A DNA stretch of 64,000 bases, taken from Sideroxydans sp. Lineage in GTDB: Bacteria; Pseudomonadota; Gammaproteobacteria; Burkholderiales; Gallionellaceae. Positions 1 to 64,000 of the stretch are shown here, piece by piece. The position numbers and the translations under genes were made by a program. Within the stretch, counting starts at the first letter, position 1. Each line of letters begins with the position of its first letter. The stretch spans positions 372,001 through 436,000 of the forward strand of contig JAQTTU010000001.1 in NCBI GenBank assembly GCA_028710605.1. Reading direction: 5' to 3'. The notes under the pieces were generated by a model. That model was not told the DNA's origin. It saw only the letters and a program-made list of their open reading frames with translations, and made no database searches.

Positions 1-426
1 TCTCTTGCCCGAGAGTTTACCAGCCCTGTTTCGGTACAGAACCATGAATACTGGCGTGGATCCACCGGCGCGACCACGAGCACCTACCTTCCACCAGCGA
101 ACAAGTATTTTCCCTGATGAGCCGGGCTGAGAATCGTTAAGCAACTTTCCATATTTGACGATGTTCTTGTCGATTTCACGCAGGCGATTTATCAGTTCGT
201 CATTAAATACCAAGACAAACCCGCTAACTTCATCTGCGCATGACTTCCAGTGCTCAACACCCGGGTCGGCACCGTACCCACTTTCAGCTGTGTGAACTCT
301 GGCTTTGGTTTCAGGCTCGACTACCTGCTGAGGCTTCGCTACCGGTTCATTTGCTGTACCGGGCTTTGGTTTTTGACTTCGCTTTTTCTCGCTGAAGATT
401 AGCTTGGTTTCGTCGGGTTTTTTCAT
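1..426 (-). CDS. Hypothetical protein, 3' end outside window
   Basis: An open frame of 142 codons begins with ATG at 426 and runs off the window without a stop. It starts MKKPDETKLIFSEKKRSQK and has a Lys/Pro/Gln-rich, probably flexible first 45 residues. A more ordered part follows with a helix-like stretch (ELINRLREIDKNIVKYGKLL). I do not recognise the family. It is transcribed away from the partition operon, and the 327-bp gap between the two holds promoter-like elements. Coding status is inferred from the long open frame and its charged, non-shadow-like composition. Confidence 0.6.
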   Translation of the reverse strand, partial: MKKPDETKLIFSEKKRSQKPKPGTANEPVAKPQQVVEPETKARVHTAESGYGADPGVEHWKSCADEVSGFVLVFNDELINRLREIDKNIVKYGKLLNDSQPGSSGKILVRWWKVGARGRAGGSTPVFMVLYRNRAGKLSGKR

Positions 427-753
427 GCGTTTTGGGGCTTTCTGGAATGTTGTGCAGGAGTGTTTAAAAAAACGATATTGAAACCTTCGGTTCACTTATT
501 GATGTTATGTCGTTAGGGCAACCATCAAGTGCTTGCGGAAGTTGATTTTCAGTTATCCATTTTGGAAATACAAGTGCATTTAGTTGTAATTAAATATAGA
601 CTTCGCAAAGTGTTTATATATAATTGCATCGGTATTATTTGTAATAGGTTATAACTTATCCATTAGCCATTTCGGATTGTGGTTGTTTTATCCAGTCGTG
701 GCGTTATGGGCGGTCTATTTTGGGATGAATTACTTGGCGAGAGGGGTTCAGTG
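427..753. promoter_or_regulatory. Divergent regulatory region upstream of partition operon
   Basis: This gene-free, A+T-rich 327-bp gap separates the leftward partial gene from the rightward ParM-like gene. It holds one copy of the palindrome-heptamer motif on the minus strand (552-569, reading ATTTCCAAAATGGATAAC). It also holds the promoter-like module TTATATATAATTGCATCGG (614-632), repeated upstream of other operons. A TTGCAT box at 624-629 could serve as -35, with GTTATA near 648 as -10. In ParMRC systems the centromere usually lies upstream of parM, so parC could be here, but no clear tandem iteron array is visible. Confidence 0.5.
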
Positions 754-1758
754 ATGAATAAGAGTTTCCATGATGCAATCGGTTTCGATGTGGGGCATTC
801 CACAACAAAGATTTCATGCCTTGTTGATGGCGTGAAGCACGACATTATTTTTCCTTCGGTGGCGACACCGGCATTCACTATTTCAGATGAGAACGAACAA
901 CGTCGAGCTGCTGAAGAAACGGTGGACGTTGATGGGAAGCCATACTTTTTTGGCAAAACAGCACTCATTCAAGGTGGTATGTCCGGCTCTACCGGATTGT
1001 CTGAAAACTGGACTGATACCCCCGAGTACGAAGCGCTGATGCGAGGAGGGTTTGCAAAGGTTCGTGCGCTTGGAATCGATCCTGATAACTGCGTCATCGT
1101 CATGGGCTTACCCACAAATCTGCACTCCCGCCAGAAGGCTGTCTTGAAGTCAGTCGCTGCAAAATGCACGAAGGGACGTGTTTTGGTTGTACCTCAGTCT
1201 CTTTCGCCTTACCACGGCATGATGCTTGATGAATCCGGCAACCCGTCAATGCAAAACAGCATGGAAACTGAATCGTGGGCGGTGGTCGAACTTGGCTACT
1301 GGTCCACAGACATTATGTTGATGCAGGCAGGTGGTATTTGGGTTGAAAAAGCAGCGGGGTCAAGTCGTGGTGTTGCTTTGGCAGCCGACGCGCTGATGCG
1401 GGCGCTGGGTGAAAAGAATGTCACTGTTGGTTTGAATGAGGCTGAGCAAGCTCTTCAAACAAAAACCATCAAGAATTTTGGCAAAAATCTGGATGTATCC
1501 AAAGAGGCTGAAATTGCCATTGGCACTATCGTTGCAGACGTGCTGGATATGTCCACCAAACTAATTGAACCCCACGTCAGAAAACTCGACGGCGTGATCA
1601 TTGCTGGTGGTGGCGCTCCTTTGGTGTTTGAAGCGATTAAGGCGAAATGGCCGCATGCGATTTTGGCTGAAAACCATCGGTTTGCTGTTGCCGAAGGGAT
1701 GCGGCGCTATGCGTTGGTGACGCTTCGCCTGGATGCCATGAGTTCTTTTAGTCGCTAA
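754..1758 (+). CDS. parM: ParM/StbA-type actin-like plasmid segregation ATPase
   Basis: A 334-aa actin-like protein, expected to polymerise with ATP and push plasmid copies apart. The N-terminus carries a phosphate-1 loop (GFDVGHSTTK, residues 10-19). VIVMGLP is the usual core strand, and IIAGGGAP (about 282-289) is the phosphate-2/adenosine motif. The length fits ParM/StbA (about 320-350 aa). The open frame extends 25 codons further upstream, but ATG754 follows GAGAGGGG at good spacing and puts the first motif where the family has it; GTG751 is an alternative. Nine bases downstream begins a ParR-like partner, so the pair looks like a type II partition system. The exact subfamily is uncertain. 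Confidence 0.85.
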   Translation: MNKSFHDAIGFDVGHSTTKISCLVDGVKHDIIFPSVATPAFTISDENEQRRAAEETVDVDGKPYFFGKTALIQGGMSGSTGLSENWTDTPEYEALMRGGFAKVRALGIDPDNCVIVMGLPTNLHSRQKAVLKSVAAKCTKGRVLVVPQSLSPYHGMMLDESGNPSMQNSMETESWAVVELGYWSTDIMLMQAGGIWVEKAAGSSRGVALAADALMRALGEKNVTVGLNEAEQALQTKTIKNFGKNLDVSKEAEIAIGTIVADVLDMSTKLIEPHVRKLDGVIIAGGGAPLVFEAIKAKWPHAILAENHRFAVAEGMRRYALVTLRLDAMSSFSR

Positions 1759-1767
1759 GGGGCTGCC

Positions 1768-2094
1768 ATGGCTTGGGTTAGGGATGGTGGCGCACCCGAC
1801 GAAGTGAAGGTCAGCTTTGTGGTCAACAAAGCTGAACATCCAGAATTGGTTGAATGGCTGTGGGGGCTGCCGTTTCGCAAACAGTCTTCTGTGATCCGTG
1901 ACGTTTTGAGCGAGGCGGCCAAGATGGTTTCAGGTGGTGCTGCGCAATCCATGGCTTTGAGCGGGCAGCCATCATTTGCAGTTACCTCGCCCACAAAATC
2001 AAATCCAAAAGTTGTTGCTTCAAAGACTTCGCCATCTGGTGGCATGACTGCCGCTACTGCGGCAATTCTGAGAAACATGCAGGAAAAGTTCTGA
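1768..2094 (+). CDS. ParR/StbB-like partition adaptor (putative)
   Basis: A 108-aa protein starting after an AAGGGG Shine-Dalgarno, 9 bp behind parM. The first half reads like a ribbon-helix-helix: a beta strand (EVKVSFVVN), then helices including RKQSSVIRDVLSEAAK. The last 50 residues are low-complexity, as expected for a tail that contacts ParM filaments. Known ParR proteins are about 95-120 aa and follow parM, so this is the likely centromere-binding adaptor and autoregulator. The assignment rests on size, position and the RHH-like pattern, not on clear homology. Its TGA overlaps the next ATG by one base, so translation is probably coupled. Confidence 0.6.
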   Translation: MAWVRDGGAPDEVKVSFVVNKAEHPELVEWLWGLPFRKQSSVIRDVLSEAAKMVSGGAAQSMALSGQPSFAVTSPTKSNPKVVASKTSPSGGMTAATAAILRNMQEKF

Positions 2095-3194
2095 TGCGTT
2101 TATTCATTGCATCCAGCCATGTCCTTGCCCGCGATATAGCTAGAGCGCTGCCGGGCATTCAGGAGAGCGCTGATGAATATTTTTCTGTTGGCAACGACGT
2201 GGTGACATGGTGCGATGGTCGATTGCTACAGCTTTGTGATCCTGATTACTACGATAGTCGCTGGGCAAAGTGGGATGCCTCAACTTTGCCCATCAGAATT
2301 CCGTATGACAAATGGCAGCTTACACCCGAGTTGGACAAAACAAGCAAGTCTATCAATCCGGTCGTAAAAAAACAGCTTGCAACAATCGAAGCATTCTTGA
2401 GAAAAGCAACGATAGTTGTAAATGCCAGTGGCGCACGTCACATATTTATTGATGAGGTTATTGATTACTTCGGATACCTCGGCAAAGTTATGCGCTTGCA
2501 CTTGAATATAAACAGCGTCATTTCTGCAAACGTTATTGAAGATTCAATGCAGGACAACTTTAAATTTCGGAATGCTTTTTTGTCCGAAGTTTGTAGATCA
2601 AGGGCTAATTGGTTGGTTGGACATAATTTGTCGCGAGCCGTTACCAAGCTACTTGCGCGTGATCGGTTAATTTCAATTGGCCGCATTCAAACACCTATGC
2701 TCGCCTTGCTAGTTCAACGTTGTATTGAAGTTGAGAAGCGTGAGGCCTCTCCTCGCAATGCTTATTTCACAGCCCACACGCTGATCCACGAGATGCAGTT
2801 ATTTGCTCGTTGTGGAATCAGTGACATCACTACTTTGAAAAACAGAGGGTTCATTGAGACCAAGGGCGATCAAATAAAAGACACCCAACTCGGACGATCT
2901 CTTATCCAGGTATTGCCTGAAAAATTGAAGGATTTAGCTGTAACAGCGGCATGGGAAAACGCGCTAGAGCAGGTCGCTTCAGGGAATTACTCACCAGAAG
3001 ATTTCATGTGGCGACTCGATATTTTTATTCAGAACCGGCTTGATGAGATAAGAGCTTTGGCCGGAAGAGTCACTATTGCTTCACAACCGGAGCTTCAGTC
3101 CCATCAAAAAACGATGTCCGGGCAGCACGTTCGTACAACAAACATATCAGCAGCTTCAATGAGGGGTCAGCATGTTGCCAAACCTTCTTGTTAG
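2094..3194 (+). CDS. Shortened TopB-like protein without catalytic residues
   Basis: A 366-aa protein that aligns by eye with DNA topoisomerase III: MRLFIASSHVLARDIARALP at the start, DVVTWCDGRLL, the toprim region, a SIGRIQTPMLALLV segment (195-207) and a typical C-terminal block (GFIETKG...LGRSLIQVLPEKLKD, 252-280). It is little over half the usual TopB length of about 650 aa. The toprim Glu (normally EKPS) is Ser7. The DPDREG acidic motif is replaced by NASGARH (110-116). The domain with the catalytic Tyr is missing between about 215 and 240. It cannot be a normal strand-passing enzyme. Coupled to the ParR-like gene, it may bind DNA in segregation (inference). Its 3' end overlaps the convergent XRE gene by 122 bp. 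Confidence 0.8.
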   Translation: MRLFIASSHVLARDIARALPGIQESADEYFSVGNDVVTWCDGRLLQLCDPDYYDSRWAKWDASTLPIRIPYDKWQLTPELDKTSKSINPVVKKQLATIEAFLRKATIVVNASGARHIFIDEVIDYFGYLGKVMRLHLNINSVISANVIEDSMQDNFKFRNAFLSEVCRSRANWLVGHNLSRAVTKLLARDRLISIGRIQTPMLALLVQRCIEVEKREASPRNAYFTAHTLIHEMQLFARCGISDITTLKNRGFIETKGDQIKDTQLGRSLIQVLPEKLKDLAVTAAWENALEQVASGNYSPEDFMWRLDIFIQNRLDEIRALAGRVTIASQPELQSHQKTMSGQHVRTTNISAASMRGQHVAKPSC

Positions 3195-3597
3195 GCGTGT
3201 GGGCGGTCCACAGCGGATCGTTGCGCATTGCCTCCAGCGCGTACTGCATTTTTTCGTCTTGGGTGGGTTCAAAAATAAAGTCTTCGGGAGACAGCGCGCC
3301 GGCCAACAAATAGACCTGTCCAACGGGCAGGCTGAGGTATTTGGCTACGCTCACGAGGTGAACCCTAGTCATGCCACTTGTCGGGCGTTCGCCGCGCGCC
3401 AAGGCCAGCAAATATGGGTACGAAATATCAAGGCTGGCAGCGAGTTCCGCAGGCGATTCATTATTTGCAGCCGCCTTTTCCCAGAGCTTCAACATCAACG
3501 CTTCATACGTCTCTTGAGGAGTTTCCGCTCGTGGTTTGGGAGTTGTTCTTTTGACGGACTGTTGACGACTTTTGCTTTTATCTTTGGGGGTGACCAT
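3073..3597 (-). CDS. XRE-family helix-turn-helix regulator
   Basis: A 174-aa protein with a basic N-terminal tail (first 25 residues rich in Lys, Arg and Ser). A Cro/C1-type helix-turn-helix follows at about residues 47-78 (PAELAASLDISYPYLLALARGE). The C-terminal half is mostly helical and unrecognised. ATG3597 follows AAGGTG at suitable spacing. It reads toward the partition operon, and its last 122 bp are antisense to the end of the TopB-like gene, so collision or antisense effects are possible. It probably controls its own promoter or a neighbour in the 3598-3737 gap, but no operator was identified. Confidence 0.8.
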   Translation of the reverse strand: MVTPKDKSKSRQQSVKRTTPKPRAETPQETYEALMLKLWEKAAANNESPAELAASLDISYPYLLALARGERPTSGMTRVHLVSVAKYLSLPVGQVYLLAGALSPEDFIFEPTQDEKMQYALEAMRNDPLWTAHTPNKKVWQHADPSLKLLICLLYERAARTSFFDGTEAPVVKQ

Positions 3598-3737
3598 GAA
3601 TACACCTTTTTTGAAGCCAGAGCACCTTAACGGGTTTGCAAGTGTCTCTTCTTCATCATCATTTAGTTCAACTTTTTAATGTCTTACGGCGTTGTTGTCA
3701 ATATCTATTAAATCATTTGTCAGGTCAGGAGGTAATT

Positions 3738-4703
3738 ATGCTTTCCGCAGATTCCCGTAATCACTCGGTAGGCTTCAAATATGTGAACGAAATGCTGAAT
3801 ATCAGCTATTTGTCCGGGTGGGTTAGAAAACCCACAAAGGATGGGTTTCTGCTGCAGCAAACCAACAGTCTAGCGCACGCCATTTTCATCACGGTTGATC
3901 CTGGCACGCGCATTCCGAAAGAAACCACTCCGGTCACCGTCGTTTGCCATGCTTTCGGCAAAAAAAGGGAGGACGGAAAAAGCATTGTGCAACTACGCGC
4001 GATCGACATCAAAAAACCATCGTCTCGATCAATGCCGATTGACCTGATTTGGAAAAGTTCACTGGCTCCAGGAGCCAGCATTGATGCGTTCGAACCTTTC
4101 AAGCCGGACGGATCCTTCAAGGGCATGATCGCCGAACAGATCGACGATTCGGAAAGCAATGAAATCGCAGATATTTTCAGGGTGCTGGAAGCAACCAAGG
4201 GACGGCTCAACACAAAGCTGGGAGAAAACGCCAATGTGGTGATGCTGGCCGGATTCGTTGAAGGAGCAGCTGTGGTCCGTGCTACACACCTCGGCGGCAA
4301 AGAGCAAAGAGCGTACATCTCGATTTTGCTTCGCCAGCACCGCGATGCATCTGTTGCGATTCCAATCAGGTTGTATGAAGCGCCTGAAATGTTGCCGGGT
4401 ATTCTGAAAACTATTCCTGTTGGCTATCCAGTGTCGATGGTTGGGCATGTGCAGATCAAGGTCATCCCGAATGATGAAAAATTGGAAGAAATCGCTGATT
4501 CCTTTTTGTATATCCGCACCCGGAATTTGTCAGGCGTGACTAAAGGCGTGGAGATCCTGCAGGAGCCTGTCTGGTGGGGTGAAATGGCACGGCGCATTGT
4601 GGGTGAGCGCCAAGACCGTCAAAAGAAGGCGGCACAGCCCGCTGTAGCCGCCGCGCCAGGTGCGCAGGGCGGTGCGTCCGTTCTGGTCGATGAAACGCTT
4701 TAG
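3738..4703 (+). CDS. Hypothetical plasmid protein, 321 aa
   Basis: ATG3738 sits five bases after a near-perfect AGGAGGT (3727-3733); the open frame extends further upstream but without a comparable ribosome site. The protein is soluble, with no signal peptide or membrane segment. It alternates beta-rich stretches (SYLSGWVRKPTKDGFLLQQ; VTVVCHAFGKK; NVVMLAGFVEGAAV) that resemble OB-fold proteins in general style, and ends in an Ala/Pro/Gly-rich tail. I do not recognise the family, and single-strand or nucleic-acid binding is only a possibility. It stands alone between the XRE regulator and a strong terminator. Confidence 0.75.
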   Translation: MLSADSRNHSVGFKYVNEMLNISYLSGWVRKPTKDGFLLQQTNSLAHAIFITVDPGTRIPKETTPVTVVCHAFGKKREDGKSIVQLRAIDIKKPSSRSMPIDLIWKSSLAPGASIDAFEPFKPDGSFKGMIAEQIDDSESNEIADIFRVLEATKGRLNTKLGENANVVMLAGFVEGAAVVRATHLGGKEQRAYISILLRQHRDASVAIPIRLYEAPEMLPGILKTIPVGYPVSMVGHVQIKVIPNDEKLEEIADSFLYIRTRNLSGVTKGVEILQEPVWWGEMARRIVGERQDRQKKAAQPAVAAAPGAQGGASVLVDETL

Positions 4704-4760
4704 CTGATCTGAATACCTTCCCACTTGCCTCCCCGGCAAGTTGCTCCACCCCGGAGCTTG

Positions 4761-4786
4761 ATCCCGCCCCAGTGCGGGATTTTTTT
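4761..4786 (+). terminator. Rho-independent terminator after 321-aa gene
   Basis: ATCCCGC (4761-4767) and GCGGGAT (4774-4780) form a 7-bp stem with a 6-nt loop, followed by TTTTTTC. It lies 58 bp after the stop of the 321-aa gene and closes the left block before the integrase module. Confidence 0.85.
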
Positions 4787-4790
4787 CGGA

Positions 4791-4957
4791 ACACTTGATT
4801 CTGAGGTTATGCCAAATTCCCTTGAATCCTTGAGCTATTGTGGCCATTCCTCATGGGACGACGTTTTTTATTGCATCCCCTTATACCCGCGCCATTGCTC
4901 GCGTAATGCCATTTTAATCCTGTTGCATGTGTTTATACTATGCGATAAGATCAAAAC
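4791..4957. promoter_or_regulatory. Upstream region of integrase module
   Basis: A gene-free gap before the DUF4224 gene. It includes AATCCTGTTGCATGTGTTTATA (4916-4937), which in reverse complement matches the TTATA...GCAA promoter-like module found upstream of several operons. On the plus strand TTTATACT (4932-4939) could be a -10 for the integrase operon, starting about 15 bp before ATG4958. Confidence 0.4.
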
Positions 4958-5194
4958 ATGGACACCCCACTTTTCCTAAGCGCCGACGAGCTATATTTAC
5001 TGACTGGCTTCAAATTTAAAGCCAAGCAGATCACCCAGCTACGCACTATGGGCATTGCCTTCCGCATCAATGGATGCGGAAGGCCAGTTGTAACGCGTTC
5101 GGCAATAGAGGGGGGTAAGGAATCGAAAACATCACAAAAGCAAAAGCAGGAATGGCAGCCAACCTTGTTGCAGTTTGATCCAAGGGCGGCGTAA
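4958..5194 (+). CDS. DUF4224-like integrase-associated protein
   Basis: A 78-aa protein beginning MDTPLFLSADELYLLTGFK with KAKQITQLRTMGIAFRINGCGRPVVTRSAI. This pattern (a short MerR/excisionase-like winged-helix core ending in GRPVV-R) is that of DUF4224 proteins, encoded directly before phage-type tyrosine integrases. The family may act as a directionality or regulatory factor, but its role is not established. It ends one base before the integrase ATG, so the two are almost certainly cotranscribed. The C-terminal 25 residues are Lys/Gln-rich. Confidence 0.8.
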   Translation: MDTPLFLSADELYLLTGFKFKAKQITQLRTMGIAFRINGCGRPVVTRSAIEGGKESKTSQKQKQEWQPTLLQFDPRAA

Positions 5195-5195
5195 C

Positions 5196-6257
5196 ATGGC
5201 TGCCACCATGGGACGCAGACCGTCAAAAAACTTAAACCTTCCACCAAAAATGCGCGCCCGCCCAAAAGCGGGCGGCATACTTTGGTACTACTACGATGCT
5301 GGCGGAAAACCGCGCAAGGAAATACCTCTCGGCTGCGATTACACCGCCGCTGTGCGCAAATGGGCTGAACTTGAACAAGACAAACCTGAAAAGGCCGCAC
5401 AGCTACTTACCTTCAAGAACGTCGCAGATCGTTACATCCGAGACGTTCTACCAACCAAGGCGGCACGCACTCAGCGCGACAACCTAATCGAGCTGGAATG
5501 GCTATTCAAATTCTTCAACGCCCCTCCCGCTCCACTCGATAGTATTAAACCTGGTCACATCCGACAATATATGGATTTGCGGGGCAAAACCGGCAAGATA
5601 CGAGCCAACCGCGAGAAAGCTTTGTTTTCTCACATCTGGAACATGGCCAGGTCGTGGGGTCTAACCGACAAACCAAACCCCTGCGCCGGCATTAAAGGCT
5701 TTAGTGAGGTAGGCCGCGATATCTACATCGAGGATGCCGTGCTAGAAGCCGTATGGGAGGCCGCAGACATCACCCTACGCGACGCGCTTGACCTTGCCTA
5801 CCTTACTGGCCAGCGACCGGCTGATGCGCTCTCTATGCGTGAAACTGATATACGCGACGGCATGCTTGTTGTTGAGCAAAACAAAACAGGCAAAAAACTC
5901 CGTATTGAACTTGTTGGCGAACTAGCTGATCTAGTCGCACGAATCAAAAAACGCAAAGAGTCTTACAAGATACACACCCTTGCATTGATTTGCACAGAAG
6001 CTGGTCGCGCTCTTACCGAAGGCGCGTTACGGTCTCGTTTTGATAAGGCAAGAACAGCGGCAGTCAAAACCAAGCCTGAACTCGCCGAAGCCATTAAGGC
6101 ATTCCAGTTTCGCGACCTGCGCGCAAAAGCAGGAACCGACAAGGCAGACACGGATGGCATGCGCGCAGCACAAGAGCAACTTGGACATGAGAACATGGCC
6201 ATGACAGAGCATTATGTCCGCTCACGAAAAGGACAGAAAGTAAGTCCTACAAGATAG
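5196..6257 (+). CDS. int: Tyrosine site-specific integrase (phage type)
   Basis: A 353-aa integrase. The N-terminus (MGRRPSKNLNLPPKMRARPK) is the arm-type DNA-binding domain of lambdoid-like integrases, followed by a core-binding SAM-like domain. The catalytic domain shows LTGQRPADAL with the first Arg (about 207), FRDLRAKAG with the second Arg (about 308), LGHENM with the Gly-His pair, and Tyr in TEHYVR (about 340). The second box has Arg instead of the usual His, a variant also common in this family. ATG5196 sits one base past the upstream stop; an in-frame ATG at 5175 would overlap it. It faces the tRNA-Lys 3' end at 6479-6523, its probable recombination site. The set looks functional. Confidence 0.92.
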   Translation: MAATMGRRPSKNLNLPPKMRARPKAGGILWYYYDAGGKPRKEIPLGCDYTAAVRKWAELEQDKPEKAAQLLTFKNVADRYIRDVLPTKAARTQRDNLIELEWLFKFFNAPPAPLDSIKPGHIRQYMDLRGKTGKIRANREKALFSHIWNMARSWGLTDKPNPCAGIKGFSEVGRDIYIEDAVLEAVWEAADITLRDALDLAYLTGQRPADALSMRETDIRDGMLVVEQNKTGKKLRIELVGELADLVARIKKRKESYKIHTLALICTEAGRALTEGALRSRFDKARTAAVKTKPELAEAIKAFQFRDLRAKAGTDKADTDGMRAAQEQLGHENMAMTEHYVRSRKGQKVSPTR

Positions 6258-6305
6258 ATTTATATAAATTGAAATTGCGGAGTAAACCAAGAACAGAACT
6301 GACTT

Positions 6306-6340
6306 AAAGGCTTACATTGTTGTAAGCCTTTATTTTATTG
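6306..6340 (+). terminator. Terminator downstream of integrase
   Basis: AAAGGCTTACA and TTGTAAGCCTTT (6306-6331) pair around a short loop and are followed by ATTTTATT. A related but diverged copy lies exactly 140 bp downstream (6444-6478), as part of the tandem duplication. Confidence 0.75.
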
Positions 6341-6443
6341 GCATTTATGGCGATATTTAAACTCGCATAAAAAGGACAGAATTTAAGTCCTAAAACATAG
6401 ATTTTGGGTGAATTGCGGACCAAACCTAGAATTGCGGACTGCT

Positions 6444-6478
6444 CAAAAGCTTAACCAATCTCTAAGCTTTTGTTTTAT
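6444..6478 (+). terminator. Second terminator hairpin before att core
   Basis: CAAAAGCTTA (6444-6453) and TAAGCTTTTG (6463-6472) form a 10-bp stem with a 9-nt loop, followed by TTTTATT. It sits immediately before the tRNA-Lys fragment and would keep transcription from the integrase side out of the core. Confidence 0.7.
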
Positions 6479-6523
6479 TGGTGGGTCGGGCGAGATTCGA
6501 ACTCGCGACCAACGGATTAAAAG
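6479..6523 (-). tRNA. 3' fragment of tRNA-Lys(TTT), attachment core
   Basis: Read on the minus strand this is CTTTTAATCCG, then the variable and T arms with GTTCGAATC, the acceptor strand and an encoded CCA: the last 45 nt of a proteobacterial tRNA-Lys, from the anticodon loop onward. The match breaks at 6524, and no D arm, 5' acceptor strand or anticodon 5' stem follows, so it is not a working tRNA gene. Together with the adjacent integrase and flanking arm repeats it is best read as the core of attP for integration into the 3' end of a chromosomal tRNA-Lys gene. It could alternatively be one end of an integrated element. Confidence 0.85.
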
Positions 6524-6707
6524 GCCGTACCGTGTTTCCCTCAACCATGCGGGTTTGAAGCCCGTTTCCGGTCCGCAATCTTTGCAAAACTTAGCCTATA
6601 ACGGCGCGCCTTCCAGAATGTTTGCGGACTGAAATTTGAGGCGCGCATTATGCCACAGGAATTTAGTTTTTTTGGCCAACTTTTTGGTTGTTGTTCTAAT
6701 CGGCGTT

Positions 6708-7310
6708 CTATCCAACAAGTCTGGCCAGACTTTCATATTTGTTCGAGAGTGGTGCATTAGCGAAATACTCATTAACACCTTCCTGTGAAGCCGATCGAGC
6801 GAGCATTAAATTGTGCTCCATCTGCTTGTGAGCAATTACAGGTGCGTATGTGGGGTTGCTACGCATTTTGTCCAACTCCTTCGCTGCCGATTCAGACAAT
6901 GTTTCAGAATAGGTGTAGGTAGCCTTCCCACGCCTGAAGAGGTAGTCGAGGATGATGAGATCGCCGGGAGGCTGTGCATCGGGGTGTGAGGTCTTGTGCA
7001 TGGAAATGTCGATCTTTTTGCCTTGATACTCCACCCAGGCATGTGACGCAGCTCCGTCCCACTCGCCATCATTGATCCAGCCTACAACAACCCGTACCGA
7101 GATGCCATACTTGCGCCGCAGATGCTCATAAAGGAAGAAAGCCAAGTTGTAGCAGCCCTCGGTCATACCGAGGGTTTCCACTATTTTGGTGTATGTGGCC
7201 AGCGCGACTGTTGCGACAGTTTTTTCATCTCCAGACAAAGAAGCCAGCCAATTTTCGTTTTGGGCTTTGAGTGCGACAATCTCAGCCTTCCTGCGCGATG
7301 CTTCACCCAT
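6708..7310 (-). CDS. Transglutaminase-like cysteine peptidase
   Basis: A 200-aa cytoplasmic protein. A Cys-His-Asp triad is visible as EGCYNLAFFL (Cys53), ASHAWVEY (His90) and GKKIDIS (Asp101), spaced as in transglutaminase-like proteases. WV-Y-G-K-IDI is the typical strand pair after the His. The start MGEASRRKAEI is a basic helix seen in various small bacterial proteins. There is no signal peptide. The substrate is unknown; relatives cleave or crosslink proteins. It is the first leftward gene after attP, so it may be cargo of the integration module or part of the accessory block. Confidence 0.75.
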   Translation of the reverse strand: MGEASRRKAEIVALKAQNENWLASLSGDEKTVATVALATYTKIVETLGMTEGCYNLAFFLYEHLRRKYGISVRVVVGWINDGEWDGAASHAWVEYQGKKIDISMHKTSHPDAQPPGDLIILDYLFRRGKATYTYSETLSESAAKELDKMRSNPTYAPVIAHKQMEHNLMLARSASQEGVNEYFANAPLSNKYESLARLVG

Positions 7311-7363
7311 GAATAACTCCGTCTATAGTTTATCTAGCATGCAATTGCCTTTCGGTATTGCAG

Positions 7364-7543
7364 TTATTTTTTAGGATTTGACTCGGCCTGCAGTTTGGCT
7401 AGGTGCGGTACATTTTTTGCGCGTTTGGCTTTAGAAAAGTCATATTCGGCTTTCATGATCTCTTCATCAGCCACCGTCGTATTGTGTGAAGAGGTGCGCT
7501 GCCGAGGCGGCTTTTGTTGGCCATGACGTTCACTCTTGCTCAT
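7364..7543 (-). CDS. Small hypothetical protein, 59 aa
   Basis: ATG7543 to TAA7364 encodes a basic peptide with MKAEYDFSKAKRAKNVPHLAKLQ near its C-terminus. The DFSKAKR pattern is reminiscent of several small antitoxin or CopG-like proteins, but no toxin-like partner is adjacent. The secreted nuclease just upstream in the transcript ends two bases before its start, so it is probably part of that operon. Confidence 0.55.
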   Translation of the reverse strand: MSKSERHGQQKPPRQRTSSHNTTVADEEIMKAEYDFSKAKRAKNVPHLAKLQAESNPKK

Positions 7544-7544
7544 A

Positions 7545-8054
7545 TCATTTTGCTTTCTGAATTTTTCGCCACTCCCACGGCGGTGTAGGGCTAGCTTCCG
7601 CCCACACGCCCAACTTGGACGCTTGCGCCGTCCTCTGGTCGTTGTAAAAGGTGCTATCGGTCACGTATTTGTCATAGACCATGGCCATGCCGCGCCGGAC
7701 CTGTTCACGATTCACATCGAGGCCGTCCACCGCGATACCGCATACTGAGCGTCCGTAACGGTCGGTAACGTCGCAGGTGACCGTTACCACCTTGCCGAAA
7801 GTGAGCTGAGCCAAGGATTGCTTGGAGTCGTTTCCAAAAGGCTGCGAAGGCTTGTTTTTGCCGTGGGATGTCTCGGGGGCATCGATCTGCGCCAAGCGGA
7901 TCCGGCGCTGCGTGCTGGAAGCGTCCAAGATGGTGAGGGTGTCACCGTCGGCCACGCTAACAACCTTGCCGGTGATCGTATCGGCCAACACCGCCTGCGA
8001 ACACAGTAGCAAGGTCAAGAGCGGGATCGCTACAGCAGCTCTTATTTTATTCAT
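7545..8054 (-). CDS. Secreted thermonuclease-like nuclease (SNase fold)
   Basis: A 169-aa staphylococcal-nuclease homologue. Residues 1-24 are a signal peptide (hydrophobic AVAIPLLTLLLCSQAVLA). The OB-fold follows with catalytic residues in family order: VADGDT, Arg53 and Glu61 in RIRLAQIDAPE, and Arg102 in RYGRSVC; Asp58 is the probable calcium ligand. It should degrade DNA or RNA in the periplasm or outside the cell. A longer frame extends upstream, but ATG8054 places the signal peptide at the start. Nucleases of this kind are frequent on conjugative plasmids, including among T4SS-linked genes, though their role there is not settled. Confidence 0.88.
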   Translation of the reverse strand: MNKIRAAVAIPLLTLLLCSQAVLADTITGKVVSVADGDTLTILDASSTQRRIRLAQIDAPETSHGKNKPSQPFGNDSKQSLAQLTFGKVVTVTCDVTDRYGRSVCGIAVDGLDVNREQVRRGMAMVYDKYVTDSTFYNDQRTAQASKLGVWAEASPTPPWEWRKIQKAK

Positions 8055-8067
8055 ACCAGCAATTCCA

Positions 8068-8271
8068 TTATTTACGAATGAACTTGCGGCCTTGCGCAAA
8101 CCAGCTACGCGCCTCTTCTGTGTTGCCCTGATCGAGCGCAGCCATAACATGCGCCAAACCGCTGACAGCCTGCTCTTTCGACAAGCCACCAGCTTTATAG
8201 TCATCGAGAACATGGCCGAGGAAAGCATCCATGTTGACGTGATCGTGTTCAGTCAGATTCTTTGTTCCCAT
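8068..8271 (-). CDS. Small hypothetical protein, 67 aa
   Basis: A soluble, mostly helical 67-aa protein (MGTKNLTEHDHVNMDAFLG...), acidic at the start and basic at the end (FAQGRKFIRK). It lies 13 bp upstream of the nuclease gene and 21 bp downstream of the next, so it is in the same leftward run. The family is not recognised. Confidence 0.6.
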   Translation of the reverse strand: MGTKNLTEHDHVNMDAFLGHVLDDYKAGGLSKEQAVSGLAHVMAALDQGNTEEARSWFAQGRKFIRK

Positions 8272-8292
8272 GATCGTCTTTCCGATTAGTGT

Positions 8293-8559
8293 TTAGCTGT
8301 TACCGCTTTTCATTTCTTCAGCAGTAACCAAAGCATGGCGTACTGTTCCTGGAATGAGAATGGATAACTTCCCTTTGTTCTTCCCACTCAGAGCTGCGCG
8401 AAATTCTGCCCCAGTCACTTTCATGACAGTCCAATCTTTCGGCTGTGCGCCGAGCCAGCCTGCCGCATAAAGCCGGAAGTTCTCGGGCACGGGTGAAAGT
8501 TTTTTTAAGGCAACTTTCCCGTAATCCGTTTCAGCGAAGACATCTTTTTCCATGCTCAT
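8293..8559 (-). CDS. Small hypothetical protein, 88 aa
   Basis: An 88-aa soluble protein preceded by AAAGGCG. It has a compact alpha/beta look (FRLYAAGWLGAQPKDWTVMKVTGAEFRAALSG). I see no known motif. It belongs to a run of small leftward genes (7.4-9.9 kb) with short gaps. Confidence 0.6.
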   Translation of the reverse strand: MSMEKDVFAETDYGKVALKKLSPVPENFRLYAAGWLGAQPKDWTVMKVTGAEFRAALSGKNKGKLSILIPGTVRHALVTAEEMKSGNS

Positions 8560-8592
8560 ACATCGCCTTTCCGTTCGGGATTAAATTAGGCG

Positions 8593-8916
8593 CTACGGTT
8601 TCGGATAAACAATTACGTCAGTTATCCCGGTCGCGCATGTCTTGCAGTATTCATCGTCCCCATTCCGGCACCATCCTGCCGCGCAAAGTAAGGAGTCAAC
8701 CTCCTCTTTGGATTTCTTGGGTACGAATATGCTTTCACCGCAGTTTGCACAAATACACCTGAAACCTTTTCGGAACCCAAAGGCTGCGATCATGCTGCCA
8801 ATAACGGCCATGGCGGCGCAAAGAATGGCGCTATCAAGGTGTCCAGAAAACACACTCAGTATTGCCATTAAAACCAGTGCGAGCACCAGTAACAATAATT
8901 GCTGCTTTGCACCCAT
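8593..8916 (-). CDS. Membrane protein with C-terminal zinc-ribbon-like motif
   Basis: A 107-aa protein preceded by AGGAAAGGAT. Two transmembrane segments (about 6-23 and 30-48) are followed by a cytoplasmic domain with CICANCGE, LLCAAGWC and CKTCA, so five or more Cys in CxxC pairs suggest a zinc ribbon. No family is recognised. Its neighbours also include small Cys-pair proteins (8929-9066 and 9459-9632), which suggests a local set of zinc-binding peptides. Confidence 0.65.
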   Translation of the reverse strand: MGAKQQLLLLVLALVLMAILSVFSGHLDSAILCAAMAVIGSMIAAFGFRKGFRCICANCGESIFVPKKSKEEVDSLLCAAGWCRNGDDEYCKTCATGITDVIVYPKP

Positions 8917-8928
8917 ATTTATCCTTTC

Positions 8929-9066
8929 CTATCGACCTAATTTCACACAGGCATCGAGCGCAGCGCGTCCAGAGCGGCAGCACGAACACACACTCTTATT
9001 GAGCAGCCCACTGTATGCATGGATGCGATTACCACGGCACTTTTCGCAAAATCTGACTGCAATCAT
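8929..9066 (-). CDS. Very small Cys-rich protein, 45 aa
   Basis: ATG9066 to TAG8929 encodes MIAVRFCEKCRGNRIHAY followed by SVCSCCRSG and DACVKLG. CxxC plus CSCC could bind one zinc ion. The gap is otherwise empty, and the peptide's composition resembles the zinc-ribbon tail of the next gene. No clear Shine-Dalgarno was found, so expression is uncertain. Confidence 0.45.
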   Translation of the reverse strand: MIAVRFCEKCRGNRIHAYSGLLNKSVCSCCRSGRAALDACVKLGR

Positions 9067-9081
9067 GATTCCCGCCCTCCC

Positions 9082-9447
9082 TTATTTGTCATGCCATGTG
9101 CCCCAGTTTTCATGTGTCCGGCAAAAGTTAATTGCAACCAGGACAGCCGCGACTGCCTCAATAGCTGTAACCCAAGCAGCCCATGCTGGCGTAACATGGT
9201 TCTCGCCACCTGAGATTGCACTAAGCACGAAAAGAATGAAAGCTAGGATGAATAGACCAATACGAAAACTCACCCAGTATGGAACCAGAATCAACAACCC
9301 CATGCCTATGATGCCCAGCACTTCTGGATTCATTCCAATTGCCATAATTCCATGTGTAACAAGTGAGAATGAACACCCTGTCGCCACCCAATAGACAAAC
9401 AGAATCGAGAGCAGAATAGCACCAGCAGTCTCTTGTGATTTCGACAT
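9082..9447 (-). CDS. Multi-pass membrane protein, 121 aa
   Basis: Starting at ATG9447 (MSKSQETAGAILLS), the protein has about four hydrophobic segments: residues 8-30, 36-55, 60-80 and 90-108. It ends FCRTHENWGTWHDK. No motif identifies a function. It lies in the leftward small-gene run. Confidence 0.55.
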   Translation of the reverse strand: MSKSQETAGAILLSILFVYWVATGCSFSLVTHGIMAIGMNPEVLGIIGMGLLILVPYWVSFRIGLFILAFILFVLSAISGGENHVTPAWAAWVTAIEAVAAVLVAINFCRTHENWGTWHDK

Positions 9448-9458
9448 GGCTTCCCTTC

Positions 9459-9632
9459 TCATTGCGCCGGCACGGCGCAAGCAATGACCTCAAATTTTGC
9501 ATTGCACTGCGGGCAATATGTGATAACCACTTTACCGGCAGATGATACTCGGCGAATCGCCGCGAACTTATGCCTTTTGGGGCATTGCGCGTTGTCTCGA
9601 TATGTTTTCTTCACTGAAGTATTCATACGCAT
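9459..9632 (-). CDS. Small zinc-ribbon-like protein, 57 aa
   Basis: The frame from ATG9632 (or ATG9626) encodes a basic peptide with AQCPKRHKF and ITYCPQCNAKFEV, a C-x-(K/R)-H plus CxxC pattern consistent with a small zinc ribbon. The open frame extends further upstream but overlaps the start of the KorA-like gene. No strong ribosome site was seen for any start. Confidence 0.45.
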   Translation of the reverse strand: MRMNTSVKKTYRDNAQCPKRHKFAAIRRVSSAGKVVITYCPQCNAKFEVIACAVPAQ

Positions 9633-9664
9633 ATAGTACACGTCGCGCCGTTTACTGCAAAGCA

Positions 9665-9877
9665 CTATTTTGCGTACACAGAACAAATTTCTTTGTGTGT
9701 ACGGCGGAATCGTCCCAATACGTTACTTACCGACTGTTTTGACAGTCCGGTTTCAGCTATCGCGTCCTGATTGCCTTTGCCTTTCACCAGCACAAGAAAG
9801 GCTGCGGTGCGCGCAGGCTCCTTGGATTGAATCAGCTTGGCGATCAGGTCGAATTGTTTCTTCGTGAGTTCTGGCAT
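9665..9877 (-). CDS. KorA/TrfB-like DNA-binding regulator
   Basis: A 70-aa protein that reads like the helix-turn-helix domain of KorA/TrfB: LTKKQFDLIAKLI, an activation-limiting helix, then QDAIAETGLSKQSVSNVLGRF (helix-turn-helix at about 37-58). KorA-type proteins repress plasmid backbone promoters. Here it may control one of the recurrent operator-like motifs in the window (inference). ATG9877 overlaps the TAA of a 35-aa gene by one base, so it is translationally coupled. Confidence 0.75.
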   Translation of the reverse strand: MPELTKKQFDLIAKLIQSKEPARTAAFLVLVKGKGNQDAIAETGLSKQSVSNVLGRFRRTHKEICSVYAK

Positions 9878-9984
9878 TACTGGTTCTCTTGATTTAGCTG
9901 AGCTTGAGCGCCGGGTGTGATGCGCGGATGCTTGGCCATCACTCCATCAATACATGCCTCTACGCGTGGGGCTTGTTCTTCCAT
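9877..9984 (-). CDS. Very small coupled gene, 35 aa
   Basis: ATG9984 follows AGGAG and overlaps the stop of the recombinase-like gene (TGATG). Its own TAA overlaps the start of the KorA-like gene (TAATG). The peptide MEEQAPRVEACIDGVMAKH has no recognisable domain. The two exact overlaps and the ribosome site argue that it is translated, perhaps mainly to couple its neighbours. Confidence 0.6.
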   Translation of the reverse strand: MEEQAPRVEACIDGVMAKHPRITPGAQAQLNQENQ

Positions 9985-10652
9985 CAAATCACTCCTGCTA
10001 CCAATTTACTTAATCGTGCCGTATCGCCCTGGCACAGCGCCCGTGTCGCCCCCAGACTGGATTGCCCAAGGATTTCATTGATCGTGCGCAACTTGACGTG
10101 TTTGCGGTGCAGCTTCACGGCCAGCGTCCGCCGCGCCGATCCGGTGTTGCATCCTTCAAGCCCGGCACCTGCGATCAACTTATTCAATAAATTTGTGAGG
10201 CTGGCGCATGAACGGTATGTCTTGTCACCCCTTTCGGTCACGCGAAACGTGAACCCATCACCACCCTTGGCCAAGAACAACGGCGAGACCGGATCAAGCC
10301 CACGGTATTTCACTTGCTTTGGAGCCACGCCAAGCCCTTTGGCGATGCGCTCGGCTAGGTAGGCATCAATCGCCGCCACGAGCCTCTTGTTCGTCCACAT
10401 GAGCGGCCTGATGCGGCCATTGAACGAAATATCGGCGCGCACCTCGGTATCTTCTTTCGGCTTGCCATTTTGCAGGTAGTCATTCACGCGCAGCGCTGCA
10501 ATTTCAGACGGCATCAACCCGGTGCCAAACAAGGTATAGATCAGCGCCACGTTGCGCACGCCGTGTTCGCCGGTTGTTGCAAGAGTCACTTTGACAAGCA
10601 GATCAAGATCCTTGTCTTCAACAATCTGCGGCTTCGCCATTCGCATACCCAC
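9984..10652 (-). CDS. Degenerate tyrosine-recombinase-fold protein
   Basis: A 222-aa protein (GTG10652, or ATG10646) with the fold signature of integrase catalytic domains: LIYTLFGTGLMPSEIAALRVNDY, then SARRTLAVKLHRKHVKLRTINEILGQSSLGAT. In active enzymes the first box has Arg after GTGL (here Met), the HxxR box has His (here Ser/Ala), the G-H pair is G-Q here, and the catalytic Tyr near the end is absent (RALCQGD). Only the second-box Arg is kept. It should not cut DNA. It leads a coupled operon ending in the KorA-like gene, suggesting a DNA-binding or structural role. Alternatively it is an old integrase in decay, but the frame is intact. Confidence 0.7.
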   Translation of the reverse strand: MGMRMAKPQIVEDKDLDLLVKVTLATTGEHGVRNVALIYTLFGTGLMPSEIAALRVNDYLQNGKPKEDTEVRADISFNGRIRPLMWTNKRLVAAIDAYLAERIAKGLGVAPKQVKYRGLDPVSPLFLAKGGDGFTFRVTERGDKTYRSCASLTNLLNKLIAGAGLEGCNTGSARRTLAVKLHRKHVKLRTINEILGQSSLGATRALCQGDTARLSKLVAGVI

Positions 10653-10887
10653 TTCTACAAAATGCCGGAGATATTACCAGAACTGGATGGTAATACATGC
10701 CTAATCAGTATAGTTTCACCATCCAGAAGCGCAAAAACGCATGCCATGGCGCGTTGGCGCTCTACATACCGGAAACGGCCTAATTCCCCATCCAGGTTAT
10801 TTCTCGCCTCGCCGGTTGCGGATTCGCGGTCTGCTGGATATAGATTGGCAGGAGGTCGCCGATCTCCATCATCCAAGGAGAACAACC

Positions 10888-11214
10888 ATGCAACAGCCAA
10901 CTATTTACCTGCCAGGCGATGAAGTAATACTTAAGGATCGACGCACCGGCCTGCTGTACGCCCTCACCCAAAACAGCCGCAATCCGCTGGCGCGCGACAA
11001 CCGCCGACCGGCCAATTGGTACTTTCTGCCAGATCGCGTTGGCACGCACGGCGCAGTGGTGACAAGCCAACCCTGTACCGTGTCAGAACAGGATATTGGA
11101 AGCAAGATCAGGCATCGAGCAGGCGCTTGGCCAGCGCCAGGTCATGTAATTGGTTTCGAGGAACGGCAACAGGTATATGTCGCGCACATGAAGGATGATA
11201 TTTGCCGTGGGTAA
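10888..11214 (+). CDS. Hypothetical protein, 108 aa
   Basis: ATG10888 lies seven bases after AAGGAG, a strong ribosome site. The first 60 residues (QPTIYLPGDEVILKDRRTGLLYAL...) have a compact beta-rich look. The remainder is more basic and less convincing, and overlaps a plausible open frame on the minus strand (down from 11362). It is one of the few rightward genes in this block. The family is not recognised. Confidence 0.45.
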   Translation: MQQPTIYLPGDEVILKDRRTGLLYALTQNSRNPLARDNRRPANWYFLPDRVGTHGAVVTSQPCTVSEQDIGSKIRHRAGAWPAPGHVIGFEERQQVYVAHMKDDICRG

Positions 11215-11562
11215 CGGCCAAGATCACCATCGGCTCACCGCGCTCAAGCATGTGTGCAGTTTGCTTTTTTGCGCAAGTTGCAGTTTTGGCAAGTTTGGGT
11301 GCCGGCGCTGGCCAGCCAGCCGGTGACCGGCGAGTATCAAAACCAACGCCCTGCTGCCCCATTACAGGCAGGAGGATGTGAAGGTGAGACGGAATGATGG
11401 TTGTGCGTTGGAGAAGCTGGGATGCGGCGGCAGCGATTCACGGCGGGCGAGCGACGCGCGCATGAGGTCGAGCGGGATGGTGCGGTGTAGAGGCGATGGG
11501 ATTGGGCGGAGCGGCACGGCGATGGGTGGGGTTGGGCGGCGACTTTGCACGCGGGCATGAAA
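11215..11562. other. Gene-poor G-rich stretch
   Basis: About 350 bp without a convincing gene. From 11378 to 11560 the plus strand is strikingly G-rich and C-poor, with repeated GGGATGG, GCGATGGG and TTGGGCGG-like words. GGAGG followed by GTG at 11378 could start a 60-aa Arg/Gly-rich frame, but its composition looks like a consequence of the skew. An overlapping minus frame (11108-11362) has some protein-like sequence. It may be the eroded remnant of a gene. Confidence 0.4.
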
Positions 11563-11600
11563 AAATCCCTGGCCGTCAAAGACGGACGCAGGGATTTTGT
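11563..11600 (-). terminator. Terminator of the 93-aa gene
   Basis: AAAATCCCTG...CAGGGATTTT forms the outer stem and CCGTC/GACGG the inner stem, with a T run on the minus strand (GGGATTTTTTC). It lies just past the stop at 11609. A near-identical hairpin terminates the leftward gene at 13523, so the element was duplicated. Confidence 0.75.
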
Positions 11601-11608
11601 TTATTGTT

Positions 11609-11890
11609 TTACGCTGCAACAGGAACAGTTGCTGCGTCAGGTAATTCGCTGATTGCTTCCAATGCATCAAATACTTCTTGATACACGGCAGCACCCTGTT
11701 CTCCGTCCCAATAATCCTGCTCGGAACAACGACTAACGTAGTCGATATCGGACTCGTTGTTTTCTTGAATGTGAGAACTGCCGTATATGGCCTTGTATGC
11801 CTCATACGCGTTATCTTGCCCAGTCACATACAAATAAATGATCCACGCCTTGTACAAACTGCGCTTATCCATTTTGGGTTTATTTGCCAT
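11609..11890 (-). CDS. Hypothetical protein, 93 aa
   Basis: ATG11890 follows AAGGAG. The protein starts MANKPKMDKRSLYKAWIIYLYVTG and continues with an acidic helical region (NNESDIDYVSRCSEQDYWDGEQG). It is soluble, with no known motif. It is the last gene of a leftward run starting near 13 kb and is followed by a clear terminator. Confidence 0.65.
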   Translation of the reverse strand: MANKPKMDKRSLYKAWIIYLYVTGQDNAYEAYKAIYGSSHIQENNESDIDYVSRCSEQDYWDGEQGAAVYQEVFDALEAISELPDAATVPVAA

Positions 11891-11922
11891 TGCTGGCTCC
11901 TTTCAATTGGTGAAATTATTGG

Positions 11923-12765
11923 TTACATGTGTAGTTTGTCGGTACTTTCGATGCGCTTTATTTCGTTTTCAACCGCATCGCGCACTGATTCGTAATCCGC
12001 CTGTTGGTCACCGGTTTCCTGATAAGCCACATGAACATTTCCCATGATTTTTGTGAGTAATTCCTTATCCTCAAGTTCTGAATAATATTCACGCAGACCA
12101 TCAACTGCGTCATTGAAGAATCCAACAAAGTCACTCAGTTCTTGATAAAGGTGGCTTGTTGAAGCAAAAGTGGTAAGGGAACGCTTAATATCACCATCCC
12201 AAACCGCGCCAAGCTTCACGCAATCGCTGCAGAAGACATTGAAGATGTCACCCTTCTTGATGTTATGTCCAACACATGCCCGGTGAACATGGGGAAGATT
12301 GGATACATCAAAATCGTCAAAGCCATGCTCTGACGACGAGAGCTTCACCTCAATTTCATCTGCGTCAGTTTGTGTTTGTTTCTTATCCTTAAGGACTCCT
12401 TTCGTTTGAATAGGCTGATGCTTTGCCAACTTCAAACTCTCTGGATTGTAGAAATTGAAAGGGTCACGCCCTTTTGAAACACCGAGTTTATCGGTCTCCA
12501 AAATTATGACAATTTCGCAATCGATCACTGCCTGAACGACTCCATAAAAGACCCCGCGTTTACCACGTGCCCAATACAGACAACCTGGTTGGATGGAATT
12601 TGCAGCTTCCAATCCAGCTTGCAGTGAAGCAAGACACGAAATTTTGGAGGCCAGTTCGTATATCTCGCTGCTGGGAACGACGTTGCCGTTCTCATCAGTA
12701 AGCTTGCCTTCCCAGTTCCCGTTCTCTTGATCATCGACAACGATGAAATATTTCTTCTTTGGCAT
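11923..12765 (-). CDS. Hypothetical protein, 280 aa
   Basis: ATG12765 follows AGGGAG. It is a soluble acidic protein beginning MPKKKYFIVVDDQENGNW. A beta-rich segment (CLYWARGKRGVFYGVVQAVID) is followed by a central linker. HRACVGHNIKKGD and FNVFCSDCVKLG hold a His-Cys/Cys-Cys arrangement that could bind metal. The C-terminal 100 residues look helical and acidic. The family is not recognised. Confidence 0.7.
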   Translation of the reverse strand: MPKKKYFIVVDDQENGNWEGKLTDENGNVVPSSEIYELASKISCLASLQAGLEAANSIQPGCLYWARGKRGVFYGVVQAVIDCEIVIILETDKLGVSKGRDPFNFYNPESLKLAKHQPIQTKGVLKDKKQTQTDADEIEVKLSSSEHGFDDFDVSNLPHVHRACVGHNIKKGDIFNVFCSDCVKLGAVWDGDIKRSLTTFASTSHLYQELSDFVGFFNDAVDGLREYYSELEDKELLTKIMGNVHVAYQETGDQQADYESVRDAVENEIKRIESTDKLHM

Positions 12766-12871
12766 TTTGACTCCCTAGAAAATTCCCGGCGAATCCCCCG
12801 ATGGGGGAATCCATCGGGCATTTGGTTGTTGAGCATCCGATGCGCCGGACTTGGCGCATGTGTTGGTTCAG
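12766..12871. repeat. Two strong hairpins between genes
   Basis: CCCGATGG and CCATCGGG (about 12798-12821) form an 8-bp stem. ATGCGCC and GGCGCAT (about 12839-12858) form a 7-bp stem. Neither is followed by a clear T run on the minus strand. They may stabilise or attenuate the leftward transcript between the 65-aa and 280-aa genes. Confidence 0.5.
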
Positions 12872-13069
12872 CTATTCAGAAACCGCCAACCGTTGCCGGT
12901 TGTACGGGCTATTGAAAGAGCCTGAGACTTGATCCAGAAACGAAGCATCGATAGCCATCATCGCGCCCGATACAGGATCCTTTAGCACTTCCAGCTCCAC
13001 GTCACACCCCGTTTCCGGGTCTTTAACGGTAATTAAGCCAGCGTGTATTGCTTGTGTAGCCTTCGTCAT
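12872..13069 (-). CDS. Hypothetical protein, 65 aa
   Basis: ATG13069 follows AAGGAG. The peptide reads MTKATQAIHAGLITVKDPETG with VELEVLKDPVSGAMMAIDASFLDQV, a pattern reminiscent of small proteins of unknown function that share a D-P-V-S-G-x-M-x-A-(I/V)-D-x-S box. I cannot name the family. It is short and soluble, in the leftward run. Confidence 0.65.
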   Translation of the reverse strand: MTKATQAIHAGLITVKDPETGCDVELEVLKDPVSGAMMAIDASFLDQVSGSFNSPYNRQRLAVSE

Positions 13070-13113
13070 TTTTTTCTCCTTGGTTTGATTGCGCAGTCTC
13101 TTCCTGCCGGCGA

Positions 13114-13419
13114 TCAGCTCGCAGATGATTGAAGTTCTGGTTTGTGCAGCTCAACTTGGGGTTTGAGCTGCAGCCAGATGTTGGCAATAGTCTGTGGGTC
13201 TCCATTTTCAATAGCCGCACCAAGTTCACGAACAACTGCTAACGTTTCTTGAACTTGGATTGCATTGTCACGGCTACACTCGTGACTCTCCATATCAGGG
13301 TCAACCGACCCGTCTATGTAACTATCGAAGTCATCCACCAAGCACTGGATTGCGTCTGCTGCATTGTGTTTAGCCAGATTGCACATTTGTTTCCTCTCTT
13401 CTCGATCAAAAACCGACAT
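13114..13419 (-). CDS. Hypothetical protein with duplicated leader, 101 aa
   Basis: The first 19 residues (MSVFDREERKQMCNLAKHN) and the DNA upstream are almost identical to those of the gene at 13523-13945, after which the two proteins diverge completely. The start codon lies inside the GAACCAATGTCGGTT motif. The body is an acidic helical protein (AIQCLVDDFDSYIDGSVDPD). Function is unknown. The shared promoter and leader suggest co-regulation with its neighbour. Confidence 0.65.
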   Translation of the reverse strand: MSVFDREERKQMCNLAKHNAADAIQCLVDDFDSYIDGSVDPDMESHECSRDNAIQVQETLAVVRELGAAIENGDPQTIANIWLQLKPQVELHKPELQSSAS

Positions 13420-13443
13420 TGGTTCACCGGGTATTGGAGTAAC
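13368..13443. repeat. Promoter-leader direct repeat, copy 1
   Basis: About 76 bp that recur at 13894-13969 with only a handful of differences. It covers 19 codons of leader, the GAACC-N6-GGTT motif and the upstream ATTGG and AACAG words. It shows that one promoter-leader segment was copied in front of two unrelated coding bodies. Confidence 0.8.
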
Positions 13444-13477
13444 AGCGGGTAATAAAAATGTGCGGACGGCGGACGTG

Positions 13478-13513
13478 AAAAAGCCCTGGCCGTCATAGAC
13501 GGACGCAGGGCTG
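13478..13513 (-). terminator. Terminator of the 140-aa gene
   Basis: AGCCCTG...CAGGGCT with inner CCGTC/GACGG forms the hairpin, and GGGCTTTTTC on the minus strand gives the T run. It directly follows the stop at 13523 and resembles the terminator at 11563-11600. Confidence 0.75.
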
Positions 13514-13522
13514 TTGTGAGCT

Positions 13523-13945
13523 TCAGGCTAAAGCGGAAAGCGTTTCATATTCAGCCGTATTTTCCTCGTAGCAACGAGGGCATACACCCTTATAAGGGGT
13601 GGTGGCTGGATCGTAGTACGCACCGCAATCCCCGCATTGCATGGGTTCGTTGGCCATCAATTGCGTTTCCTGATTCTCAATGCTCTTGAGCGCGCGCTGA
13701 CACCCATCTTCCGTTGCACCAAACAAGCCGCAATCAACACCATAAGGGTTTGTCAGCCACACACCGTGCTCATTGAGTGACACGTACCAACCTTTCATAT
13801 CCACGTGACCATGAGCCTGCAAGTAGGCAAACAAATCCACGCCTGTCATTGCAGTAAGCGGTTGGCCAGATAATGCCGACAGCACATCATTGTGTTTAGC
13901 CAGATTGCACATTTGTTTTCTCCCTTCTCGATCAAAAACCGACAT
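13523..13945 (-). CDS. Hypothetical zinc-ribbon protein with duplicated leader, 140 aa
   Basis: From ATG13945 the protein begins MSVFDREGRKQMCNLAKHN, the leader shared with the next gene. The body has MTGVDLFAYLQAHGHVDMKGWYVSLNE, followed by MQCGDCGAYYDP and GVCPRCYEEN, two CxxC pairs forming a likely zinc ribbon near the C-terminus. The name of the family escapes me; LPD-like domains of antirestriction or plasmid proteins have a similar look, but this is not established. It is headed by the GAACC-N6-GGTT motif. Confidence 0.65.
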   Translation of the reverse strand: MSVFDREGRKQMCNLAKHNDVLSALSGQPLTAMTGVDLFAYLQAHGHVDMKGWYVSLNEHGVWLTNPYGVDCGLFGATEDGCQRALKSIENQETQLMANEPMQCGDCGAYYDPATTPYKGVCPRCYEENTAEYETLSALA

Positions 13946-13969
13946 TGGTTCCCTGAGTATTGGATGAAC
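13894..13969. repeat. Promoter-leader direct repeat, copy 2
   Basis: Second copy of the 76-bp segment described at 13368-13443. It keeps the leader codons, the GAACCAATGTCGGTT motif (13938-13951 on the opposite strand) and the ATTGG word seven bases beyond. Confidence 0.8.
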
Positions 13970-14027
13970 AGATAGCAATAAAATTTCTCGGCTGATCTAT
14001 GAATCGGGCTTTATGTGATAACCGCGT

Positions 14028-14094
14028 ACTTATTGGATTAAACCGCCAGTTTCCGAAATGGATAACGGATAACAGATAACGAGTAATGCATAAA
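14028..14094. promoter_or_regulatory. Palindrome-plus-heptamer motif, copy 1
   Basis: CAGTTTCCGAAATGG (14047-14061) is followed by GGATAAC (14060-14066), GGATAAC (14067-14073) and AGATAAC (14074-14080). A segment of about 50 bp with the same order lies at 32998-33045, and a shorter version at 552-569. It sits between the divergent 140-aa gene and the 162-aa secreted gene, so it could be an operator for either. Confidence 0.55.
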
Positions 14095-14108
14095 AGAAGT
14101 CAAGAATT

Positions 14109-14136
14109 CAACATATCCGGCACGCCGGATATGTTG
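14109..14136. repeat. Perfect 13-bp inverted repeat
   Basis: CAACATATCCGGC (14109-14121) and GCCGGATATGTTG (14124-14136) are perfect arms around a 2-base centre. No T run follows on the plus strand. It may be an operator, or a terminator of rightward readthrough before the secreted-protein gene. Confidence 0.7.
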
Positions 14137-14262
14137 CCTTTCCCCGTCCTTTCCAGGCTGCAAAAATCGTTTGACCAATCGAAAATTGTATGCAGAATGA
14201 ACTCATCGAAGTTGAATTGCCTGCCACAACGGTGGTGAGAGAAAAAATAAGAAAGAGGTGAC

Positions 14263-14751
14263 ATGATGAATAAGAATATGAAATTGGTTGTACTGGCATG
14301 TGTGCTGATGGGTGCTGTGGCCGCTCAGGGTGAGACACTGCCGCAGGTGGTGCAGTCTGTGGACAACACCATCCGCGCATCCGCTGAGCAAAACCGCAAG
14401 GCGGTTGTTCAGTTGGGAAGCCAGATGATGCAGGAACGGGAGCAAAAACAACAGAAAGAAGCTGCTGCCAGAGACAAAAAGCTTGTACGGGATGCCAAAG
14501 CGCAACAGGCCGAATTGCGCAACTCGGTGCAGGGAACAAACTACGTGGCTACCACTTATCAAGCTGGGCCAAAATATGAAGTTTTAGGTGATCCGTTTGA
14601 AGGCCACCCAGCATTTGAACGAGGCACAACGAAAGAACGGTGTGACAAGGCTGGAGGCGATCCCAAGAATAAGGATTGTCAGTTTATTCAACGTATGAAA
14701 GATATGCGCGGCCCATATTACGTGAAGGGTTCCGATTCCTACGGCGACTAA
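14263..14751 (+). CDS. Secreted protein sharing a C-terminal motif with TraG
   Basis: A 162-aa protein (AGAGGTGAC ribosome site; ATG14263 or 14266) with a signal peptide (MKLVVLACVLMGAVAAQG). A long Gln/Glu/Lys-rich coiled-coil-like helix (about 30-90) follows. Then comes TNYVATTYQAGPKY and, after four residues, DPF. The same string ends the TraG protein encoded opposite. The C-terminus has two Cys (ERCDKAGGD, KDCQFI). Long periplasmic helix plus shared tail motif suggest a partner of the transfer channel, perhaps binding the same site as the TraG tail (inference). It is the only rightward gene in a long leftward region. Confidence 0.75.
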   Translation: MMNKNMKLVVLACVLMGAVAAQGETLPQVVQSVDNTIRASAEQNRKAVVQLGSQMMQEREQKQQKEAAARDKKLVRDAKAQQAELRNSVQGTNYVATTYQAGPKYEVLGDPFEGHPAFERGTTKERCDKAGGDPKNKDCQFIQRMKDMRGPYYVKGSDSYGD

Positions 14752-14768
14752 CAAACCCCGCCCACAGA

Positions 14769-14812
14769 CGTAAAAAAGCCGCCAATCCCAAAGGGAAAGG
14801 CGGCTTCTGTTT
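14769..14812. terminator. Bidirectional terminator
   Basis: AAAAAGCCGCC and GGCGGCTTCTGTTTT enclose a loop with CCC/GGG pairing. T runs exist on both sides, so it can end the rightward 162-aa gene and the leftward small membrane genes. Confidence 0.8.
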
Positions 14813-14829
14813 TACTACCAAAATGAGCG

Positions 14830-14970
14830 TTAAGCGTGCTTAGCTCCACTGTGATTGTGATGAGATGTCTCGCTTTCGCGATTACGCAACCACAAGACAA
14901 AACCAGCAAGCCCAACCCCACCCACAGCAACAATGGCAAAAGCCAGTATCAATCCGAGTTCAAGGTTCAT
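14830..14970 (-). CDS. Small single-pass membrane protein, 46 aa
   Basis: ATG14970 follows AAGGGATG and overlaps the stop of the upstream gene (ATGA). The peptide has one strong transmembrane segment (about 4-28, LGLILAFAIVAVGGVGLAGFVLW), then WLRNRESETSHHNHSGAKHA, a His-rich tail. Coupled to a 71-aa membrane protein and preceded by the GAACC-N6-GGTTC motif. Function is unknown; a membrane subunit near the traG end of the transfer operon is plausible. Confidence 0.65.
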   Translation of the reverse strand: MNLELGLILAFAIVAVGGVGLAGFVLWLRNRESETSHHNHSGAKHA

Positions 14971-15179
14971 TTTTCATCCCTTTCATATTTGATTGATTCT
15001 AGCACTACCGCTGTGGCTTGCAAGCCAAGCCACGCAGTTCCACCAGCAAGCCACACCCAAGTGCTATCAAGCTTAAACCCGCCTGCTGCAGCTGTAGCGC
15101 TTACCCCCCAAGAGATACGGCGCAGCTCTCTTGCCAATGCTTCCACGGCCTTCTGGTTGAAATATAATTTCAATCCCAT
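14967..15179 (-). CDS. Small membrane protein, 70 aa
   Basis: From ATG15179 (MGLKLYFNQKAVEALAREL), an amphipathic N-terminal helix is followed by hydrophobic stretches (ISWGVSATAAAGG and STWVWLAGGTAWLGLQATAVVL). The ribosome site is AGGAGAAGCG. The next gene starts within its stop codon. The operator-like GAACC-N6-GGTTC lies 23 bp upstream (15200-15215). I do not recognise it. Confidence 0.65.
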   Translation of the reverse strand: MGLKLYFNQKAVEALARELRRISWGVSATAAAGGFKLDSTWVWLAGGTAWLGLQATAVVLESIKYERDEK

Positions 15180-15199
15180 TTCGCTTCTCCTCAATCATC

Positions 15200-15250
15200 G
15201 AACCGACATTGGTTCACTAAGGAATTGGAGAAACAGAGGGGTATAAAAAA
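15200..15250 (-). promoter_or_regulatory. GAACC-N6-GGTTC motif upstream of small membrane genes
   Basis: GAACCGACATTGGTTC (15200-15215) is a dyad with perfect 5-bp arms. ATTGG recurs 8 bases beyond, followed by AAACAG and GTATAAAAA. The same arrangement heads the genes at 13419, 13945 and 60409. Confidence 0.6.
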
Positions 15251-15273
15251 ACCAGCAACAGGCCAAACCCTGT

Positions 15274-18200
15274 CTAATCCTTCTTGAACGGATCTTCAAT
15301 TGGAGTGTATTTAGGCCCAGCTTGATAAGTGGTAGCCACATAATTGGTTTTGCGCATATCACTGCTTGATTGCTTCACTTCAGGCGCTTTATCAACCGGT
15401 CTCCACTGTTCACCGTCATGGTGCATCACGCCCTCATCACTAACCGCATACATCCCCTTGAATTGGGCAGGATCCTCGGGCATCCCATTCTTCCACTTCT
15501 CTTCACCCAAAAACCACTTTCCGTCCTCACCAACATAATATCCGCGAGCTACACCGTCTTTTTCCACGAGACCACCCACTGGCCGGCCAGACTCATCCAC
15601 GCCACCAACGGTGAACTTATGGCCTTCGGAATCTTTCCGATCAGCCGAGTATTCCCCCATCACAACAGGCGCAGAACCCCCTTGGGCTGCTGGCGCAGCA
15701 TACTGGGTGCTGCCCCCAGTACCAGGAGCGCCAGACAAGCTCTGAGACGTTCCTGGCTGCGCAGGTGTGGCTCCGCCAGTACCGCGCAACTCGAACATCG
15801 GATTGGCAGTATCGTTGACCGATCCTTTTGGCAGGAACTTGTCTGTGAGTTTTAGACCTTGATCAGTGATAGCACCACCAAGTGCAGCCCCAGTCGCAGG
15901 GCTTCCTGTTTCAGCAGCAGTCACCCCCCCAATAACCAAACCTGTACCGACGCTCACCGCCTTGGCAGCTGTATTCACCACAAGCTTCTTACTTAAATCG
16001 TCTTCAGCTTGCTTGAATTTCTCTGAAGCCTGCGGCACAGTGTTTTGAGGCATGCCACCCTGCACGACAGGCGCTGTATGCGTTGCCTTATCAACCTTCG
16101 TCTCAATTCCTGTAAACCCAGCCGGATTAACGCCGGTCGCAGGTGCTTGCACCTGTGCTGCTTTACCTGCCGCTTGTTGGGAGTTTTGCGTGTTGATCAC
16201 GGCTGCTGCTTCTGCAGTACCTCCTTTAGTTTTCAACTTGTCAATTGCAGCTTGTTCCTTCTCGGTAAATTGAGCACCACCGTCTTTGAATTCACTCCCG
16301 AATGCTGACGAAATCAGTTGCGCACCATCATCCAAATCATGCTGAGTCGAATAATCGTTCAATACCTCCAGTGCAGCCCCACCCCGACTCCCTGCCGCGT
16401 TCCATGTTTTTTGCCGCCTCAGCTCGCGCGCTTTCATTCCGAGTTTCCACTGCGCTTCATTTCCTCCGAGTTTTAGATAATCGGCTTTGGTCTTATCAAC
16501 GAATGCTTGCTCGTCATAGGTTTCATGCCCAGGTGTAGAGCCAGGCAACATGTAGCCATTGTTCTCCATCACCGCACGAGCCACAGTCGAACTATCCGAC
16601 TCCGCCGTTGCGCCAACAGACAGCGACGCGCGACGCGCCATCTCGGCCTTTTGATTATAGTCATCTGCTTTTTTAATGGCTGTCTGGTAAGTGGCTCCCA
16701 TTGTATTCCCCAGCTGCGCACCAACCTGTAAACCAAGCGTCTTGTCCTTGCCTTCAGAAAACGAAGTCTGCAACGCTTCCACATGCTTCTTTGCGCCGGT
16801 GTTGGTGTTCTTGTAATTCGCAGCGAGGGTGTTTGCCGACGAAACAGCCGTACCGTGCTCAATCCCAGCTTCAGCGGCAAGATTTGCCCCAGTGCCAATA
16901 ATTTCAGCCAAGGGCGTGCCCATCTGCAGCTTGGCTCCAATGTAGCCCTTCATAGCCGTTCTATCTTCAGCGGTCAGCTTCGTGCCATGAGCCAGCTCTT
17001 CAACAATCGTGTTTATTTTGTCGGCGCTATCCGTCTTGGTTTTGCTCAGTGCTTCGCCATATTTGACGTTCAGGCTGCGCGTGTCTGCTTGCGTTTTTGT
17101 TTGGGAATATTTGGCTTCTAACGCCTTGCTTGCATTATGACCTTCGCTCGTGGAAAGCGCTTCGTTATGGGTGCCTGTTTTTTCAAGCGCAGCGCCGACT
17201 TTTAATTTATCCTCACCGATCTGCCCCTTGGTGTCGTTGTTCACAAAATTGCCATGGCCATCAACGTTCATCGAAACTTCAGACCCCGATCCAACCAACG
17301 CCCCCTTCTCCGCTAATGCCCCATTCTTCATCGGGTCTGGTGACATCGCTTTTTCATCGAAATGATCCCTCGGATTCATCGCGCCAGAGAGCTTCGTCAG
17401 GCCATATACAGAACCGGAAAGCAGCGCCATGCTGAGCATTGGGGTAAGAGCGAAGAGTTCCGAAGCCAAACCGATCTTGGTGGCCAATACTTCATAGAAT
17501 GGATATGCGTTCGTCATATTTACACCGCCACTTGCCATTTGCCCAAGTGCATCACTCGTCTGCATCTGAATAATGTAATTTATGACCATTGCCGTTGGTA
17601 AAAAGGATTGTGTCCAAACAGCGAACATGATGTAGCCGCCCAATACAGCGATCGTTTTACTTGGCATCATCATGGCCACGATCAGCAGGATTGGCGAAAA
17701 CAAGTAAAACAGAATCATCAAAATATTCATCATCGGCACAGCCGTCTTAGCGAATATTGAGGCTCCTGCCGCCTGATCCAAACGAGTTTGATCCTGCGCA
17801 CTGAAAACACCCGCGTTAGCAATACAAGTGCTGGTCATCAATGATGCTGACGTGTTGCACTTGATGGCATTTGACAGCGGCTGCATGGCGATCGCATTGA
17901 CGATGAAGGATTGTGCATCTTGCTGCGCCGACATCAATCCGCCAGTTACGTCATTAAGCGCGTCCGTCAGATTTGAAAGTTCTGTTCCTGGCACAATCGG
18001 AATTGGTCGATCAGAAAATGACTTTGTAATGAGTGAATGCAATCCGCCCGCAGTGATAATAGGATTGGCACTCACAAGTCCTGTTGCGGCGGCCAAGGCG
18101 GACTGAGAACTTTCACATGTATATGTAGAGCCTGCTGTTGGCCCGCCATCTGCATAAAACACCGTCAACCCGGCAACCGGAAACGAACCATCAGTAGCCA

Positions 18201-18774
18201 ACATGTAATTGGTAAGAATCGGGGTGTTGATCGCTTTCTTTGAATCCCAGGCCGTAGAATATTGGGCGCAATCACGAATGTAAGACTCAAACGAATTTGA
18301 CCAATTTGAACTTGCTGATTTGACATTACCGGGACGCAATGAGTAGATCAATTTAAGTGGATTTGCGAATCCGCCGTCTTTAAATGTTTTGCTAGCCGTC
18401 GGGGTTGTCATTGTTGACTCAATCAAATTTCCAAGTTCATAGGAAATTTTCGAAGCGAAACTCGCTGGCACACCGACTATCAAAGGGATGTTGGCGACAT
18501 TATCAACTTGACCGGTATAGTAGTCTTCGACAGTGAGCGTCATCTTCGGCTGAATGCCGCCGAAATACAGAAAAAACAATATTAGAAAAGCATTTACATT
18601 CGGCTTGCCCCCACTCACCGCTGGCAGAATCATAAACAGCAAAGCAATCAAAAACGAGAGAAGAATCAGCGAGCCACCATTGAAGGTGGGAGAGCCGAAG
18701 ATCATTCCGACTGCATTGAGCGCCGACATCACCATTTGGTGCTCACCGAACGAGAAGATAGTTCCGACTGTCAT
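15274..18774 (-). CDS. traG: Conjugal transfer mating-pair stabilisation protein TraG
   Basis: A 1166-aa protein, longer than F TraG (about 940 aa). The N-terminal third has several membrane segments (SLILLSFLIALLFMILPAVSGG; VPMMNILMILFYLFSPILLIVAMMM; TPMLSMALLSGSVYGLTKLSG). A long soluble periplasmic part rich in Ala, Gly, Lys and Thr follows. The tail ends in TNYVATTYQAGPKY-x4-DPF, matching the nearby secreted protein. In F-type systems TraG works in pilus assembly and mating-pair stabilisation. It is the last large gene of the tra operon, 18 bp after traH. ATG18774 follows AAGGAAAATC. The membrane topology and position make the call secure. Confidence 0.9.
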   Translation of the reverse strand: MTVGTIFSFGEHQMVMSALNAVGMIFGSPTFNGGSLILLSFLIALLFMILPAVSGGKPNVNAFLILFFLYFGGIQPKMTLTVEDYYTGQVDNVANIPLIVGVPASFASKISYELGNLIESTMTTPTASKTFKDGGFANPLKLIYSLRPGNVKSASSNWSNSFESYIRDCAQYSTAWDSKKAINTPILTNYMLATDGSFPVAGLTVFYADGGPTAGSTYTCESSQSALAAATGLVSANPIITAGGLHSLITKSFSDRPIPIVPGTELSNLTDALNDVTGGLMSAQQDAQSFIVNAIAMQPLSNAIKCNTSASLMTSTCIANAGVFSAQDQTRLDQAAGASIFAKTAVPMMNILMILFYLFSPILLIVAMMMPSKTIAVLGGYIMFAVWTQSFLPTAMVINYIIQMQTSDALGQMASGGVNMTNAYPFYEVLATKIGLASELFALTPMLSMALLSGSVYGLTKLSGAMNPRDHFDEKAMSPDPMKNGALAEKGALVGSGSEVSMNVDGHGNFVNNDTKGQIGEDKLKVGAALEKTGTHNEALSTSEGHNASKALEAKYSQTKTQADTRSLNVKYGEALSKTKTDSADKINTIVEELAHGTKLTAEDRTAMKGYIGAKLQMGTPLAEIIGTGANLAAEAGIEHGTAVSSANTLAANYKNTNTGAKKHVEALQTSFSEGKDKTLGLQVGAQLGNTMGATYQTAIKKADDYNQKAEMARRASLSVGATAESDSSTVARAVMENNGYMLPGSTPGHETYDEQAFVDKTKADYLKLGGNEAQWKLGMKARELRRQKTWNAAGSRGGAALEVLNDYSTQHDLDDGAQLISSAFGSEFKDGGAQFTEKEQAAIDKLKTKGGTAEAAAVINTQNSQQAAGKAAQVQAPATGVNPAGFTGIETKVDKATHTAPVVQGGMPQNTVPQASEKFKQAEDDLSKKLVVNTAAKAVSVGTGLVIGGVTAAETGSPATGAALGGAITDQGLKLTDKFLPKGSVNDTANPMFELRGTGGATPAQPGTSQSLSGAPGTGGSTQYAAPAAQGGSAPVVMGEYSADRKDSEGHKFTVGGVDESGRPVGGLVEKDGVARGYYVGEDGKWFLGEEKWKNGMPEDPAQFKGMYAVSDEGVMHHDGEQWRPVDKAPEVKQSSSDMRKTNYVATTYQAGPKYTPIEDPFKKD

Positions 18775-18791
18775 GATTTTCCTTGTTGCGG

Positions 18792-20300
18792 CTAATTATT
18801 TTTTTGGTCGCGTGCCGCCACAATGGCATCAACATACGCCATGGCACTCTGGATTGACGCATCTTCCCGATAAATATCATCGGCAATTTTTGTGCGCTCT
18901 CCGCGAAGCTCTACTATCCTGTCTTTTACATCTTGAGAAAGTTCAACAAACTGCTTGGCTCCCGGAATTGGATTGCCACTACCATCAAGATTGCTCGATG
19001 ATTCCATGCCCGATATGGCCATCAATGACGCATTGGCGATTCGATCAACTATTTCGAGTGCCATAAAGTGCTTCAGCTTTGTTGTCAGGTATGGAATGTT
19101 GCTGTACTCATTGCCATGCATTTTGCGAATCATGCTCACAACGGGAGCGGGCATGATGTCCAGAAAAATAGCCTGCTCTGTTGTTAGCGCTTTATTTCCG
19201 TTTGTTGCGCCGGCAATTCGTGCGGAGATTGATGTTGGATCGACAGGAAGGCTCATGTTGGTACCATTGACCGTCGTCGTCATTGTTCCACCATTTAGTT
19301 TGTCTTTAATTTTTTGTGTATCAGCAAGCGATAACCAAGCTGGATTTCCATTCATCATGACTTCGACATACGTTTCTGCATCAACAAATGTCAACGCAGT
19401 GGCTGAAGGTGTTAGACAGCGAACAGGTTCATCACACGTCCATTTGTACTTCCCTTCGCCACCTTTCAGTAAGTCATAAAAACCCAATTTCGGATCTATC
19501 GGGTAAGCATCTACATTTTTTGGGTCTTTTGTAATGGAAGTCGTTTTGACAAAAGAACCAAGCATCGACAACAATATTTCTTGAACGTATTGAGGCCCTA
19601 AAACAGCATCCGCAGGAACGTTAAATAATGGATAAGTAACCTTGCTGCCAGATTTTGCATTGGCTAATCCTTTCCACGTTGTATTACCCATTGACGGTGA
19701 TTTGTCTTCAGCATTTTGAGTAGATGGATTGTTATTACAAAGCGTATCTGTCTTACATGTTAGCCAGTCACCAATAGTGCCTGAATTTGCTAAATCTTTG
19801 CCTAATGATTCGCCATATTCGGAAGCTGCCTTGTTTATTGGCCCCATCATTGAAGTTGCAATCTGGCAGCTATTCATCTGCATTGAATTCAGTTTCTGTG
19901 CTAAATCGTTAAATTTTGCCATCAAGCCGGAAATCATTGGGGAGACAAACTCAATGGCTGCCTGGAACAGCAAACCCTGAGCATTGTTCATGATGGCTTT
20001 TAATGTGGAAACTATCTGATCCTTGTTGACGTATGAGAATGATCCCATGTAAATGTCCGCGCCAGAGCAGCCGGCAGAAACGTGCGGTGGTGAAAAATTG
20101 AACAATTGAATTGATGAGATGGGGGTACGATAAACTGCGCTCCCGCCTACAAAAGCATGACGGTCTTTGGTATCAATATTGCCGCCCGCCGTTACGTTGC
20201 TGTTCCACATGCTCTGCAAACCGGTCGAATTAGCAGTTTGTGCAGTCGCTAGGAATGCGATCATCACTACACAAGATATTTTTTTTGCAAATATTTTCAT
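18792..20300 (-). CDS. traH: Conjugal transfer pilus assembly protein TraH
   Basis: A 502-aa exported protein from ATG20300 (MKIFAKKISCVVMIAFLATAQTANS is the signal peptide). It has typical TraH features: GLQSMW after the signal, VYRTPISSIQLFNFSPPHVSAGCSGADIYMGSFSYVN, and paired Cys (SCQIATSM; WLTCKTDTLC; WTCDEPVRC). TraH sits in the outer part of the F-type channel with TraF and TraU and depends on disulfide bonds. It lies directly between traF (12 bp before) and traG, as in F-like operons. Confidence 0.93.
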   Translation of the reverse strand: MKIFAKKISCVVMIAFLATAQTANSTGLQSMWNSNVTAGGNIDTKDRHAFVGGSAVYRTPISSIQLFNFSPPHVSAGCSGADIYMGSFSYVNKDQIVSTLKAIMNNAQGLLFQAAIEFVSPMISGLMAKFNDLAQKLNSMQMNSCQIATSMMGPINKAASEYGESLGKDLANSGTIGDWLTCKTDTLCNNNPSTQNAEDKSPSMGNTTWKGLANAKSGSKVTYPLFNVPADAVLGPQYVQEILLSMLGSFVKTTSITKDPKNVDAYPIDPKLGFYDLLKGGEGKYKWTCDEPVRCLTPSATALTFVDAETYVEVMMNGNPAWLSLADTQKIKDKLNGGTMTTTVNGTNMSLPVDPTSISARIAGATNGNKALTTEQAIFLDIMPAPVVSMIRKMHGNEYSNIPYLTTKLKHFMALEIVDRIANASLMAISGMESSSNLDGSGNPIPGAKQFVELSQDVKDRIVELRGERTKIADDIYREDASIQSAMAYVDAIVAARDQKNN

Positions 20301-20312
20301 GCCAACCCCCAA

Positions 20313-21218
20313 TTAGTACCGATCGTCCAACTTGCTTTTAACGTAGTCCACAAACTTGTCTGGATCGTCATACGCCCCATCTTTCATATCATCCAAAGTC
20401 AGCACGCCGCGCGTGAACGGATCTATGTCTTTCACCATGTCAGCAGGTATTAAATTGGCCAACTTCGCTGCTGTAAGCAGCGTTGACTCCAACTGATCTT
20501 CTGCCATCAATCCAAATGAAATTGGTACATAGGTTTTTGGTGGAATAGCCAACACGGTAGTTGGATATCTTTTAATGCCCAGCATCTTGGCGTGGCCGTT
20601 GTCTTTTACCCACCCGGTCGCGCCCGGCAATCCTTTCCCATCAACGGAAATAAACATCACATCAAATTTATAATGTTTCGCAACATTGTTCACGATTGAA
20701 ATTTGTGTTTTGCAAAACGAGCATTTCGAATCAAAAAACACAAACAGCCCAGCCGATTTTTGAGCCAACAACGACAATGCCTTGCGCTTTACCTCTTTAG
20801 CTCCGTTCATCACCTCATCGCGTTGTGTTCCATTGAACGGCATGGAATTGTTCATATCCAGAAACGGATCGGTCTTGATCAACTCCATGTGAACGTCGGT
20901 GTACCGCTGCATCTTGTCGCCCAAGGTCCGAATTAGATAAGCGTAAGCTGCGACATTTTCCTTTGTTGGATTGTCGTAGGCGCGCTCCTGCATGATGGGA
21001 ATCATTTTTCGCATCCATGCAACGGTCATCGGTTTTTTTTCGGGCTGAGATGCCTCTGGCTGCGCCTGAACTTGAGGTTTTTTTTCTGGGGTTGGAGATG
21101 GCTTTTTTGGTTCTGGATCGGTTTCATAGAAGAACCATCCTTTATCCGGGCGACCATCCTCAGCATGGCATACGCCAAACATGAGAATCAGAGTGATCGC
21201 CGCCAGAACACGCTTCAT
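20313..21218 (-). CDS. traF: Conjugal transfer protein TraF (thioredoxin fold)
   Basis: A 301-aa periplasmic protein with signal peptide (MKRVLAAITLILMFGVCHA). DKGWFFYETDPE is typical of TraF N-termini, and a Pro/Gln/Glu linker follows. The thioredoxin-like domain has VFFDSKCSFCKTQI with an intact CxxC. Many TraF homologues (as in F) lack the CxxC, so this one may be redox-active. It assists assembly of TraH, TraU and TraN on the channel. ATG21218 shares bases with the trbI stop, so the two are coupled. Confidence 0.93.
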   Translation of the reverse strand: MKRVLAAITLILMFGVCHAEDGRPDKGWFFYETDPEPKKPSPTPEKKPQVQAQPEASQPEKKPMTVAWMRKMIPIMQERAYDNPTKENVAAYAYLIRTLGDKMQRYTDVHMELIKTDPFLDMNNSMPFNGTQRDEVMNGAKEVKRKALSLLAQKSAGLFVFFDSKCSFCKTQISIVNNVAKHYKFDVMFISVDGKGLPGATGWVKDNGHAKMLGIKRYPTTVLAIPPKTYVPISFGLMAEDQLESTLLTAAKLANLIPADMVKDIDPFTRGVLTLDDMKDGAYDDPDKFVDYVKSKLDDRY

Positions 21219-21655
21219 TATTTATCCAGAACCAAATCAAGTTTTGCAGCGACTTCATTTGTGATGTCATGGCCATCCGGCGCTGCAACTACATAGCGCC
21301 GATCCAAGACCAGCACGTCGGCACGCCTATACTCATCCAGGAGCGCCGCCATTTGATTTGAGAACTCTTTACCGCTGGCGGTCGGATCGTTTTTACCCGT
21401 CTCTTTCTTACTCTCTTCAATAAATTTCTTGGTCGCCGCCGAGATAATTCCACCCATATCAAGGTACACCACGTTCGTTATGGTTGACTGCGCCGCTGGT
21501 GAGGCAAAATGCCCTGCATGCTGCTTCAAACCAAACAGAGTGAGTGCGCCCAAGACCAGCACACCCACAAAGACAATGGCTACATTGCTGTTCGATTTAA
21601 CTGGCAGAATTACTTCAACAGGTTTTTCCGACGGTATTTTTTCTTGCTCAGTCAT
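21218..21655 (-). CDS. trbI: F-type transfer protein TrbI
   Basis: A 145-aa bitopic membrane protein. The cytoplasmic N-terminus is followed by one membrane segment (VAIVFVGVLVLGALTLFGL, about 25-43). The periplasmic domain contains VYLDMGGIISA, a long charged helix, and VLVLDRRYVVAAPDGHDITNEVAAKL, the TrbI signature (Asp-Arg-Arg, D-I-T-x-E-V). In F, TrbI influences pilus retraction. It sits between pilin 1 and traF. Confidence 0.88.
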   Translation of the reverse strand: MTEQEKIPSEKPVEVILPVKSNSNVAIVFVGVLVLGALTLFGLKQHAGHFASPAAQSTITNVVYLDMGGIISAATKKFIEESKKETGKNDPTASGKEFSNQMAALLDEYRRADVLVLDRRYVVAAPDGHDITNEVAAKLDLVLDK

Positions 21656-21681
21656 GTCCTCTCCTTAAATAATTCATGGCG

Positions 21682-22023
21682 CTAAAATATTGCAGGCAAT
21701 GTCTCCATGGCGACAGGCAGAGTCGCCGCGAACATCCCGTTCAGCACTGCCGGGCCGACGTTCATCGCGAGCGCCACACCAACCGCGCCAACCAGCACCG
21801 TCAATTTGCCGGTGGTAGCTGCGAAGATCGCCACGATGAAGGCGATGAGCGAAACCAACACGCCCATCGAACCCTTCATCCATGCATACAACATGCCGAC
21901 CGGCGTAGTTGGTGTGGCGATCGTACCGAACGTTGTATTGCCTGCAGCCATCGCCTCATCACCAAACAGAGCACTCAAAATGCAGATTGCCGCAGCACAA
22001 AAATACCAAGCATTCCTTTTCAT
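21682..22023 (-). CDS. traA: Conjugative pilin, copy 1 (TraA/TrhA-like)
   Basis: A 113-aa prepilin from ATG22023. A signal peptide ends AMA, followed by a mature part AAGNTTFGTIATPTTPVGM with two hydrophobic helices (MGVLVSLIAFIVAIFAATTG; LTVLVGAVGVALAMNVGPAVL). The mature sequence is almost identical to the second pilin at 25462-25806, while the signal peptides differ. It lies just after an S26 peptidase gene, as in R27-like systems where the pilin is processed and made cyclic. TrbI follows 26 bp later. Confidence 0.88.
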   Translation of the reverse strand: MKRNAWYFCAAAICILSALFGDEAMAAGNTTFGTIATPTTPVGMLYAWMKGSMGVLVSLIAFIVAIFAATTGKLTVLVGAVGVALAMNVGPAVLNGMFAATLPVAMETLPAIF

Positions 22024-22062
22024 AATTTTCTCCAAAAAATTGCAGCGTTAAATCCCTACTGC

Positions 22063-22611
22063 TTAGAAAATCGGATACACCGATCCGATTACTGCCTCTT
22101 GCGGCAGGAAACCCCAATAGCGACCATCGAAGCTATGCGGCACCGTGCCAATCATTAGTACGTTGCCAGGTGGTACTGTTTCAGTACGCTCAAAGCTGGC
22201 CACGTCGCGCTTCATGTAGCTGGATGCAGACTTCTCAATATCCAACGGCCCAATCACCTTGTTGTTGATGCTGAACTCACCGCTCTTTACTGAGATGACA
22301 TCGCCCGCCACAGCGCCCACCATTTTCACAATGACTTTTCCGTCAAACAGATACCCCATACGAGTGCCGGGAGTAAACGCAATAATGTCACCACGCTTGA
22401 ATTCAGACACGTGGTGGTATCTGACAAGGTACAAGGTGTATGGCAGACAAGATGCGTTCTGTTCGTCATACAACAGCCGCATGTTTAATACACTTGCGGT
22501 TATCAATAAGACAAAGGAAAAAAAAACGATTCCTTTTCCCATTGTTTTGAGCAGCCTGCGCCCACACCAAGGTGTGGGCGCAGGCGCGCCCGGTGCATAC
22601 ACACCACTCAT
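22063..22611 (-). CDS. S26-family pilin maturation peptidase (TraF-RP4/TrhP-like)
   Basis: A 182-aa membrane-anchored serine peptidase. One hydrophobic segment (GIVFFSFVLLITASVL) is followed by NASCLPYTLYLV with the catalytic Ser and KVIVKMVGAVAGD with the catalytic Lys. The PGNVLMIGTVPHSFDGRYWG box is typical of signal peptidase I. In RP4 (TraF) and R27 (TrhP) such enzymes cleave and cyclise pilin, so a cyclic pilin is likely here (inference). ATG22611 overlaps the stop of the preceding small membrane gene; an internal ATG at residue 24 is possible. Confidence 0.88.
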   Translation of the reverse strand: MSGVYAPGAPAPTPWCGRRLLKTMGKGIVFFSFVLLITASVLNMRLLYDEQNASCLPYTLYLVRYHHVSEFKRGDIIAFTPGTRMGYLFDGKVIVKMVGAVAGDVISVKSGEFSINNKVIGPLDIEKSASSYMKRDVASFERTETVPPGNVLMIGTVPHSFDGRYWGFLPQEAVIGSVYPIF

Positions 22612-22835
22612 TTAGAACTGTCCTGCTGCTCCATCCCTGCTGCTTTCCACAGCTTGCCAAGCTCGAAGAGCTGCATAAACGAAACGCCAAAAGCAAATCC
22701 AGCCACAAGTGCTGGCAAAACGTAAACGCTTGCTGCTGCAGCGTCGGTGCGTGGTACGACCAACATGCCAAAAAACGCAGCGATAATTGCGATCGCAGCT
22801 TTTCTGCTTTTTGCGCTAAGAAAAATATTCTTCAT
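22608..22835 (-). CDS. Small tra-operon membrane protein, 75 aa
   Basis: A 75-aa protein with two hydrophobic segments (AAIAIIAAFFGMLVVP; SVYVLPALVAGFAFGVSF) and a charged C-terminus (ELGKLWKAAGMEQQDSSK). It overlaps the S26 peptidase start (ATGA) and follows traC after a 144-bp gap containing a hairpin. No family is recognised. Small membrane proteins at this position in F-type operons often help pilin insertion (TraQ/TraX-like roles), but similarity was not seen. Confidence 0.65.
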   Translation of the reverse strand: MKNIFLSAKSRKAAIAIIAAFFGMLVVPRTDAAAASVYVLPALVAGFAFGVSFMQLFELGKLWKAAGMEQQDSSK

Positions 22836-22863
22836 GTTTTCTCCAAGATTGATTAAATGAAAT

Positions 22864-22908
22864 GAAGCCCCAGCCAGCAGCCCAAATGCTGCGTTGTGGC
22901 GGGGTTCC
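22864..22908 (-). repeat. Hairpin between traC and downstream genes
   Basis: AGCCCCAGCCA pairs imperfectly with TGGCGGGGTT, enclosing GCAGC/GCTGC. It lies 70 bp after the traC stop. No long T run follows on the minus strand, so attenuation or transcript protection is more likely than full termination. Confidence 0.5.
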
Positions 22909-22979
22909 TTGGCACATTACCGCCAAGGCATAGATCACATCGCTGCGACCGGTTTGGAGCCTTCTCCCCTACCTTGTTT

Positions 22980-25394
22980 TTATCCGCGCTCCGCGATTAA
23001 CTCGTTAATTACATCAACGGCATTTTCACCGGCATGAATTCGATCCAGTACAGCATCTCGCTCCCAACCTTTAGTTGAGAACAAGACTTGCGGGAACCTG
23101 TCAACAATCAGTCGTACTACACCCCATGAGTCGCCACTTCGAATCATCATTTCCGAATAACGACCAGGGATGGTATGAATCGACTTCATCATGCTCAGGG
23201 TGTAAGGATCCAGTTTTAAATTGCCGGATTTAAGCGCGTGCTCAATCGAGTCCGGCTTTTGCTGCATAATGATCTGCCATGCTGAGCTGCCGATGATCGC
23301 GCGGCCAACAGGCGAGTCATACAGATCGGCAATGCTTTGAGTAATAATCCATGCAGCACCCTCATGTTTGCGGACCTTTCGATAGGCGGCCTCAATTGCC
23401 TTGCCCATGATCGGATCATCCAATAATGCCCACGCCTCATCGACCAGAAGCAATTTTTTACGCCCTGAGGTCAGATACATTTCATGGCTAATGCTGTCAA
23501 ACAGCAAAAGTAAAACGACTTGCTGCAGAACTTTTTTGCTGTGCAAATCTTGCAATTCAAGAACGACGTAGTCGTTGGTCAAATCGACGTTATTCGCGCC
23601 ATTAAACCAGCGCCCGAAGGAACCTTGGCGTGTGAATGGATATAGCTGCGTGCCGATATCTTTTATGCGCAGATCCTTGTCGTTCAGACACTGCTCTGCG
23701 ACCAGCGTGATATCCGCCTCATGGCCGGCGACGCTGAAAGCGGCGAGGATCTTCGCTTCAATCGCGGCCTGCCTGAAGTCATCAAGCCCATCTACCGGTG
23801 CTGCCATCTTGGTAATGACAGCTTTAAGCATATCCATGTCTTCTTTGATATCGACTACATGGGTAAACGGATTTAAGCAAATATTGCTATCTTCGGAGAA
23901 TTCGATGAACTGCCCGCCAAGAACCCGGCACAATTTTTCTTGGGATCTCCCTTGGTCAATAGACCAAACACGTCCGCCACTTGCTCTCATATCGCAAATG
24001 ATTTTTTGTGCAACGAAAGATTTACCCGCTCCCGCTTCGGCCACAATAAAACCGTTGTAGTTCGTTGGTGAATCGTAGGGATCAAACAATGCCAATTGTC
24101 CTCGCCGACCAATGAACAAACTCATTCCGCCTGTGCCACTGCCCTGCCAGTTTCCAAGAATTGGTAAGTGATGAATTGCATGAGAAATGCACAACGTGCT
24201 AAAACGGTAGAGGTTTTTAATGCCTTGAACACTCTGTCCAAACGGCAAGACAGTATAGAAAAGAGGTCTCAGAATGACCCTATCTTCACGCATTTCAAAA
24301 CCAAACGAAGCTGCCCATGCGCGCCAAGCGGCGGCCAGGCCGGACAACCTTTCTCTGCTGCGTGAAAATAGCGTCATAGTGAAATTCAGTTCGCATAGCA
24401 TTCCTGCATCGCCGTCGATCTCTTGAATCAGCTTATCCATGCCTCTTTGCTTATATCCCAACATCGGAATAAAGCGCGCAATCGGGCCAATTGCTTGGTT
24501 AGTTAACCATGCGTACTTTGTGCGAACTGCAGACTGCTTTTTTTCTTGATCTGGGTAATAGATTGTTGCGGACATCCAGAATGGATCGGTAACCTGATTC
24601 TGTGAACCCATTGGATCGCCAATCAACATATTCATCAACCCAATACCGGCTGTTTTTGGGTAACGCTTAACAGCGAGCATCTTGGCGAAATATTTCCCAT
24701 CGTCAAAATTGATCTCGTCGTTTTTGCTTTTGAAATCGACAGAAGTTGCTGGTGCAAATACCTGTTCACGAGTTGGCAAATAATCATCAACCGCGAAATC
24801 ATCTCGCTCATACAAATAAAAAAAACGTCGTAATAACGCGAGATAGGATGACTCATCCATCTGTTTCAAATTTAGCCCTGCAGACCCCAGTCCTTCTTTA
24901 AGTTTCGCAGCGAGATCAGAAACCTGTTCTCTCTCGTTTGCGCTTGGTTTAAGTGAGCAAGGAATTGTTATGCTTACGATGACGCGCTGACGATTTAAGC
25001 AGGTGTTGTTCATGCCTCTAAGAGGGGCTTCAACGCCTTGCGTCAGCATTTCCACATGCTTCTGAGCAACCTCGGCAAGAATGCCGCGTGCCTCTATTTT
25101 TTTGGACAGGTAGAGTCCTGACATCAACGACACATCCGGTTCGGAGAAAAGCCCGAACTGAATAAATGTGTCCTTCGGAAATCGAGTTGTAAGAACAGAT
25201 TTTAGACGGCTGACGGTACTTTCGTCGGCACCTGTAATTGGTTGCGCTTCAAAACAAACACCAAGACGGTTTTCTCCAGAATTGAATTGAAGAATGAACG
25301 CCCCGCTTTCAGGATCAAATGACCTGGCTGCTATATTCATATATGGCAATCCAGAACGTTCTGGTTGAAGTTGAATTTTAGTTGCGATGTCCAT
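22980..25394 (-). CDS. traC: Type IV secretion ATPase TraC (VirB4 family)
   Basis: An 804-aa cytoplasmic ATPase that powers pilus assembly at the inner membrane. Walker A is EAGAGKSFVAQKI (about 448-458), Walker B is KLLLVDEAWALL (about 648-658), and a late RKHEGAAWIITQSIADL box is typical of VirB4/TraC proteins. The length matches F TraC (875 aa) and related proteins. It lies between the pilin 2 gene and the small membrane gene. ATG25394 begins 30 bp after a strong hairpin that separates it from the pilin. Confidence 0.95.
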   Translation of the reverse strand: MDIATKIQLQPERSGLPYMNIAARSFDPESGAFILQFNSGENRLGVCFEAQPITGADESTVSRLKSVLTTRFPKDTFIQFGLFSEPDVSLMSGLYLSKKIEARGILAEVAQKHVEMLTQGVEAPLRGMNNTCLNRQRVIVSITIPCSLKPSANEREQVSDLAAKLKEGLGSAGLNLKQMDESSYLALLRRFFYLYERDDFAVDDYLPTREQVFAPATSVDFKSKNDEINFDDGKYFAKMLAVKRYPKTAGIGLMNMLIGDPMGSQNQVTDPFWMSATIYYPDQEKKQSAVRTKYAWLTNQAIGPIARFIPMLGYKQRGMDKLIQEIDGDAGMLCELNFTMTLFSRSRERLSGLAAAWRAWAASFGFEMREDRVILRPLFYTVLPFGQSVQGIKNLYRFSTLCISHAIHHLPILGNWQGSGTGGMSLFIGRRGQLALFDPYDSPTNYNGFIVAEAGAGKSFVAQKIICDMRASGGRVWSIDQGRSQEKLCRVLGGQFIEFSEDSNICLNPFTHVVDIKEDMDMLKAVITKMAAPVDGLDDFRQAAIEAKILAAFSVAGHEADITLVAEQCLNDKDLRIKDIGTQLYPFTRQGSFGRWFNGANNVDLTNDYVVLELQDLHSKKVLQQVVLLLLFDSISHEMYLTSGRKKLLLVDEAWALLDDPIMGKAIEAAYRKVRKHEGAAWIITQSIADLYDSPVGRAIIGSSAWQIIMQQKPDSIEHALKSGNLKLDPYTLSMMKSIHTIPGRYSEMMIRSGDSWGVVRLIVDRFPQVLFSTKGWERDAVLDRIHAGENAVDVINELIAERG

Positions 25395-25423
25395 TGGAGA
25401 ATTTGATTAAATTCGAAACAAGC

Positions 25424-25457
25424 AATGCAAGCTGACCATTGCTGGTCAGCTTGCATT
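25424..25457 (-). terminator. Strong hairpin after pilin 2
   Basis: AATGCAAGCTGACC (25424-25437) and GGTCAGCTTGCATT (25444-25457) are perfect 14-bp arms with a 6-nt loop, placed 5 bp after the pilin stop. No T run follows on the minus strand. It probably protects pilin mRNA and partly ends transcription, giving more pilin than TraC (inference). Confidence 0.65.
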
Positions 25458-25461
25458 GGTG

Positions 25462-25806
25462 TTACATCACAGCTGGCAACGCTGCCATGACGACCGGCAG
25501 AGTCGCCGCGAACATCCCGTTAAGCACTGCCGGGCCTACGTTCATCGCGAGCGCAACACCAACCGCGCCAACCAGCACCGTCAACTTGCCAGTGGTGGCT
25601 GCGAAGATCGCCACGATGAACGCTATCAGCGAAACCAACACACCCATCGAACCCTTCATCCACGCGTACAACATACCGACCGGCGTGGTAGCAGTGGCGA
25701 TCGTACCGAACGTCGTATCACCGGCGGCCATAGCCGAGCCGCTAAAGAAAAGACCCAACACAAAGATCGCTGAAATGGCATAAAGAATTGATTTCCACTT
25801 AAACAT
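25462..25806 (-). CDS. traA: Conjugative pilin, copy 2 (TraA/TrhA-like)
   Basis: A 114-aa prepilin with its own signal peptide (MFKWKSILYAISAIFVLGLFFSGSAMA) and a mature part that differs from copy 1 at only about seven positions (N/D, P/A, then the last few residues). The DNA of the mature part is also very similar, while signal peptide and flanks are not. Position between traV and traC. Either copy could be the major subunit; this one has the stronger 3' hairpin. Confidence 0.88.
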   Translation of the reverse strand: MFKWKSILYAISAIFVLGLFFSGSAMAAGDTTFGTIATATTPVGMLYAWMKGSMGVLVSLIAFIVAIFAATTGKLTVLVGAVGVALAMNVGPAVLNGMFAATLPVVMAALPAVM

Positions 25807-25858
25807 AACTACTCCCTCACAAAGATTAAAAAAGCCCCATACGGCCTGCGCCGATTTC

Positions 25859-26362
25859 TCAGTTCAAAATCTCACCCTGGGCTTTAGGTTGAGATCTCGC
25901 ACTTCCATCACCATCAACAGGTTTAACTGCTGGCATTGGAAGCGCTGAAGAAATACGATGAGAAACAGGCGGCTCAATACCTTCGAAATTATCGTCGCCG
26001 ACTTTCCATTGCTGTGTTTGCATTACCGTGAATATGAGTCCTGGCCAATGCTGATCTTTGTTCTTATCTGTCCATGGCGCGATCCAGATTCGCATTACAT
26101 GCGCTTGCTCAAGAACAGGAACTGGCTCAAGATCTTCAAATTGTCCGTGCCCCACCAAAACAACTTCAACCGGGCCGGGGTTATATCCAGATTTACCTGA
26201 TTTTTTATTAGATGAAATGTCATAGACTTGTCGTGGAGTCTTGCAGACGACACCTTTAGGCATGCCAGGACAATCGAATTCACTGCTCCCGCCTGGACTG
26301 AAAACAGAACAACCAGTTAGCATCAATACACCCGACACTATTGCAATTTTTATATTCATCAT
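25859..26362 (-). CDS. traV: Conjugal transfer lipoprotein TraV
   Basis: A 167-aa lipoprotein with lipobox VLMLTGCSVF (Cys at about 18). FDCPGMPKGVVCKTPRQVYDIS, with two Cys and the R-x-V-Y box, is typical of TraV. The middle has RIWIAPWTDKNKDQHWPGLIF. TraV joins TraB and TraK in the outer-membrane core of the channel. ATG26362 overlaps the traB stop. Order traB-traV matches F-like operons. Confidence 0.92.
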   Translation of the reverse strand: MMNIKIAIVSGVLMLTGCSVFSPGGSSEFDCPGMPKGVVCKTPRQVYDISSNKKSGKSGYNPGPVEVVLVGHGQFEDLEPVPVLEQAHVMRIWIAPWTDKNKDQHWPGLIFTVMQTQQWKVGDDNFEGIEPPVSHRISSALPMPAVKPVDGDGSARSQPKAQGEILN

Positions 26363-27576
26363 TTTTCTCCGCTAACATTCAGTTCAACGCCACGAACAAG
26401 AATGATGGTCACCCGCCGCATTGCATCAATTTCAATCACAGGAAACATTTCTTTGGCCATTTCCAAATAAAACTGTGACAAGGACTTTGCGGTTTCGGTC
26501 AAACCATTAGCCGTCGCAGTGGTTGCGACTGAGTTCAAGCTTGGGGTCTGAACTTGGGTTGATGCGCCAGGATTTACATTGAGTTGAGGCACGGCGACCG
26601 GAGCCAGCGCCTGCCCGATCCCTGACAAAATTCCAGCGGCAAAAGTCTTCGCCAATAGCTGTCCTTGTTTTGTAACCAAACGACCGCGTATGCCAACTTT
26701 CCCGTCTTCACCAACAACGTAACCTTCCAACTTTGACTCAATGACAGAGCCATCGTTTTTGATGCAGGAAATGCTCACTGTTTGCAACTGAGCACGCTCG
26801 GTTGAAAGCACGCCGAACCCAGTCACAATCGTAAAACACTCACGAATGTCATAACGATAGCGACTCGGCAAAATGGCATCGGTGTCCAAGCGAATCAATG
26901 CCGGAACAGGATTCGACTTGGTTACCCCCGAAGTCGGAGCGTCCATACCATTCAGCATAATGCCTTCAAAATTAGATCCTGCTGGCAAGTAAATAGGAGG
27001 TTGTTTATCACCTTCAGCAGTTTTTTCTTCTTGCTTGTTTGCCCCCCCAATAATGCGAATTGGAGGGTGCTCTGATCTAGCCTCATGTGACTGCGAAGAG
27101 GATCCACTGGTTGGGTCAGAATCATCTGGAGGCGGAAGCTGATCGTCCGGCGATGGGGGTGTCTGCAGAGCTGAAGAGGGGAGTGATTTTTGCGCTTTTA
27201 TCGTATCTAGTTCGACCCGCATGTCACGAACTTCTCGTGTCACATCCGCAGTCAACGGATCCGGTTGCTGCTTTTGTTTATTGAACTCTGAAATTGCCGT
27301 TTCAAGACGCTGGCGCGCAAACTTTTCTTCTTCCTGCCCTTGTCGCAAAGATTCCAGTTTTGCAGCAAGTTGCTCCACACTGACATCCTTGTCCATTGGA
27401 ACAGAAAAATTACTCAACCCCTTTCCCGTGGTATTTTTTTCTTCTGCTGGGGCGGGACTTCCAAAATTCAGCGTACCTAGCACGAGGATGAAAGCGGCGC
27501 TGCCCCCCGCAATCATCATCCGACGATTAGGTGTCAGCGCGCGCCATTTTTCAAGCAACTGTTCTTTATTTATCAT
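26359..27576 (-). CDS. traB: Conjugal transfer scaffold protein TraB (VirB10-like)
   Basis: A bitopic inner-membrane protein of about 405 aa from ATG27576 (the frame begins at ATG27591). A short cytoplasmic N-terminus and a membrane segment (MMIAGGSAAFILVLGTLNFG) are followed by a coiled coil (VEQLAAKLESLRQGQEEEKFARQRLETAI), a Pro/Ser linker, and the VirB10-like beta barrel with PPIYLPAGSNFEGIMLNGMDAPT and RGRLVTKQGQLLAKTFAAGILSG. It spans the periplasm and links energy input to the outer-membrane complex. Confidence 0.94.
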   Translation of the reverse strand: MINKEQLLEKWRALTPNRRMMIAGGSAAFILVLGTLNFGSPAPAEEKNTTGKGLSNFSVPMDKDVSVEQLAAKLESLRQGQEEEKFARQRLETAISEFNKQKQQPDPLTADVTREVRDMRVELDTIKAQKSLPSSALQTPPSPDDQLPPPDDSDPTSGSSSQSHEARSEHPPIRIIGGANKQEEKTAEGDKQPPIYLPAGSNFEGIMLNGMDAPTSGVTKSNPVPALIRLDTDAILPSRYRYDIRECFTIVTGFGVLSTERAQLQTVSISCIKNDGSVIESKLEGYVVGEDGKVGIRGRLVTKQGQLLAKTFAAGILSGIGQALAPVAVPQLNVNPGASTQVQTPSLNSVATTATANGLTETAKSLSQFYLEMAKEMFPVIEIDAMRRVTIILVRGVELNVSGEK

Positions 27577-27580
27577 GTTG

Positions 27581-28423
27581 CTAATTCCCATCCAGAGCGG
27601 ACTTGTCGGCTACAACATAGACATCTGTCGTGTCGCCTGAACGCAAGGTTAGGTTTGGGTAAATTGCAACTGCACGTACTCCCTTTCTGTAAAACGATGT
27701 TTCAGAAAGCTCAACTGTTTCTTTGCTGTTATTCAAGATCGTGTAGCGGTATATATCCATCCATGACCCCGAATAGCGTGATTTGGGTGTTATGGATAAC
27801 TCGCCATTGATTGCAACAGCATTGGGCATACGCCCTTCCGAAAAACCGTCAGGGACTTTCCCAAGAGCAACCCGACGCAAAAGGTCAACAAGCTGCTGTG
27901 TATAGCTCTCTGTTTTTTGCTGACGCACAACAGTGGTTGTATCAGCTTGAAGAACAATAGTTTGAGCTGGAATATCTTTGGGGATTAAGGTTAAAGAAAT
28001 TACCTGATCACCAGGCTCACTTCCAGTTACATAAATTGCAAAAGGATCTGTGGTTTTAGGGCTAACAAAGATGCTTGAACCATCCTGCTTGATGTCCACA
28101 TTCGAACTATCAATTACCCGGGGAGCCGAGAATGGGGTTGAAATCCGATTGGTAAACACCTTCGACAGCAGAACCACACGCGTGCCATCGTTACCCACGG
28201 GGACAACGGTGAGCGGTAGCGCGTTGCGCGTATCCAGTGTGTAAGCTGCAACGCCAGGCAGCTTCCTGCGCTTCTTCGCCGGGGCGGCGGGCGGAGTCTG
28301 CTGTACAACAGCAAGACTACTCGATTGAACATCGCTTGCCGCTTGCGAAGAAAGATTCTGCTCGGCAAACGACGGCCAAGAAATTGCCGTAAATAATAGC
28401 GATAAAATGAGTTCACGTTTCAT
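27581..28423 (-). CDS. traK: Conjugal transfer protein TraK (VirB9-like)
   Basis: A 280-aa secreted protein. It has a signal peptide (MKRELILSLLFTAISWPSFA), a Gln/Ser/Ala linker and basic KKRRKLPG. The beta-rich core has NRISTPFSAPRVIDSS, typical of TraK (N-R-I-x-x-P-F), and SIFVSPKTTDPFAIYVT. It forms the outer-membrane ring with TraV and TraB. ATG28423 overlaps the traE stop (ATGA). The end overlaps the traB frame by a few bases if traB starts at 27591. Confidence 0.94.
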   Translation of the reverse strand: MKRELILSLLFTAISWPSFAEQNLSSQAASDVQSSSLAVVQQTPPAAPAKKRRKLPGVAAYTLDTRNALPLTVVPVGNDGTRVVLLSKVFTNRISTPFSAPRVIDSSNVDIKQDGSSIFVSPKTTDPFAIYVTGSEPGDQVISLTLIPKDIPAQTIVLQADTTTVVRQQKTESYTQQLVDLLRRVALGKVPDGFSEGRMPNAVAINGELSITPKSRYSGSWMDIYRYTILNNSKETVELSETSFYRKGVRAVAIYPNLTLRSGDTTDVYVVADKSALDGN

Positions 28424-29046
28424 TTTGGTGAGCTATCCTTTTCTGTAACTGGGGTGACAGTGTGAGATGTTGTCCAAGCCTTGTTGTGAGGGGTGTCGGC
28501 GTAGTTATCAAACGAATAAATCATAGGCATACCACCCTCGATTTTGATTACCATCTCGTATGTCATCGCACGTTTGTCTGTTCCGGCAGCTGTTGTTGAT
28601 TCCATAATTCCGGTCACAAAGGCTTTCGACGTATCTGCCTCATACTCAACCGAACTTGGCAGATATCGCGTTGAATTGGCTAGTTCTCGAAATTGCCGTG
28701 TTATCCCAACGGCAAGCATTTTTTTTCTCAAGTCTGAATAGATCGAGGGGTGTACGAACTGCGACATCGAATCAACAACGAAAGGAACATTTTCAGGAGT
28801 GAGATCACCAACAAGTTGCGCCACACTTAATGCAAAAGCCTTAATGTAATTCTCATCAGCACTACTCCAACCAAGCACCATCCGTTTATCAACTACCACC
28901 GGCGTTAAAACAATTCGCTCGTGCTTTGTTTGTGAATACACCACTGCTGAAAGTGCGATCACTGACAAGATCAGTGCAACGATGGCCAAGACCAGATTTG
29001 TTCGTGTTGCGTTTTCCCAAGTAGATTGTTGCCAGAAGAATTTCAT
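28420..29046 (-). CDS. traE: Conjugal transfer protein TraE (VirB5/TraE family)
   Basis: A 208-aa protein with one membrane segment near the N-terminus (TNLVLAIVALILSVIALSAVVYSQ) and a periplasmic domain. It has the TraE family features ERIVLTPVVVDKRMVLGWSSADENYIKAFALSVAQLVGDLTPENV. F TraE is 188 aa. It sits at the inner-membrane platform for pilus assembly. ATG29046 overlaps the traL stop. Confidence 0.94.
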   Translation of the reverse strand: MKFFWQQSTWENATRTNLVLAIVALILSVIALSAVVYSQTKHERIVLTPVVVDKRMVLGWSSADENYIKAFALSVAQLVGDLTPENVPFVVDSMSQFVHPSIYSDLRKKMLAVGITRQFRELANSTRYLPSSVEYEADTSKAFVTGIMESTTAAGTDKRAMTYEMVIKIEGGMPMIYSFDNYADTPHNKAWTTSHTVTPVTEKDSSPK

Positions 29047-29327
29047 ATAAATAATTCCTTTTCGAGTAAATCAGGGAATTCTTTATTGAGCGAAAACAGC
29101 CCGGTGCCACATGCAGCGTGAATGGCGGCACCATTCAAACTGTTGTTTTTCATTTTCTTGATTAGCGACACGGCAAATGCGACAACAATTAAACTGGTTA
29201 CAACCCAGTGGATCATGATGCCTATACCTACAATGCCAATGCCAGCGCCAAACTCATCCATTTCCCAGAATAGAATCTGCGCTTGAGAATCAACGTGCTC
29301 CGGCATTTCAATGGTCATTGATGACAT
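29043..29327 (-). CDS. traL: Conjugal transfer protein TraL
   Basis: A 94-aa inner-membrane protein with MPEHVDSQAQILFWEMDEFGAG at the start. One or two hydrophobic stretches follow (IGIVGIGIMIHWVVTSLIVVAFAVSLIKK). The W-x-x-D-E motif followed by the membrane segment is the TraL (VirB3-like) signature. ATG29327 lies inside the end of the OmpA-like gene, and the internal ATG at 29318 is an alternative. The traL-traE-traK-traB order is as in F. Confidence 0.9.
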   Translation of the reverse strand: MSSMTIEMPEHVDSQAQILFWEMDEFGAGIGIVGIGIMIHWVVTSLIVVAFAVSLIKKMKNNSLNGAAIHAACGTGLFSLNKEFPDLLEKELFI

Positions 29328-30075
29328 GGTCTTCGCCCTTAATTGTTGCTCTTCGATTTAGTGCCCTACCCTCGCTTGTTTGGTTATCCGCAATCGGGAA
29401 TTGCTTGCCATTGCCGACCACTTGAATTTGATTGGATGCCACACCATGAGCGGCTAAGAGTTCTTTCACTCGCTCCGCCCGCCGCATCGATAATGCGAGG
29501 TTGAATTCATCTGTACCGACAGCATCGGTATGACCAATTACGACAACGGGTAATTTTTCGGCAGATGCCACAGCTGCCATTTGATTCAAAACAGATTGGT
29601 CTTTAGGTTCGGAAGAACCGGTATCAAATTGAATGATCGCTCCGCGCATTAACTGCCCGCGCATGCGCGCGGCTTCAATACGTTTCAAATCGCATTGAGA
29701 ATTTGGCAAGCAATCCAACTCTGCGATTTCCTGCTCTGAGTAATAATCATTCGGGTTGAGATATTCATCCAACTCACCAGTCAGATCGTCAGCAGCCTGG
29801 CCACCGATATAAATGAAAACCGTATCGGACTCGTGTACATGCACATGCTTACAACTATCAATAAATTGGCTAGCGCCACCCTGCTCGATGTACATGCGGC
29901 CACCAGCGAGCTTGTCGCTGGATGATCGTTCACAAAACTTTCCAATTGAATGATCTGCCTTTATCGGCGGGGCAATGCTGACCGCTTTGCTTGATTTATT
30001 TGCACATCCAGAAAATATGAGTGCGCCAGCAATGGCGCACAACAGCAACTTGAATTTTTTCTGACTTGAATACAT
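29308..30075 (-). CDS. OmpA-family lipoprotein heading the tra operon
   Basis: A 255-aa lipoprotein with lipobox GALIFSGCANKS (Cys at about 24). The C-terminal OmpA/MotB-like peptidoglycan-binding domain starts at about residue 145: GAIIQFDTGSS, VVIGHTDAVGTDEFNLALSMRRAERVKELL, and GRALNRRATI. It anchors to the outer membrane and cell wall, and probably fixes or spaces the transfer channel. It is the first gene of the leftward tra operon and overlaps traL by 20 bp. F has no OmpA gene here; OmpA-like proteins do occur in other conjugative operons. Confidence 0.88.
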   Translation of the reverse strand: MYSSQKKFKLLLCAIAGALIFSGCANKSSKAVSIAPPIKADHSIGKFCERSSSDKLAGGRMYIEQGGASQFIDSCKHVHVHESDTVFIYIGGQAADDLTGELDEYLNPNDYYSEQEIAELDCLPNSQCDLKRIEAARMRGQLMRGAIIQFDTGSSEPKDQSVLNQMAAVASAEKLPVVVIGHTDAVGTDEFNLALSMRRAERVKELLAAHGVASNQIQVVGNGKQFPIADNQTSEGRALNRRATIKGEDHVINDH

Positions 30076-30135
30076 ACGCGCAGAATATCATCGCATCAAT
30101 ACCGTTGCAAGTATATATAAGTATTCGCTGAATTT
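30076..30135 (-). promoter_or_regulatory. Promoter region of the first tra operon
   Basis: The minus strand reads TTATATATACTTGCAACGG (30102-30120), followed by TATT. TTGCAA as -35 is separated by 17 bases from TATTCT, a reasonable -10 just upstream of ATG30075. The A+T-rich run before the -35 resembles an UP element. The same module occurs upstream of parM, rep, dsbC-traW, traD, the lytic transglycosylase, the barrel gene and the last gene of the window. Confidence 0.55.
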
Positions 30136-30463
30136 CATGAAGCGCGTTTTACGCAGCTTGTATTTTCTTTGGAAGATCATCTTCATCTGCGCTCGTGGAA
30201 ATTGATTCTATCCACCTCCTCGCGCTGCTCTGCACTATTTACAACGCCGCTCTATCCCCCTCCCTTTTTGCAAGACTGCTTTTAAACTCTTTGAGTACGC
30301 AGAAGCCGCGTGCCGCCTGCCCGTGAGGGTGGCGGGGTTTCGCGCGGCGCTTGTTCACCAGCACATGCACCCGAAGTCTGCGCGTTTTTTGCGCAGATCG
30401 CGCCGTTGTCCGGCGCGAGGTAATGTGCTGGTGCTTTGCTTGTTCCGCTGCCTCCTGATACCA

Positions 30464-30648
30464 AAGCCGCACATGCGGCTTTTCCTTTTTGGGAGGGGGA
30501 GCCACCGAAGGTGGGGGAACCCGAAGGGTGCCCCGCGCTTCGCGCGCAATGATTCAAGCCGCACATGCGGCTTGTCCTTATTCGGGAGGGGGAGCCGCCG
30601 AAGGTGGGGGAACCCCGAAGGGGTGCCCCGCGCTTTTCGCGCGTTTTT
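30464..30648. repeat. Two 92-bp GC-rich tandem repeats with palindromes
   Basis: Units 30464-30555 and 30556-30648 each start with AAGCCGCACATGCGGCTT (a palindrome), followed by CCTT, GGGAGGGGGAGCC, CCGAAGGTGGGGGAACC, CGAAGGG(G)TGCCCCGCGCTT and CGCGCG. They lie between the tra promoter and the iterons. The palindromes could act as terminators or as part of the origin. The remainder of 30136-30463 holds no gene I can support. Confidence 0.75.
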
Positions 30649-30659
30649 AACGATTAAAA

Positions 30660-30690
30660 AAAGACTAGATAAAAGACTAAAAGACTAGGG
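30660..30690. repeat. Short AAAGACTA direct repeats
   Basis: AAAGACTAG, AAAGACTAA and AAAGACTAG occur in a row in an A-rich segment between the GC-rich repeats and the first iteron. They could be part of the melting region of the origin, or the binding site of an accessory factor. Confidence 0.45.
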
Positions 30691-30742
30691 CGGAAAAATC
30701 TCGCAAATATTCGCGCAAATTCATACAGTTGCAAAATCCACC

Positions 30743-31164
30743 TGCGACCTATACCTACCGATGGAGAGCGACCCGCGACCTATACCTACCGAGAAAACCG
30801 CGACCTGCGACCTATACCTACCTAGAAAAAATTTAATTTGCTTAAATTTTAGGCTGGAATTTATGACCCGCGACCTATACCTACCGAGAAAACCGCGACC
30901 CGCGACCTATACCTACCGAGAAAACCGCGACCCGCGACCTATACCTACCGACACATGCGACCTATACCTACCGAAATATGAGGTGACCCGCGACCTATAC
31001 CTACCGAAGAAATGATGATGTGGATAATTATTCCTGTTGGAATTGGTGTCTCACTATTCCGAAATTTACATGGTTCGAATTTGTAAAATATTTTTCGAAA
31101 ACAGGGTTCGTCCCACCCCTTATATCTACAGCAAATTGAGCAACCCGCGACCTATACCTACCTA
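30743..31164. repeat. Iteron array, replication origin (oriV)
   Basis: Nine copies of the 19-mer YGCGACCTATACCTACCKA start at 30743, 30774, 30806, 30869, 30901, 30933, 30956, 30989 and 31146. Most spacings are 31-33 bp or twice that, so the sites lie on one face of the helix; one spacing is 23. An A+T-rich stretch (30825-30865) lies inside the array, and a perfect DnaA box (TGTGGATAA, 31019-31027) lies between copies 8 and 9. The last copy overlaps the rep stop codon. This is the layout of an iteron-controlled theta origin bound by the adjacent Rep protein. Apparent proteins in this stretch are artefacts of the repeat. Confidence 0.93.
31019..31027. promoter_or_regulatory. DnaA box in oriV
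   Basis: TGTGGATAA is the exact reverse complement of the consensus DnaA box TTATCCACA. It lies 12 bp after iteron 8, beside the A+T-rich TAATTATT. Confidence 0.75.
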
Positions 31165-32292
31165 CAATTTTTCTTCCAATCGTTTGTTGGCCGCCTTTAC
31201 CTCGGCTACAAATTCGTTTGAAGGGACGAGCGTATAAACAACATCCAAAACCTTACCGCGCAGACCCGCCTCTATGCGCCGTCCAAGCTCGGCCAGGACT
31301 CCATGCTCTACCAATTCATTTATTGCGATATCGCAAGCTCCATGTGCATCCCTTGGGCGCGAATAACTGTCAAGCATGGCACTATCACGCTTGACAGTTG
31401 AGAAGCGGATCTCGAATGTTTTGAACCTGCTGGCAAAGGTATATTTCAGAATGAGTTGTTTGTGCAGCCACCGCGCTAATTGTGTGGTGTGGCTCATCAG
31501 CTGATGATAGTTGAACTGCCTGTATGAAAGACTATCCATGCATTCTGTGACGAGCGGATGGAATTGAGCCATCCATTTTTTGTCTGCGTCGATCTTCATG
31601 TCTTTGCGAGTAACACCGATCAGGGCGGTCAGGTAGTTACTTTTCCCAAATGACAGATCTACTGATGTGGGCGAATTAGCAGTTATTTTGATGTTGCTGC
31701 CTGACAATATATCCAAGCTTAATTTGATTTCATCAAATGAACGTGAGTGCCCTCGTTGCCTCAGTTCTTCTCGAAGTTGGTAGAGGCTAAAAACAACACC
31801 GCTTCTAGCAGTAGGCCTTTTGTTTATCAAAAATCCTTGCTCCTGATCAACTGCCAATTTTCTCAGTGCTTCTTCTACCAACTCTTCGTTTGAACTTGGA
31901 TAATAGGCCGTCGTGACCAGTTTCCCGTCCCTTGATCTTTTTGATTTTCCTTTCTCATCCCTTTCCTCAATTTGAGTCGCCTGAATAGATGCGCTGAACT
32001 TTGTCCCTCTGTACTCAAAATCAAGTTGAAGTAACGGAAGATTGCCATGCTCATCGCGCATCTTGGTCATCGCTTGACGCGAAATTGAGTAACGCGGAAC
32101 AGCATCCCAAAGCTCAATTGAATTCGACAGCCGTTGTCGCTCATTATCCGTATTGCAAAGAAAGTTTTGAAATAAGCAAAGTTGGGGATCTTTAAAATCC
32201 TTTGCGACCGGCAATCTTGCAACCATTTTTGTGCGACTGATGCGACTTTCTTCTGATGGTGATTCATTCGCGCCCATACTTATCGGTCCCAT
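31162..32292 (-). CDS. Plasmid replication initiator Rep
   Basis: A 376-aa soluble protein. A basic N-terminal part is followed by VPRYSISRQAMTKMRDE and two predicted winged helices: ARSGVVFSLYQLREELRQRGHSRSFDEIKLSLDILSGSNIKI (about 165-205) and RQFNYHQLMSHTTQLARWLHKQL (about 255-278). The pattern (LYQLREEL, then IKLSLDILS, then LARWLHKQL) resembles TrfA/RepA-type iteron-binding initiators. Its stop codon lies in the last of nine iterons, so it is the likely initiator for that origin. ATG32292 has no strong ribosome site, and ATG32277 is an alternative. The promoter-like module lies at 32317-32343. Confidence 0.82.
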   Translation of the reverse strand: MGPISMGANESPSEESRISRTKMVARLPVAKDFKDPQLCLFQNFLCNTDNERQRLSNSIELWDAVPRYSISRQAMTKMRDEHGNLPLLQLDFEYRGTKFSASIQATQIEERDEKGKSKRSRDGKLVTTAYYPSSNEELVEEALRKLAVDQEQGFLINKRPTARSGVVFSLYQLREELRQRGHSRSFDEIKLSLDILSGSNIKITANSPTSVDLSFGKSNYLTALIGVTRKDMKIDADKKWMAQFHPLVTECMDSLSYRQFNYHQLMSHTTQLARWLHKQLILKYTFASRFKTFEIRFSTVKRDSAMLDSYSRPRDAHGACDIAINELVEHGVLAELGRRIEAGLRGKVLDVVYTLVPSNEFVAEVKAANKRLEEKL

Positions 32293-32377
32293 GCAATTAA
32301 CTTACACAACCTTGATTATTATCCTGTTGCGCTTATTTGTAAACGCCAAAACCAACTTTGCGTTCAAAGGCGTGCAA

Positions 32378-32701
32378 TCAGCAAAGCGTGTTCTCGATTT
32401 GTTGCGCAATATCCAGCCAGTGCTGGCGAAAGTCATCGCGCTGCGCGTCGCTGCAGATCGACTCGACAAGCATCCAGCTGGAGACCAGAAGGATGTCTGC
32501 CAGATGCTCAGGGCGATTGCCCATCGCTTTCGCCGTAATGGCAGTTAGCTCGCCGGCGTAAATCTGGCCAGCTCCCACCCCAGCAGCTCGTTCTATTTCG
32601 GCCAAGCCGATTTCAACGCAAACCAGGGGGCAATCTTTCAAAACTTTCAATAAGGAGGATGGACAAACAAGCGCTGTTGCACCTTGGGGATTCTTGAGCA
32701 T
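32378..32701 (-). CDS. Small protein upstream of rep, paralogue of post-traI gene
   Basis: From ATG32701 (ribosome site TAGGAG) the 107-aa protein contains CPLVCVEIGLAEIERAAGVGAG and ITAKAMGNRPEHLADILLVSSWMLVESIC. The same blocks occur in the gene at 57142-57444, right after traI. It is soluble and mostly helical. The family is not recognised. Its location 86 bp upstream of rep suggests a role in replication or copy control, and its paralogue's location suggests a role at transfer. Neither is proven. Confidence 0.72.
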   Translation of the reverse strand: MLKNPQGATALVCPSSLLKVLKDCPLVCVEIGLAEIERAAGVGAGQIYAGELTAITAKAMGNRPEHLADILLVSSWMLVESICSDAQRDDFRQHWLDIAQQIENTLC

Positions 32702-33083
32702 GGCGAGACTCCTATTCGGTTTGGTTAAACCGACCTCGCTCACGATCAAATGAAGGAGGACGGCAATGCGAGGGTTGATCGACCGGGAATAGGAACCGGC
32801 GTGGATTGCTCCACCCCTCACACGCCGCCCAAACTGGGTTGCCGTGTGACGGACGTAAAAATAGCCGCATTGCTGGCGGCCTGTCCGCCTATTACCCGAG
32901 CGATCAAACTCGACTACCCATGTGGGGCAGCGAAAGAATGATATGCGTGGAGGGTTGTTGTGTCAATCAGCAGTAACGTCTATTTGCTTGTCGTTGCTGG
33001 ATTAACCTGCCCATTTCCGAAATGGATAATGGGTAATAGATAATATAAGTGAACTTCAAATATAGCAGCGGATGTGGAAGCGC
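32702..33083. promoter_or_regulatory. Upstream region of rep operon with palindrome-heptamer motif
   Basis: A 382-bp gap. At 33011-33025 lies CCATTTCCGAAATGG, a perfect palindrome with 7-bp arms, followed by GGATAAT (33024-33030), GGGTAAT (33031-33037) and AGATAAT (33038-33044). A related block lies at 14047-14080. GAAGGAGGACGGCAATG at 32752-32768 is a strong rightward ribosome site, but it opens only an 8-codon frame. No gene is supported in the rest. Confidence 0.6.
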
Positions 33084-33749
33084 TTAACGCCTAGAAGTGA
33101 TACCCATACCATCCGCGCACTGGGAAACCAGTCCGTTGGCCAATTGTGCGAATAAATTTGGATCGCCATTTGCGCTGTCAGGGGAGATCATCCACTTGCC
33201 ACAAATGACCAGTGATGGCGTGTTGGTTGGACGGTAATGCGCCTGCCTTTCGTAACGTGCGGAGCCAAGTTCAATCTCTGCCTTCCAGGCAGTCACAATG
33301 CTTTGGCGGCTCAGCCCTTGAGACAGTAGCGCGTCAAACCACCGATCACGGTTTGATCCCTGCTTTTCATCCTGAACCAGAGAATACGCTTCAGCTGCAA
33401 AGGCTTCTCGCTGCGCCGGTGTGCCTATTCGCTCCGCTACCCAAAACGTCTGCAGCCCCAACATTGTTTCGTTGGAAATGTCATGGCCATCACCAGGCTC
33501 TACGACAGGATAGAACTGAAATGAGATGCCTTTGGGCAGCGACTTTCCCCATGCAGAAAGTGACGTATGAAACATACGGCACGCCGGGCAGCCGAATCGG
33601 TAGAAGGCAATGACTGAAGTTTTATCCTTTTCGACATACGGCGTTACATCCTTGATCGGGTTCGGTACGGCAGGTGGCCGAACGTCAGCGACCGCGCTCT
33701 GAGAAAAAACAAGTACAGCCAAGGATGTCCAATTAAAAAGTGTTCGCAT
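33084..33749 (-). CDS. DsbA-like periplasmic thiol oxidoreductase
   Basis: A 221-aa protein with signal peptide (MRTLFNWTSLAVLVFSQSAVA) and a thioredoxin-fold active site FYRFGCPACRMFH (CPAC, near residues 54-57). The helical insert and the late SLVICGKW strand fit DsbA-like proteins. The cis-Pro position is TNTPSLVI. It could oxidise cysteines in the Cys-rich transfer proteins encoded elsewhere in the window. It overlaps the GspE-like gene by 17 bp, so the two are probably coupled. Confidence 0.85.
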   Translation of the reverse strand: MRTLFNWTSLAVLVFSQSAVADVRPPAVPNPIKDVTPYVEKDKTSVIAFYRFGCPACRMFHTSLSAWGKSLPKGISFQFYPVVEPGDGHDISNETMLGLQTFWVAERIGTPAQREAFAAEAYSLVQDEKQGSNRDRWFDALLSQGLSRQSIVTAWKAEIELGSARYERQAHYRPTNTPSLVICGKWMISPDSANGDPNLFAQLANGLVSQCADGMGITSRR

Positions 33750-35277
33750 CAGTCAATTCCTCTGAAGATACAAGATTGGAATCCAGCGCAGCTCTGAATA
33801 ACGAATCCACACCTGGTGTCCATTTCTGAACCAAATTCGCAAGCGCATGCCGACGTTCTTCTGTAATGCAGACGCGGAGCAAGATATCGTGAGCTTCTGC
33901 GGTAAAACCGACCGCCTCGATTAAATCCTCAGCCGAACACATCCCTTGATCCAGCAGCAACTTCCCAATTCGCTGATGATTGCCTTGCTTACGCCCGTCA
34001 GACTGCAACGAGAGCAGGTTGTGCATACTCTCAGCAGAAACCATACCTCGTTCCACAAGAACTTGGCCAAGACGACGATTTTTGATGGTGGGTGCTTCCT
34101 GAATTGAGGAAACGCGGCAAGCCTCTTCAAGCGAGGTCACTCCGGAGAAAGCAAAATGCTCGGCAGCCTGCGCAAGCGTCTCGAATTGAGATTGACGGCT
34201 CGCAGCAGCATAAATTTCATCCACCCCATGAAGGAATGCCTTCTTTACCCGGTGATCCGCGAGGATGACTTCCATCACCGGCGTGAAGCCCTTGTAGCCC
34301 TTCGTAGGCTGCAAATATTCTGCGTTAGGTCGATAGGCGTTGCTCGCCTTGAGCCATGCTTTCTCTGCATCATTGGGGGGCGAATGATCGCACTCTTCAG
34401 GGCTGGCCAGCGTCCGGATAAGGCGCTGGGCTGTTACCCCGCGTAGCGCGGCAGATAACGTGTGAGGATCAATGCCAAATTCAAGCATCCGCGTGATGGC
34501 CATGGCTGCGTTGTTTGCATGCAATGTCGATAGAACAAGGTGGCCCGTGATAGCGGCCTGAACTGCGATGTTCGCTGTCTCCTGGTCACGAATCTCACCA
34601 ATCAGTATCACATCAGGATCCTGACGAAGTACCGAGCGCAATGCGCTGGCAAAGGTAACGGATTGACCATCGACGTTGATCTGGTGAAATTCCGCGATAC
34701 GATACTCAACAGGATTCTCGATCGTAATGATATTGCGCGCCTCATTATTGAGTTCATTGAGCAACGCATACAATGTGGTTGTCTTGCCGGAGCCGGTCGG
34801 CCCGGTGACAAGGAGTAAGCCGTTCGGCTCAAGCAGTACGCGGTCAAATGCTTCGCGCACTGCCGGTGTCATATTGATATCGGCAAGCCGCCTGTTGGAA
34901 TTTGACTGGTCAAGGAGACGGCAGACGATCAACTGACTGCCATTCACACCCGGCGAAATGGCCACCCGGATATCGACGTTGCAGCTATTGATCCGCAAGC
35001 TGATACGCCCATCCTGCATCCCCAACCTATCCGTGACAGAAAGACGCGCGCGCGCGCGGATCTTCTCGTCAATAATTGTCATCCATGTGCGAGGTATATC
35101 CCGGTGATTTACCAGAGAACCACCGGGCATGCGAAAACGAATTCGGCAAAGGCCGTCCGTCATTTGAAAGTGAACATCAGCAACACGCTCATGAACTGCT
35201 TGGATGATGACATCGTTCAGACAACCTACAACGGCCTCTTCATCTTTAGATGTGCTGATGAAGAGCTTATTTTGCAT
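33733..35277 (-). CDS. GspE/PilB-type secretion ATPase with C-terminal MshEN-like domain
   Basis: About 514 aa from ATG35277 (a longer start at 35295 exists). Walker A is VTGPTGSGKTTTLY (157-170), the Asp box includes IENPVEYR, Walker B is PDVILIGEIRD (221-231) and the His box is GHLVLSTLHAN (245-255). Such hexameric ATPases drive type II secretion or type IV pilus assembly. Two features are odd. The tetracysteine zinc motif is missing. And a pair of RLGQVLVERG/RIGKLLLDQG repeats like the MshEN (T2SSE_N, c-di-GMP-binding) domain lies after the ATPase core (401-455), not before it. No pilin or GspF-type partner is nearby. Confidence 0.88.
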   Translation of the reverse strand: MQNKLFISTSKDEEAVVGCLNDVIIQAVHERVADVHFQMTDGLCRIRFRMPGGSLVNHRDIPRTWMTIIDEKIRARARLSVTDRLGMQDGRISLRINSCNVDIRVAISPGVNGSQLIVCRLLDQSNSNRRLADINMTPAVREAFDRVLLEPNGLLLVTGPTGSGKTTTLYALLNELNNEARNIITIENPVEYRIAEFHQINVDGQSVTFASALRSVLRQDPDVILIGEIRDQETANIAVQAAITGHLVLSTLHANNAAMAITRMLEFGIDPHTLSAALRGVTAQRLIRTLASPEECDHSPPNDAEKAWLKASNAYRPNAEYLQPTKGYKGFTPVMEVILADHRVKKAFLHGVDEIYAAASRQSQFETLAQAAEHFAFSGVTSLEEACRVSSIQEAPTIKNRRLGQVLVERGMVSAESMHNLLSLQSDGRKQGNHQRIGKLLLDQGMCSAEDLIEAVGFTAEAHDILLRVCITEERRHALANLVQKWTPGVDSLFRAALDSNLVSSEELTDANTF

Positions 35278-35473
35278 TGACCCGATGCCCTTCATTCTTT
35301 GCGCGCAAAGAACTGATCCCCTGAATGGTTTGTTGCGCCGTCCACCGCAACAACCAGAAGAAATTACGGATCAGGATTCGTGAAATTGCCCGGACAATCC
35401 AAGCCGCCAGTATTGCTGAAAAAACGCCAAGGAACACTGCGCCGATCAGCATTGCCATTTCATTGTTTAACAT
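35267..35473 (-). CDS. Small membrane protein, 68 aa
   Basis: ATG35473 follows GGAG and overlaps the upstream stop (TAATG). One or two hydrophobic segments (MAMLIGAVFLGVFSAILAAWIV; ILIRNFFWLLRW) are followed by a basic tail (RAKNEGHRVNAK). The end overlaps the start of the GspE-like gene. It might anchor that ATPase at the membrane. No family is recognised. Confidence 0.65.
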   Translation of the reverse strand: MLNNEMAMLIGAVFLGVFSAILAAWIVRAISRILIRNFFWLLRWTAQQTIQGISSLRAKNEGHRVNAK

Positions 35474-35748
35474 TACGATTTGCTCCAAACACAACGTAGC
35501 TCTTTCGAGAAAAAGGTTCTTGCAATCAGCTTCTCAGCAGTTTCCCTGGCTTCAGCTGACCAGACGTATGCTGACGTGCGCTCTTCAGCTGTTATCCAAT
35601 TCGCAGATAGCTCACGAGCACCCCAAGAAATCAGATTGACTGGAGCTGCGAAGCGTTGAACCTGTTCACAATCGGTTTTTGCTGAGAGTGCCCACAATGC
35701 CCAGCCAACAATCGTAAACATCAAAAAACCACCGAGCATTGCTTTCAT
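35473..35748 (-). CDS. Small exported or membrane protein, 91 aa
   Basis: A 91-aa protein with an N-terminal hydrophobic segment (MLGGFLMFTIVGWALWALSA) and a periplasmic remainder with two Cys (KTDCEQVQRF and LRCVWSKS). It begins the leftward set with the small membrane gene, GspE-like ATPase and DsbA-like gene. No family is recognised. The upstream gap contains an imperfect palindrome (GCACGTAC...GTATGTGC, 35784-35803). Confidence 0.65.
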   Translation of the reverse strand: MKAMLGGFLMFTIVGWALWALSAKTDCEQVQRFAAPVNLISWGARELSANWITAEERTSAYVWSAEARETAEKLIARTFFSKELRCVWSKS

Positions 35749-35821
35749 AATTTTCCCTTGCGTTGATGTTGTTTTTTTAATCTTTGCACGTACTAAGGTA
35801 TGTGCGCTAAATACGAGTCCG

Positions 35822-36277
35822 CTATCCAGTGATCGCCTTCAGGCGCTTGTATTTTTCCCAGACTTTATTTGCATAAAGCCTTCTATTTTGCTCAGCCCGC
35901 TTTGATTTCGAATGGCCAGCGTTATAAGCGCCTACAGCAGCCCACGTACTTCCTTGTATTTGCATGCTCTCTTTCAGAATCAGTGCGGCAACATGAATAT
36001 TGATGCAGGCGTTAAAAAGATCATTACGTTTGATCCCAACCGATTTAAGAAGCCCGAAATGACTTGAATTGATCTGCATGACACCAACGTCTTCTGTTCC
36101 ATTGTTGTTCTTGTGAACAGCAGCTCTATTGAGGTCTGATTCAACCATTGCGATTGAGATCAAAATATCCTTGTTTACCCCCGCCCTTTTGGCGGCATCG
36201 CCAAAACAGTAACTCTGAGTGCCCGCCAAGGAATGGTGGGACATCAATAACAACGTCAATAAAAGGTAAGTTCGCAT
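35822..36277 (-). CDS. Lytic transglycosylase (SLT family, conjugation type)
   Basis: A 151-aa periplasmic enzyme with signal peptide (MRTYLLLTLLLMSHHSLA). DILISIAMVESDLNRAA holds the catalytic Glu, VGVMQINSSHF and AAVGAYNAGH are the typical lysozyme-fold boxes, and CYFGD/FNACINI supply a likely disulfide. It resembles Orf169/VirB1-type enzymes that open peptidoglycan for the transfer channel. The promoter-like module (36283-36305 on the minus strand) lies just upstream, so it probably belongs to the transfer regulon. Confidence 0.9.
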   Translation of the reverse strand: MRTYLLLTLLLMSHHSLAGTQSYCFGDAAKRAGVNKDILISIAMVESDLNRAAVHKNNNGTEDVGVMQINSSHFGLLKSVGIKRNDLFNACINIHVAALILKESMQIQGSTWAAVGAYNAGHSKSKRAEQNRRLYANKVWEKYKRLKAITG

Positions 36278-36334
36278 TCTATGATTCTATTGCATGTGTG
36301 TATAATTTGCAATTATCACCACCCATTCAAAAAG

Positions 36335-37234
36335 ATGAACATCCCGACATTTGTATTGATTTTGATGGCCGTGCTAACAGCGGACGCACAGGCAAAAAGT
36401 GAGGATGATGCAAAGTCGAGTTTTGATTTGTCGGCCTTGTATAGCAAGTTCAAAGCGGCTTCTGGCATTACGACTACTCAGCAGATAATCCAGTCTGATT
36501 TCAATGCAGCTCTTACAAACAACACCTCGCCGACAAAGCTATTTTCTTATGCAAAAAAAGGCGACCCATCGGCATGCAATTACGTTGGGTATCTATTCGA
36601 GGTGGGGAAAGGGGTCAAACAAGATTCCGTTAAGGCGGAGAAGTGGTTTTTGTATTGCGCCAAAAACAATCCAAAAGCAGCCTACAACCTCGGCGTGATT
36701 TATTCCGATGGGAGATTGGGTGTCCTTCAGGACAAAGCCCGTGCAGTCCCATATCTCAAGAAGGCTTGGAGCGAATTGCACCTTCCGCTTGCGGGAATTA
36801 GATTGGCATATTGGTATAGGTCTCAAAAAGATTGGCAAAGCGAATGGGATGTTTTAACAACGCTTGAAATTGGTAAAAAATACCCCCGGCATTGGGGCTA
36901 TTTGATGGGTGAAATGATCATCATGAAACAAGCCCCAATCTACGATCCGACAAAAGCAAACAACGCCCTAAGCCTTGCGGTCGATAAGTACAATGGCCAA
37001 GCAGCGGAACTACTGGCTTATTCGTTGGGGACTGGCTTGAATGGAACCGTAGATACCTATCATGCATGCATCACAGAAGTGTTTGCAGAAACGTTTGGCG
37101 GGGTATCCGGGACAGCAAGATGGCGCTCTGGAATGAGCGATAGCGATGTGGCCGCTTGCAAAGGAGAAGCCGCAATCTGGCTTTCCAAAAACAAACGGCC
37201 AGAACCAATCGATTTTCAATCTCTGATCTACTAA
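36335..37234 (+). CDS. Sel1-repeat secreted protein
   Basis: A 299-aa protein from ATG36335, with signal peptide (MNIPTFVLILMAVLTADAQA). Sel1/TPR-like repeats follow: ACNYVGYLFEVGKGVKQDSVKAEKWFLYCAK and AAYNLGVIYSDGRLGVLQDKARAVPYLKKA. Such helical solenoids bind proteins; the partner is unknown. Its TAA overlaps the start of a membrane metalloprotease gene (TAATG), so the two are cotranslated and may form one unit. Confidence 0.82.
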   Translation: MNIPTFVLILMAVLTADAQAKSEDDAKSSFDLSALYSKFKAASGITTTQQIIQSDFNAALTNNTSPTKLFSYAKKGDPSACNYVGYLFEVGKGVKQDSVKAEKWFLYCAKNNPKAAYNLGVIYSDGRLGVLQDKARAVPYLKKAWSELHLPLAGIRLAYWYRSQKDWQSEWDVLTTLEIGKKYPRHWGYLMGEMIIMKQAPIYDPTKANNALSLAVDKYNGQAAELLAYSLGTGLNGTVDTYHACITEVFAETFGGVSGTARWRSGMSDSDVAACKGEAAIWLSKNKRPEPIDFQSLIY

Positions 37235-37731
37235 TGCCTAACTGGCTCTTACAGCATGCAGACTCGCTGAACCTTATTGATATGACCATGATGCTCAGCA
37301 TCATGATTGCAAACACCCTGATTTCTCGCTTCGGCATGTGGCCGTACAGCCTTGTGACTTTCCCTGGCACGCTGACACACGAGCTGGCTCATTATTTCAT
37401 GGCGCTGGTCTTTTTTGCTTCCCCTTCCCTGCCGGACATCATCCCAAAGCGGAACGGCAGTTCATGGACAATGGGAGCCGTTACATTCGTCCCGACACTT
37501 ATCAATTCCGTACCAATCGCACTCGCGCCGCTGCTCTTGATGCCCGCGAGCTGGTTGTTCGCAGAGAGGGTGATGCATCCGGCCCACGGATGGAACTATC
37601 TGATCTATGGATGGATTGCTGGCAACATGCTGTATGCCTGTTTGCCATCCCGTCAGGACTGGAGGGTGGCGATGCCTACGTTGTCCATCGTTATGGTGGT
37701 ATGGATCTTGTACGAACTGGCCAGAAGATAG
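37234..37731 (+). CDS. M50-like integral membrane metalloprotease
   Basis: A 165-aa protein with several transmembrane segments. An HExxH zinc motif lies within a membrane helix (GTLTHELAHYFMALVFF, His at about 51-55). WTMGAVTFVPTLINSVPIALAPLLLMP and later helices follow. The layout (zinc motif inside a membrane segment near a Pro-Gly) fits small M50/site-2-protease-like enzymes. A second metal ligand Asp was not clearly placed. Coupling to a secreted Sel1-repeat protein suggests a substrate adaptor (inference). Confidence 0.75.
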   Translation: MPNWLLQHADSLNLIDMTMMLSIMIANTLISRFGMWPYSLVTFPGTLTHELAHYFMALVFFASPSLPDIIPKRNGSSWTMGAVTFVPTLINSVPIALAPLLLMPASWLFAERVMHPAHGWNYLIYGWIAGNMLYACLPSRQDWRVAMPTLSIVMVVWILYELARR

Positions 37732-37758
37732 TTCGCTCTGAAACGCACGGCGGTCATG

Positions 37759-39879
37759 TTAATCGTTCACTGAAAATCCGGTAGTGGTTGTGGTAGGGGA
37801 ATTCACACCACCCGGAGTTGTTACAGTGATCGTCATAATGCCTGACGATATGGTATTAGTGCACGTGCCGGACGCGAATTGAGCATCACTTTGTAGAGTG
37901 ATTGGATATTTTTGAAACGCTGCGTTTCCAACCGATGCGGGACATCCGGAAAATGCACTACTGCACCCGGCTGTATCTGGAACTACAAAGGATGCTGTTG
38001 ATAGGACCGTTCCGTTGGTAGAAGAGATACCGATGGTCGTACCCACAGGCATGGCATTGCCGTTCACGTCAACCAAACGGATATAGTAAGTTTGAGCTGG
38101 ATTGCTGTTATTGGCTGACAATGTATCGCATGATGGCAGCGTAATGGCACCCACGGCAGCATCGTTTGAGTCGAACAACGCCAAAGGTGCTGGATAGGAC
38201 GATGAGAAGGTAATGATTGAAGATGAGCGCACATCAATGATTTGTTGCGTGCTGCATGTGCCCGCAGAACTGGATGAATTGCAGAGTATGCCGCTGTACT
38301 TGCCATCCGGGCCATCGAATGCGTTATTGCCATTCAAATCAAAGAACGGTTCACCAGCATCTCTCACACCATTCTCGTTGTAGTCAACAAATGCCTCGGA
38401 CATATCAGTTGAATTGTTGTTTGCATCGATCAATTCGTTTGGAGAAATGTCTGCCACACCATTGCCGTTTAGATCGGTGAAGCTCTCGTTGCCAAGTGCC
38501 CACGCCAGTACAGTCACACGTCCATTTGATGGGCGGAAATTGGCACTGGTAAGGGTTGTGCTGCACGCGCCTGCGGATGTCTGACAACTGCTGAGTATCT
38601 GTCCACCCTCTGATGTGAAATTAACCACAGTGTTATCCGGCACAGGATTGGAAAAGTGGTCGGACAATCTGGCGGTTAAAACAGTCGTGTTTCCATCCAC
38701 CCCCCATCCTTCGATATTGTGTTTGGTGGCCGACAGTGAAAAACTGCTCTGGTCCGGGATGCCTGTGGTGATGGTGAGAGCGCTCGATTGAGATGAGAGA
38801 ATTGCTCCACCCAGCCCGCTTGAGGTTGCAATCACCCTGACCGGTGTGCTTACGACCCCGGAATTGACTGAAACCGTTGCATATCCATAAGCGTCCGAGG
38901 TCACGGATGACGTGACGGCAGGGGAAATCGGTGCAGGTGTTAGTGCTATCCCGCCAATTGTTGTTGTAAGAGAACAGTCAACCGTTTTACCTTGAATTGG
39001 ATTCCCGTTTGCGTCGAGAACACGGAAAGTGACGGTGGAGGCTTCTATCCCACCAACCCCTTTAAGAGAGAGACTTATCGGACTCGCCGACACGAATTGC
39101 AATGAACCGGCAACCGGTGCAGCCACGGCGATGGTTGCCGATGATGATGCCATGCCAGATACAGATGCTGTGACCGTATCGCTCCCGGCACAACCATTGT
39201 CTTTGTACGATGCAGTAGCAACGCCATTAACCGTCGTAGTCGATGCGGTAATGGTTGCTTTGCCGCTGGCCACGCACGATGAAGTGAAGGACACACTCTG
39301 CGGGGTGGTTACTGGCACTCCAGCACTCGTGACAGTCACGCTTACGCTTGTTGTGCCATAGGCTGACAACGGCAACGCACCCACCCCGAATACCGGAGTG
39401 CTGACAGCTACTGTTGTTGCGCCGACGGAAAACCCCATCGTCGTTGTGTAGGCCACCGCTGGGCTTCCAGCCTGAGCGGATGCCGTGATGGTTGTCGCTC
39501 CGGAAGCTATCCCTGCATTGGTCAGTGAGACAGATGCCACACCATTGTTATTGGTCAAGGCCGTCGCTGTGGACGGAGTAATACTTGCAAGAGATGTGTT
39601 TGCGACACTGAAAGTGACGACAGCGTTTTTAACGATCGCTCCGTTCGCATCTGTTAACGTTGCGGAAACATTAGCAGGCGTGCTCGTTGTTGATGTGCCT
39701 GAAACAGGGTCGGTAAGGGCTATCACAATACCGGGTGCGGCAACGCTAGTGCCAGATGAACCACCTGTAGATGGTGTGCCTGCTGCTGCGGTGCCGGAAC
39801 CATTCGAACAACCGGCGATTGCAAGAGCAACGACCACCATGAGGTGTGAGAAATAAATTTTATTCAGCGAACTATTCAT
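37759..39879 (-). CDS. Ig-like (Big-1) surface lipoprotein
   Basis: A 706-aa lipoprotein with lipobox VALAIAGCSNG (Cys at about 24). At least four Ig-like repeats of the invasin Big-1 type follow (recurring DANGAIVKNAVVTFSV, TTNNNGVASVSLT, DANGNPIQGKTV, DAYGYATVSV). An Asp/Asn-rich calcium-binding-like part lies at about 465-520 (DLNGNGVADISPNELIDANN; DYNENGVRDAGEPFFDLNGN). It should extend from the cell surface. Large Big-domain proteins on IncHI plasmids aid conjugation, a plausible parallel. It is transcribed with the barrel gene 22 bp upstream. Confidence 0.88.
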   Translation of the reverse strand: MNSSLNKIYFSHLMVVVALAIAGCSNGSGTAAAGTPSTGGSSGTSVAAPGIVIALTDPVSGTSTTSTPANVSATLTDANGAIVKNAVVTFSVANTSLASITPSTATALTNNNGVASVSLTNAGIASGATTITASAQAGSPAVAYTTTMGFSVGATTVAVSTPVFGVGALPLSAYGTTSVSVTVTSAGVPVTTPQSVSFTSSCVASGKATITASTTTVNGVATASYKDNGCAGSDTVTASVSGMASSSATIAVAAPVAGSLQFVSASPISLSLKGVGGIEASTVTFRVLDANGNPIQGKTVDCSLTTTIGGIALTPAPISPAVTSSVTSDAYGYATVSVNSGVVSTPVRVIATSSGLGGAILSSQSSALTITTGIPDQSSFSLSATKHNIEGWGVDGNTTVLTARLSDHFSNPVPDNTVVNFTSEGGQILSSCQTSAGACSTTLTSANFRPSNGRVTVLAWALGNESFTDLNGNGVADISPNELIDANNNSTDMSEAFVDYNENGVRDAGEPFFDLNGNNAFDGPDGKYSGILCNSSSSAGTCSTQQIIDVRSSSIITFSSSYPAPLALFDSNDAAVGAITLPSCDTLSANNSNPAQTYYIRLVDVNGNAMPVGTTIGISSTNGTVLSTASFVVPDTAGCSSAFSGCPASVGNAAFQKYPITLQSDAQFASGTCTNTISSGIMTITVTTPGGVNSPTTTTTGFSVND

Positions 39880-39901
39880 GATTACTCCGATGTATTACGC
39901 T

Positions 39902-40444
39902 TTAATGGAAGTGATACACAAATTTGATAGCTCCTGACACGTCCCCCTTAGTGATCGCCGTAGAGGTGTCCGAATATGTGATTTTGTTGATCTCGCCTCG
40001 CATGGAAAAATTTGGGGTGAATCCGTATTCAATGCCGGCCCCAAAATAGAAGCCCTTTGCTGATGTTGTTGTGCCGTCAGTGAATAGCGTCGTGGACGCT
40101 CCATATCCGAGGCGGCCAAACACATTGAAGTCAGCCTGCCCATCCCGTGACTGAAAAAGGTAGCCCACTATCGATAGTCCATAGTGGTTGATGTTATTGA
40201 TGTTCGGGCGCTCGCCAAGTTGCAAATAATTGACTTCGTATGCGACATCACCCTGCCGCACTCCTGCATCTATCAGTGTTGCAGGAGTGCCTGACGTTGA
40301 CCGCCCGCCTCCAACGCCAATGTAAAAGTGATCACTGTGCAGTGTCCTGCTATCGTCACCTTCTTCATCGTCGTCCGCACAATTGCAGACAGCGTGAACA
40401 GCGATTGGAAAACACAGCACCAGTAACAATAAATACTTACGCAT
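39902..40444 (-). CDS. Outer-membrane beta-barrel protein
   Basis: A 180-aa protein from ATG40444 with signal peptide (MRKYLLLLVLCFPIAVHA), a short acidic Cys-containing part (VCNCADDDEEGDD), and alternating strands of a small OmpA/OmpX/YfaZ-type barrel (FYIGVGGGRS; ADFNVFGRLGYGAS; KGFYFGAGIEYGF). It ends in Phe-x-Tyr-x-Phe-His, close to the usual terminal aromatic. It may help display or export the Ig-like lipoprotein encoded next, as intimin-type systems do with a fused barrel (inference). The promoter-like module lies at 40491-40516. Confidence 0.82.
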   Translation of the reverse strand: MRKYLLLLVLCFPIAVHAVCNCADDDEEGDDSRTLHSDHFYIGVGGGRSTSGTPATLIDAGVRQGDVAYEVNYLQLGERPNINNINHYGLSIVGYLFQSRDGQADFNVFGRLGYGASTTLFTDGTTTSAKGFYFGAGIEYGFTPNFSMRGEINKITYSDTSTAITKGDVSGAIKFVYHFH

Positions 40445-40645
40445 CGCAACCCCTTCCGACAATAAATAAAAAGCCGCCTTGTATCGCCATAATAACACTG
40501 TTGCGCGTATATATAACATAATGGCAACCTACATCAACATTCATCTTCAGGGCTGGTAAGATTACAAGTGCTTGCCTATCACCAACCAGACTAGTTTTAA
40601 TTCATCAGTTAGCGTCTGAATGACTTTATTTCGAAGGGAAACTCT

Positions 40646-41422
40646 ATGAAAGCGTTTTACGCATTACTCACCATAACCACATCCTTGATGCTCTGCTCTA
40701 TCGGCGCACACGCTGAAGACGTGGGCGTGAATATCGATGGGAAAAATATTCAAATCACAGAAGTCAAAGCCACTGGAGAGCGAGTCTTTCACAGCAATGA
40801 ATTCCCTAAAGGTATTTTTGTGATTGCAAACTCTTCCCCAGCAAGTGGTGATCGTTTTCCAAACGCTGAGACGATTATTAGTGCCCGGTTAAAACTGCAA
40901 GGCTTTAAGGTTGTAGAAAAAGTGGAAGATGCCAGTGTCGCCATTAAATTTGCAACATCAGGAACAATAACCACTGCTTCTGTTGATAGCAAAGCGGCTT
41001 ATTCAATGCTGCCCAATGCTGGACAAGTAACTGTTAATGCGGGAGGGGCTATTGCATCGGCATTAACCTCCGGCCCTGCTGGCGTGGTTGGTTTTCTAAT
41101 TGGGGGTTTATACCAATCGGACAGCAAAGGATTGATGTTTGTTGAAGTTCTACAGAATCCAGTAGTCACACGCGGATGGCGCGGGAATGAAAATATTGGT
41201 TCTGGAATCTCCAATGGGACGTTTGCCGAGGGATTGCACGTGTACTACCGTCTTGAAAAAGACAAAGAAGCGCAAGATGACACGATTATGAAAATGTTGA
41301 TCGACCAATGGATCAAGCGCTATTTGGTACTTGATACTGAACCGGTTGCAGCAACTACTGGTGCGCCAATTCCAGCATCTGCTGTAACTGCTTCCATGAC
41401 ACTGGAAGAAGCGAAAAAATAA
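40646..41422 (+). CDS. Secreted protein, possible TraT-like surface exclusion analogue
   Basis: A 258-aa exported protein (signal peptide MKAFYALLTITTSLMLCSIGAHA; ribosome site GAAGGGAAA). FVIANSSPASGDRFPNAETIISARLKLQGFKVVEKVEDASVAIKF is followed by a Gly/Ala-rich hydrophobic stretch (GGAIASALTSGPAGVVGFLIGG). This order (a domain on 'x-LxxKGFxVVxxxxxA' followed by a Gly-rich membrane-like part) recalls TraT, but there is no lipobox and sequence similarity is weak. It stands alone, rightward, between two leftward operons. Confidence 0.6.
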   Translation: MKAFYALLTITTSLMLCSIGAHAEDVGVNIDGKNIQITEVKATGERVFHSNEFPKGIFVIANSSPASGDRFPNAETIISARLKLQGFKVVEKVEDASVAIKFATSGTITTASVDSKAAYSMLPNAGQVTVNAGGAIASALTSGPAGVVGFLIGGLYQSDSKGLMFVEVLQNPVVTRGWRGNENIGSGISNGTFAEGLHVYYRLEKDKEAQDDTIMKMLIDQWIKRYLVLDTEPVAATTGAPIPASAVTASMTLEEAKK

Positions 41423-41436
41423 CGCATCTCAAACCT

Positions 41437-41474
41437 TAAAAACGCCCGAGACTTTGTCCGGGCGTTTTTTTTAC
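41437..41474. terminator. Strong bidirectional terminator
   Basis: AAAAACGCCCG and CGGGCGTTTTTTTT enclose AGACTTTGTC. T runs exist on both strands. It ends the rightward secreted gene and the leftward second tra operon, whose last stop is at 41471. Confidence 0.88.
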
Positions 41475-42178
41475 CAGAAAACAGGCCGTATCCCGGCAAG
41501 CTCCTTCGGATACATCGGCTGCTGCCTTTCGAAGATGTGAAGTCGCCACTTATTGATTTCCGGCTTGCTCTTTTTGATGCACGCCACCGGGATCAGCATC
41601 TTGATCGACAGCGCGCCCTCCTCATCAATTATGAATTCCTTTACCACCGCGTTCGGGCCGGGGTGTAATTCCTTGCAGGTTCCATCGTAGAACAAATCCA
41701 CCACGCCATTTTTGGGGCAACTGCTGAAGTTGATTTCCCCTTGCACGAACCCATCTTTCACTGCGCCATGATGAACTGTTTGATGGCAGTCCTTCATTAC
41801 GGACTTATGCCTTTCTTCGTCGCGCGTTTGAAGCAATGTCGGATAGCTTCCATCAGTACAGATTGGGAGCTTGAACATCAGATTGAAGATGCCCGGTTTC
41901 CCAGCGTTATCGCGCACATCGGCCTGCCCGGCCATGACCGCAATCATGGCGCAATTCTCTGAATACTGTTCGATGCGCTCGAAGGTGATCATCACAGGCT
42001 TCTTGCTTTTCGTCTGCGCGCCAAACTTGGCGGCAGTCTCAGCATCGAGATAACCCGACGACTTGCCATCCTTGATCGCCGCGACGACCATACTTTTTAA
42101 ATCCTCGGCATTTGCCGGAGCTGCGGCCAAACACACCGCGAGAAAAACCCATGAAAGATTATTGCCAGATCGCATCAA
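41471..42178 (-). CDS. Exported protein at end of second tra operon
   Basis: A 235-aa secreted protein with signal peptide (NLSWVFLAVCLAAAPANA) and about six Cys (ENCAMI; LPICTDG; KDCHQT; SSCPKNG; GTCKEL; VACIKK). The core is beta-rich (VMITFERIEQYSENCAMIAVMAGQADV). It follows traN with a 20-bp overlap and closes the operon. No family is recognised. Position and Cys content make a transfer-channel or mating-pair role likely. Confidence 0.75.
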   Translation of the reverse strand: MMRSGNNLSWVFLAVCLAAAPANAEDLKSMVVAAIKDGKSSGYLDAETAAKFGAQTKSKKPVMITFERIEQYSENCAMIAVMAGQADVRDNAGKPGIFNLMFKLPICTDGSYPTLLQTRDEERHKSVMKDCHQTVHHGAVKDGFVQGEINFSSCPKNGVVDLFYDGTCKELHPGPNAVVKEFIIDEEGALSIKMLIPVACIKKSKPEINKWRLHIFERQQPMYPKELAGIRPVFW

Positions 42179-44324
42179 TAACTCCTAACGTTCCGTAAGG
42201 GCTGAGTGTAACCAGCCCCTTCCAGATGTTCTGTGTGGGTGGTGAAGTGACTGCAAAACAGGATGGGGGCAACGTGATTGAGAATTTCGCCTTCCCATCG
42301 AGACTGACCGTTGCCGAAGTGAAGTCCGAACTGGATGGATCAAGAGAAGTGGCAGGACTCGCGGCGCAATTGCCCTGGTTGGTTAGCGCGATAATTGCGT
42401 TTGGATTGCAGTCCGAAATATCGAAATCGCCCGTTGTCGTCCCATCGGGAGCCATGTTTGTCACCTTGAACGCCACACTGCACGCCATCATCGATGGCGG
42501 TGGATTATCAAGCGTGGATGTATCGTTCATGGGGATTGCCGGCGGCGCTAGTTGTTGCACGCTTCCCGTAACTAAAAGGCCATCCGTTGCGGTTGGATCG
42601 ACTTGGTTCGCATCGAAATACGCCTGTGTGTGTGTTGCCACCACATTGGCGGCATCGTTTCCGGCCGGAACACTGTTTGCTGTCACATCCTGAATAAATT
42701 CAGACAGATCTATTTTGGAGAAATCGAGCTTGTTGAGATCGGTGGTTTTTATTCCGGAGCAATCAGGTGTGCGAGACGATCCCCAGCTCCCGAGTTGGCC
42801 AGCCGTCGATGAAGTTCCTTTTGCCCCTTCCTGAATGATTCTCCCGATACGGCTGTTGAAGCAGCAATACGACTGCATGGTTGTAATGCATCCGCCCAAG
42901 ATGTCCTTGGTGTTGCAGTATGTGCCTACGAAATGACACAGTCCCGGAGCGCCTAACTTGAGTTGGGTTTTGATTTCTTCAGGCGAGCAAGCTGCAAACG
43001 ACATGAGAATCGAAAATACCAGCATGCCGACCATGCAAGGAGTGCATATAGCAGCGATCGCTTGGCTTCCTGCATTAGCAGCGCCGGCCAGAGTCATAGC
43101 GGTGCCATTCCACAATGCAGCTCCTGCATACATAGTTACACCCGCTATGTACGTTCCTCCAACCGTTCCTATTGCACTCCCAACTGCCGTAACGGTTCCA
43201 GCAAACCCCGTGTTCGCACCAAGTTTGATTGCATACTGACCGGCTGCAGCGCCCAATACCGCGCCCCCGATCGCGCCCCCGATCATGTCGCCTGTATTAG
43301 TAAGGCTGATGCTTGAAGCAACACCGGCTGCCCCACCGGCAATGTTTGAAGCCGTTGTAGCAATAGTTGTTGTCCCATTAAGAACACCTCCCATCACTTG
43401 CTGCATCGCTCCCAAAGCCTTCGTGACAAGATCAATCGTTTTGTCCAGCAGCGTGTCATACATGTAACCACTACCAACATAGGCTTGAGCAATTTGATTC
43501 CATCCTGCTGCAACCAGTTGCTGGGTGATAAGCGCGTTTGTAGCACTTGCTCCCTTACTATCACCCTTACAGCAATTCGGTGCCAAACCCCACATACCTT
43601 CAGAGCAACGCGCTCCTTCCCCTTTGAAAAGCAGAATCTTGTCAGGATCGCTTTCAGCTGGATTTGTACCCTTGTCTGCATACACACCGGCCTGCCGCGC
43701 CATTTCTTGAGCGGCAGCCACACCCCCGATTGAGGTATTCGTTTCTTGAGAAACCGGGCCTGTGCAAAATGACGGATTACCGTTCTGATCTACGCAGCTG
43801 GTAGATGAACTGCAAGTCGTTTCGGTGTATGGATTGCCAGGGGCGGTTTCGCAACTGTATTTGACATCGAACAGCGGACACGCGCCGTTGGCGAGTTTTG
43901 GGAGGTCGTTGTTGCACGTCGCAGAAAGCTCAGCATAGTTTGCACATGACCCTCCATCCCTCACCTGTTTGCAGGTATCGGTGTAGGTTGGAGATGATTG
44001 ATCCATGCAGTCATAGACGGCTTTATATTGCCAACATGACGCGGAGGTGATCAATGCACCTGGCGGAGGGGATATAGCGGTACTCAGACAAACTTTTACT
44101 GGGTTTCCAGCGGAATCAGTTACGTCTCTGCATGGGGTGCTGTCTATACAGATAGGAGCCGTTTTAAGCTGACAAGTCGCGCTGAAAGATTCGAGCGGAT
44201 AAAGCAGCGAGACAAACAACAAAAACACCGCCCCGAAACGGGAACGCGCGAACCGGATCGCCGGGTTATTAGATGAAACAGACCCGGATGTATTCTCGCT
44301 GATTTTCAGTTCCACATATTCCAT
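42159..44324 (-). CDS. traN: Mating-pair stabilisation protein TraN
   Basis: About 721 aa from ATG44324 (ribosome site GGCGGAG). It is a Cys-rich exported protein with more than 30 Cys. The hydrophobic segment FGAVFLLFVSLLYPLESFSA is the signal. A Cys-rich receptor-like part is followed by EGARCSEGMWGLAPNCCKGDSKG, a Gly/Ala-rich central region, and CHFVGTYCNTKDILGGCITTMQSYCCFNSRIGRIIQEGAKG. That last block, with adjacent Cys and R-I-x-x-E-G, is the TraN hallmark. TraN is the outer-membrane adhesin that stabilises donor-recipient contact. A longer start at 44378 overlaps the upstream gene. Confidence 0.92.
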   Translation of the reverse strand: MEYVELKISENTSGSVSSNNPAIRFARSRFGAVFLLFVSLLYPLESFSATCQLKTAPICIDSTPCRDVTDSAGNPVKVCLSTAISPPPGALITSASCWQYKAVYDCMDQSSPTYTDTCKQVRDGGSCANYAELSATCNNDLPKLANGACPLFDVKYSCETAPGNPYTETTCSSSTSCVDQNGNPSFCTGPVSQETNTSIGGVAAAQEMARQAGVYADKGTNPAESDPDKILLFKGEGARCSEGMWGLAPNCCKGDSKGASATNALITQQLVAAGWNQIAQAYVGSGYMYDTLLDKTIDLVTKALGAMQQVMGGVLNGTTTIATTASNIAGGAAGVASSISLTNTGDMIGGAIGGAVLGAAAGQYAIKLGANTGFAGTVTAVGSAIGTVGGTYIAGVTMYAGAALWNGTAMTLAGAANAGSQAIAAICTPCMVGMLVFSILMSFAACSPEEIKTQLKLGAPGLCHFVGTYCNTKDILGGCITTMQSYCCFNSRIGRIIQEGAKGTSSTAGQLGSWGSSRTPDCSGIKTTDLNKLDFSKIDLSEFIQDVTANSVPAGNDAANVVATHTQAYFDANQVDPTATDGLLVTGSVQQLAPPAIPMNDTSTLDNPPPSMMACSVAFKVTNMAPDGTTTGDFDISDCNPNAIIALTNQGNCAASPATSLDPSSSDFTSATVSLDGKAKFSITLPPSCFAVTSPPTQNIWKGLVTLSPYGTLGVIDAIWQ

Positions 44325-44337
44325 GGTATCTCCGCCA

Positions 44338-45873
44338 TCAAGGCAAGTAGCACAAACCATTCGGCTGGTTAGATGCATTCAGCCCTAGAGTTCCGCCATC
44401 AGGGCAGTCATATTTAGTCAAATTCCAAGTAGCTGGATATGACCATTGCGCCGTAGGAATACACCAGCCTGCGGTTGAACCAGATCCAATCGTATAAAGA
44501 GCAGGACACGAATATTGACCCCCTACATTGATTGCCGGGATTGAAACAAAATCGCACATGCCGGTCGCCATATTCAAATGTGCATTTGAGCCGCAAACCT
44601 GTACTGTGGTTTGAGTTGGAGGCTGTGTTTGCAAAGGTTGAGAACAAATGCCAGTCGCTGGATATAGTGTGGTACCAACAGGAAGAGCGGCATCGCACGT
44701 ATAAGAAATTTGTTGGGTCGGCGAATATGTCAACAGCGCGGGCGTGCATGTTGATCCAGAGAGCACGTCATTACCGAGACATGCCATCACATTACTCAAA
44801 CCTGAAGAGGTTGTAGTTTTTGGCGGAATGCAAAACATTCCGGACGCATCCAAGACGTATGTTGGATCGCTACATGTGTGAGAAACAAAGGAGAAGACCG
44901 CATCCACTGTCGGCGGCTGATACGAGCAGGTTGTACCTCCCACCCATTTTTTACTCGATGCTATAGGCGTACCAAGCGGCCCTGTGACCGTGTAACCAGC
45001 CGTCGCTTGCAGAGACCCATCCAACAACCAAGAATGCGTTCCTGCAACGATGGGATCCGGATCCCCGGCAACAACCGGGCAATACCAGATTGGCTCACCA
45101 GTGTAGGCTAGTAAATCCGGGCGGCAAGTTGTTGTTGTAATGAGTTGGTCAGTAACGCCGTTGGCATCCTTATCGAGACACGAATAATGTGTCGTTGGTG
45201 TCGCGTAGAGCGTTGGTGGTTGGCAAGTGCTTGTTGAGGCGTTTAGAGTGTCACCTGCGTTGCATTGATAGTTAACAACAGCAGGCACATAACAACTGGT
45301 AGCTAATTGAGTGCCTGAAAATCGACAAAATGGAGCCGATACCGCCGTTGTTGAGGTGCAAGTGGCTTTATCACTACTTAAAGTGTAAGAACTTGGGCAG
45401 ATTGGAGTTCCAACAATTGGTAAACACTCTCCGTAAGAGCCATAACCACCATTAGCAGGTGTTTTATATACTGAGTTATCAGGACATATTTTCCATCCAG
45501 TGGAGGCCCCATTTGAATAGCACGTGTTAAATGCACTATTCATATATGGCCAAGGAGGCGAGCAATAATATGAACCATTAGTGCAAAGCGTTTGAGTGCC
45601 ACCACTTGAAATAAAATTAAACCCAGAACCATTTGCCGTTGTTTGTGTTTTAACGCCAGACGAACAGGTCGATGGTTGTGGTAAATACACGCACAATGCC
45701 ATCCCGTACATTACTTGCAACGTACCACCACTAGGACACGATAAAGGGTAAGTACAATCTGTTCCGGCAACTGTACCAGGCACTCCTGCCGGGCAAGAGT
45801 ATGTCGCCGCATTTGCGTTAGTTGATAGAGTGGAGACTGTCAATAAAAAAAGAATAGCCAATATTGTTTTCAT
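44338..45873 (-). CDS. Cys-rich secreted repeat protein A (511 aa)
   Basis: A signal peptide (MKTILAILFLLTVSTLSTNANA) is followed by many short modules of the form Y-x-C-x(2-4)-G-x-T-L-x(4-8)-C, for example NYQCNAGDTLNASTSTC, YSCPALYTIGSGS and YDCPDGGTL. More than 30 Cys suggest a chain of disulfide knots. I do not know the family. It sits between the 876-aa Cys-rich protein and traN, so it is likely part of, or a partner for, the outer-surface adhesin. Both 5' and 3' neighbours are within 15 bp. Confidence 0.8.
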   Translation of the reverse strand: MKTILAILFLLTVSTLSTNANAATYSCPAGVPGTVAGTDCTYPLSCPSGGTLQVMYGMALCVYLPQPSTCSSGVKTQTTANGSGFNFISSGGTQTLCTNGSYYCSPPWPYMNSAFNTCYSNGASTGWKICPDNSVYKTPANGGYGSYGECLPIVGTPICPSSYTLSSDKATCTSTTAVSAPFCRFSGTQLATSCYVPAVVNYQCNAGDTLNASTSTCQPPTLYATPTTHYSCLDKDANGVTDQLITTTTCRPDLLAYTGEPIWYCPVVAGDPDPIVAGTHSWLLDGSLQATAGYTVTGPLGTPIASSKKWVGGTTCSYQPPTVDAVFSFVSHTCSDPTYVLDASGMFCIPPKTTTSSGLSNVMACLGNDVLSGSTCTPALLTYSPTQQISYTCDAALPVGTTLYPATGICSQPLQTQPPTQTTVQVCGSNAHLNMATGMCDFVSIPAINVGGQYSCPALYTIGSGSTAGWCIPTAQWSYPATWNLTKYDCPDGGTLGLNASNQPNGLCYLP

Positions 45874-45882
45874 TCTTGTCTC

Positions 45883-48513
45883 TCAAAAGGCGGGGTACGT
45901 TGGCGGCACCAAGAAACATTGGTTTGTACTAGAGTTGTACGTGTATCCAGGACTGCCAGAACAATCTCTATTGATGTTCGCCGCGTAGTCCGGCATCTGG
46001 TATTCGCACTTATCCGCTGCACTGTTGTAGGTGTATGGCGCGTCACAGCTACGACTTTGCAGTGTGGCTGGTTTGGTAATCAAGAACGCCACACACGCTT
46101 GCGACCAGACAGTGTTATCCGCAAGCGCGTAGTTGATGAAATAGTTGCCGGTCTTGTTGTTTGTTGGGCATGAGTAATGGTTCACGGGAGTGGAAGCAAC
46201 AGAAGGTGGCTGGTGATCACACAACACCATTTGTGCCGCCTTTTCGCATTGAGTGCCGTTCAGCGTGTCCGTGCCGTTGCACGAATATGTTTTGATGGAA
46301 TCAATAACAGACGTACCATTTGCAACCGTGATCGTTTGAGCCAAAGCCAAATCGTTGTAGCACAACGATCCAGATGGATAAAACCCAGAAATGCATGACT
46401 GTGATGCTAACGCTGCTGCGTAAGGAGAATACAGGCAGGAATCACCATTTCGGACTCCTCCATTTGGGCAAGTGCCGCCTTGCAATGTATCGCCGACTGC
46501 GCATGTGTAAAGCTTCGACGCAACCGCAATATATGATGGCTTCTGATACTCACATTGGTGCGATGTTGTGTTGTACGTTCCTCCAGACTGGCAAACGTAA
46601 TTCAAAGTCGCAATTGCGGGTACATCAGCAGGTTGAAATTGGCATACGGAAGGAAATGATGGTGAGGATATGGATAATGTCCAGCTTGCTGGACATGTAT
46701 TTTTTAAAATACTAATTGGAGCGTAACTACCGCCCGGCGCTGCTGGGCCGTCTGGAGATTGCGCCTGCAAAGCATCACAAGAATTGACCACATCTTCCGT
46801 CAATCTTTCGCGCAAACCGGCTCCTCCAGTATAGTGAGGTGCAGGTGCGTACAAATGCAAATTATTGATCGTGCTTTGCAGAGTGCAATATGCGGGATTA
46901 AAGGTTGGCACCCCTGCTGCATCGTAAGTCCCGGGAGCGATAGCAACAGACCAAGAATCATGTGACGGCACAACCCCGCAACTGCCGTAACTAGCGATAT
47001 AACAGGTAGAAGCGGAAGGTTTTGGTTGAGCAAATAGACCGGTTGGCGCACCAAGTTGCCCGCCATTCGGGCATGAATACGTCCAGCCAGAACCATTAGC
47101 ATCCATAGTCCACGTGCTTTTTGCTGCGTAAGAATTTATTGTAGGAGTCACAGCGACGACAGTTGGCGCAATTCCCGGCGTTTCGCATCGAGCAGGAATT
47201 GCATACTTTGTAGTTGTAACGCAATCCTGAGTTGTCCCCGCCCATGTGGTAGTGGTTGTGCAAGTTGTAATTGAATACGGAACACTGCCTGCAACAAAAT
47301 TTGCTCCCTGCGCACACGAAAGTATTGTGTCTCCGCCAACTGGATCAGCAGCCCCGGACGATTGGGAGAAAACCATCCCAATATATTTTATATTTACTTC
47401 ATCAGTCAGCCCGTCATAACTAATTCCATACATAAAATCGTTACGATTCCAGTTGCATCCCATGCCAAAAGCCGCACAACTATTCCATGCATCATATTCA
47501 AGGCTTTTTGTAGTCCATGGATAGCTCACACCAGGCGCGAATTCAATTGATACAGGGCCATTTAACGTATGAGAGCCGGATGCTAAAAACAGACGGGCGA
47601 TAATTGTAGTCACTGATCCGTCGATTATGCTTGGAGTGCCGCAGACATATTCAATCGTGGCAGGCCCAACTGCATTAGTTGAATAAGCGCCAATACCGCC
47701 GGTTCCACCCGGTGCAGTGATGAAGAAAGGGATAGGAGTTGGACCGCCCGACACGTTGCAATATTTCTCAAGCATCACTTTGGGTGTGAGCGTCATGCTG
47801 CATGGGGTTGTGTCGGGGACGGCTGCGCGCGCGCACTGTCCCGTTGTTGTTTGTGGCGGGGAGATTTTGTTTACCGTTACGCATTGTTGGCTAGATGCGC
47901 CAGGAGTCCCGCCAACACCTACAATTGTTAGAAGCTGTGACTGATCCGTGTCTGTAATTTCTTTTTTTGCTAACCCCAACTGTGAACCTGCAGAAAAAAT
48001 TGCATCGTTTGCAGAAAACCCTGAATTAGCTCTGTAGTCTTTGATTGGGTGTTTGTTCAACTCATTAACAGCCTGGCATTCGGCGTATTTTATTGGGTCA
48101 GGATTAGGTGTTTGAATTTTGTCAGTGTAGGTCAGACAAAATTGTTTTTTCTGATCACCGCGTCCGCCTGGCTGATTCAAACTAGCGCTCGCTGTTGCAG
48201 CGGAACTGTTTGTTTGTTGAAAATATTGCTTCAAAATATTGACATCACCAGCGCTCTGACTAGCAGCATTCATCGTCGATGATGCATCTGCGCCAGTCGT
48301 GGTCGCAACATCCTGATGAGTGATGAAAAGCTTGATTAAGTTTTGAATATTGGAAGCGTTTTGTCCAACCCCTTGAGTTCCATTGGCTGGCTGGCCGCCT
48401 GTTGGATCCTTGGTAAATTCGATACCAGCCTGATAGTCAGCAGGACCGCCGGCGCTCGCAATAATCGGCATCAACAGGGAAATTATTAAGAGCGGCGTTC
48501 TCTTCATTTTCAA
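45883..48513 (-). CDS. Cys-rich secreted protein B, TraN-like N-terminus (876 aa)
   Basis: Signal peptide MKMKRTPLLIISLLMPIIASA, then a helical low-Cys region (about 30-130). A TraN-like segment follows (CVTVNKISPP...CARAAVPDTTPCSMTLTPKVMLEKYCNVSGG), then a beta-rich middle. The last 300 residues hold Cys modules of the same form as protein A (YSCNGTDTLNGTQC, SCDAPYTYNSAADKC, GYTYNSSTNQC). Probably a surface adhesin or part of the mating-pair complex. Its relation to TraN suggests duplication with divergence, and the exact family is uncertain. Confidence 0.8.
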   Translation of the reverse strand: MKMKRTPLLIISLLMPIIASAGGPADYQAGIEFTKDPTGGQPANGTQGVGQNASNIQNLIKLFITHQDVATTTGADASSTMNAASQSAGDVNILKQYFQQTNSSAATASASLNQPGGRGDQKKQFCLTYTDKIQTPNPDPIKYAECQAVNELNKHPIKDYRANSGFSANDAIFSAGSQLGLAKKEITDTDQSQLLTIVGVGGTPGASSQQCVTVNKISPPQTTTGQCARAAVPDTTPCSMTLTPKVMLEKYCNVSGGPTPIPFFITAPGGTGGIGAYSTNAVGPATIEYVCGTPSIIDGSVTTIIARLFLASGSHTLNGPVSIEFAPGVSYPWTTKSLEYDAWNSCAAFGMGCNWNRNDFMYGISYDGLTDEVNIKYIGMVFSQSSGAADPVGGDTILSCAQGANFVAGSVPYSITTCTTTTTWAGTTQDCVTTTKYAIPARCETPGIAPTVVAVTPTINSYAAKSTWTMDANGSGWTYSCPNGGQLGAPTGLFAQPKPSASTCYIASYGSCGVVPSHDSWSVAIAPGTYDAAGVPTFNPAYCTLQSTINNLHLYAPAPHYTGGAGLRERLTEDVVNSCDALQAQSPDGPAAPGGSYAPISILKNTCPASWTLSISSPSFPSVCQFQPADVPAIATLNYVCQSGGTYNTTSHQCEYQKPSYIAVASKLYTCAVGDTLQGGTCPNGGVRNGDSCLYSPYAAALASQSCISGFYPSGSLCYNDLALAQTITVANGTSVIDSIKTYSCNGTDTLNGTQCEKAAQMVLCDHQPPSVASTPVNHYSCPTNNKTGNYFINYALADNTVWSQACVAFLITKPATLQSRSCDAPYTYNSAADKCEYQMPDYAANINRDCSGSPGYTYNSSTNQCFLVPPTYPAF

Positions 48514-48519
48514 CTCCGT

Positions 48520-49206
48520 TTAATGATTTTCTGTTTCAAGAAAATCTTCTGCAACCTTAACGAACCTGCCTTCACCCTGCTGCTTCATCAACACCAGCGC
48601 TTGGTGAAGAGATATGTCGCCATCGACACGAATGTAGTCGCCTGCTTTTGCGCACCCGTTCTCAAGCACGCTTTCATTCGTGGCATCAGCGATCACAATC
48701 GCCGGAACGCGCTCAATCTTGAATTTTCGAAAAGTGGCCGGGGCAATATCCCATTCGGCACCCGCCGCATTTACTTCAAGCCCGCGCAGTTTGGTTTTTG
48801 TCAGAGAGTTTTCGAACATGCCGCGCAACACCAGCTTCGCTCCATATTCCTTGGCTTGCGTGGAATACAGACGAAGAATTTCGTCAGGCATGGAAAACGA
48901 AACGAAGATCATGAAGTCGTATTTCTTGGTGGCAACTTGAGCCAAGCTTTTCTTGCCGGTCGCCAGATCCATGAAATCTTTTCGAGCTTCTGGCAAGAAT
49001 TGGTTCTGTTGCAATAGCGGGCTACCCCGCTCTACATTCAAAGTCGGAGTTGCATACCCGCCGCTGGTCGCTTGATCCATTGCTGCCTGGTTTTTTTGGA
49101 TGAGTTCACGGCCTTGACGAATCAGCTCTTCGTCCGTTTGCGAAGCGGCGTGCACAGACACCATCAAAAATAGTGTCCCAATACCAATACAGTGAGCAAT
49201 CGTCAT
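48520..49206 (-). CDS. trbC: Conjugal transfer protein TrbC (F type)
   Basis: A 228-aa exported protein from ATG49206, which overlaps the traU stop (ATGA). Signal peptide MTIAHCIGIGTLFLMVSVHA, a Gln/Glu-rich linker, then KKYDFMIFVSFSMPDEILRLYSTQAKEYGAKLVLRGM, the F-type TrbC signature. The thioredoxin-like domain lacks CxxC. It lies between traU and the Cys-rich genes, as F trbC lies between traU and traN. Confidence 0.93.
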   Translation of the reverse strand: MTIAHCIGIGTLFLMVSVHAASQTDEELIRQGRELIQKNQAAMDQATSGGYATPTLNVERGSPLLQQNQFLPEARKDFMDLATGKKSLAQVATKKYDFMIFVSFSMPDEILRLYSTQAKEYGAKLVLRGMFENSLTKTKLRGLEVNAAGAEWDIAPATFRKFKIERVPAIVIADATNESVLENGCAKAGDYIRVDGDISLHQALVLMKQQGEGRFVKVAEDFLETENH

Positions 49207-50249
49207 TGGCAGCAATCCCTTTTTCTGAATATGCCGTAGGCGAAGTCCTCTCCGATAAATGGCAATTCGCGTCCACTTCCCCACAAAACCGTTGATCGAC
49301 CAAATGGCTGACAACAGCCAGAAATCGTGCTTCCAGATCCCCCAATACCGTTGTCTTTTGCTTCCGCTTGCGGAACTGGGAATAGCATAGAGAATTTGTA
49401 TTGGCGTTTATCCATGGTGACTTCGAGATGGCCAGCGCCGCACATTGCATCTTTCCCTGCTGAAGATGCTTGAGTCATCATGCGGTGCTGTTTAGCAGCC
49501 ATGCGTTGCACCAAGAGGGATGACATCTGCACGCCGGAATATGAGGCTGTTGTCCAGCCATCGAGCGGGTACAACGCACCATTGCAGCCGGCGCACCAGA
49601 ACATCGCATTTGAAATTGAACTCATTCCAGTTGTTGCCGCAATGCAATCGGCACCACACGCCAGTTGCGCAACAATGTTATTGAAGAGGTACGCTTCCGG
49701 GGTCATGATTCGCGCCAACTCTTCATCAAGCCACGTTTTATCAAGCTCGGACATATATGCAAGGTCGAACCCTTTTGATTCAAGACACTTTGAGTCCAAG
49801 ATGATTTCCATCAACCCGAGAATCGGGTTGATGTACCAGTGGACGTGTCGAAAAGTTGCGCCTGGGTCGTCGGTTGTTGTCCTTGATTTCCCTCCGTCGA
49901 TATTTGAATTGATATCGACATTCATGCGCTGGCCAAGCCCGACCAGACAGTAAGGGGTGCGGGTTACATCCACCTGCCGGGTGAATTCCCAAAATGAAAC
50001 CGGTATGCCGGTAATTTGAACGGGGCCAACATTGCAAGCACAAACCACCTTCTCAATGCCGGACGGGTTGTAGGAATCGTAATCTTCACCATCACCACTG
50101 GTTATTTTTTGCCCGAACAATTTGATTGGGAAAGCGCAGTCCCAGCACACATCCGAGATCGGGTTCATGAATTGGCCGTTACATACCGAACCGGCATTTG
50201 CAGAGAGGGATACCGCAAACAGGAGCGCTGAAAGAAATAGATTTTTCAC
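49203..50249 (-). CDS. traU: Conjugal transfer protein TraU
   Basis: A 348-aa Cys-rich periplasmic protein with signal peptide (MKNLFLSALLFAVSLSANA). Strong TraU features are CNGQFMNPISDVCWDCAFPIKLFG, VCACNVGPVQITGIPVSFWEFTRQVDVTRTPYCLVGLG, and FWCAGCNGALYPLDGW. TraU is needed for DNA transfer and links pilus and channel. It overlaps traW by one codon (ATGA) and runs directly into trbC. Confidence 0.95.
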   Translation of the reverse strand: MKNLFLSALLFAVSLSANAGSVCNGQFMNPISDVCWDCAFPIKLFGQKITSGDGEDYDSYNPSGIEKVVCACNVGPVQITGIPVSFWEFTRQVDVTRTPYCLVGLGQRMNVDINSNIDGGKSRTTTDDPGATFRHVHWYINPILGLMEIILDSKCLESKGFDLAYMSELDKTWLDEELARIMTPEAYLFNNIVAQLACGADCIAATTGMSSISNAMFWCAGCNGALYPLDGWTTASYSGVQMSSLLVQRMAAKQHRMMTQASSAGKDAMCGAGHLEVTMDKRQYKFSMLFPVPQAEAKDNGIGGSGSTISGCCQPFGRSTVLWGSGRELPFIGEDFAYGIFRKRDCCQ

Positions 50250-50869
50250 TTCGATTCCCCAATCGCCACTTCTTCAATTTTCAATCTCAAACCCTCCTGT
50301 GAAACGATGGAAGGTGCTTTGCTTAGCTGAAATCGCCGCGTCATCGCTCCGGCCTGATCGAAGTACGCCTGCGCACCAAGACGTTTTGAGATTGCGACCC
50401 AGTCGCCCGCAATCAAAATAATTACGTCGCGCGGATTCTTTTTGATTTCATTCAAAGCAAAATCGACTTGCTCGATTTCGCGCGCATCAATGAAAATAAG
50501 TCGTTTGCTCAGTCCCCCGTACATCAAGGGATTTACGCGGGTGCCCGCCTGATAGAGAACTCTCCCCTGTGCATCGATAATTGGCTTGTCCAGAATGACT
50601 GACGGGTCAAAGTAGTGTTTCTGATTTGTCACTGCCTTTGAATACCCAGGCACAGCTTTCGGATGCAGCATCGCATGCTTAATCTTTTCGGTGTTTTCAA
50701 AGAGCATGAGGTTAATGGTGCCGTCTTTTTCAAGCGCTTCTACTCGGCGCTTGATGTATCCGACAGCATCTTCTTCCTGGACTTCCCAAAGAGATCCATG
50801 AACGCCAAGGTACTGCGCCATTGCTGGCGCAGTACCTATTAGCGCAATCAAGAACACGAACGCGCGCAT
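50246..50869 (-). CDS. traW: Conjugal transfer protein TraW
   Basis: A 207-aa exported protein from ATG50869, which overlaps the dsbC stop (TGATG). Signal peptide MRAFVFLIALIGTAPAMA, then YLGVHGSLWEVQEEDAVGYIKRRVEAL, typical of TraW. VLYQAGTRVNPL and RLIFIDAREIEQVDFAL are the conserved C-terminal boxes. TraW works with TrbC and TraU in the outer part of the channel. Earlier in-frame starts would overlap the upstream gene more. Confidence 0.93.
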   Translation of the reverse strand: MRAFVFLIALIGTAPAMAQYLGVHGSLWEVQEEDAVGYIKRRVEALEKDGTINLMLFENTEKIKHAMLHPKAVPGYSKAVTNQKHYFDPSVILDKPIIDAQGRVLYQAGTRVNPLMYGGLSKRLIFIDAREIEQVDFALNEIKKNPRDVIILIAGDWVAISKRLGAQAYFDQAGAMTRRFQLSKAPSIVSQEGLRLKIEEVAIGESK

Positions 50870-51660
50870 CAACGGCTCTGAATATTTTTGCCATCCAGCC
50901 ACGCATTCAGCTGGGGCGCAGGTAAAGCGCCAGGAACGCGCGCGCCATCAGGGCGGAACAGAGTAGGCGTACCCTGCACGCCCAACTCTTGGCCAAGCGC
51001 GATTAGTTCTTGAACTGGTGTAGCGCAATCTGCTTTGCCTTCAGGCAGCTTATCGTTCAGCAGAAAATCACTCCATGCCACAGAGCGGTCTTTTGCGCAC
51101 CAGATCGAGTTGGCGTGCGATTCAGATTCAGGATGCAGTCCGGTGATCGGGAACATATAGACGTACATCGTGAAGTTATCGACATCCTTGAGACTGGATT
51201 CAAGGCGCTTACAGAAAGGGCAATCCGGATCAGTGAACACGGCAAACACGCGCTTGCCATCACCCTTGACCACCTTGATAGCTTTAGCGACCGGCAACGA
51301 AGAGAAGTCGATCTTGCTCATCTCATCGATGCGCGCCTGCGTCAGGTCTTGCTGGGATGCCATATCAAAGACGTGGCCGAACAGGAAGTATTTCGCCTCG
51401 GAGTCGGTGTAGGCGATGTTGTTGCCCATTACCACTTCATAGAGGCCGCCAATCGCTGATTTGCGAACCGTGACAGATGTGGTCGCTGGATACTTCTGCT
51501 TGAATTTGGCCAGCAGCATTGCTTCCGGCGTTGGCTTTTGCGCCGCGATCTTGCTCTTTTTTGTGACCACAGCGGCAGCTGATGCCGACGTTGCTTCACC
51601 GGCTTGAGCGACAATGGAAAAGGCTGCTATTGCAGCCATGACAAACAACGTTTTTTTCAT
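50869..51660 (-). CDS. dsbC: DsbC-like disulfide isomerase (TrbB/DsbC)
   Basis: A 263-aa periplasmic protein from ATG51660 with signal peptide (MKKTLFVMAAIAAFSIVAQA). The N-terminal dimerisation domain has IGGLYEVVMGNNIAYTDSEAKYFLFGHVFDM. The thioredoxin domain has FTDPDCPFCKRLE with CPFC, and the cis-Pro box is VQGTPTLF. It should repair disulfides in TraU, TraN and the other Cys-rich proteins of the same operon, which it heads. The promoter-like module lies at 51694-51716. Confidence 0.93.
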   Translation of the reverse strand: MKKTLFVMAAIAAFSIVAQAGEATSASAAAVVTKKSKIAAQKPTPEAMLLAKFKQKYPATTSVTVRKSAIGGLYEVVMGNNIAYTDSEAKYFLFGHVFDMASQQDLTQARIDEMSKIDFSSLPVAKAIKVVKGDGKRVFAVFTDPDCPFCKRLESSLKDVDNFTMYVYMFPITGLHPESESHANSIWCAKDRSVAWSDFLLNDKLPEGKADCATPVQELIALGQELGVQGTPTLFRPDGARVPGALPAPQLNAWLDGKNIQSR

Positions 51661-51706
51661 AGAGATTCCTTTAATTATGCTGTAATGATTAAAGATACCA
51701 TTGCGA

Positions 51707-51994
51707 TTATCTATAAGCAATGGCTAAAAATTCGACCGCCTCAACAGGAATGCGATTTATATGTGTGACATTGCCCGGCGTAATGTCGTTGACAATATAT
51801 TTTGAGCCGCCGAGACGTACCGTATCTCTGGTTGGCTTGCCACACAGCCATGCGTATGTGTCATTGGTAGTTCCCGTGTAGATGTGCTCTTCAACGCAAC
51901 CCATGCAGCGCGTATGGGTGAGAGTGTCCCCGATCTTCACGAAGCGACGCACCAGCTCTTCGTGCTTTGCTTTTTCCTCTACACTTTTTGCCAT
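51707..51994 (-). CDS. Hypothetical protein, 95 aa
   Basis: A soluble 95-aa protein beginning MAKSVEEKAKHEELVRRFVKIGD with two Cys (HTRCMGCVEE) and later WLCGKPTRDTVRLGG. CxxC plus a later Cys hint at zinc binding. It lies just upstream of the DsbC operon promoter, whose module falls inside its last codons. Function unknown. Confidence 0.6.
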   Translation of the reverse strand: MAKSVEEKAKHEELVRRFVKIGDTLTHTRCMGCVEEHIYTGTTNDTYAWLCGKPTRDTVRLGGSKYIVNDITPGNVTHINRIPVEAVEFLAIAYR

Positions 51995-52025
51995 AACGAA
52001 TCCTCCGAAAGTATCTCAGTTCCGA

Positions 52026-52490
52026 TTACCCAGGTAGTGCAAACGCATCAATAGCGATCATCACCACAAGACAAACCATCTCGGCCATCGAGTTGGTCTT
52101 AAAACCATAAGGCGAAGCGAACTTGCGCCGATTAGGCCAAAGAAATGGAACGCCGGAGGGGGTAAGCCAGTCGCCTACGAGGTGAGTCAGGTAACCGATG
52201 GCCAGCGCAGCGATCCATGACTGCGCGCCGGCCTGCCATGCGATTGCCACTGACATGGCCACCACGGCGATCAGTGAATGCGTGATGCCGCGATGGCCGA
52301 AAACCATAGACACTGGAGCCGACACAAACCACAACCTTCTGCCCACAACGCTGCCTGGATGATCGATGTCCGGCAACAACGATCCAAGGCCGGCAGCCGC
52401 ATATACCGGGACAGAAGCGTCCACCAATCCTAAATGGGATAGGCCAAATATCGTTGTGACTCCAAAAACAAGGTGGGTGGGTGCCATCAT
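52026..52490 (-). CDS. YdjM/DUF457-like membrane metal-dependent hydrolase
   Basis: About 154 aa from ATG52490. It is a multi-pass membrane protein with MAPTHLVFGVTTIFGL, GSLLPDIDHPGSVVGRRL, GHRGITHSLIAVVAM and YLTHLVGDWLTPSGVPFLWP. The conserved His and Asp (T-H, P-D-I-D-H-P, H-R-G-x-T-H-S, H-x-x-x-D) match the YdjM family of inner-membrane metal-dependent hydrolases. In E. coli such a gene is SOS-regulated. Its role on a conjugative element is unknown. It is divergent from traD. Confidence 0.85.
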   Translation of the reverse strand: MMAPTHLVFGVTTIFGLSHLGLVDASVPVYAAAGLGSLLPDIDHPGSVVGRRLWFVSAPVSMVFGHRGITHSLIAVVAMSVAIAWQAGAQSWIAALAIGYLTHLVGDWLTPSGVPFLWPNRRKFASPYGFKTNSMAEMVCLVVMIAIDAFALPG

Positions 52491-52566
52491 GATTTCAAGA
52501 TTGAAGCTCAGTTGTATTTCGGATATTATACATATATGCAATTGTGTTAATTAAAGAAATGCAAAC

Positions 52567-54486
52567 ATGCTTTCACTCAAGGCCATTAAAAGACTGAGAT
52601 TAGGAGGAACGCGCGACACCGTGACTGGTGTCGCGCTTCTTTCTGGCGGCCTTTCAACAAATCCATTTTTTTCTGTGTGGCTGAAGAAGCTGTTAGGAGA
52701 GGATTTTCAGGGATGGGAGATCACACAGGCCCGGCGCTGCGCCGATGCGCTCGGCGTGAGAAACCTGATCTGCGCCAAAATTTATAGCTTGTCGCAGAGC
52801 GATGTTGACCAGATAGTTTTCATGCTCCAGTCAATGTTGGGAGTGTCCATCTCAGCTGTGGCCGGCGGGCTTCTGGCCAAGCGCATTGCGGACTCAATAT
52901 TTGCGCCGGCGTTCTTCAAGTCAGAGCTGAGCCTGCGATCAAGCGCGGTACCCGGCAGTGATCCAACTGAACGCGCCGCGCGCGCGGCGCGCAAAAGTTC
53001 CGGTCGGATAGACCGGGAAAAGGATGCCGGCCTAATGCTTGGGTATTGCATCGACACTGGCGAGCCGGTTGTTATCCCTTATGAAGACGTGATGCGGCAC
53101 ATGTTTATCCTCGGTCAGTCAGGTGTAGGTAAAACGGTGCTTGGCGGTTACATCATGCAGCAGCACATCAGCAGCGGCGGCGGCGTGATATTCGTGGACG
53201 GCAAGATGGATGTCAAAAACCTAGCCGCTATTCATGCTGCGTGCGCGTGGGCAGGACGCGAAGATGATTTGCTGGTAATCAACCCCGGCAATCCGGAAAT
53301 GAGCAATTCCTACAACCCGTTTCTCTTTGGAGATGCCGACGAAGTAGCGTCTCGCATTCTCCTGCTGAATCCATCTACTGACAGCAGCCCAGGGGCCGAC
53401 TACTTCAAACAGGCGGCCAATCAGGGACTTCTAATTCTCGTTGCAGCTCTGAACAAAGCGGGGTTGGCCTACAACTCCATCGATCTTTCGATCTTGCTTA
53501 TGAACCAAAAGGCGCTGACCTATTTGGAAAACAGAGTTCCGCCATCGAACGAGAAAACCAACCTGTCCCTGTTTCTGGATCAATACCGCGTCACCAATAA
53601 AGACGGCGTTTCTTCAATCGACATGAAACGATTGAAAGAGACATTTGGCGGCGTGGGCGGACGCTTGTTTACTTTCGGTACCGGAAAATTCGGGCAGGTG
53701 ATGAACACCTATTCGCCCGATGTAAATCTCTTCGAGGCAGTGAAGCAGAAAAAGATCATCTACGTGATGCTCCCCACGATGGGTAAAGACAATGCCGCCA
53801 TGAATTTCGGGAAGATATTCATCGGTGACCTGCGAACCACTATCTCGTGGCTGCAGGCCATGCCGGATGAAGAAAAGCCGTGGCCACCCTGCATGGCGTT
53901 TTGCGATGAGCCAGGAGCTTACATAAGCGATTCATGGAATCGCATGTTTGAGCAAAGCCGTTCTGCTCACATGTTTTTTATCCCCTCCCCGCAGACGGTC
54001 GCCAACCTCGATGCCATATCGCCAGAACTGCGCGAAATGGTGCTTGGAAACACATGGACAAAGGTCTTTTTCAAAATAGGGACGATGGAATCCGCCGAGA
54101 TTGCCGCCGAGATCATCGGCAAAGAAATGCGTGTGCAAGACTCCGTCAGCGCTTCGGGCGGTGAAAGCCAGTCTGGTGCTGATGCGACTACTCCGTCAAA
54201 TAGTGGCTCAACGAGCGCCAATTCCGGCATTGGCGAGCGCGGTGTTGAAGAATACAAGGTTTCACCCTACGACCTGACGGCATTGGACAAGGGCGAGGCC
54301 ATTGTCAGTTACGCCGGCAACAAGGTTTACCACATCCGTGTCCCACAAATTAAAATGTCTGAAGCCACCGGAGCGGAGACAGGTCCAGTTAGGCTTAACT
54401 ATTTCCGTTCGCGGTTTGTAAAAGGCATAGATCTGTTCCGGCGCGCGGATCAGTATCTGTCCACCTCATCCGGCACGCCGGAATGA
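52567..54486 (+). CDS. traD: Type IV coupling protein TraD
   Basis: A 639-aa coupling protein that docks the relaxosome to the channel and pumps DNA. Walker A is ILGQSGVGKTVLGG (about 180-193), a GVIFVDGKMDVKN stretch follows, and PWPPCMAFCDEPGAYI is the Walker B region (D-E). The tail after 530 is Ser/Gly-rich. A membrane part is expected near residues 80-110 (VDQIVFMLQSMLGVSISAVAGGLL). It overlaps the next gene by 4 bp (ATGA). The promoter-like module lies at 52526-52548. Confidence 0.92.
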   Translation: MLSLKAIKRLRLGGTRDTVTGVALLSGGLSTNPFFSVWLKKLLGEDFQGWEITQARRCADALGVRNLICAKIYSLSQSDVDQIVFMLQSMLGVSISAVAGGLLAKRIADSIFAPAFFKSELSLRSSAVPGSDPTERAARAARKSSGRIDREKDAGLMLGYCIDTGEPVVIPYEDVMRHMFILGQSGVGKTVLGGYIMQQHISSGGGVIFVDGKMDVKNLAAIHAACAWAGREDDLLVINPGNPEMSNSYNPFLFGDADEVASRILLLNPSTDSSPGADYFKQAANQGLLILVAALNKAGLAYNSIDLSILLMNQKALTYLENRVPPSNEKTNLSLFLDQYRVTNKDGVSSIDMKRLKETFGGVGGRLFTFGTGKFGQVMNTYSPDVNLFEAVKQKKIIYVMLPTMGKDNAAMNFGKIFIGDLRTTISWLQAMPDEEKPWPPCMAFCDEPGAYISDSWNRMFEQSRSAHMFFIPSPQTVANLDAISPELREMVLGNTWTKVFFKIGTMESAEIAAEIIGKEMRVQDSVSASGGESQSGADATTPSNSGSTSANSGIGERGVEEYKVSPYDLTALDKGEAIVSYAGNKVYHIRVPQIKMSEATGAETGPVRLNYFRSRFVKGIDLFRRADQYLSTSSGTPE

Positions 54487-55193
54487 TGCTCGCGTCCACT
54501 CACGATTTTGACGAGGCAACTCCAAGTCCTTGGGACTATGCCGAGACTGGGGTTATTTTTGAAGATCGTGAAATTGGCGGTTCAATACATTTTGAAAACG
54601 AGAGCGATCAGCCAACCGTTGAAACCCCGCTTATTGATGCCTCGGATTATGAGGAAGGTCCAGAGCGCGAGGCATTTGAACGAATCAAGAAAGCCGTCCG
54701 TGCAGCCTGTAACGTTAATTCAGCGGACGCGCAACGCATTAAGGCTTTGGAGTGGATCTTCGTCCCCAATGCGATGGACAAGAACTCCCTGACATTTTCT
54801 TTGTGCTGTGGTGCGCTAGGCGCGCGCCCGTACCTGATTCAGGTGAGATTACAGTACCAACTGTATCTGGCATGCCTGCCCTTGCCCGCCCCCCTCCCCT
54901 TTCTGGCCGTCTCAATCCCGGCAAGTCTATGCAGTGAAATCCTATGCTTTGGTGGCGAACTGTCGCTCGATGTAGCGAAGGAAATATGGTTCAAGCCGGG
55001 CATTCGTGCAGACATGTTGAGAGACATGTTCTCGCACGTTCCGAATCGTGAATTATTGGTGGCCACCGAGTTGATCGAGGAACGCGGAATCATCGGCCTC
55101 AAAATGGGCCACTGGTTTTTTACTGGAAGACAGCCCGACGCACTGCCTATCCATGTCCGCTCAAGATTTCACTGGTCAGACTCAATCATCTGA
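54483..55193 (+). CDS. Hypothetical protein between traD and traI
   Basis: A 236-aa protein coupled to traD (ATGATG overlap). It has an acidic N-terminus (DFDEATPSPWDYAETGVIFEDREIG) and a helical middle (REAFERIKKAVRAACNVNSADAQRIKALEWIFV). A hydrophobic Pro-rich part (LYLACLPLPAPLPFLAVSIPASL) precedes the winged-helix-like end. It may be a relaxosome or coupling accessory, as its position is constant between the two; no family is recognised. Confidence 0.75.
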   Translation: MMLASTHDFDEATPSPWDYAETGVIFEDREIGGSIHFENESDQPTVETPLIDASDYEEGPEREAFERIKKAVRAACNVNSADAQRIKALEWIFVPNAMDKNSLTFSLCCGALGARPYLIQVRLQYQLYLACLPLPAPLPFLAVSIPASLCSEILCFGGELSLDVAKEIWFKPGIRADMLRDMFSHVPNRELLVATELIEERGIIGLKMGHWFFTGRQPDALPIHVRSRFHWSDSII

Positions 55194-55210
55194 CTCAATA
55201 GGTAAACGCC

Positions 55211-57142
55211 GTGGGAACAAATCCAATCATCAAATCACTACTCATCACGTTTGCCTTCTGGTATCTCGTGTTGTTTATCCTGGCAGGTGGTATCGCAAAT
55301 GGTTATGGCTTACCCAAGCTTCCGTATGCCCTTTATAACAGCGCGACATGGTGCTTGATCGGCGTTGTGACCGGTGTATGTTTCTATTGGGTATTCGCCA
55401 GACACAGGCGCGAGAATGTCGCGTGGAGCATGAAATCTACCCGCTTGCGCGGGCTTGTATGCAGCCTAGGCGAATTGCCTTTGACCTTCGAACAAGTAAA
55501 ACGCGCCCACCTCACGGATTCAAACCTAACTGATGAGCTGAACGGTTGGTTCAAAGAATATCGTGAGCAATTTCCGCTGCACGCCAACCTAATGATGGCG
55601 CTCATGGAAATATACGAGGCTTTCAAAACATTGCCCGCCTCGCCTGTAGCGGGCGGCCACGGTGGATTGTCGCTGCAAAAACACACAGAAAACGTGTTGC
55701 GCACCATGTTCACCAAATCAAAGCATTGGTCATACATCGGGCATCGAGGCAAAGCCGGGAAAATACTCTTCCCGCTAATCGAACCAACATACAAATTCAA
55801 CTCAGAGGATCCGCTTGTCGCGTTATGCGCGTATGCGCATGACCTGGGCAAAGTCGAGTGTTACAAGTTGCTTTCAAGCGGTATGGTTAAAGAGGTGAAG
55901 CCAAACCATGACCTCGTAAGCGGAGCCATGCTCATCAAGCTTCCGGAATTCTGGGCGCTGCCAAAAGAAGACAGGGACGCGCTCAAGATGTGCGTTTCCT
56001 ACTACCACCACTTGTCCAGATTGCCGCTCTGGCCGGATGACCGTACAAGAGCCTTGGCGGAACTGCTGATCCGTTCCGACATTGACACCGGCAAGGCTGA
56101 GGGGCTGCAACAGAATGAGATCGACCGGATGTATGAAGGCATGCCGGAAACATCCGAGGATACGTTGCCGGTTATCAGTGCTGCGCTCCTGCCATCCGAA
56201 GACGGTGACGTGCCAACCGCCGATCAAGCAACGCATTCTGAAGCTACTGGTGAAACGGTGATTGATCGTCCCGCACAAGATGGTGCCAAGATGTCCGAAG
56301 AAATTGAATGGGCATATTCGGCATTCCTTGATGTCCTCTGCGAAGAGGGACGCATCAACGGCGGAGACAAAAAATTGCGCATCGGGATCAAGCACGCCGA
56401 CTGGGTGTATATCAACGATGCTGGCCTACGGAAGGCCGTATCCGAAAGCTTTGGTATGCCTGAGATTGCAGAAAATCAGCGTGGACAACAATCGCCATTC
56501 ACGTTTTCCCTGCTCGAAAAACTCGCCGCGTTGAAGGTGTTGAAGCAAGAACATGACGGCAAGCACTACAGCACAAAGCGCGCTCTTTTCCACATTCAGG
56601 ATTTCAGGACTGGCGGCAAGGGTGTAGGTCTGGATTGGCAATACACCATCATATTCAGAACCGAGTTATTCCCTCACCTCAAAGACAAAATGAAAGATTC
56701 TCCCAGAGAACCGGTGGTGATCGGCAATGGTTGGGGCGACCACGCGGCGCTCAATAAGGCTGGGACTTTCCCCGCGCCGGAGCCGGAGCCGGATGCTGCC
56801 GTTGCACCAGACGCAATGGATCCTTTTCCGCCCTCTCCCCCCAGCCCGCAACACACATTGGACTTGGCGCTGCGCGAGATCTCTTCCTTCGCGGGCGACA
56901 CCAACTCACCCATACCATTCAAAGAACGCGAGTACGAAAACGTTCCGTTTGCCCTATTTAGTGCTGAAGATCTTCAAGCGGCATTTGCGGAGATTGACTG
57001 GCAAGCAGAATTCGAGGCTGTGACAATAGGCCAAACGAAAATCCTGCCAGATTGTATGAAGTTCGTGCAGGGCACATCTGGACTGGTTTATCTGGGGGTG
57101 CGTATGGTGGATCCAATATCTAAACCTAATGGAGAAATGTAA
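55211..57142 (+). CDS. traI: MOBH-type relaxase TraI (TraI_2 family)
   Basis: A 643-aa relaxase that nicks and carries the transferred strand. It starts at GTG55211. Two N-terminal hydrophobic segments (8-29 and 46-62) are unusual. The MOBH region follows: GGHGGLSLQKHTENV (148-162, with His150 and His158) and CAYAHDLGK (206-214), the HD pair His210-Asp211. A later winged-helix-like part (about 385-480) and a Pro-rich linker precede the C-terminus. No helicase domain is present. It belongs to an operon with traD, and its TAA overlaps the next ATG. Confidence 0.9.
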   Translation: MGTNPIIKSLLITFAFWYLVLFILAGGIANGYGLPKLPYALYNSATWCLIGVVTGVCFYWVFARHRRENVAWSMKSTRLRGLVCSLGELPLTFEQVKRAHLTDSNLTDELNGWFKEYREQFPLHANLMMALMEIYEAFKTLPASPVAGGHGGLSLQKHTENVLRTMFTKSKHWSYIGHRGKAGKILFPLIEPTYKFNSEDPLVALCAYAHDLGKVECYKLLSSGMVKEVKPNHDLVSGAMLIKLPEFWALPKEDRDALKMCVSYYHHLSRLPLWPDDRTRALAELLIRSDIDTGKAEGLQQNEIDRMYEGMPETSEDTLPVISAALLPSEDGDVPTADQATHSEATGETVIDRPAQDGAKMSEEIEWAYSAFLDVLCEEGRINGGDKKLRIGIKHADWVYINDAGLRKAVSESFGMPEIAENQRGQQSPFTFSLLEKLAALKVLKQEHDGKHYSTKRALFHIQDFRTGGKGVGLDWQYTIIFRTELFPHLKDKMKDSPREPVVIGNGWGDHAALNKAGTFPAPEPEPDAAVAPDAMDPFPPSPPSPQHTLDLALREISSFAGDTNSPIPFKEREYENVPFALFSAEDLQAAFAEIDWQAEFEAVTIGQTKILPDCMKFVQGTSGLVYLGVRMVDPISKPNGEM

Positions 57143-57444
57143 TGAATGCGTCAACAAAAATAGCAAATCTGTCCATCTTGTTAAATGAATCGCCTCTGGT
57201 GTGTATCGAAATCGGCCTAGCCGAAATTGAGCGCGCAGCTGGTGGCAATGCTGGCCAGATACGGATCAGCGACCTGACCGAGATCACAGCAAAGGCGATG
57301 CACAACCGCCCGGAACATCTACCTGACATTCTGCTTGTCTCCGGCTGGATGTTTGCCGAGTTGCTTTGCGCAGATGAGCAGCACAAGGTTGTCAGGCAGC
57401 AATGGCAGTCAATTGCAAAGTGCGTTGAAGACGCACTTTCCTGA
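57142..57444 (+). CDS. Small protein after traI, paralogue of gene upstream of rep
   Basis: A 100-aa protein sharing SPLVCIEIGLAEIERAAGG, ITAKAMHNRPEHLPDILLVSGWM and other blocks with the gene at 32378-32701. It is soluble and helical. Coupled to traI (TAATG). The function is unknown. Presence beside both relaxase and replication genes suggests a shared interaction, for example with DNA or a nucleoprotein complex at each origin (inference). Confidence 0.75.
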   Translation: MNASTKIANLSILLNESPLVCIEIGLAEIERAAGGNAGQIRISDLTEITAKAMHNRPEHLPDILLVSGWMFAELLCADEQHKVVRQQWQSIAKCVEDALS

Positions 57445-57453
57445 AAGTAAAAA

Positions 57454-58506
57454 TTGGGCGTGAAGGAAGCATTTATAGCGTTCAAGGACAAGCGAATTGA
57501 TGAGAGTCAATTCGCTGCCTTAGTATTTCCGACGCTTAAAAGATTAGCAAAAGTAGTTGGTTTCCGGCAGGGCGTTAATGCTGATGACTTGGCATCTGAA
57601 CTGTGGATCCTTACTCGCACCAAACTGGTTGATTCATTCAATCCATCATTACTGTCCAGCGACAGTGGCATAGAGTCATATCTGATCGGATGCGCCAGAC
57701 AAATTTCTTCCCCGCATGGCACTCGAAATCTGCGCCCACCTCAAGAAGAAATTTGCGTGTCAGACATAAATCACAATAACGATACAGACCAGGTATCCGG
57801 ACAAGAATTCATTGAAAACGAACTTGATCCCAATTCGGAGGCCGCATTTTCTGATGCATACAGGCAAAGGATGCTTAATGAAATACAGTTGCATTTATGT
57901 GATAATCAAAAAAAGAGGTCTTGGTCAACTAAAAAGAAATTAGATGTCCAAGCGAAGAAGGAATCAGAAAATATGAAAAAATCCGCCGTCCCCGGTGTAA
58001 GGCTTGTAGAGCAAGAACGTCAGAGCGCTGCTCTGCCAATGCCCCAAAAACGCCAGCCAACGACTGCGAAGTTATCTCCAGATCAGCAGGAACTCGTTAA
58101 AATCCGTCGTCAACTTAACTACTCACAAAGCCTATTTGCCAATGCGCTGGGTATAGGGTGGCCATGTCTGGCATCTTATGAATACGGCAGAACTTTAGGA
58201 GTACCTGACTCTGTTATGAAAACAGCCAGGGGATTGCTTGCTGAAATCGGAAGCGATGACGCTAAAGAATTTGAAGATATTCCCATGAGCCAAATTCTGG
58301 CCAAATGGGCCAAACTACTTGGCATACCCTATGAGGATGATGTTGCTTTGTCTAAGGCTCTCACAGTGAGCACCGCAACTATTTCGCGTTGGAAGAACAA
58401 TAAAACTCGTCCACCTCTAATTGGCAAGCCTGGTCGCGCAGGCGAGCCGGGCAGACTCGGCCTAAAACAGCTCCGTGAGCTTGTTCGCAAGTGCGTTGGA
58501 AAGTAA
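57454..58506 (+). CDS. Sigma-region-2-like and XRE fusion protein
   Basis: A 350-aa protein (TTG57454, or GTG57460). Residues 8-90 resemble sigma-70 region 2 (ALVFPTLKRLAKVVGFRQGVNADDLASELWILTRTKLVDSFNPS and ESYLIGCARQI). A linker follows. Then an XRE helix-turn-helix at about 205-250 (QELVKIRRQLNYSQSLFANALGIGWPCLASYEYGRT), and a second DNA-binding-like part at about 290-330 (VALSKALTVSTATISRWKNN). The same two-part C-terminus forms the next gene. This could be a transfer regulator, or a relaxosome protein for an origin located nearby. Confidence 0.75.
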   Translation: MGVKEAFIAFKDKRIDESQFAALVFPTLKRLAKVVGFRQGVNADDLASELWILTRTKLVDSFNPSLLSSDSGIESYLIGCARQISSPHGTRNLRPPQEEICVSDINHNNDTDQVSGQEFIENELDPNSEAAFSDAYRQRMLNEIQLHLCDNQKKRSWSTKKKLDVQAKKESENMKKSAVPGVRLVEQERQSAALPMPQKRQPTTAKLSPDQQELVKIRRQLNYSQSLFANALGIGWPCLASYEYGRTLGVPDSVMKTARGLLAEIGSDDAKEFEDIPMSQILAKWAKLLGIPYEDDVALSKALTVSTATISRWKNNKTRPPLIGKPGRAGEPGRLGLKQLRELVRKCVGK

Positions 58507-58509
58507 GTA

Positions 58510-59022
58510 ATGAGAAAAACCAATACTGGCAACGTAGTGCCAATACTCCCTAAATCACTTCCAAAAATACTAAACCTCACCCCGGATCAAGAAGAGCTGG
58601 TCAAAATTCGCAACGCGCTTGGAATGTCGCAACACACCTTCGCGGAGAGCATTGAAATCAGCAAGCCGCGATTAGTTTCATACGAACAAGGCAGGACTTC
58701 CGGCGTGCCGGATGACATTATGAAAGAGGCTAGAGCGTTGCTCAAAAACGGAGGCCGCGTAAAAGGGGACCGTTACTCGAAAATGGGCATGCCAGAAATC
58801 ATAGCCGAGTGGGCACGAGATTTGAAAGTTGGTTATGACGATGATGTTCAGATCTCCAACTTTATCGGCGCGAGTCCAGAGGCGCTTTCTCGGTGGAAGA
58901 ATTTGGAAGCGCGCCCCGAGCTATTGATGCTGAAACAATATCGGCAGATTGTGGGCGATCTGAAAATTCGTTTGGAAAAAAGTTCGGGGGCCGCTAAAAA
59001 CAGCTTGGCGATCGTGAAATAG
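58510..59022 (+). CDS. XRE-family protein, paralogue of fusion C-terminus
   Basis: A 170-aa protein aligned throughout with the last 150 residues of the preceding protein: DQEELVKIRNALGMSQHTFAESIEISKPRLVSYEQGRTSGVP (helix-turn-helix), then WARDLKVGYDDDVQISNFIGASPEALSRWKN. Three bases separate the genes. Tandem duplication followed by fusion or loss of the sigma-like domain explains the pair. Together they may bind the structured region immediately downstream. Confidence 0.8.
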   Translation: MRKTNTGNVVPILPKSLPKILNLTPDQEELVKIRNALGMSQHTFAESIEISKPRLVSYEQGRTSGVPDDIMKEARALLKNGGRVKGDRYSKMGMPEIIAEWARDLKVGYDDDVQISNFIGASPEALSRWKNLEARPELLMLKQYRQIVGDLKIRLEKSSGAAKNSLAIVK

Positions 59023-59034
59023 TATGCATAATGA

Positions 59035-59460
59035 AAACATGTTGAAACGGCACGGCGTTCAACTCCCAAAGGGTTCCGGCCCATCCGTGCAGCGATGCAA
59101 GAACCGACATTCAATTCTCCTAGAGAAGCATCGCAAACCGGGGTGAACCTGCCCGTAAGCAGGTCGTCTGGAGCCGAGACGTACTCCATCCCTTGATCCC
59201 GAGGGTGCAGTTGGCCAAGGGAAATCTAAGCCCTGCATCAGCGATGATGTGGGGCTTATGATTTTGGAGTGGCGAGCACAGGATGCCGACCGGCATACGT
59301 GCTCCGCAGAACGCCTTGGCTACGTTTTCAACGAAGCTGTGACGTTGGGTTACGGGCGGTCGCCCTACCCGTCCTGCGAGGCCGCAGGCCGATTGCGTGC
59401 AGGTCTGCCCAGCTCTTCCGGTTGCCCGAAGTCTATCCCCCTCTACAGACGATTTTGACT
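59035..59460. ncRNA. Candidate large structured RNA or oriT region
   Basis: About 425 bp without a supported gene but packed with complementary stems: 59041-46/59058-63, 59092-98/59128-34 (7 bp with inner 59115-19/59123-27), 59148-52/59159-63, 59165-69/59177-81, 59190-95/59216-21, 59227-33/59252-58, 59274-79/59299-304 (enclosing 59283-87/59292-96), 59347-50/59367-70 (enclosing 59354-57/59362-65) and 59403-07/59446-50 (enclosing 59414-17/59428-31). Such density is uncommon in random or coding DNA. It could be a structured RNA, on either strand, or a transfer origin. No known family was recognised. Confidence 0.55.
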
Positions 59461-59575
59461 TTGTGGCCACACGTGCGCACCTGACAAAACTATCCACAAA
59501 TTCTGTGTAAAAAGCCGGTATAAAAAGAGAGAAGTGCATGCCCTGCAATGGCGTGAGGGTGATGGTTAAAAATTA
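59461..59575. other. Gene-free stretch with short palindromes
   Basis: TGTGGCCACA (59461-59470) and GTGCGCAC (59473-59480) are adjacent perfect palindromes, followed by a near-consensus DnaA-like CTATCCACA and GTATAAAAAG. Next to the structured region and the two XRE genes this is a further candidate for the nic region or accessory sites of oriT, but no nick consensus for this relaxase family could be recognised. Confidence 0.4.
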
Positions 59576-59584
59576 CGCAGAGAC

Positions 59585-59618
59585 ATTAAAAAACCCTCCC
59601 AGTCAAAGACTGGAAGGG
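59585..59618 (-). terminator. Terminator of SSB-tip gene
   Basis: AACCCTCCCAGTC and GACTGGAAGGGTT form a long stem with AAA loop. On the minus strand it is followed by TTTTTTAAT. It lies 27 bp past the stop of the leftward gene at 59645. Confidence 0.85.
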
Positions 59619-59644
59619 TTAGTGAAACATCTGACGATGGACGA

Positions 59645-60409
59645 TTAAAACGGTTCGTCGTCGTCAACCGGAAGAGCAGCTTCCGGCTCAGTGTGGCCAT
59701 CAGCCTTTACAGCTTCACGCGCAGATGCCATTTCAGCACCAAGTGTCTTTGCCATTTCAGCAAAGTAATTGGTCTTGGCAGTGCGGGTAGCAGTGCTAAC
59801 AGCTTCCTTGGACATACCAGGAATCGCGGCGAGCTGAGTTTCCAGACCCTTCACGACTTCATTGACGGCATTCCATGCACCTTCAGCAACCTTGACTTCG
59901 CCGGCAGCGGTTTTCACCGATGCTGCGTAGTCAGTGTAGGACGGGCCAGCTGGATCCTTTGCATTCGGCTTGTAGCTGCCGAACACGGAGATTTCCACTG
60001 TTTCGTTCAAGGTGACGTTGGCCAGCTTTTGCAACAGCTTGTGAGTGCCGGGATTGCTGGCATCCAACTTCAGCGTGTAGCTTTCGCCGTTATCACGCAA
60101 GGTGACAAAGACACGGCGGTAAGTGACACCATCCTTTACGGTTTCGTTGTAAGCAATGCCGCGAAGCACGCCAGCAACGGAAGCAACCGATTGAATGCCT
60201 TTTTCCTTCAGGAAAGCCAAAGCTTTCGCAGAAGCGGAAGTGCCCTTGTAGCCTTGATAACCATCCTTTTGCTGCGCACCAGAAGCTTCGCGAGCGAGCT
60301 TGATGGCGGCACGAGTGTCCTCGTTGTCGATGAACAAGCCACCGAGCAGAGGGACGAATGCCAAGAAAACGCCAGTTTTGCCAGAATTAGTACGAGTATT
60401 GATAGCCAT
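59645..60409 (-). CDS. Putative ssDNA-associated protein with SSB-like C-terminal tip
   Basis: A 254-aa soluble protein. The N-terminus (MAINTRTNSGKTGVFLAFVPLLGGLF) is followed by a helical region and a beta-rich OB-fold-like segment (SVAGVLRGIAYN; YRRVFVTLRDNGESYTLKL; VEISVFGSYKP, about 80-165). A long helix then leads to the end PVDDDEPF, which matches the acidic tip of bacterial SSB (DDDIPF) that recruits repair proteins. It does not look like ordinary SSB elsewhere. It is preceded by the GAACC-N6-GGTTC motif, and may protect incoming single strands after transfer (inference). Confidence 0.65.
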   Translation of the reverse strand: MAINTRTNSGKTGVFLAFVPLLGGLFIDNEDTRAAIKLAREASGAQQKDGYQGYKGTSASAKALAFLKEKGIQSVASVAGVLRGIAYNETVKDGVTYRRVFVTLRDNGESYTLKLDASNPGTHKLLQKLANVTLNETVEISVFGSYKPNAKDPAGPSYTDYAASVKTAAGEVKVAEGAWNAVNEVVKGLETQLAAIPGMSKEAVSTATRTAKTNYFAEMAKTLGAEMASAREAVKADGHTEPEAALPVDDDEPF

Positions 60410-60436
60410 GATATTTAATCTCCAAAAAAATGAAGA

Positions 60437-60480
60437 ACCGACATTGGTTCAGTACATATTGGTAAAACACACTCATATAA
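60437..60480 (-). promoter_or_regulatory. GAACC-N6-GGTTC motif upstream of SSB-tip gene
   Basis: GAACCGACATTGGTTC (60435-60450) is a perfect-armed dyad. TATTGG follows 6 bases beyond, then AAACAC and ATATAAAAAAAG, the same order as at 13.4, 13.9 and 15.2 kb. It lies about 25 bp upstream of ATG60409. Confidence 0.6.
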
Positions 60481-60512
60481 AAAAAGAGAGGGCAACGCCC
60501 TCTCTCACTAAA
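60481..60512 (-). terminator. Terminator of HU gene
   Basis: AGAGAGGGC and GCCCTCTCT pair around AAC, with a T run on the minus strand (CTCTTTTTTT). It lies 15 bp after the HU stop and separates it from the SSB-tip transcript. Confidence 0.85.
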
Positions 60513-60526
60513 AATGCTGATTTTGT

Positions 60527-60823
60527 TCAAGCGATCGCATCACGCAGCTCTTTAGCAGCCTTGAAAGTGGCCACTTTGCGTGCAGTAATCCTTATGGGTT
60601 CACCGTTCCTGGGATTGCGTCCGGCGCGCGCCGCGCGTTTGACCACGGAAAACTTGCCGATACCCGGCAAAATAAAGACTCCCTTCTTGGCCAGTTGCTG
60701 CTGGATCAGCTTCACAATCGAGGCAAGCTGCTTGCCTGAAAGAGCCTTGCTGATGTTGTTCTCTTCCGCAACGCGGCCAATGATTTCGTCTTTGAGTAAA
60801 GCTTTGCTTGCTGTATTGCTCAT
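60527..60823 (-). CDS. HU/IHF-family histone-like DNA-binding protein
   Basis: A 98-aa protein from ATG60823. LLKDEIIGRVAEENNISKALSGKQLASIVKLIQQQLAKKGVFILPGIGKFSV is the helical dimerisation part with G-I-G-K-F. RAARAGRNPRNGEPIRITARKVATFKAAKELRDAI is the beta-arm and C-terminal helix, including the R-N-P-x-x-G-E-P arm tip. It should bend plasmid DNA. A longer open frame upstream overlaps topA antisense-free sequence but lacks family similarity. It follows topA by about 45 bp. Confidence 0.92.
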   Translation of the reverse strand: MSNTASKALLKDEIIGRVAEENNISKALSGKQLASIVKLIQQQLAKKGVFILPGIGKFSVVKRAARAGRNPRNGEPIRITARKVATFKAAKELRDAIA

Positions 60824-60869
60824 GCCGCACACTCCTATCGTGGTTGAAAAAAGCTGAAATATCGTCCTT

Positions 60870-63038
60870 CTATGTGTATCCGGTGACCTTGCCCATCTTG
60901 CCCTGGTTGTCTGCAGCGGTAACCTTGCAGTCCGGGTATCCGCTGCACCCCCAGAACGCGCCCCTGGCACCGGTGCGTTTTCGCATTGGGTTTTTGCATT
61001 TGGGGCAGGCAGGGGCATCTTTCGCAGGAGCTTTATCTTGGCCAGCGCTCTCTGCTGACGCAGCACGCTCTTCGAATACGAAATCCACCTTGCCGGACAG
61101 ATCGGCGGCCAGCTTCAGCCCGGCTGAAAATAACTTGCCGGTTTTTCCGCTCTTGAATCCGGGCGTGTTCTGGATCGAGCCGGTGGCCAACAAGGACTCG
61201 CACTGCGCGTCAGTGAGGCGCAACCCGGCGATTTCACGCCATAGCTTGAACCCGCACTTGCAGGACAGCGTGCGCGCATCAGAAGTAACCTCGTTTTTGC
61301 ATTTTGGGCACTTGGCTTTGATGGTCGTCGTGGCCGGCGCGCCCTGAATATCCAACTTGGCCAACTCGTTTTGAAGCTGGTCGTACACCTTTTGGATCAC
61401 GTCTTTGAAGCCTGCTTTGCCAGCTGCAACGAGATCCAGTTCTTTTTCCACATCGCGGGTAAAGCCCAAATCAATGAATTTGAATTTGTCCACGAGTGAA
61501 TCTACGATCAGCTCGCCCGATGGGGTTGGTTCCAGAAATTTCTTGACGGTCTTGACGTAGGCACGACTCACGATGTTGTCCATGATCGCGGCGTAGGTGG
61601 CCGGGCGACCTATACCCTCTGTTTCCAGCTTCTTTACAAGCGAAGCTTGGGTATATCGACCAGGTGCTTTGGTCTTCTTGGACAGCAGTTCGCCGTGCTC
61701 AACGTTCAAGGTTTGGCCTTGCTCGATCACAGGAACCGGGTTGGGCGCTTCTTTTTCGCCCCCCTCTTCGGTTTGGTCGTTTTCAATGAGCTTGAGCCAG
61801 CCGCTATAAATCAAGGTGCGGCCTTTCCCCTCAAACTCGATGTGCTTACCCTGCACCAGCTCCGTGGCGGTCAATCTGGCCGTCCGCACCTTGTAACGCG
61901 CATCGGCCAGCTGACACGCAATGGCGCGCAGTCGAATCAGTTTGTACAGCGCGCGCTGATCGCTAGTCTCGCCCGCGTCCACAACATCCCAGTGCGTAGG
62001 GGTTATTGCAGGGTGTCCGACCTGCGCCCCCTCCGGACATGGAAACTTGCGCTGCTTCTCGACCATATCCAATCCCAGCTTGGCCGCTTCAGCGCGAATG
62101 TCTTTTAGCGACTCTTCAGACACGTTTGGATTGTCGGTACGGTGGTAGGTGATGTGCCCCTGCTCGTTTAATTTCTGCGCCGCATGCATCGCAGCTTTTG
62201 GATCGAGACTCAGCGCCACGCTGGCCGCCTGCAGCATGAGGGACGTATTGAATGGCGGCGGCGGGCTACGGCGCGCTTCATGCTCTTCGAAAGTTTTGAC
62301 GACAACCGCCTTTACTTTGGTTACGGCAGTCGCAAAAGCTTTGTCCATGAAAAACGGACTGTCATCTGTGACAAATTCCGGTTTGATCAGCCACTCAGCA
62401 AACCATTCGCTTTCCTGCTCACCAAAATATAGCTTCGCACCGAAATGGTTCGTTGGACGAAATGCTTTTATTTGCCGTTCGCGCTCAACGACCAAGCGCA
62501 CAGCGGGACTTTGCACCCGGCCTGCAGATAACTTCTGGCCGGTTTGCTGACTTAAAACAGGGCTGACCAAATACCCCACCAAGCGATCCAGAACGCGTCT
62601 TGCCTCCTGTGCGGCAACAAGGTTCATATCGATGGTGCGATGCGCCTTCAGCCCCGCATTCACTGCTGTGGCTGTGATTTCACCAAAGGTCACGCGTTTC
62701 GGATTCGACAGCCCCAAGCATTCCTTCAAATGCCAGCTGATGCTCTCGCCTTCCCTGTCTGGGTCGGTTGCCAGGTAAATTGCTTCTGCGCCTTTGGCGA
62801 GCTGTTTAAGGCCATCGATGCGCTCTTTCGATGATGGGTAGGATTTACCTGGTTGCCCGGGAATGGGTTGAGATGGGATGTACTCATACTGAGGTGCGAA
62901 ATTCGGGGCGCTAACGCCCATTTCATTTCGGGGAAGATCGCGTATATGCCCTACGCTTGCAGCGATCTTCCAGCCATCGCCTAGTATGGCAGTGAGCTTT
63001 TTGATCTTGCCGGGGGACTCGATGATCATGAGCTTCAT
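60870..63038 (-). CDS. topA: DNA topoisomerase I (type IA)
   Basis: A 722-aa enzyme that relaxes negative supercoils. The toprim domain has MIIESPGKIKKL with the catalytic Glu, and YLATDPDREGESISWHL with the acidic motif. GRVQSPAVRLVVERE and GHITYHRTDNPNVSEESL hold the catalytic Tyr (about 301). PGRYTQASLVKKLETEGIGRPATYAAI is the conserved late block. The C-terminus has zinc-ribbon Cys clusters (KCPKCKNEV, SCKCGFKL, ACPKCKNPM). All catalytic residues are present, in contrast to the TopB-like protein at 2.1-3.2 kb. Coupled to the upstream gene (ATGA). Confidence 0.95.
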   Translation of the reverse strand: MKLMIIESPGKIKKLTAILGDGWKIAASVGHIRDLPRNEMGVSAPNFAPQYEYIPSQPIPGQPGKSYPSSKERIDGLKQLAKGAEAIYLATDPDREGESISWHLKECLGLSNPKRVTFGEITATAVNAGLKAHRTIDMNLVAAQEARRVLDRLVGYLVSPVLSQQTGQKLSAGRVQSPAVRLVVERERQIKAFRPTNHFGAKLYFGEQESEWFAEWLIKPEFVTDDSPFFMDKAFATAVTKVKAVVVKTFEEHEARRSPPPPFNTSLMLQAASVALSLDPKAAMHAAQKLNEQGHITYHRTDNPNVSEESLKDIRAEAAKLGLDMVEKQRKFPCPEGAQVGHPAITPTHWDVVDAGETSDQRALYKLIRLRAIACQLADARYKVRTARLTATELVQGKHIEFEGKGRTLIYSGWLKLIENDQTEEGGEKEAPNPVPVIEQGQTLNVEHGELLSKKTKAPGRYTQASLVKKLETEGIGRPATYAAIMDNIVSRAYVKTVKKFLEPTPSGELIVDSLVDKFKFIDLGFTRDVEKELDLVAAGKAGFKDVIQKVYDQLQNELAKLDIQGAPATTTIKAKCPKCKNEVTSDARTLSCKCGFKLWREIAGLRLTDAQCESLLATGSIQNTPGFKSGKTGKLFSAGLKLAADLSGKVDFVFEERAASAESAGQDKAPAKDAPACPKCKNPMRKRTGARGAFWGCSGYPDCKVTAADNQGKMGKVTGYT

Positions 63039-63628
63039 TTCGTCGCTCCCAGAATAGCGAGAAACGACGGCAGCGTGATCGCGATGGCAGCAGCTTCCTC
63101 AAAAGTTCTGACGGCCAGCTTGGTATCGCCAGCATCGTAGCGTGTCGCTGACATTTCATAGCTCATGCCGTAGCACACGCTGATATTCCGCTTCATGCGG
63201 TATTCGCCATCCTTGTCATGAGACAACGTTACTTTGTCGCCTTCACCAAGCACGGCCTGCCAGACTGTGTAGCCATCGTCACTGCAATTTGTTTGATACC
63301 ACATCACTCCTGCATGATCTTTGGTCGTCCATGCGAAGGCTTCTGCTGCTTCAGCAGCGGCACGTGCCGTTTCAAAAAATAAAGTAGCTTCCATATCTGC
63401 TCTGGGTACATCTGGCAGAACGCGCATGTTCAGCATAAAGTTTCCGCCCGATCCGCCACACTCCTTTATTGATGCCTTGCCTGCCGATACATCGCGCTGC
63501 AAGCAGCGCGAATGATCGAAATCCCACAAGGAGCGTGTCCATACAAGGCCATCAGTGAAGCTTGTGCATTCGCCGGTGAATTCCAGCCCTGATGTTTTAA
63601 ATGTTGGTTTTTCTGTAACTGCGTCCAT
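63035..63628 (-). CDS. Hypothetical protein upstream of topA, 197 aa
   Basis: A soluble 197-aa protein with alternating strands (FTGECTSFTDGLVWTRSLWDF; MWYQTNCSDDGYTVWQAVLGEGDKVTLSH) and an Ala-rich helix (ARAAAEAAEAFAW). No recognised motif. Its stop overlaps the topA start, so the two are coupled. ATG63628 follows GGGAGGGTGAC, a strong ribosome site. Confidence 0.72.
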   Translation of the reverse strand: MDAVTEKPTFKTSGLEFTGECTSFTDGLVWTRSLWDFDHSRCLQRDVSAGKASIKECGGSGGNFMLNMRVLPDVPRADMEATLFFETARAAAEAAEAFAWTTKDHAGVMWYQTNCSDDGYTVWQAVLGEGDKVTLSHDKDGEYRMKRNISVCYGMSYEMSATRYDAGDTKLAVRTFEEAAAIAITLPSFLAILGATK

Positions 63629-63672
63629 GTCACCCTCCCGTTAATCGAGTCGTGATAAGGATTATAGTCAAA

Positions 63673-63710
63673 TTATATATATGCGCAATGGTATCCTATG
63701 GTAATGTTTG
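63673..63710 (+). promoter_or_regulatory. Promoter-like module upstream of last gene
   Basis: TTATATATATGCGCAATGG (63673-63691) followed by TATCC is the module seen before parM, tra operon 1, dsbC and traD. It lies about 50 bp upstream of ATG63745 in the divergent gap with the 197-aa gene. Confidence 0.5.
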
Positions 63711-63744
63711 GGCGAGTCCGCAATTATTTCTATGGGGAAGAATG

Positions 63745-63972
63745 ATGGCTTTTTGGCTAATGATTGCTGGTGTGGCACTCCTGCTTATTTTGATCTTCGA
63801 GCCGCTGCGCGCTCTTGTGTTCGGAAAATCAGGCGAACTGCTATTCAAGTGGGTATGGTTTTTCCTGAAACAGATAATCGATGCACACCTGTGCGTAATC
63901 AAGAATCTGATCACGCCGCGCAACCTCATCTATCCGACACTTGAGTCAGATAAAACGACCAAGCGCGAATGA
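63745..63972 (+). CDS. Small membrane protein, 75 aa
   Basis: From ATG63745 (ribosome site GGGGAAG) the protein has one strong transmembrane segment (MAFWLMIAGVALLLILIFEPL), then VFGKSGELLFKWVWFFLKQIIDAHLCVIKNLITPRN with a second amphipathic or membrane helix, and a charged tail. Family not recognised. Its promoter-like module links it to the transfer operons. ATG63742 is an alternative start, with poor spacing. Confidence 0.65.
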   Translation: MAFWLMIAGVALLLILIFEPLRALVFGKSGELLFKWVWFFLKQIIDAHLCVIKNLITPRNLIYPTLESDKTTKRE

Positions 63973-64000
63973 TTAGTCGCGTACTTACTGGCTCAATCAG

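Follow-up and report, generated by a model that had tools for sequence, protein, structure and literature searches.

A gate-less topoisomerase III derivative behind an actin-like partition gene

What would keep a topoisomerase III gene on a mobile element once its product has lost the machinery for cutting DNA? The question arises near the left end of the window, the 64,000-nucleotide stretch of a Sideroxydans sp. genome analyzed here, where a short TopB-like gene (mini-TopB) stands third in a putative partition operon. The operon and its conserved neighbors, in window positions, are as follows.

754..1758, + strand: parM, actin-like ParM/StbA family, 334 aa (Pfam ALP_N 4.4e-12, above cut-off)
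1768..2094, + strand: parR-like gene, 108 aa, directly 3' of parM (assigned by position; NCBIfam ParR E=0.0034, below cut-off)
2094..3194, + strand: mini-TopB, gate-less and predicted catalytically dead topoisomerase III derivative, 366 aa
3073..3597, - strand: convergent HTH repressor-like gene, 174 aa, conserved neighbor (Pfam HTH_26 E=0.11, weak)
3738..4703, + strand: conserved 321-aa protein past the HTH gene (aligned from seven loci)

The original prediction described a ParM/ParR-like operon, of which the ParM part stands. Plasmid homologues of parM carry a ParM/StbA annotation, and the protein also matches PRTRC_D (1.2e-27), below cut-off. We note that ParR is a putative label drawn from a weak profile match, and that an EbN1 plasmid region with an annotated ParR gave no tblastn match to this gene at 1e-3. 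The ATG of mini-TopB shares one base with the parR stop (TGATG) in all three loci where such a gene was found, as had been described for this locus, and the overlap may couple translation of the two genes. Window positions 440-770, upstream of parM, have a mean column identity of 80% among the three loci with mini-TopB and contain conserved blocks; this region is a candidate centromere or promoter. No clear ParR-binding iterons were present upstream of parM, just short two-copy repeats. Promoter-like sites numbered three (4.5 expected) and terminator-like sites six (3.9 expected, sd 2.2).

Downstream, the HTH gene matches the transcriptional repressor family PHROG 3949 (E=9e-4). The 321-aa protein had no Pfam or NCBIfam matches; it is approximately as conserved as ParM in two close relatives, and its gene lies past the HTH gene in all seven loci that have it.

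Loss of the catalytic motifs and gate domains

Mini-TopB has an open frame with an ATG start and no internal stops, and it matched the topoisomerase III profiles NCBIfam topB TIGR01056 (E=3.2e-51, 174.7 bits; cut-off 515.75) and PRK07726 (E=1.4e-60, 205.7 bits; cut-off 597). Because these scores fall far under the cut-offs, we interpret the protein as a TopB homologue that is well short of a complete enzyme. Its landmarks are listed below.

2112..2114, + strand: residue 7, toprim Glu replaced by Ser (as in all three homologues)
2421..2441, + strand: NASGARH where DPDREG stood (TASNQGQ and TASNAGQ in the relatives)
2673..2696, + strand: SIGRIQTP block, kept
2742..2762, + strand: approximate junction, with the TopB middle (about 260-310 aa, including the catalytic Tyr) gone
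3073..3194, + strand: C-terminal tail overlapping the HTH gene (pLDDT <50 from residue 334)

The cutting machinery is what mini-TopB lacks. In an alignment of nine sequences (six full-length TopB proteins and three minis), the large deletion begins shortly after SIGR-QTP and extends to YTEGTLI, and the minis have also lost GIGTxAT through a separate, short deletion. In none of the three minis does the alignment contain the gate block that bears the catalytic Tyr. From knowledge of the type IA fold we take this block to be domains II and III; judged by alignment, the remainder corresponds to domains I and IV. The toprim motif EKPS reads SSHV in mini-TopB and DPDREG has given way to a shorter stretch, the Glu-to-Ser change and the DPDREG loss being common to all three minis. 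The retained parts are recognizable, with residues 1-216 and 239-318 matching residues 1-216 and 528-605 of E. coli Topo III (phmmer).

To describe the pattern of change we counted 48 columns of the retained part with conservation in 19 or more of the 21 full-length TopBs (11 of 13 viral-contig loci plus 10 others; L094, with a frame length equal to that of L095, and the fragment L101 were omitted). Eight of these were classed as catalytic (E, K, P and S of EKPS; D, R, E and G of DPDREG), a split that we chose ourselves using known motifs. All 21 full-length proteins have the toprim Glu and, within DPDREG, the first Asp and the Glu; the second Asp occurs in fewer than 19. None of the eight catalytic columns was kept in all three minis, compared with 32 of the 40 others (Fisher p=3.4e-5), including GR-QTP and R--A-W--G-N; a further 31 conserved columns fall within the two deletions and were left uncounted. 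The net charge of the mini-TopB core, +3 to +7, is inside the TopB range. Judged from these motifs, mini-TopB is not expected to cut DNA in the way known for these enzymes. The original prediction of an intact frame that is catalytically dead but retains the SIGRIQTP, N-terminal and C-terminal TopB blocks thus agrees with the alignments.

Structure prediction, which had been proposed as a check, gave a confident fold. The AlphaFold2 model, built from an alignment of 14 sequences (three minis, one Allochromatium TopB and 10 viral-contig TopBs), had a mean pLDDT of 85.7 and a pTM of 0.81, with residues 334-366 as the single low-confidence stretch (pLDDT <50). The top eight Foldseek PDB matches were all E. 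coli Topo III (best E 3.8e-21), including complexes with 8-base single-stranded DNA, at query-normalized TM-scores of 0.74-0.78 and rmsd of 5.4-6.8. The fold of domains I and IV is present in the model, although rmsd values of this size over the whole protein mean that domain placement is just roughly like that of Topo III. The gate-less remnant is predicted to form a compact, stable globular body.

Distribution of mini-TopB and of its operon slot

Gate-less homologues occurred in two further genomes, G034 (61% identity) and G087 (63%), so that three of 158 genomes of the family, our own included, carry the gene at E 1e-20. The three loci share the order parM-parR-miniTopB, convergent HTH gene and 321-aa gene. 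The search for other ParM operons with the short gene, suggested with the original prediction, therefore returned two, at approximately 60% identity. Since the same form is present in two other genomes, a local truncation or sequencing artifact is ruled out. A local truncation with full-length, active TopB in close relatives of the carrier had been named as evidence against the prediction; the two closest homologues found are gate-less, and full-length TopB in the same slot occurs in more distant relatives. We conclude that mini-TopB is a real family with few members, at least three.

Wider but not exhaustive searches followed. Among genome contigs, a single-protein search matched six stretches, none of them relatives, and an alignment search matched 23, of which three were relatives (the two minis and the full-length TopB of Allochromatium humboldtianum). 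Viral contigs gave 42 matches and no relatives. In the order sample (399 genomes), 38 matched at 1e-20, with just our own gate-less and the others in frames of at least 619 aa; in the class sample (369 genomes), the three matches at 1e-40 were our own and frames of 687 and 657 aa. Among the 40 plasmid matches listed, all were two-piece and full-length, and none was gate-less. In the best 20 of 24 phage records, three one-piece matches that might have been gate-less (H44, H46 and H47) were checked individually, and each belongs to a 700-708-aa frame containing a YPR motif. Genome G087 has another type IA topoisomerase match (G087:C6:86995-89881), split over two open frames of 495 and 259 aa.

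The slot occupied by mini-TopB holds a full-length TopB in four loci: G468, G352, A. humboldtianum and the A. tepidum plasmid pAt1. All four proteins have EKPS and YPRT, with DPDREG in G468 and G352 and DPGREG in both Allochromatium proteins, making the activity of the latter uncertain. Altered acidic motifs were seen in three full-length TopBs, as DPGREG in L064 and L065 (Allochromatium) and DAAREG in L079 (genome G333), and may represent early changes of the active site. Of the small genes that separate parM from topB at these four loci, only that of G468 has a tblastn match to our parR. We note that G468 has one extra small ORF between parM and topB, and that parM is broken in G352. A related convergent HTH gene lies downstream of topB in G468, G352 and A. 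tepidum (with one intervening gene in A. tepidum).

The slot can also be empty. Three genomes from the genus of G468, namely G353 (L076), G914 (L118) and G913 (L119), carry parM-parR-HTH-321aa without TopB, and so the slot is dispensable for the module. G468 with topB and these three without it form a natural presence/absence comparison. A TopB C-terminus match by tblastn in G913 (E=6e-5) was considered as a scar of a lost gene and rejected, as the match consists of parR and the opposite strand of the HTH gene; approximately 50 bases separate the parR stop from the HTH stop there. The EbN1 and Cupriavidus Ni-2 plasmids have parM with no topB within 5 kb downstream, and the parM of G311 had no TopB match nearby. 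This survey left out G283 and G333 (contig end or too little downstream sequence).

In a phylogenetic tree, the minis branch within a clade of these loci's TopBs and the EbN1 plasmid TopB (support 0.992), with their exact sister poorly supported (0.06). Most simply, an ancestral parM-linked operon would have held a full-length TopB, which was then kept whole, became absent, or was cut to domains I and IV; the order of these events is tentative.

Purifying selection outside an antisense overlap

The minis show a pattern of purifying selection outside the overlap with the HTH gene. Pairwise dN/dS (NG86) was 0.247, 0.284 and 0.208 over 317, 318 and 321 codons, with bootstrap 95% ranges of 0.17-0.32, 0.19-0.38 and 0.15-0.30 and a highest value of 0.43 over 300 resamples each. 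Changes at codon positions 1/2/3 were 77/69/145, 75/61/132 and 39/34/94, third-position changes being 1.8-2.8 times those at the first or second. At a dS of 0.56-1.09 among the three genomes there were no stops or frameshifts, and all gaps in the nucleotide alignment were multiples of three. Because all three compared minis are already dead, this constraint postdates inactivation. The original prediction held that selection has kept the frame and named a dN/dS near 1 as the sign against it; the ratios of 0.21-0.28 in three of three pairs (bootstrap maximum 0.43), together with a gene order common to all three loci, bear it out.

These values weigh against mini-TopB being an unneeded, decaying topB remnant that is open by chance. 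Such decay would fit the absence of topB from the slot in three related loci, and constraint is indeed below that of a full-length pair: dN/dS was 0.049 for the Allochromatium TopB pair and 0.08-0.10 for parM, and since the mini ratios exceed both, we interpret the constraint as relaxed, at a level similar to that of parR (0.31-0.39). However, three genomes at this divergence with undisrupted frames, the dN/dS of 0.21-0.28, which disfavors neutral decay, and a confident fold with an intact core make decay a very improbable explanation.

The C-terminal tail behaves differently. Over the last 41-42 codons, changes at positions 1/2/3 were 9/16/2, 8/11/1 and 5/10/1, with a dS of 0.03-0.06. Because these substitutions follow the HTH frame, we interpret the last 40 residues as a by-product of the overlap, and the low pLDDT of the tail is in line with this reading. 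The end of the full-length topB in G468 likewise overlaps the HTH gene, and the overlap therefore predates the mini form. It is barely credible that the entire ORF is retained solely for this overlap or for translation coupling: the tail changes as such a role would have it, but the 317-321 codons outside the overlap have the purifying pattern. Maintenance by the antisense gene alone was thus rejected for residues 1-325 and accepted for the tail.

The carrier is an integrated element, assembled in tandem

The carrier, called a plasmid in the original prediction, is instead a conjugative-type element integrated at tRNA-Lys and assembled in tandem, as the integrase, the tRNA-Lys att repeats and the conjugation genes indicate.

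4958..5194, + strand: DUF4224 protein beside the integrase
5175..6257, + strand: tyrosine integrase of the element (Pfam Phage_integrase 1.4e-16)
6479..6527: att repeat, 49 bp, where the tandem copies meet; tRNA-Lys 3' end, differing at one position from the intact tRNA copy
15277..18771, - strand: TraG_N conjugation protein (Pfam 1.1e-53)
22983..25391, - strand: TraC_F_IV conjugation ATPase (Pfam 9.3e-54)
60870..63038, - strand: full-length TopA-like type IA topoisomerase of the second element copy (Toprim, Topoisom_bac and C-terminal zinc domains)

The element is 79,707 bp long. As assembled, it is duplicated in tandem, with both copies identical at all 79,707 positions, and the pair spans 298772-458234 of its contig. 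Window positions 1-6478 hold the right end of the first copy, most of the second copy lies in 6479-64000, and the genome has two identical mini-TopB copies because of this tandem. The single mismatch in the BLAST match of the element copies falls within the outermost att repeat. Among ICE criteria, the integrase, the 49-bp att direct repeats at tRNA-Lys and type IV secretion genes (TraG_N, TraC_F_IV and TraG-D_C, all above cut-off) are present; no relaxase family was found among the nine element proteins scanned, out of 83 ORFs. A C4 antisense RNA (RF01695; 32753-32835, - strand; 49.2 bits, cut-off 45), a phage-type antisense RNA, also lies inside the element.

The main rival to a partition role is that mini-TopB chiefly regulates the integrated state by repressing excision or integrase expression through DNA binding. 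PMC6220960 describes TopB3 of PPHGI-1 and PbTopoIII-beta of HAI2 as type IA topoisomerases with excision effects, and PbTopoIII-beta as restraining HAI2 excision; island-borne TopB proteins may already have a non-catalytic role. In the element studied here, which is integrated, approximately 2 kb separate mini-TopB from the integrase. Yet its start overlaps parR rather than the integrase gene, and the parM-small gene-topB block is also found on a plasmid, A. tepidum pAt1. On balance we regard an excision or stability regulator as rather unlikely.

Alternatively, mini-TopB could work with, or modulate, a different type IA topoisomerase, for which the TopA-like protein encoded on the same element is a candidate. 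We note that no close counterpart of the TopA-like gene was found in the mini-carrying genomes G034 or G087, which is weak evidence since G034 is in about 720 contigs, and that full-length TopB was not found in our genome; we consider such a partnership improbable. Type IA matches in our genome were a 903-aa frame, taken as the chromosomal TopA, the TopA-like protein (two copies) and mini-TopB (two copies), and pairing with a host TopB was rejected for want of a full-length TopB in this search. Loss of topB through replacement by the TopA-like gene was likewise not supported, no close counterpart having been found in G034 or G087, although both are metagenome assemblies. The TopA-like protein is 36% identical, over residues 2-554, to the 903-aa frame.

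A putative DNA-binding accessory of the partition module

That the third gene of the element's partition operon is under selection, though its cutting machinery is lost, points to a non-cutting job for the fold. We tentatively favor, at close to an even judgment, mini-TopB as a TopB-derived pseudoenzyme that most likely serves as a DNA-binding, non-catalytic accessory of the ParM-ParR maintenance module. Under this reading, the ancestral parM operon would have carried a full-length topoisomerase III behind a small second gene. In the lineage present in this family, the strand gate was excised together with the catalytic Tyr and both toprim acidic motifs decayed, as sequence and predicted structure indicate; what is left is domains I and IV, a predicted globular protein with its start codon overlapping the parR stop. 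PMC9960139 places the G-strand groove of type IA enzymes along domain IV. For this reason, and because the GRIQTP and R--A-W segments are kept, the remnant would most likely still bind single-stranded DNA, and we infer that it does so on single-stranded or gapped/forked element DNA without cutting. Bound there, it may aid the ParM-ParR module during excision or replication of the element. More speculatively, it could tag or retain sites of incomplete replication and crossing points for segregation or for another topoisomerase, such as the TopA-like protein. The broader claim is that mini-TopB represents the first described family of gate-less, dead type IA topoisomerases, made of domains I and IV alone and selected, on an integrative element, to bind DNA as the third part of an actin-type partition operon; we hold it plausible but somewhat short of an even judgment.

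Comparison with known systems

We found no description of an operon joining ParM and topoisomerase III in the literature, judged mainly by titles and abstract starts with subscription journals mostly uncovered, and nothing relevant on dead or truncated type IA enzymes among the literature matches listed. PMC4207749 called the function of plasmid-encoded topoisomerase genes unknown in 2014. If the broader claim is true, the TopB proteins of parM-linked operons have a structural task that is independent of cutting. A TopB that has lost the enzyme but is still selected at this position of the operon sets a non-cutting role apart from the cutting one, and mini-TopB, with about 325 ordered residues, is a small protein that offers a direct test of the former. 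Type IA topoisomerases are treated as enzymes, and a selected gate-less pseudoenzyme would widen this picture and suggest how the base of domains I and IV works alone.

Compared with topoisomerase III (TIGR01056 / PRK07726; E. coli TopB 1i7d), of which TraE of plasmid RP4 is an example, mini-TopB has in common the fold of domains I and IV, SIGR-QTP, R--A-W and the C-terminal part of domain IV, but lacks the gate domains, catalytic Tyr, toprim Glu, DxDxE and GIGTxAT. As in type II ParM-ParR-parC operons, an actin-like ParM gene is followed by a small ParR-like gene; here, however, a dead topoisomerase is third, parC was not identified, and the site is an integrated element. Genomic islands likewise have a TopB-family gene on an integrated mobile element, although, relative to TopB3 and PbTopoIII-beta, the catalytic half is gone from mini-TopB. 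The closest comparison is with the loci of G468, G352, A. humboldtianum and A. tepidum pAt1, where the same operon slot is occupied but by a TopB of full length.
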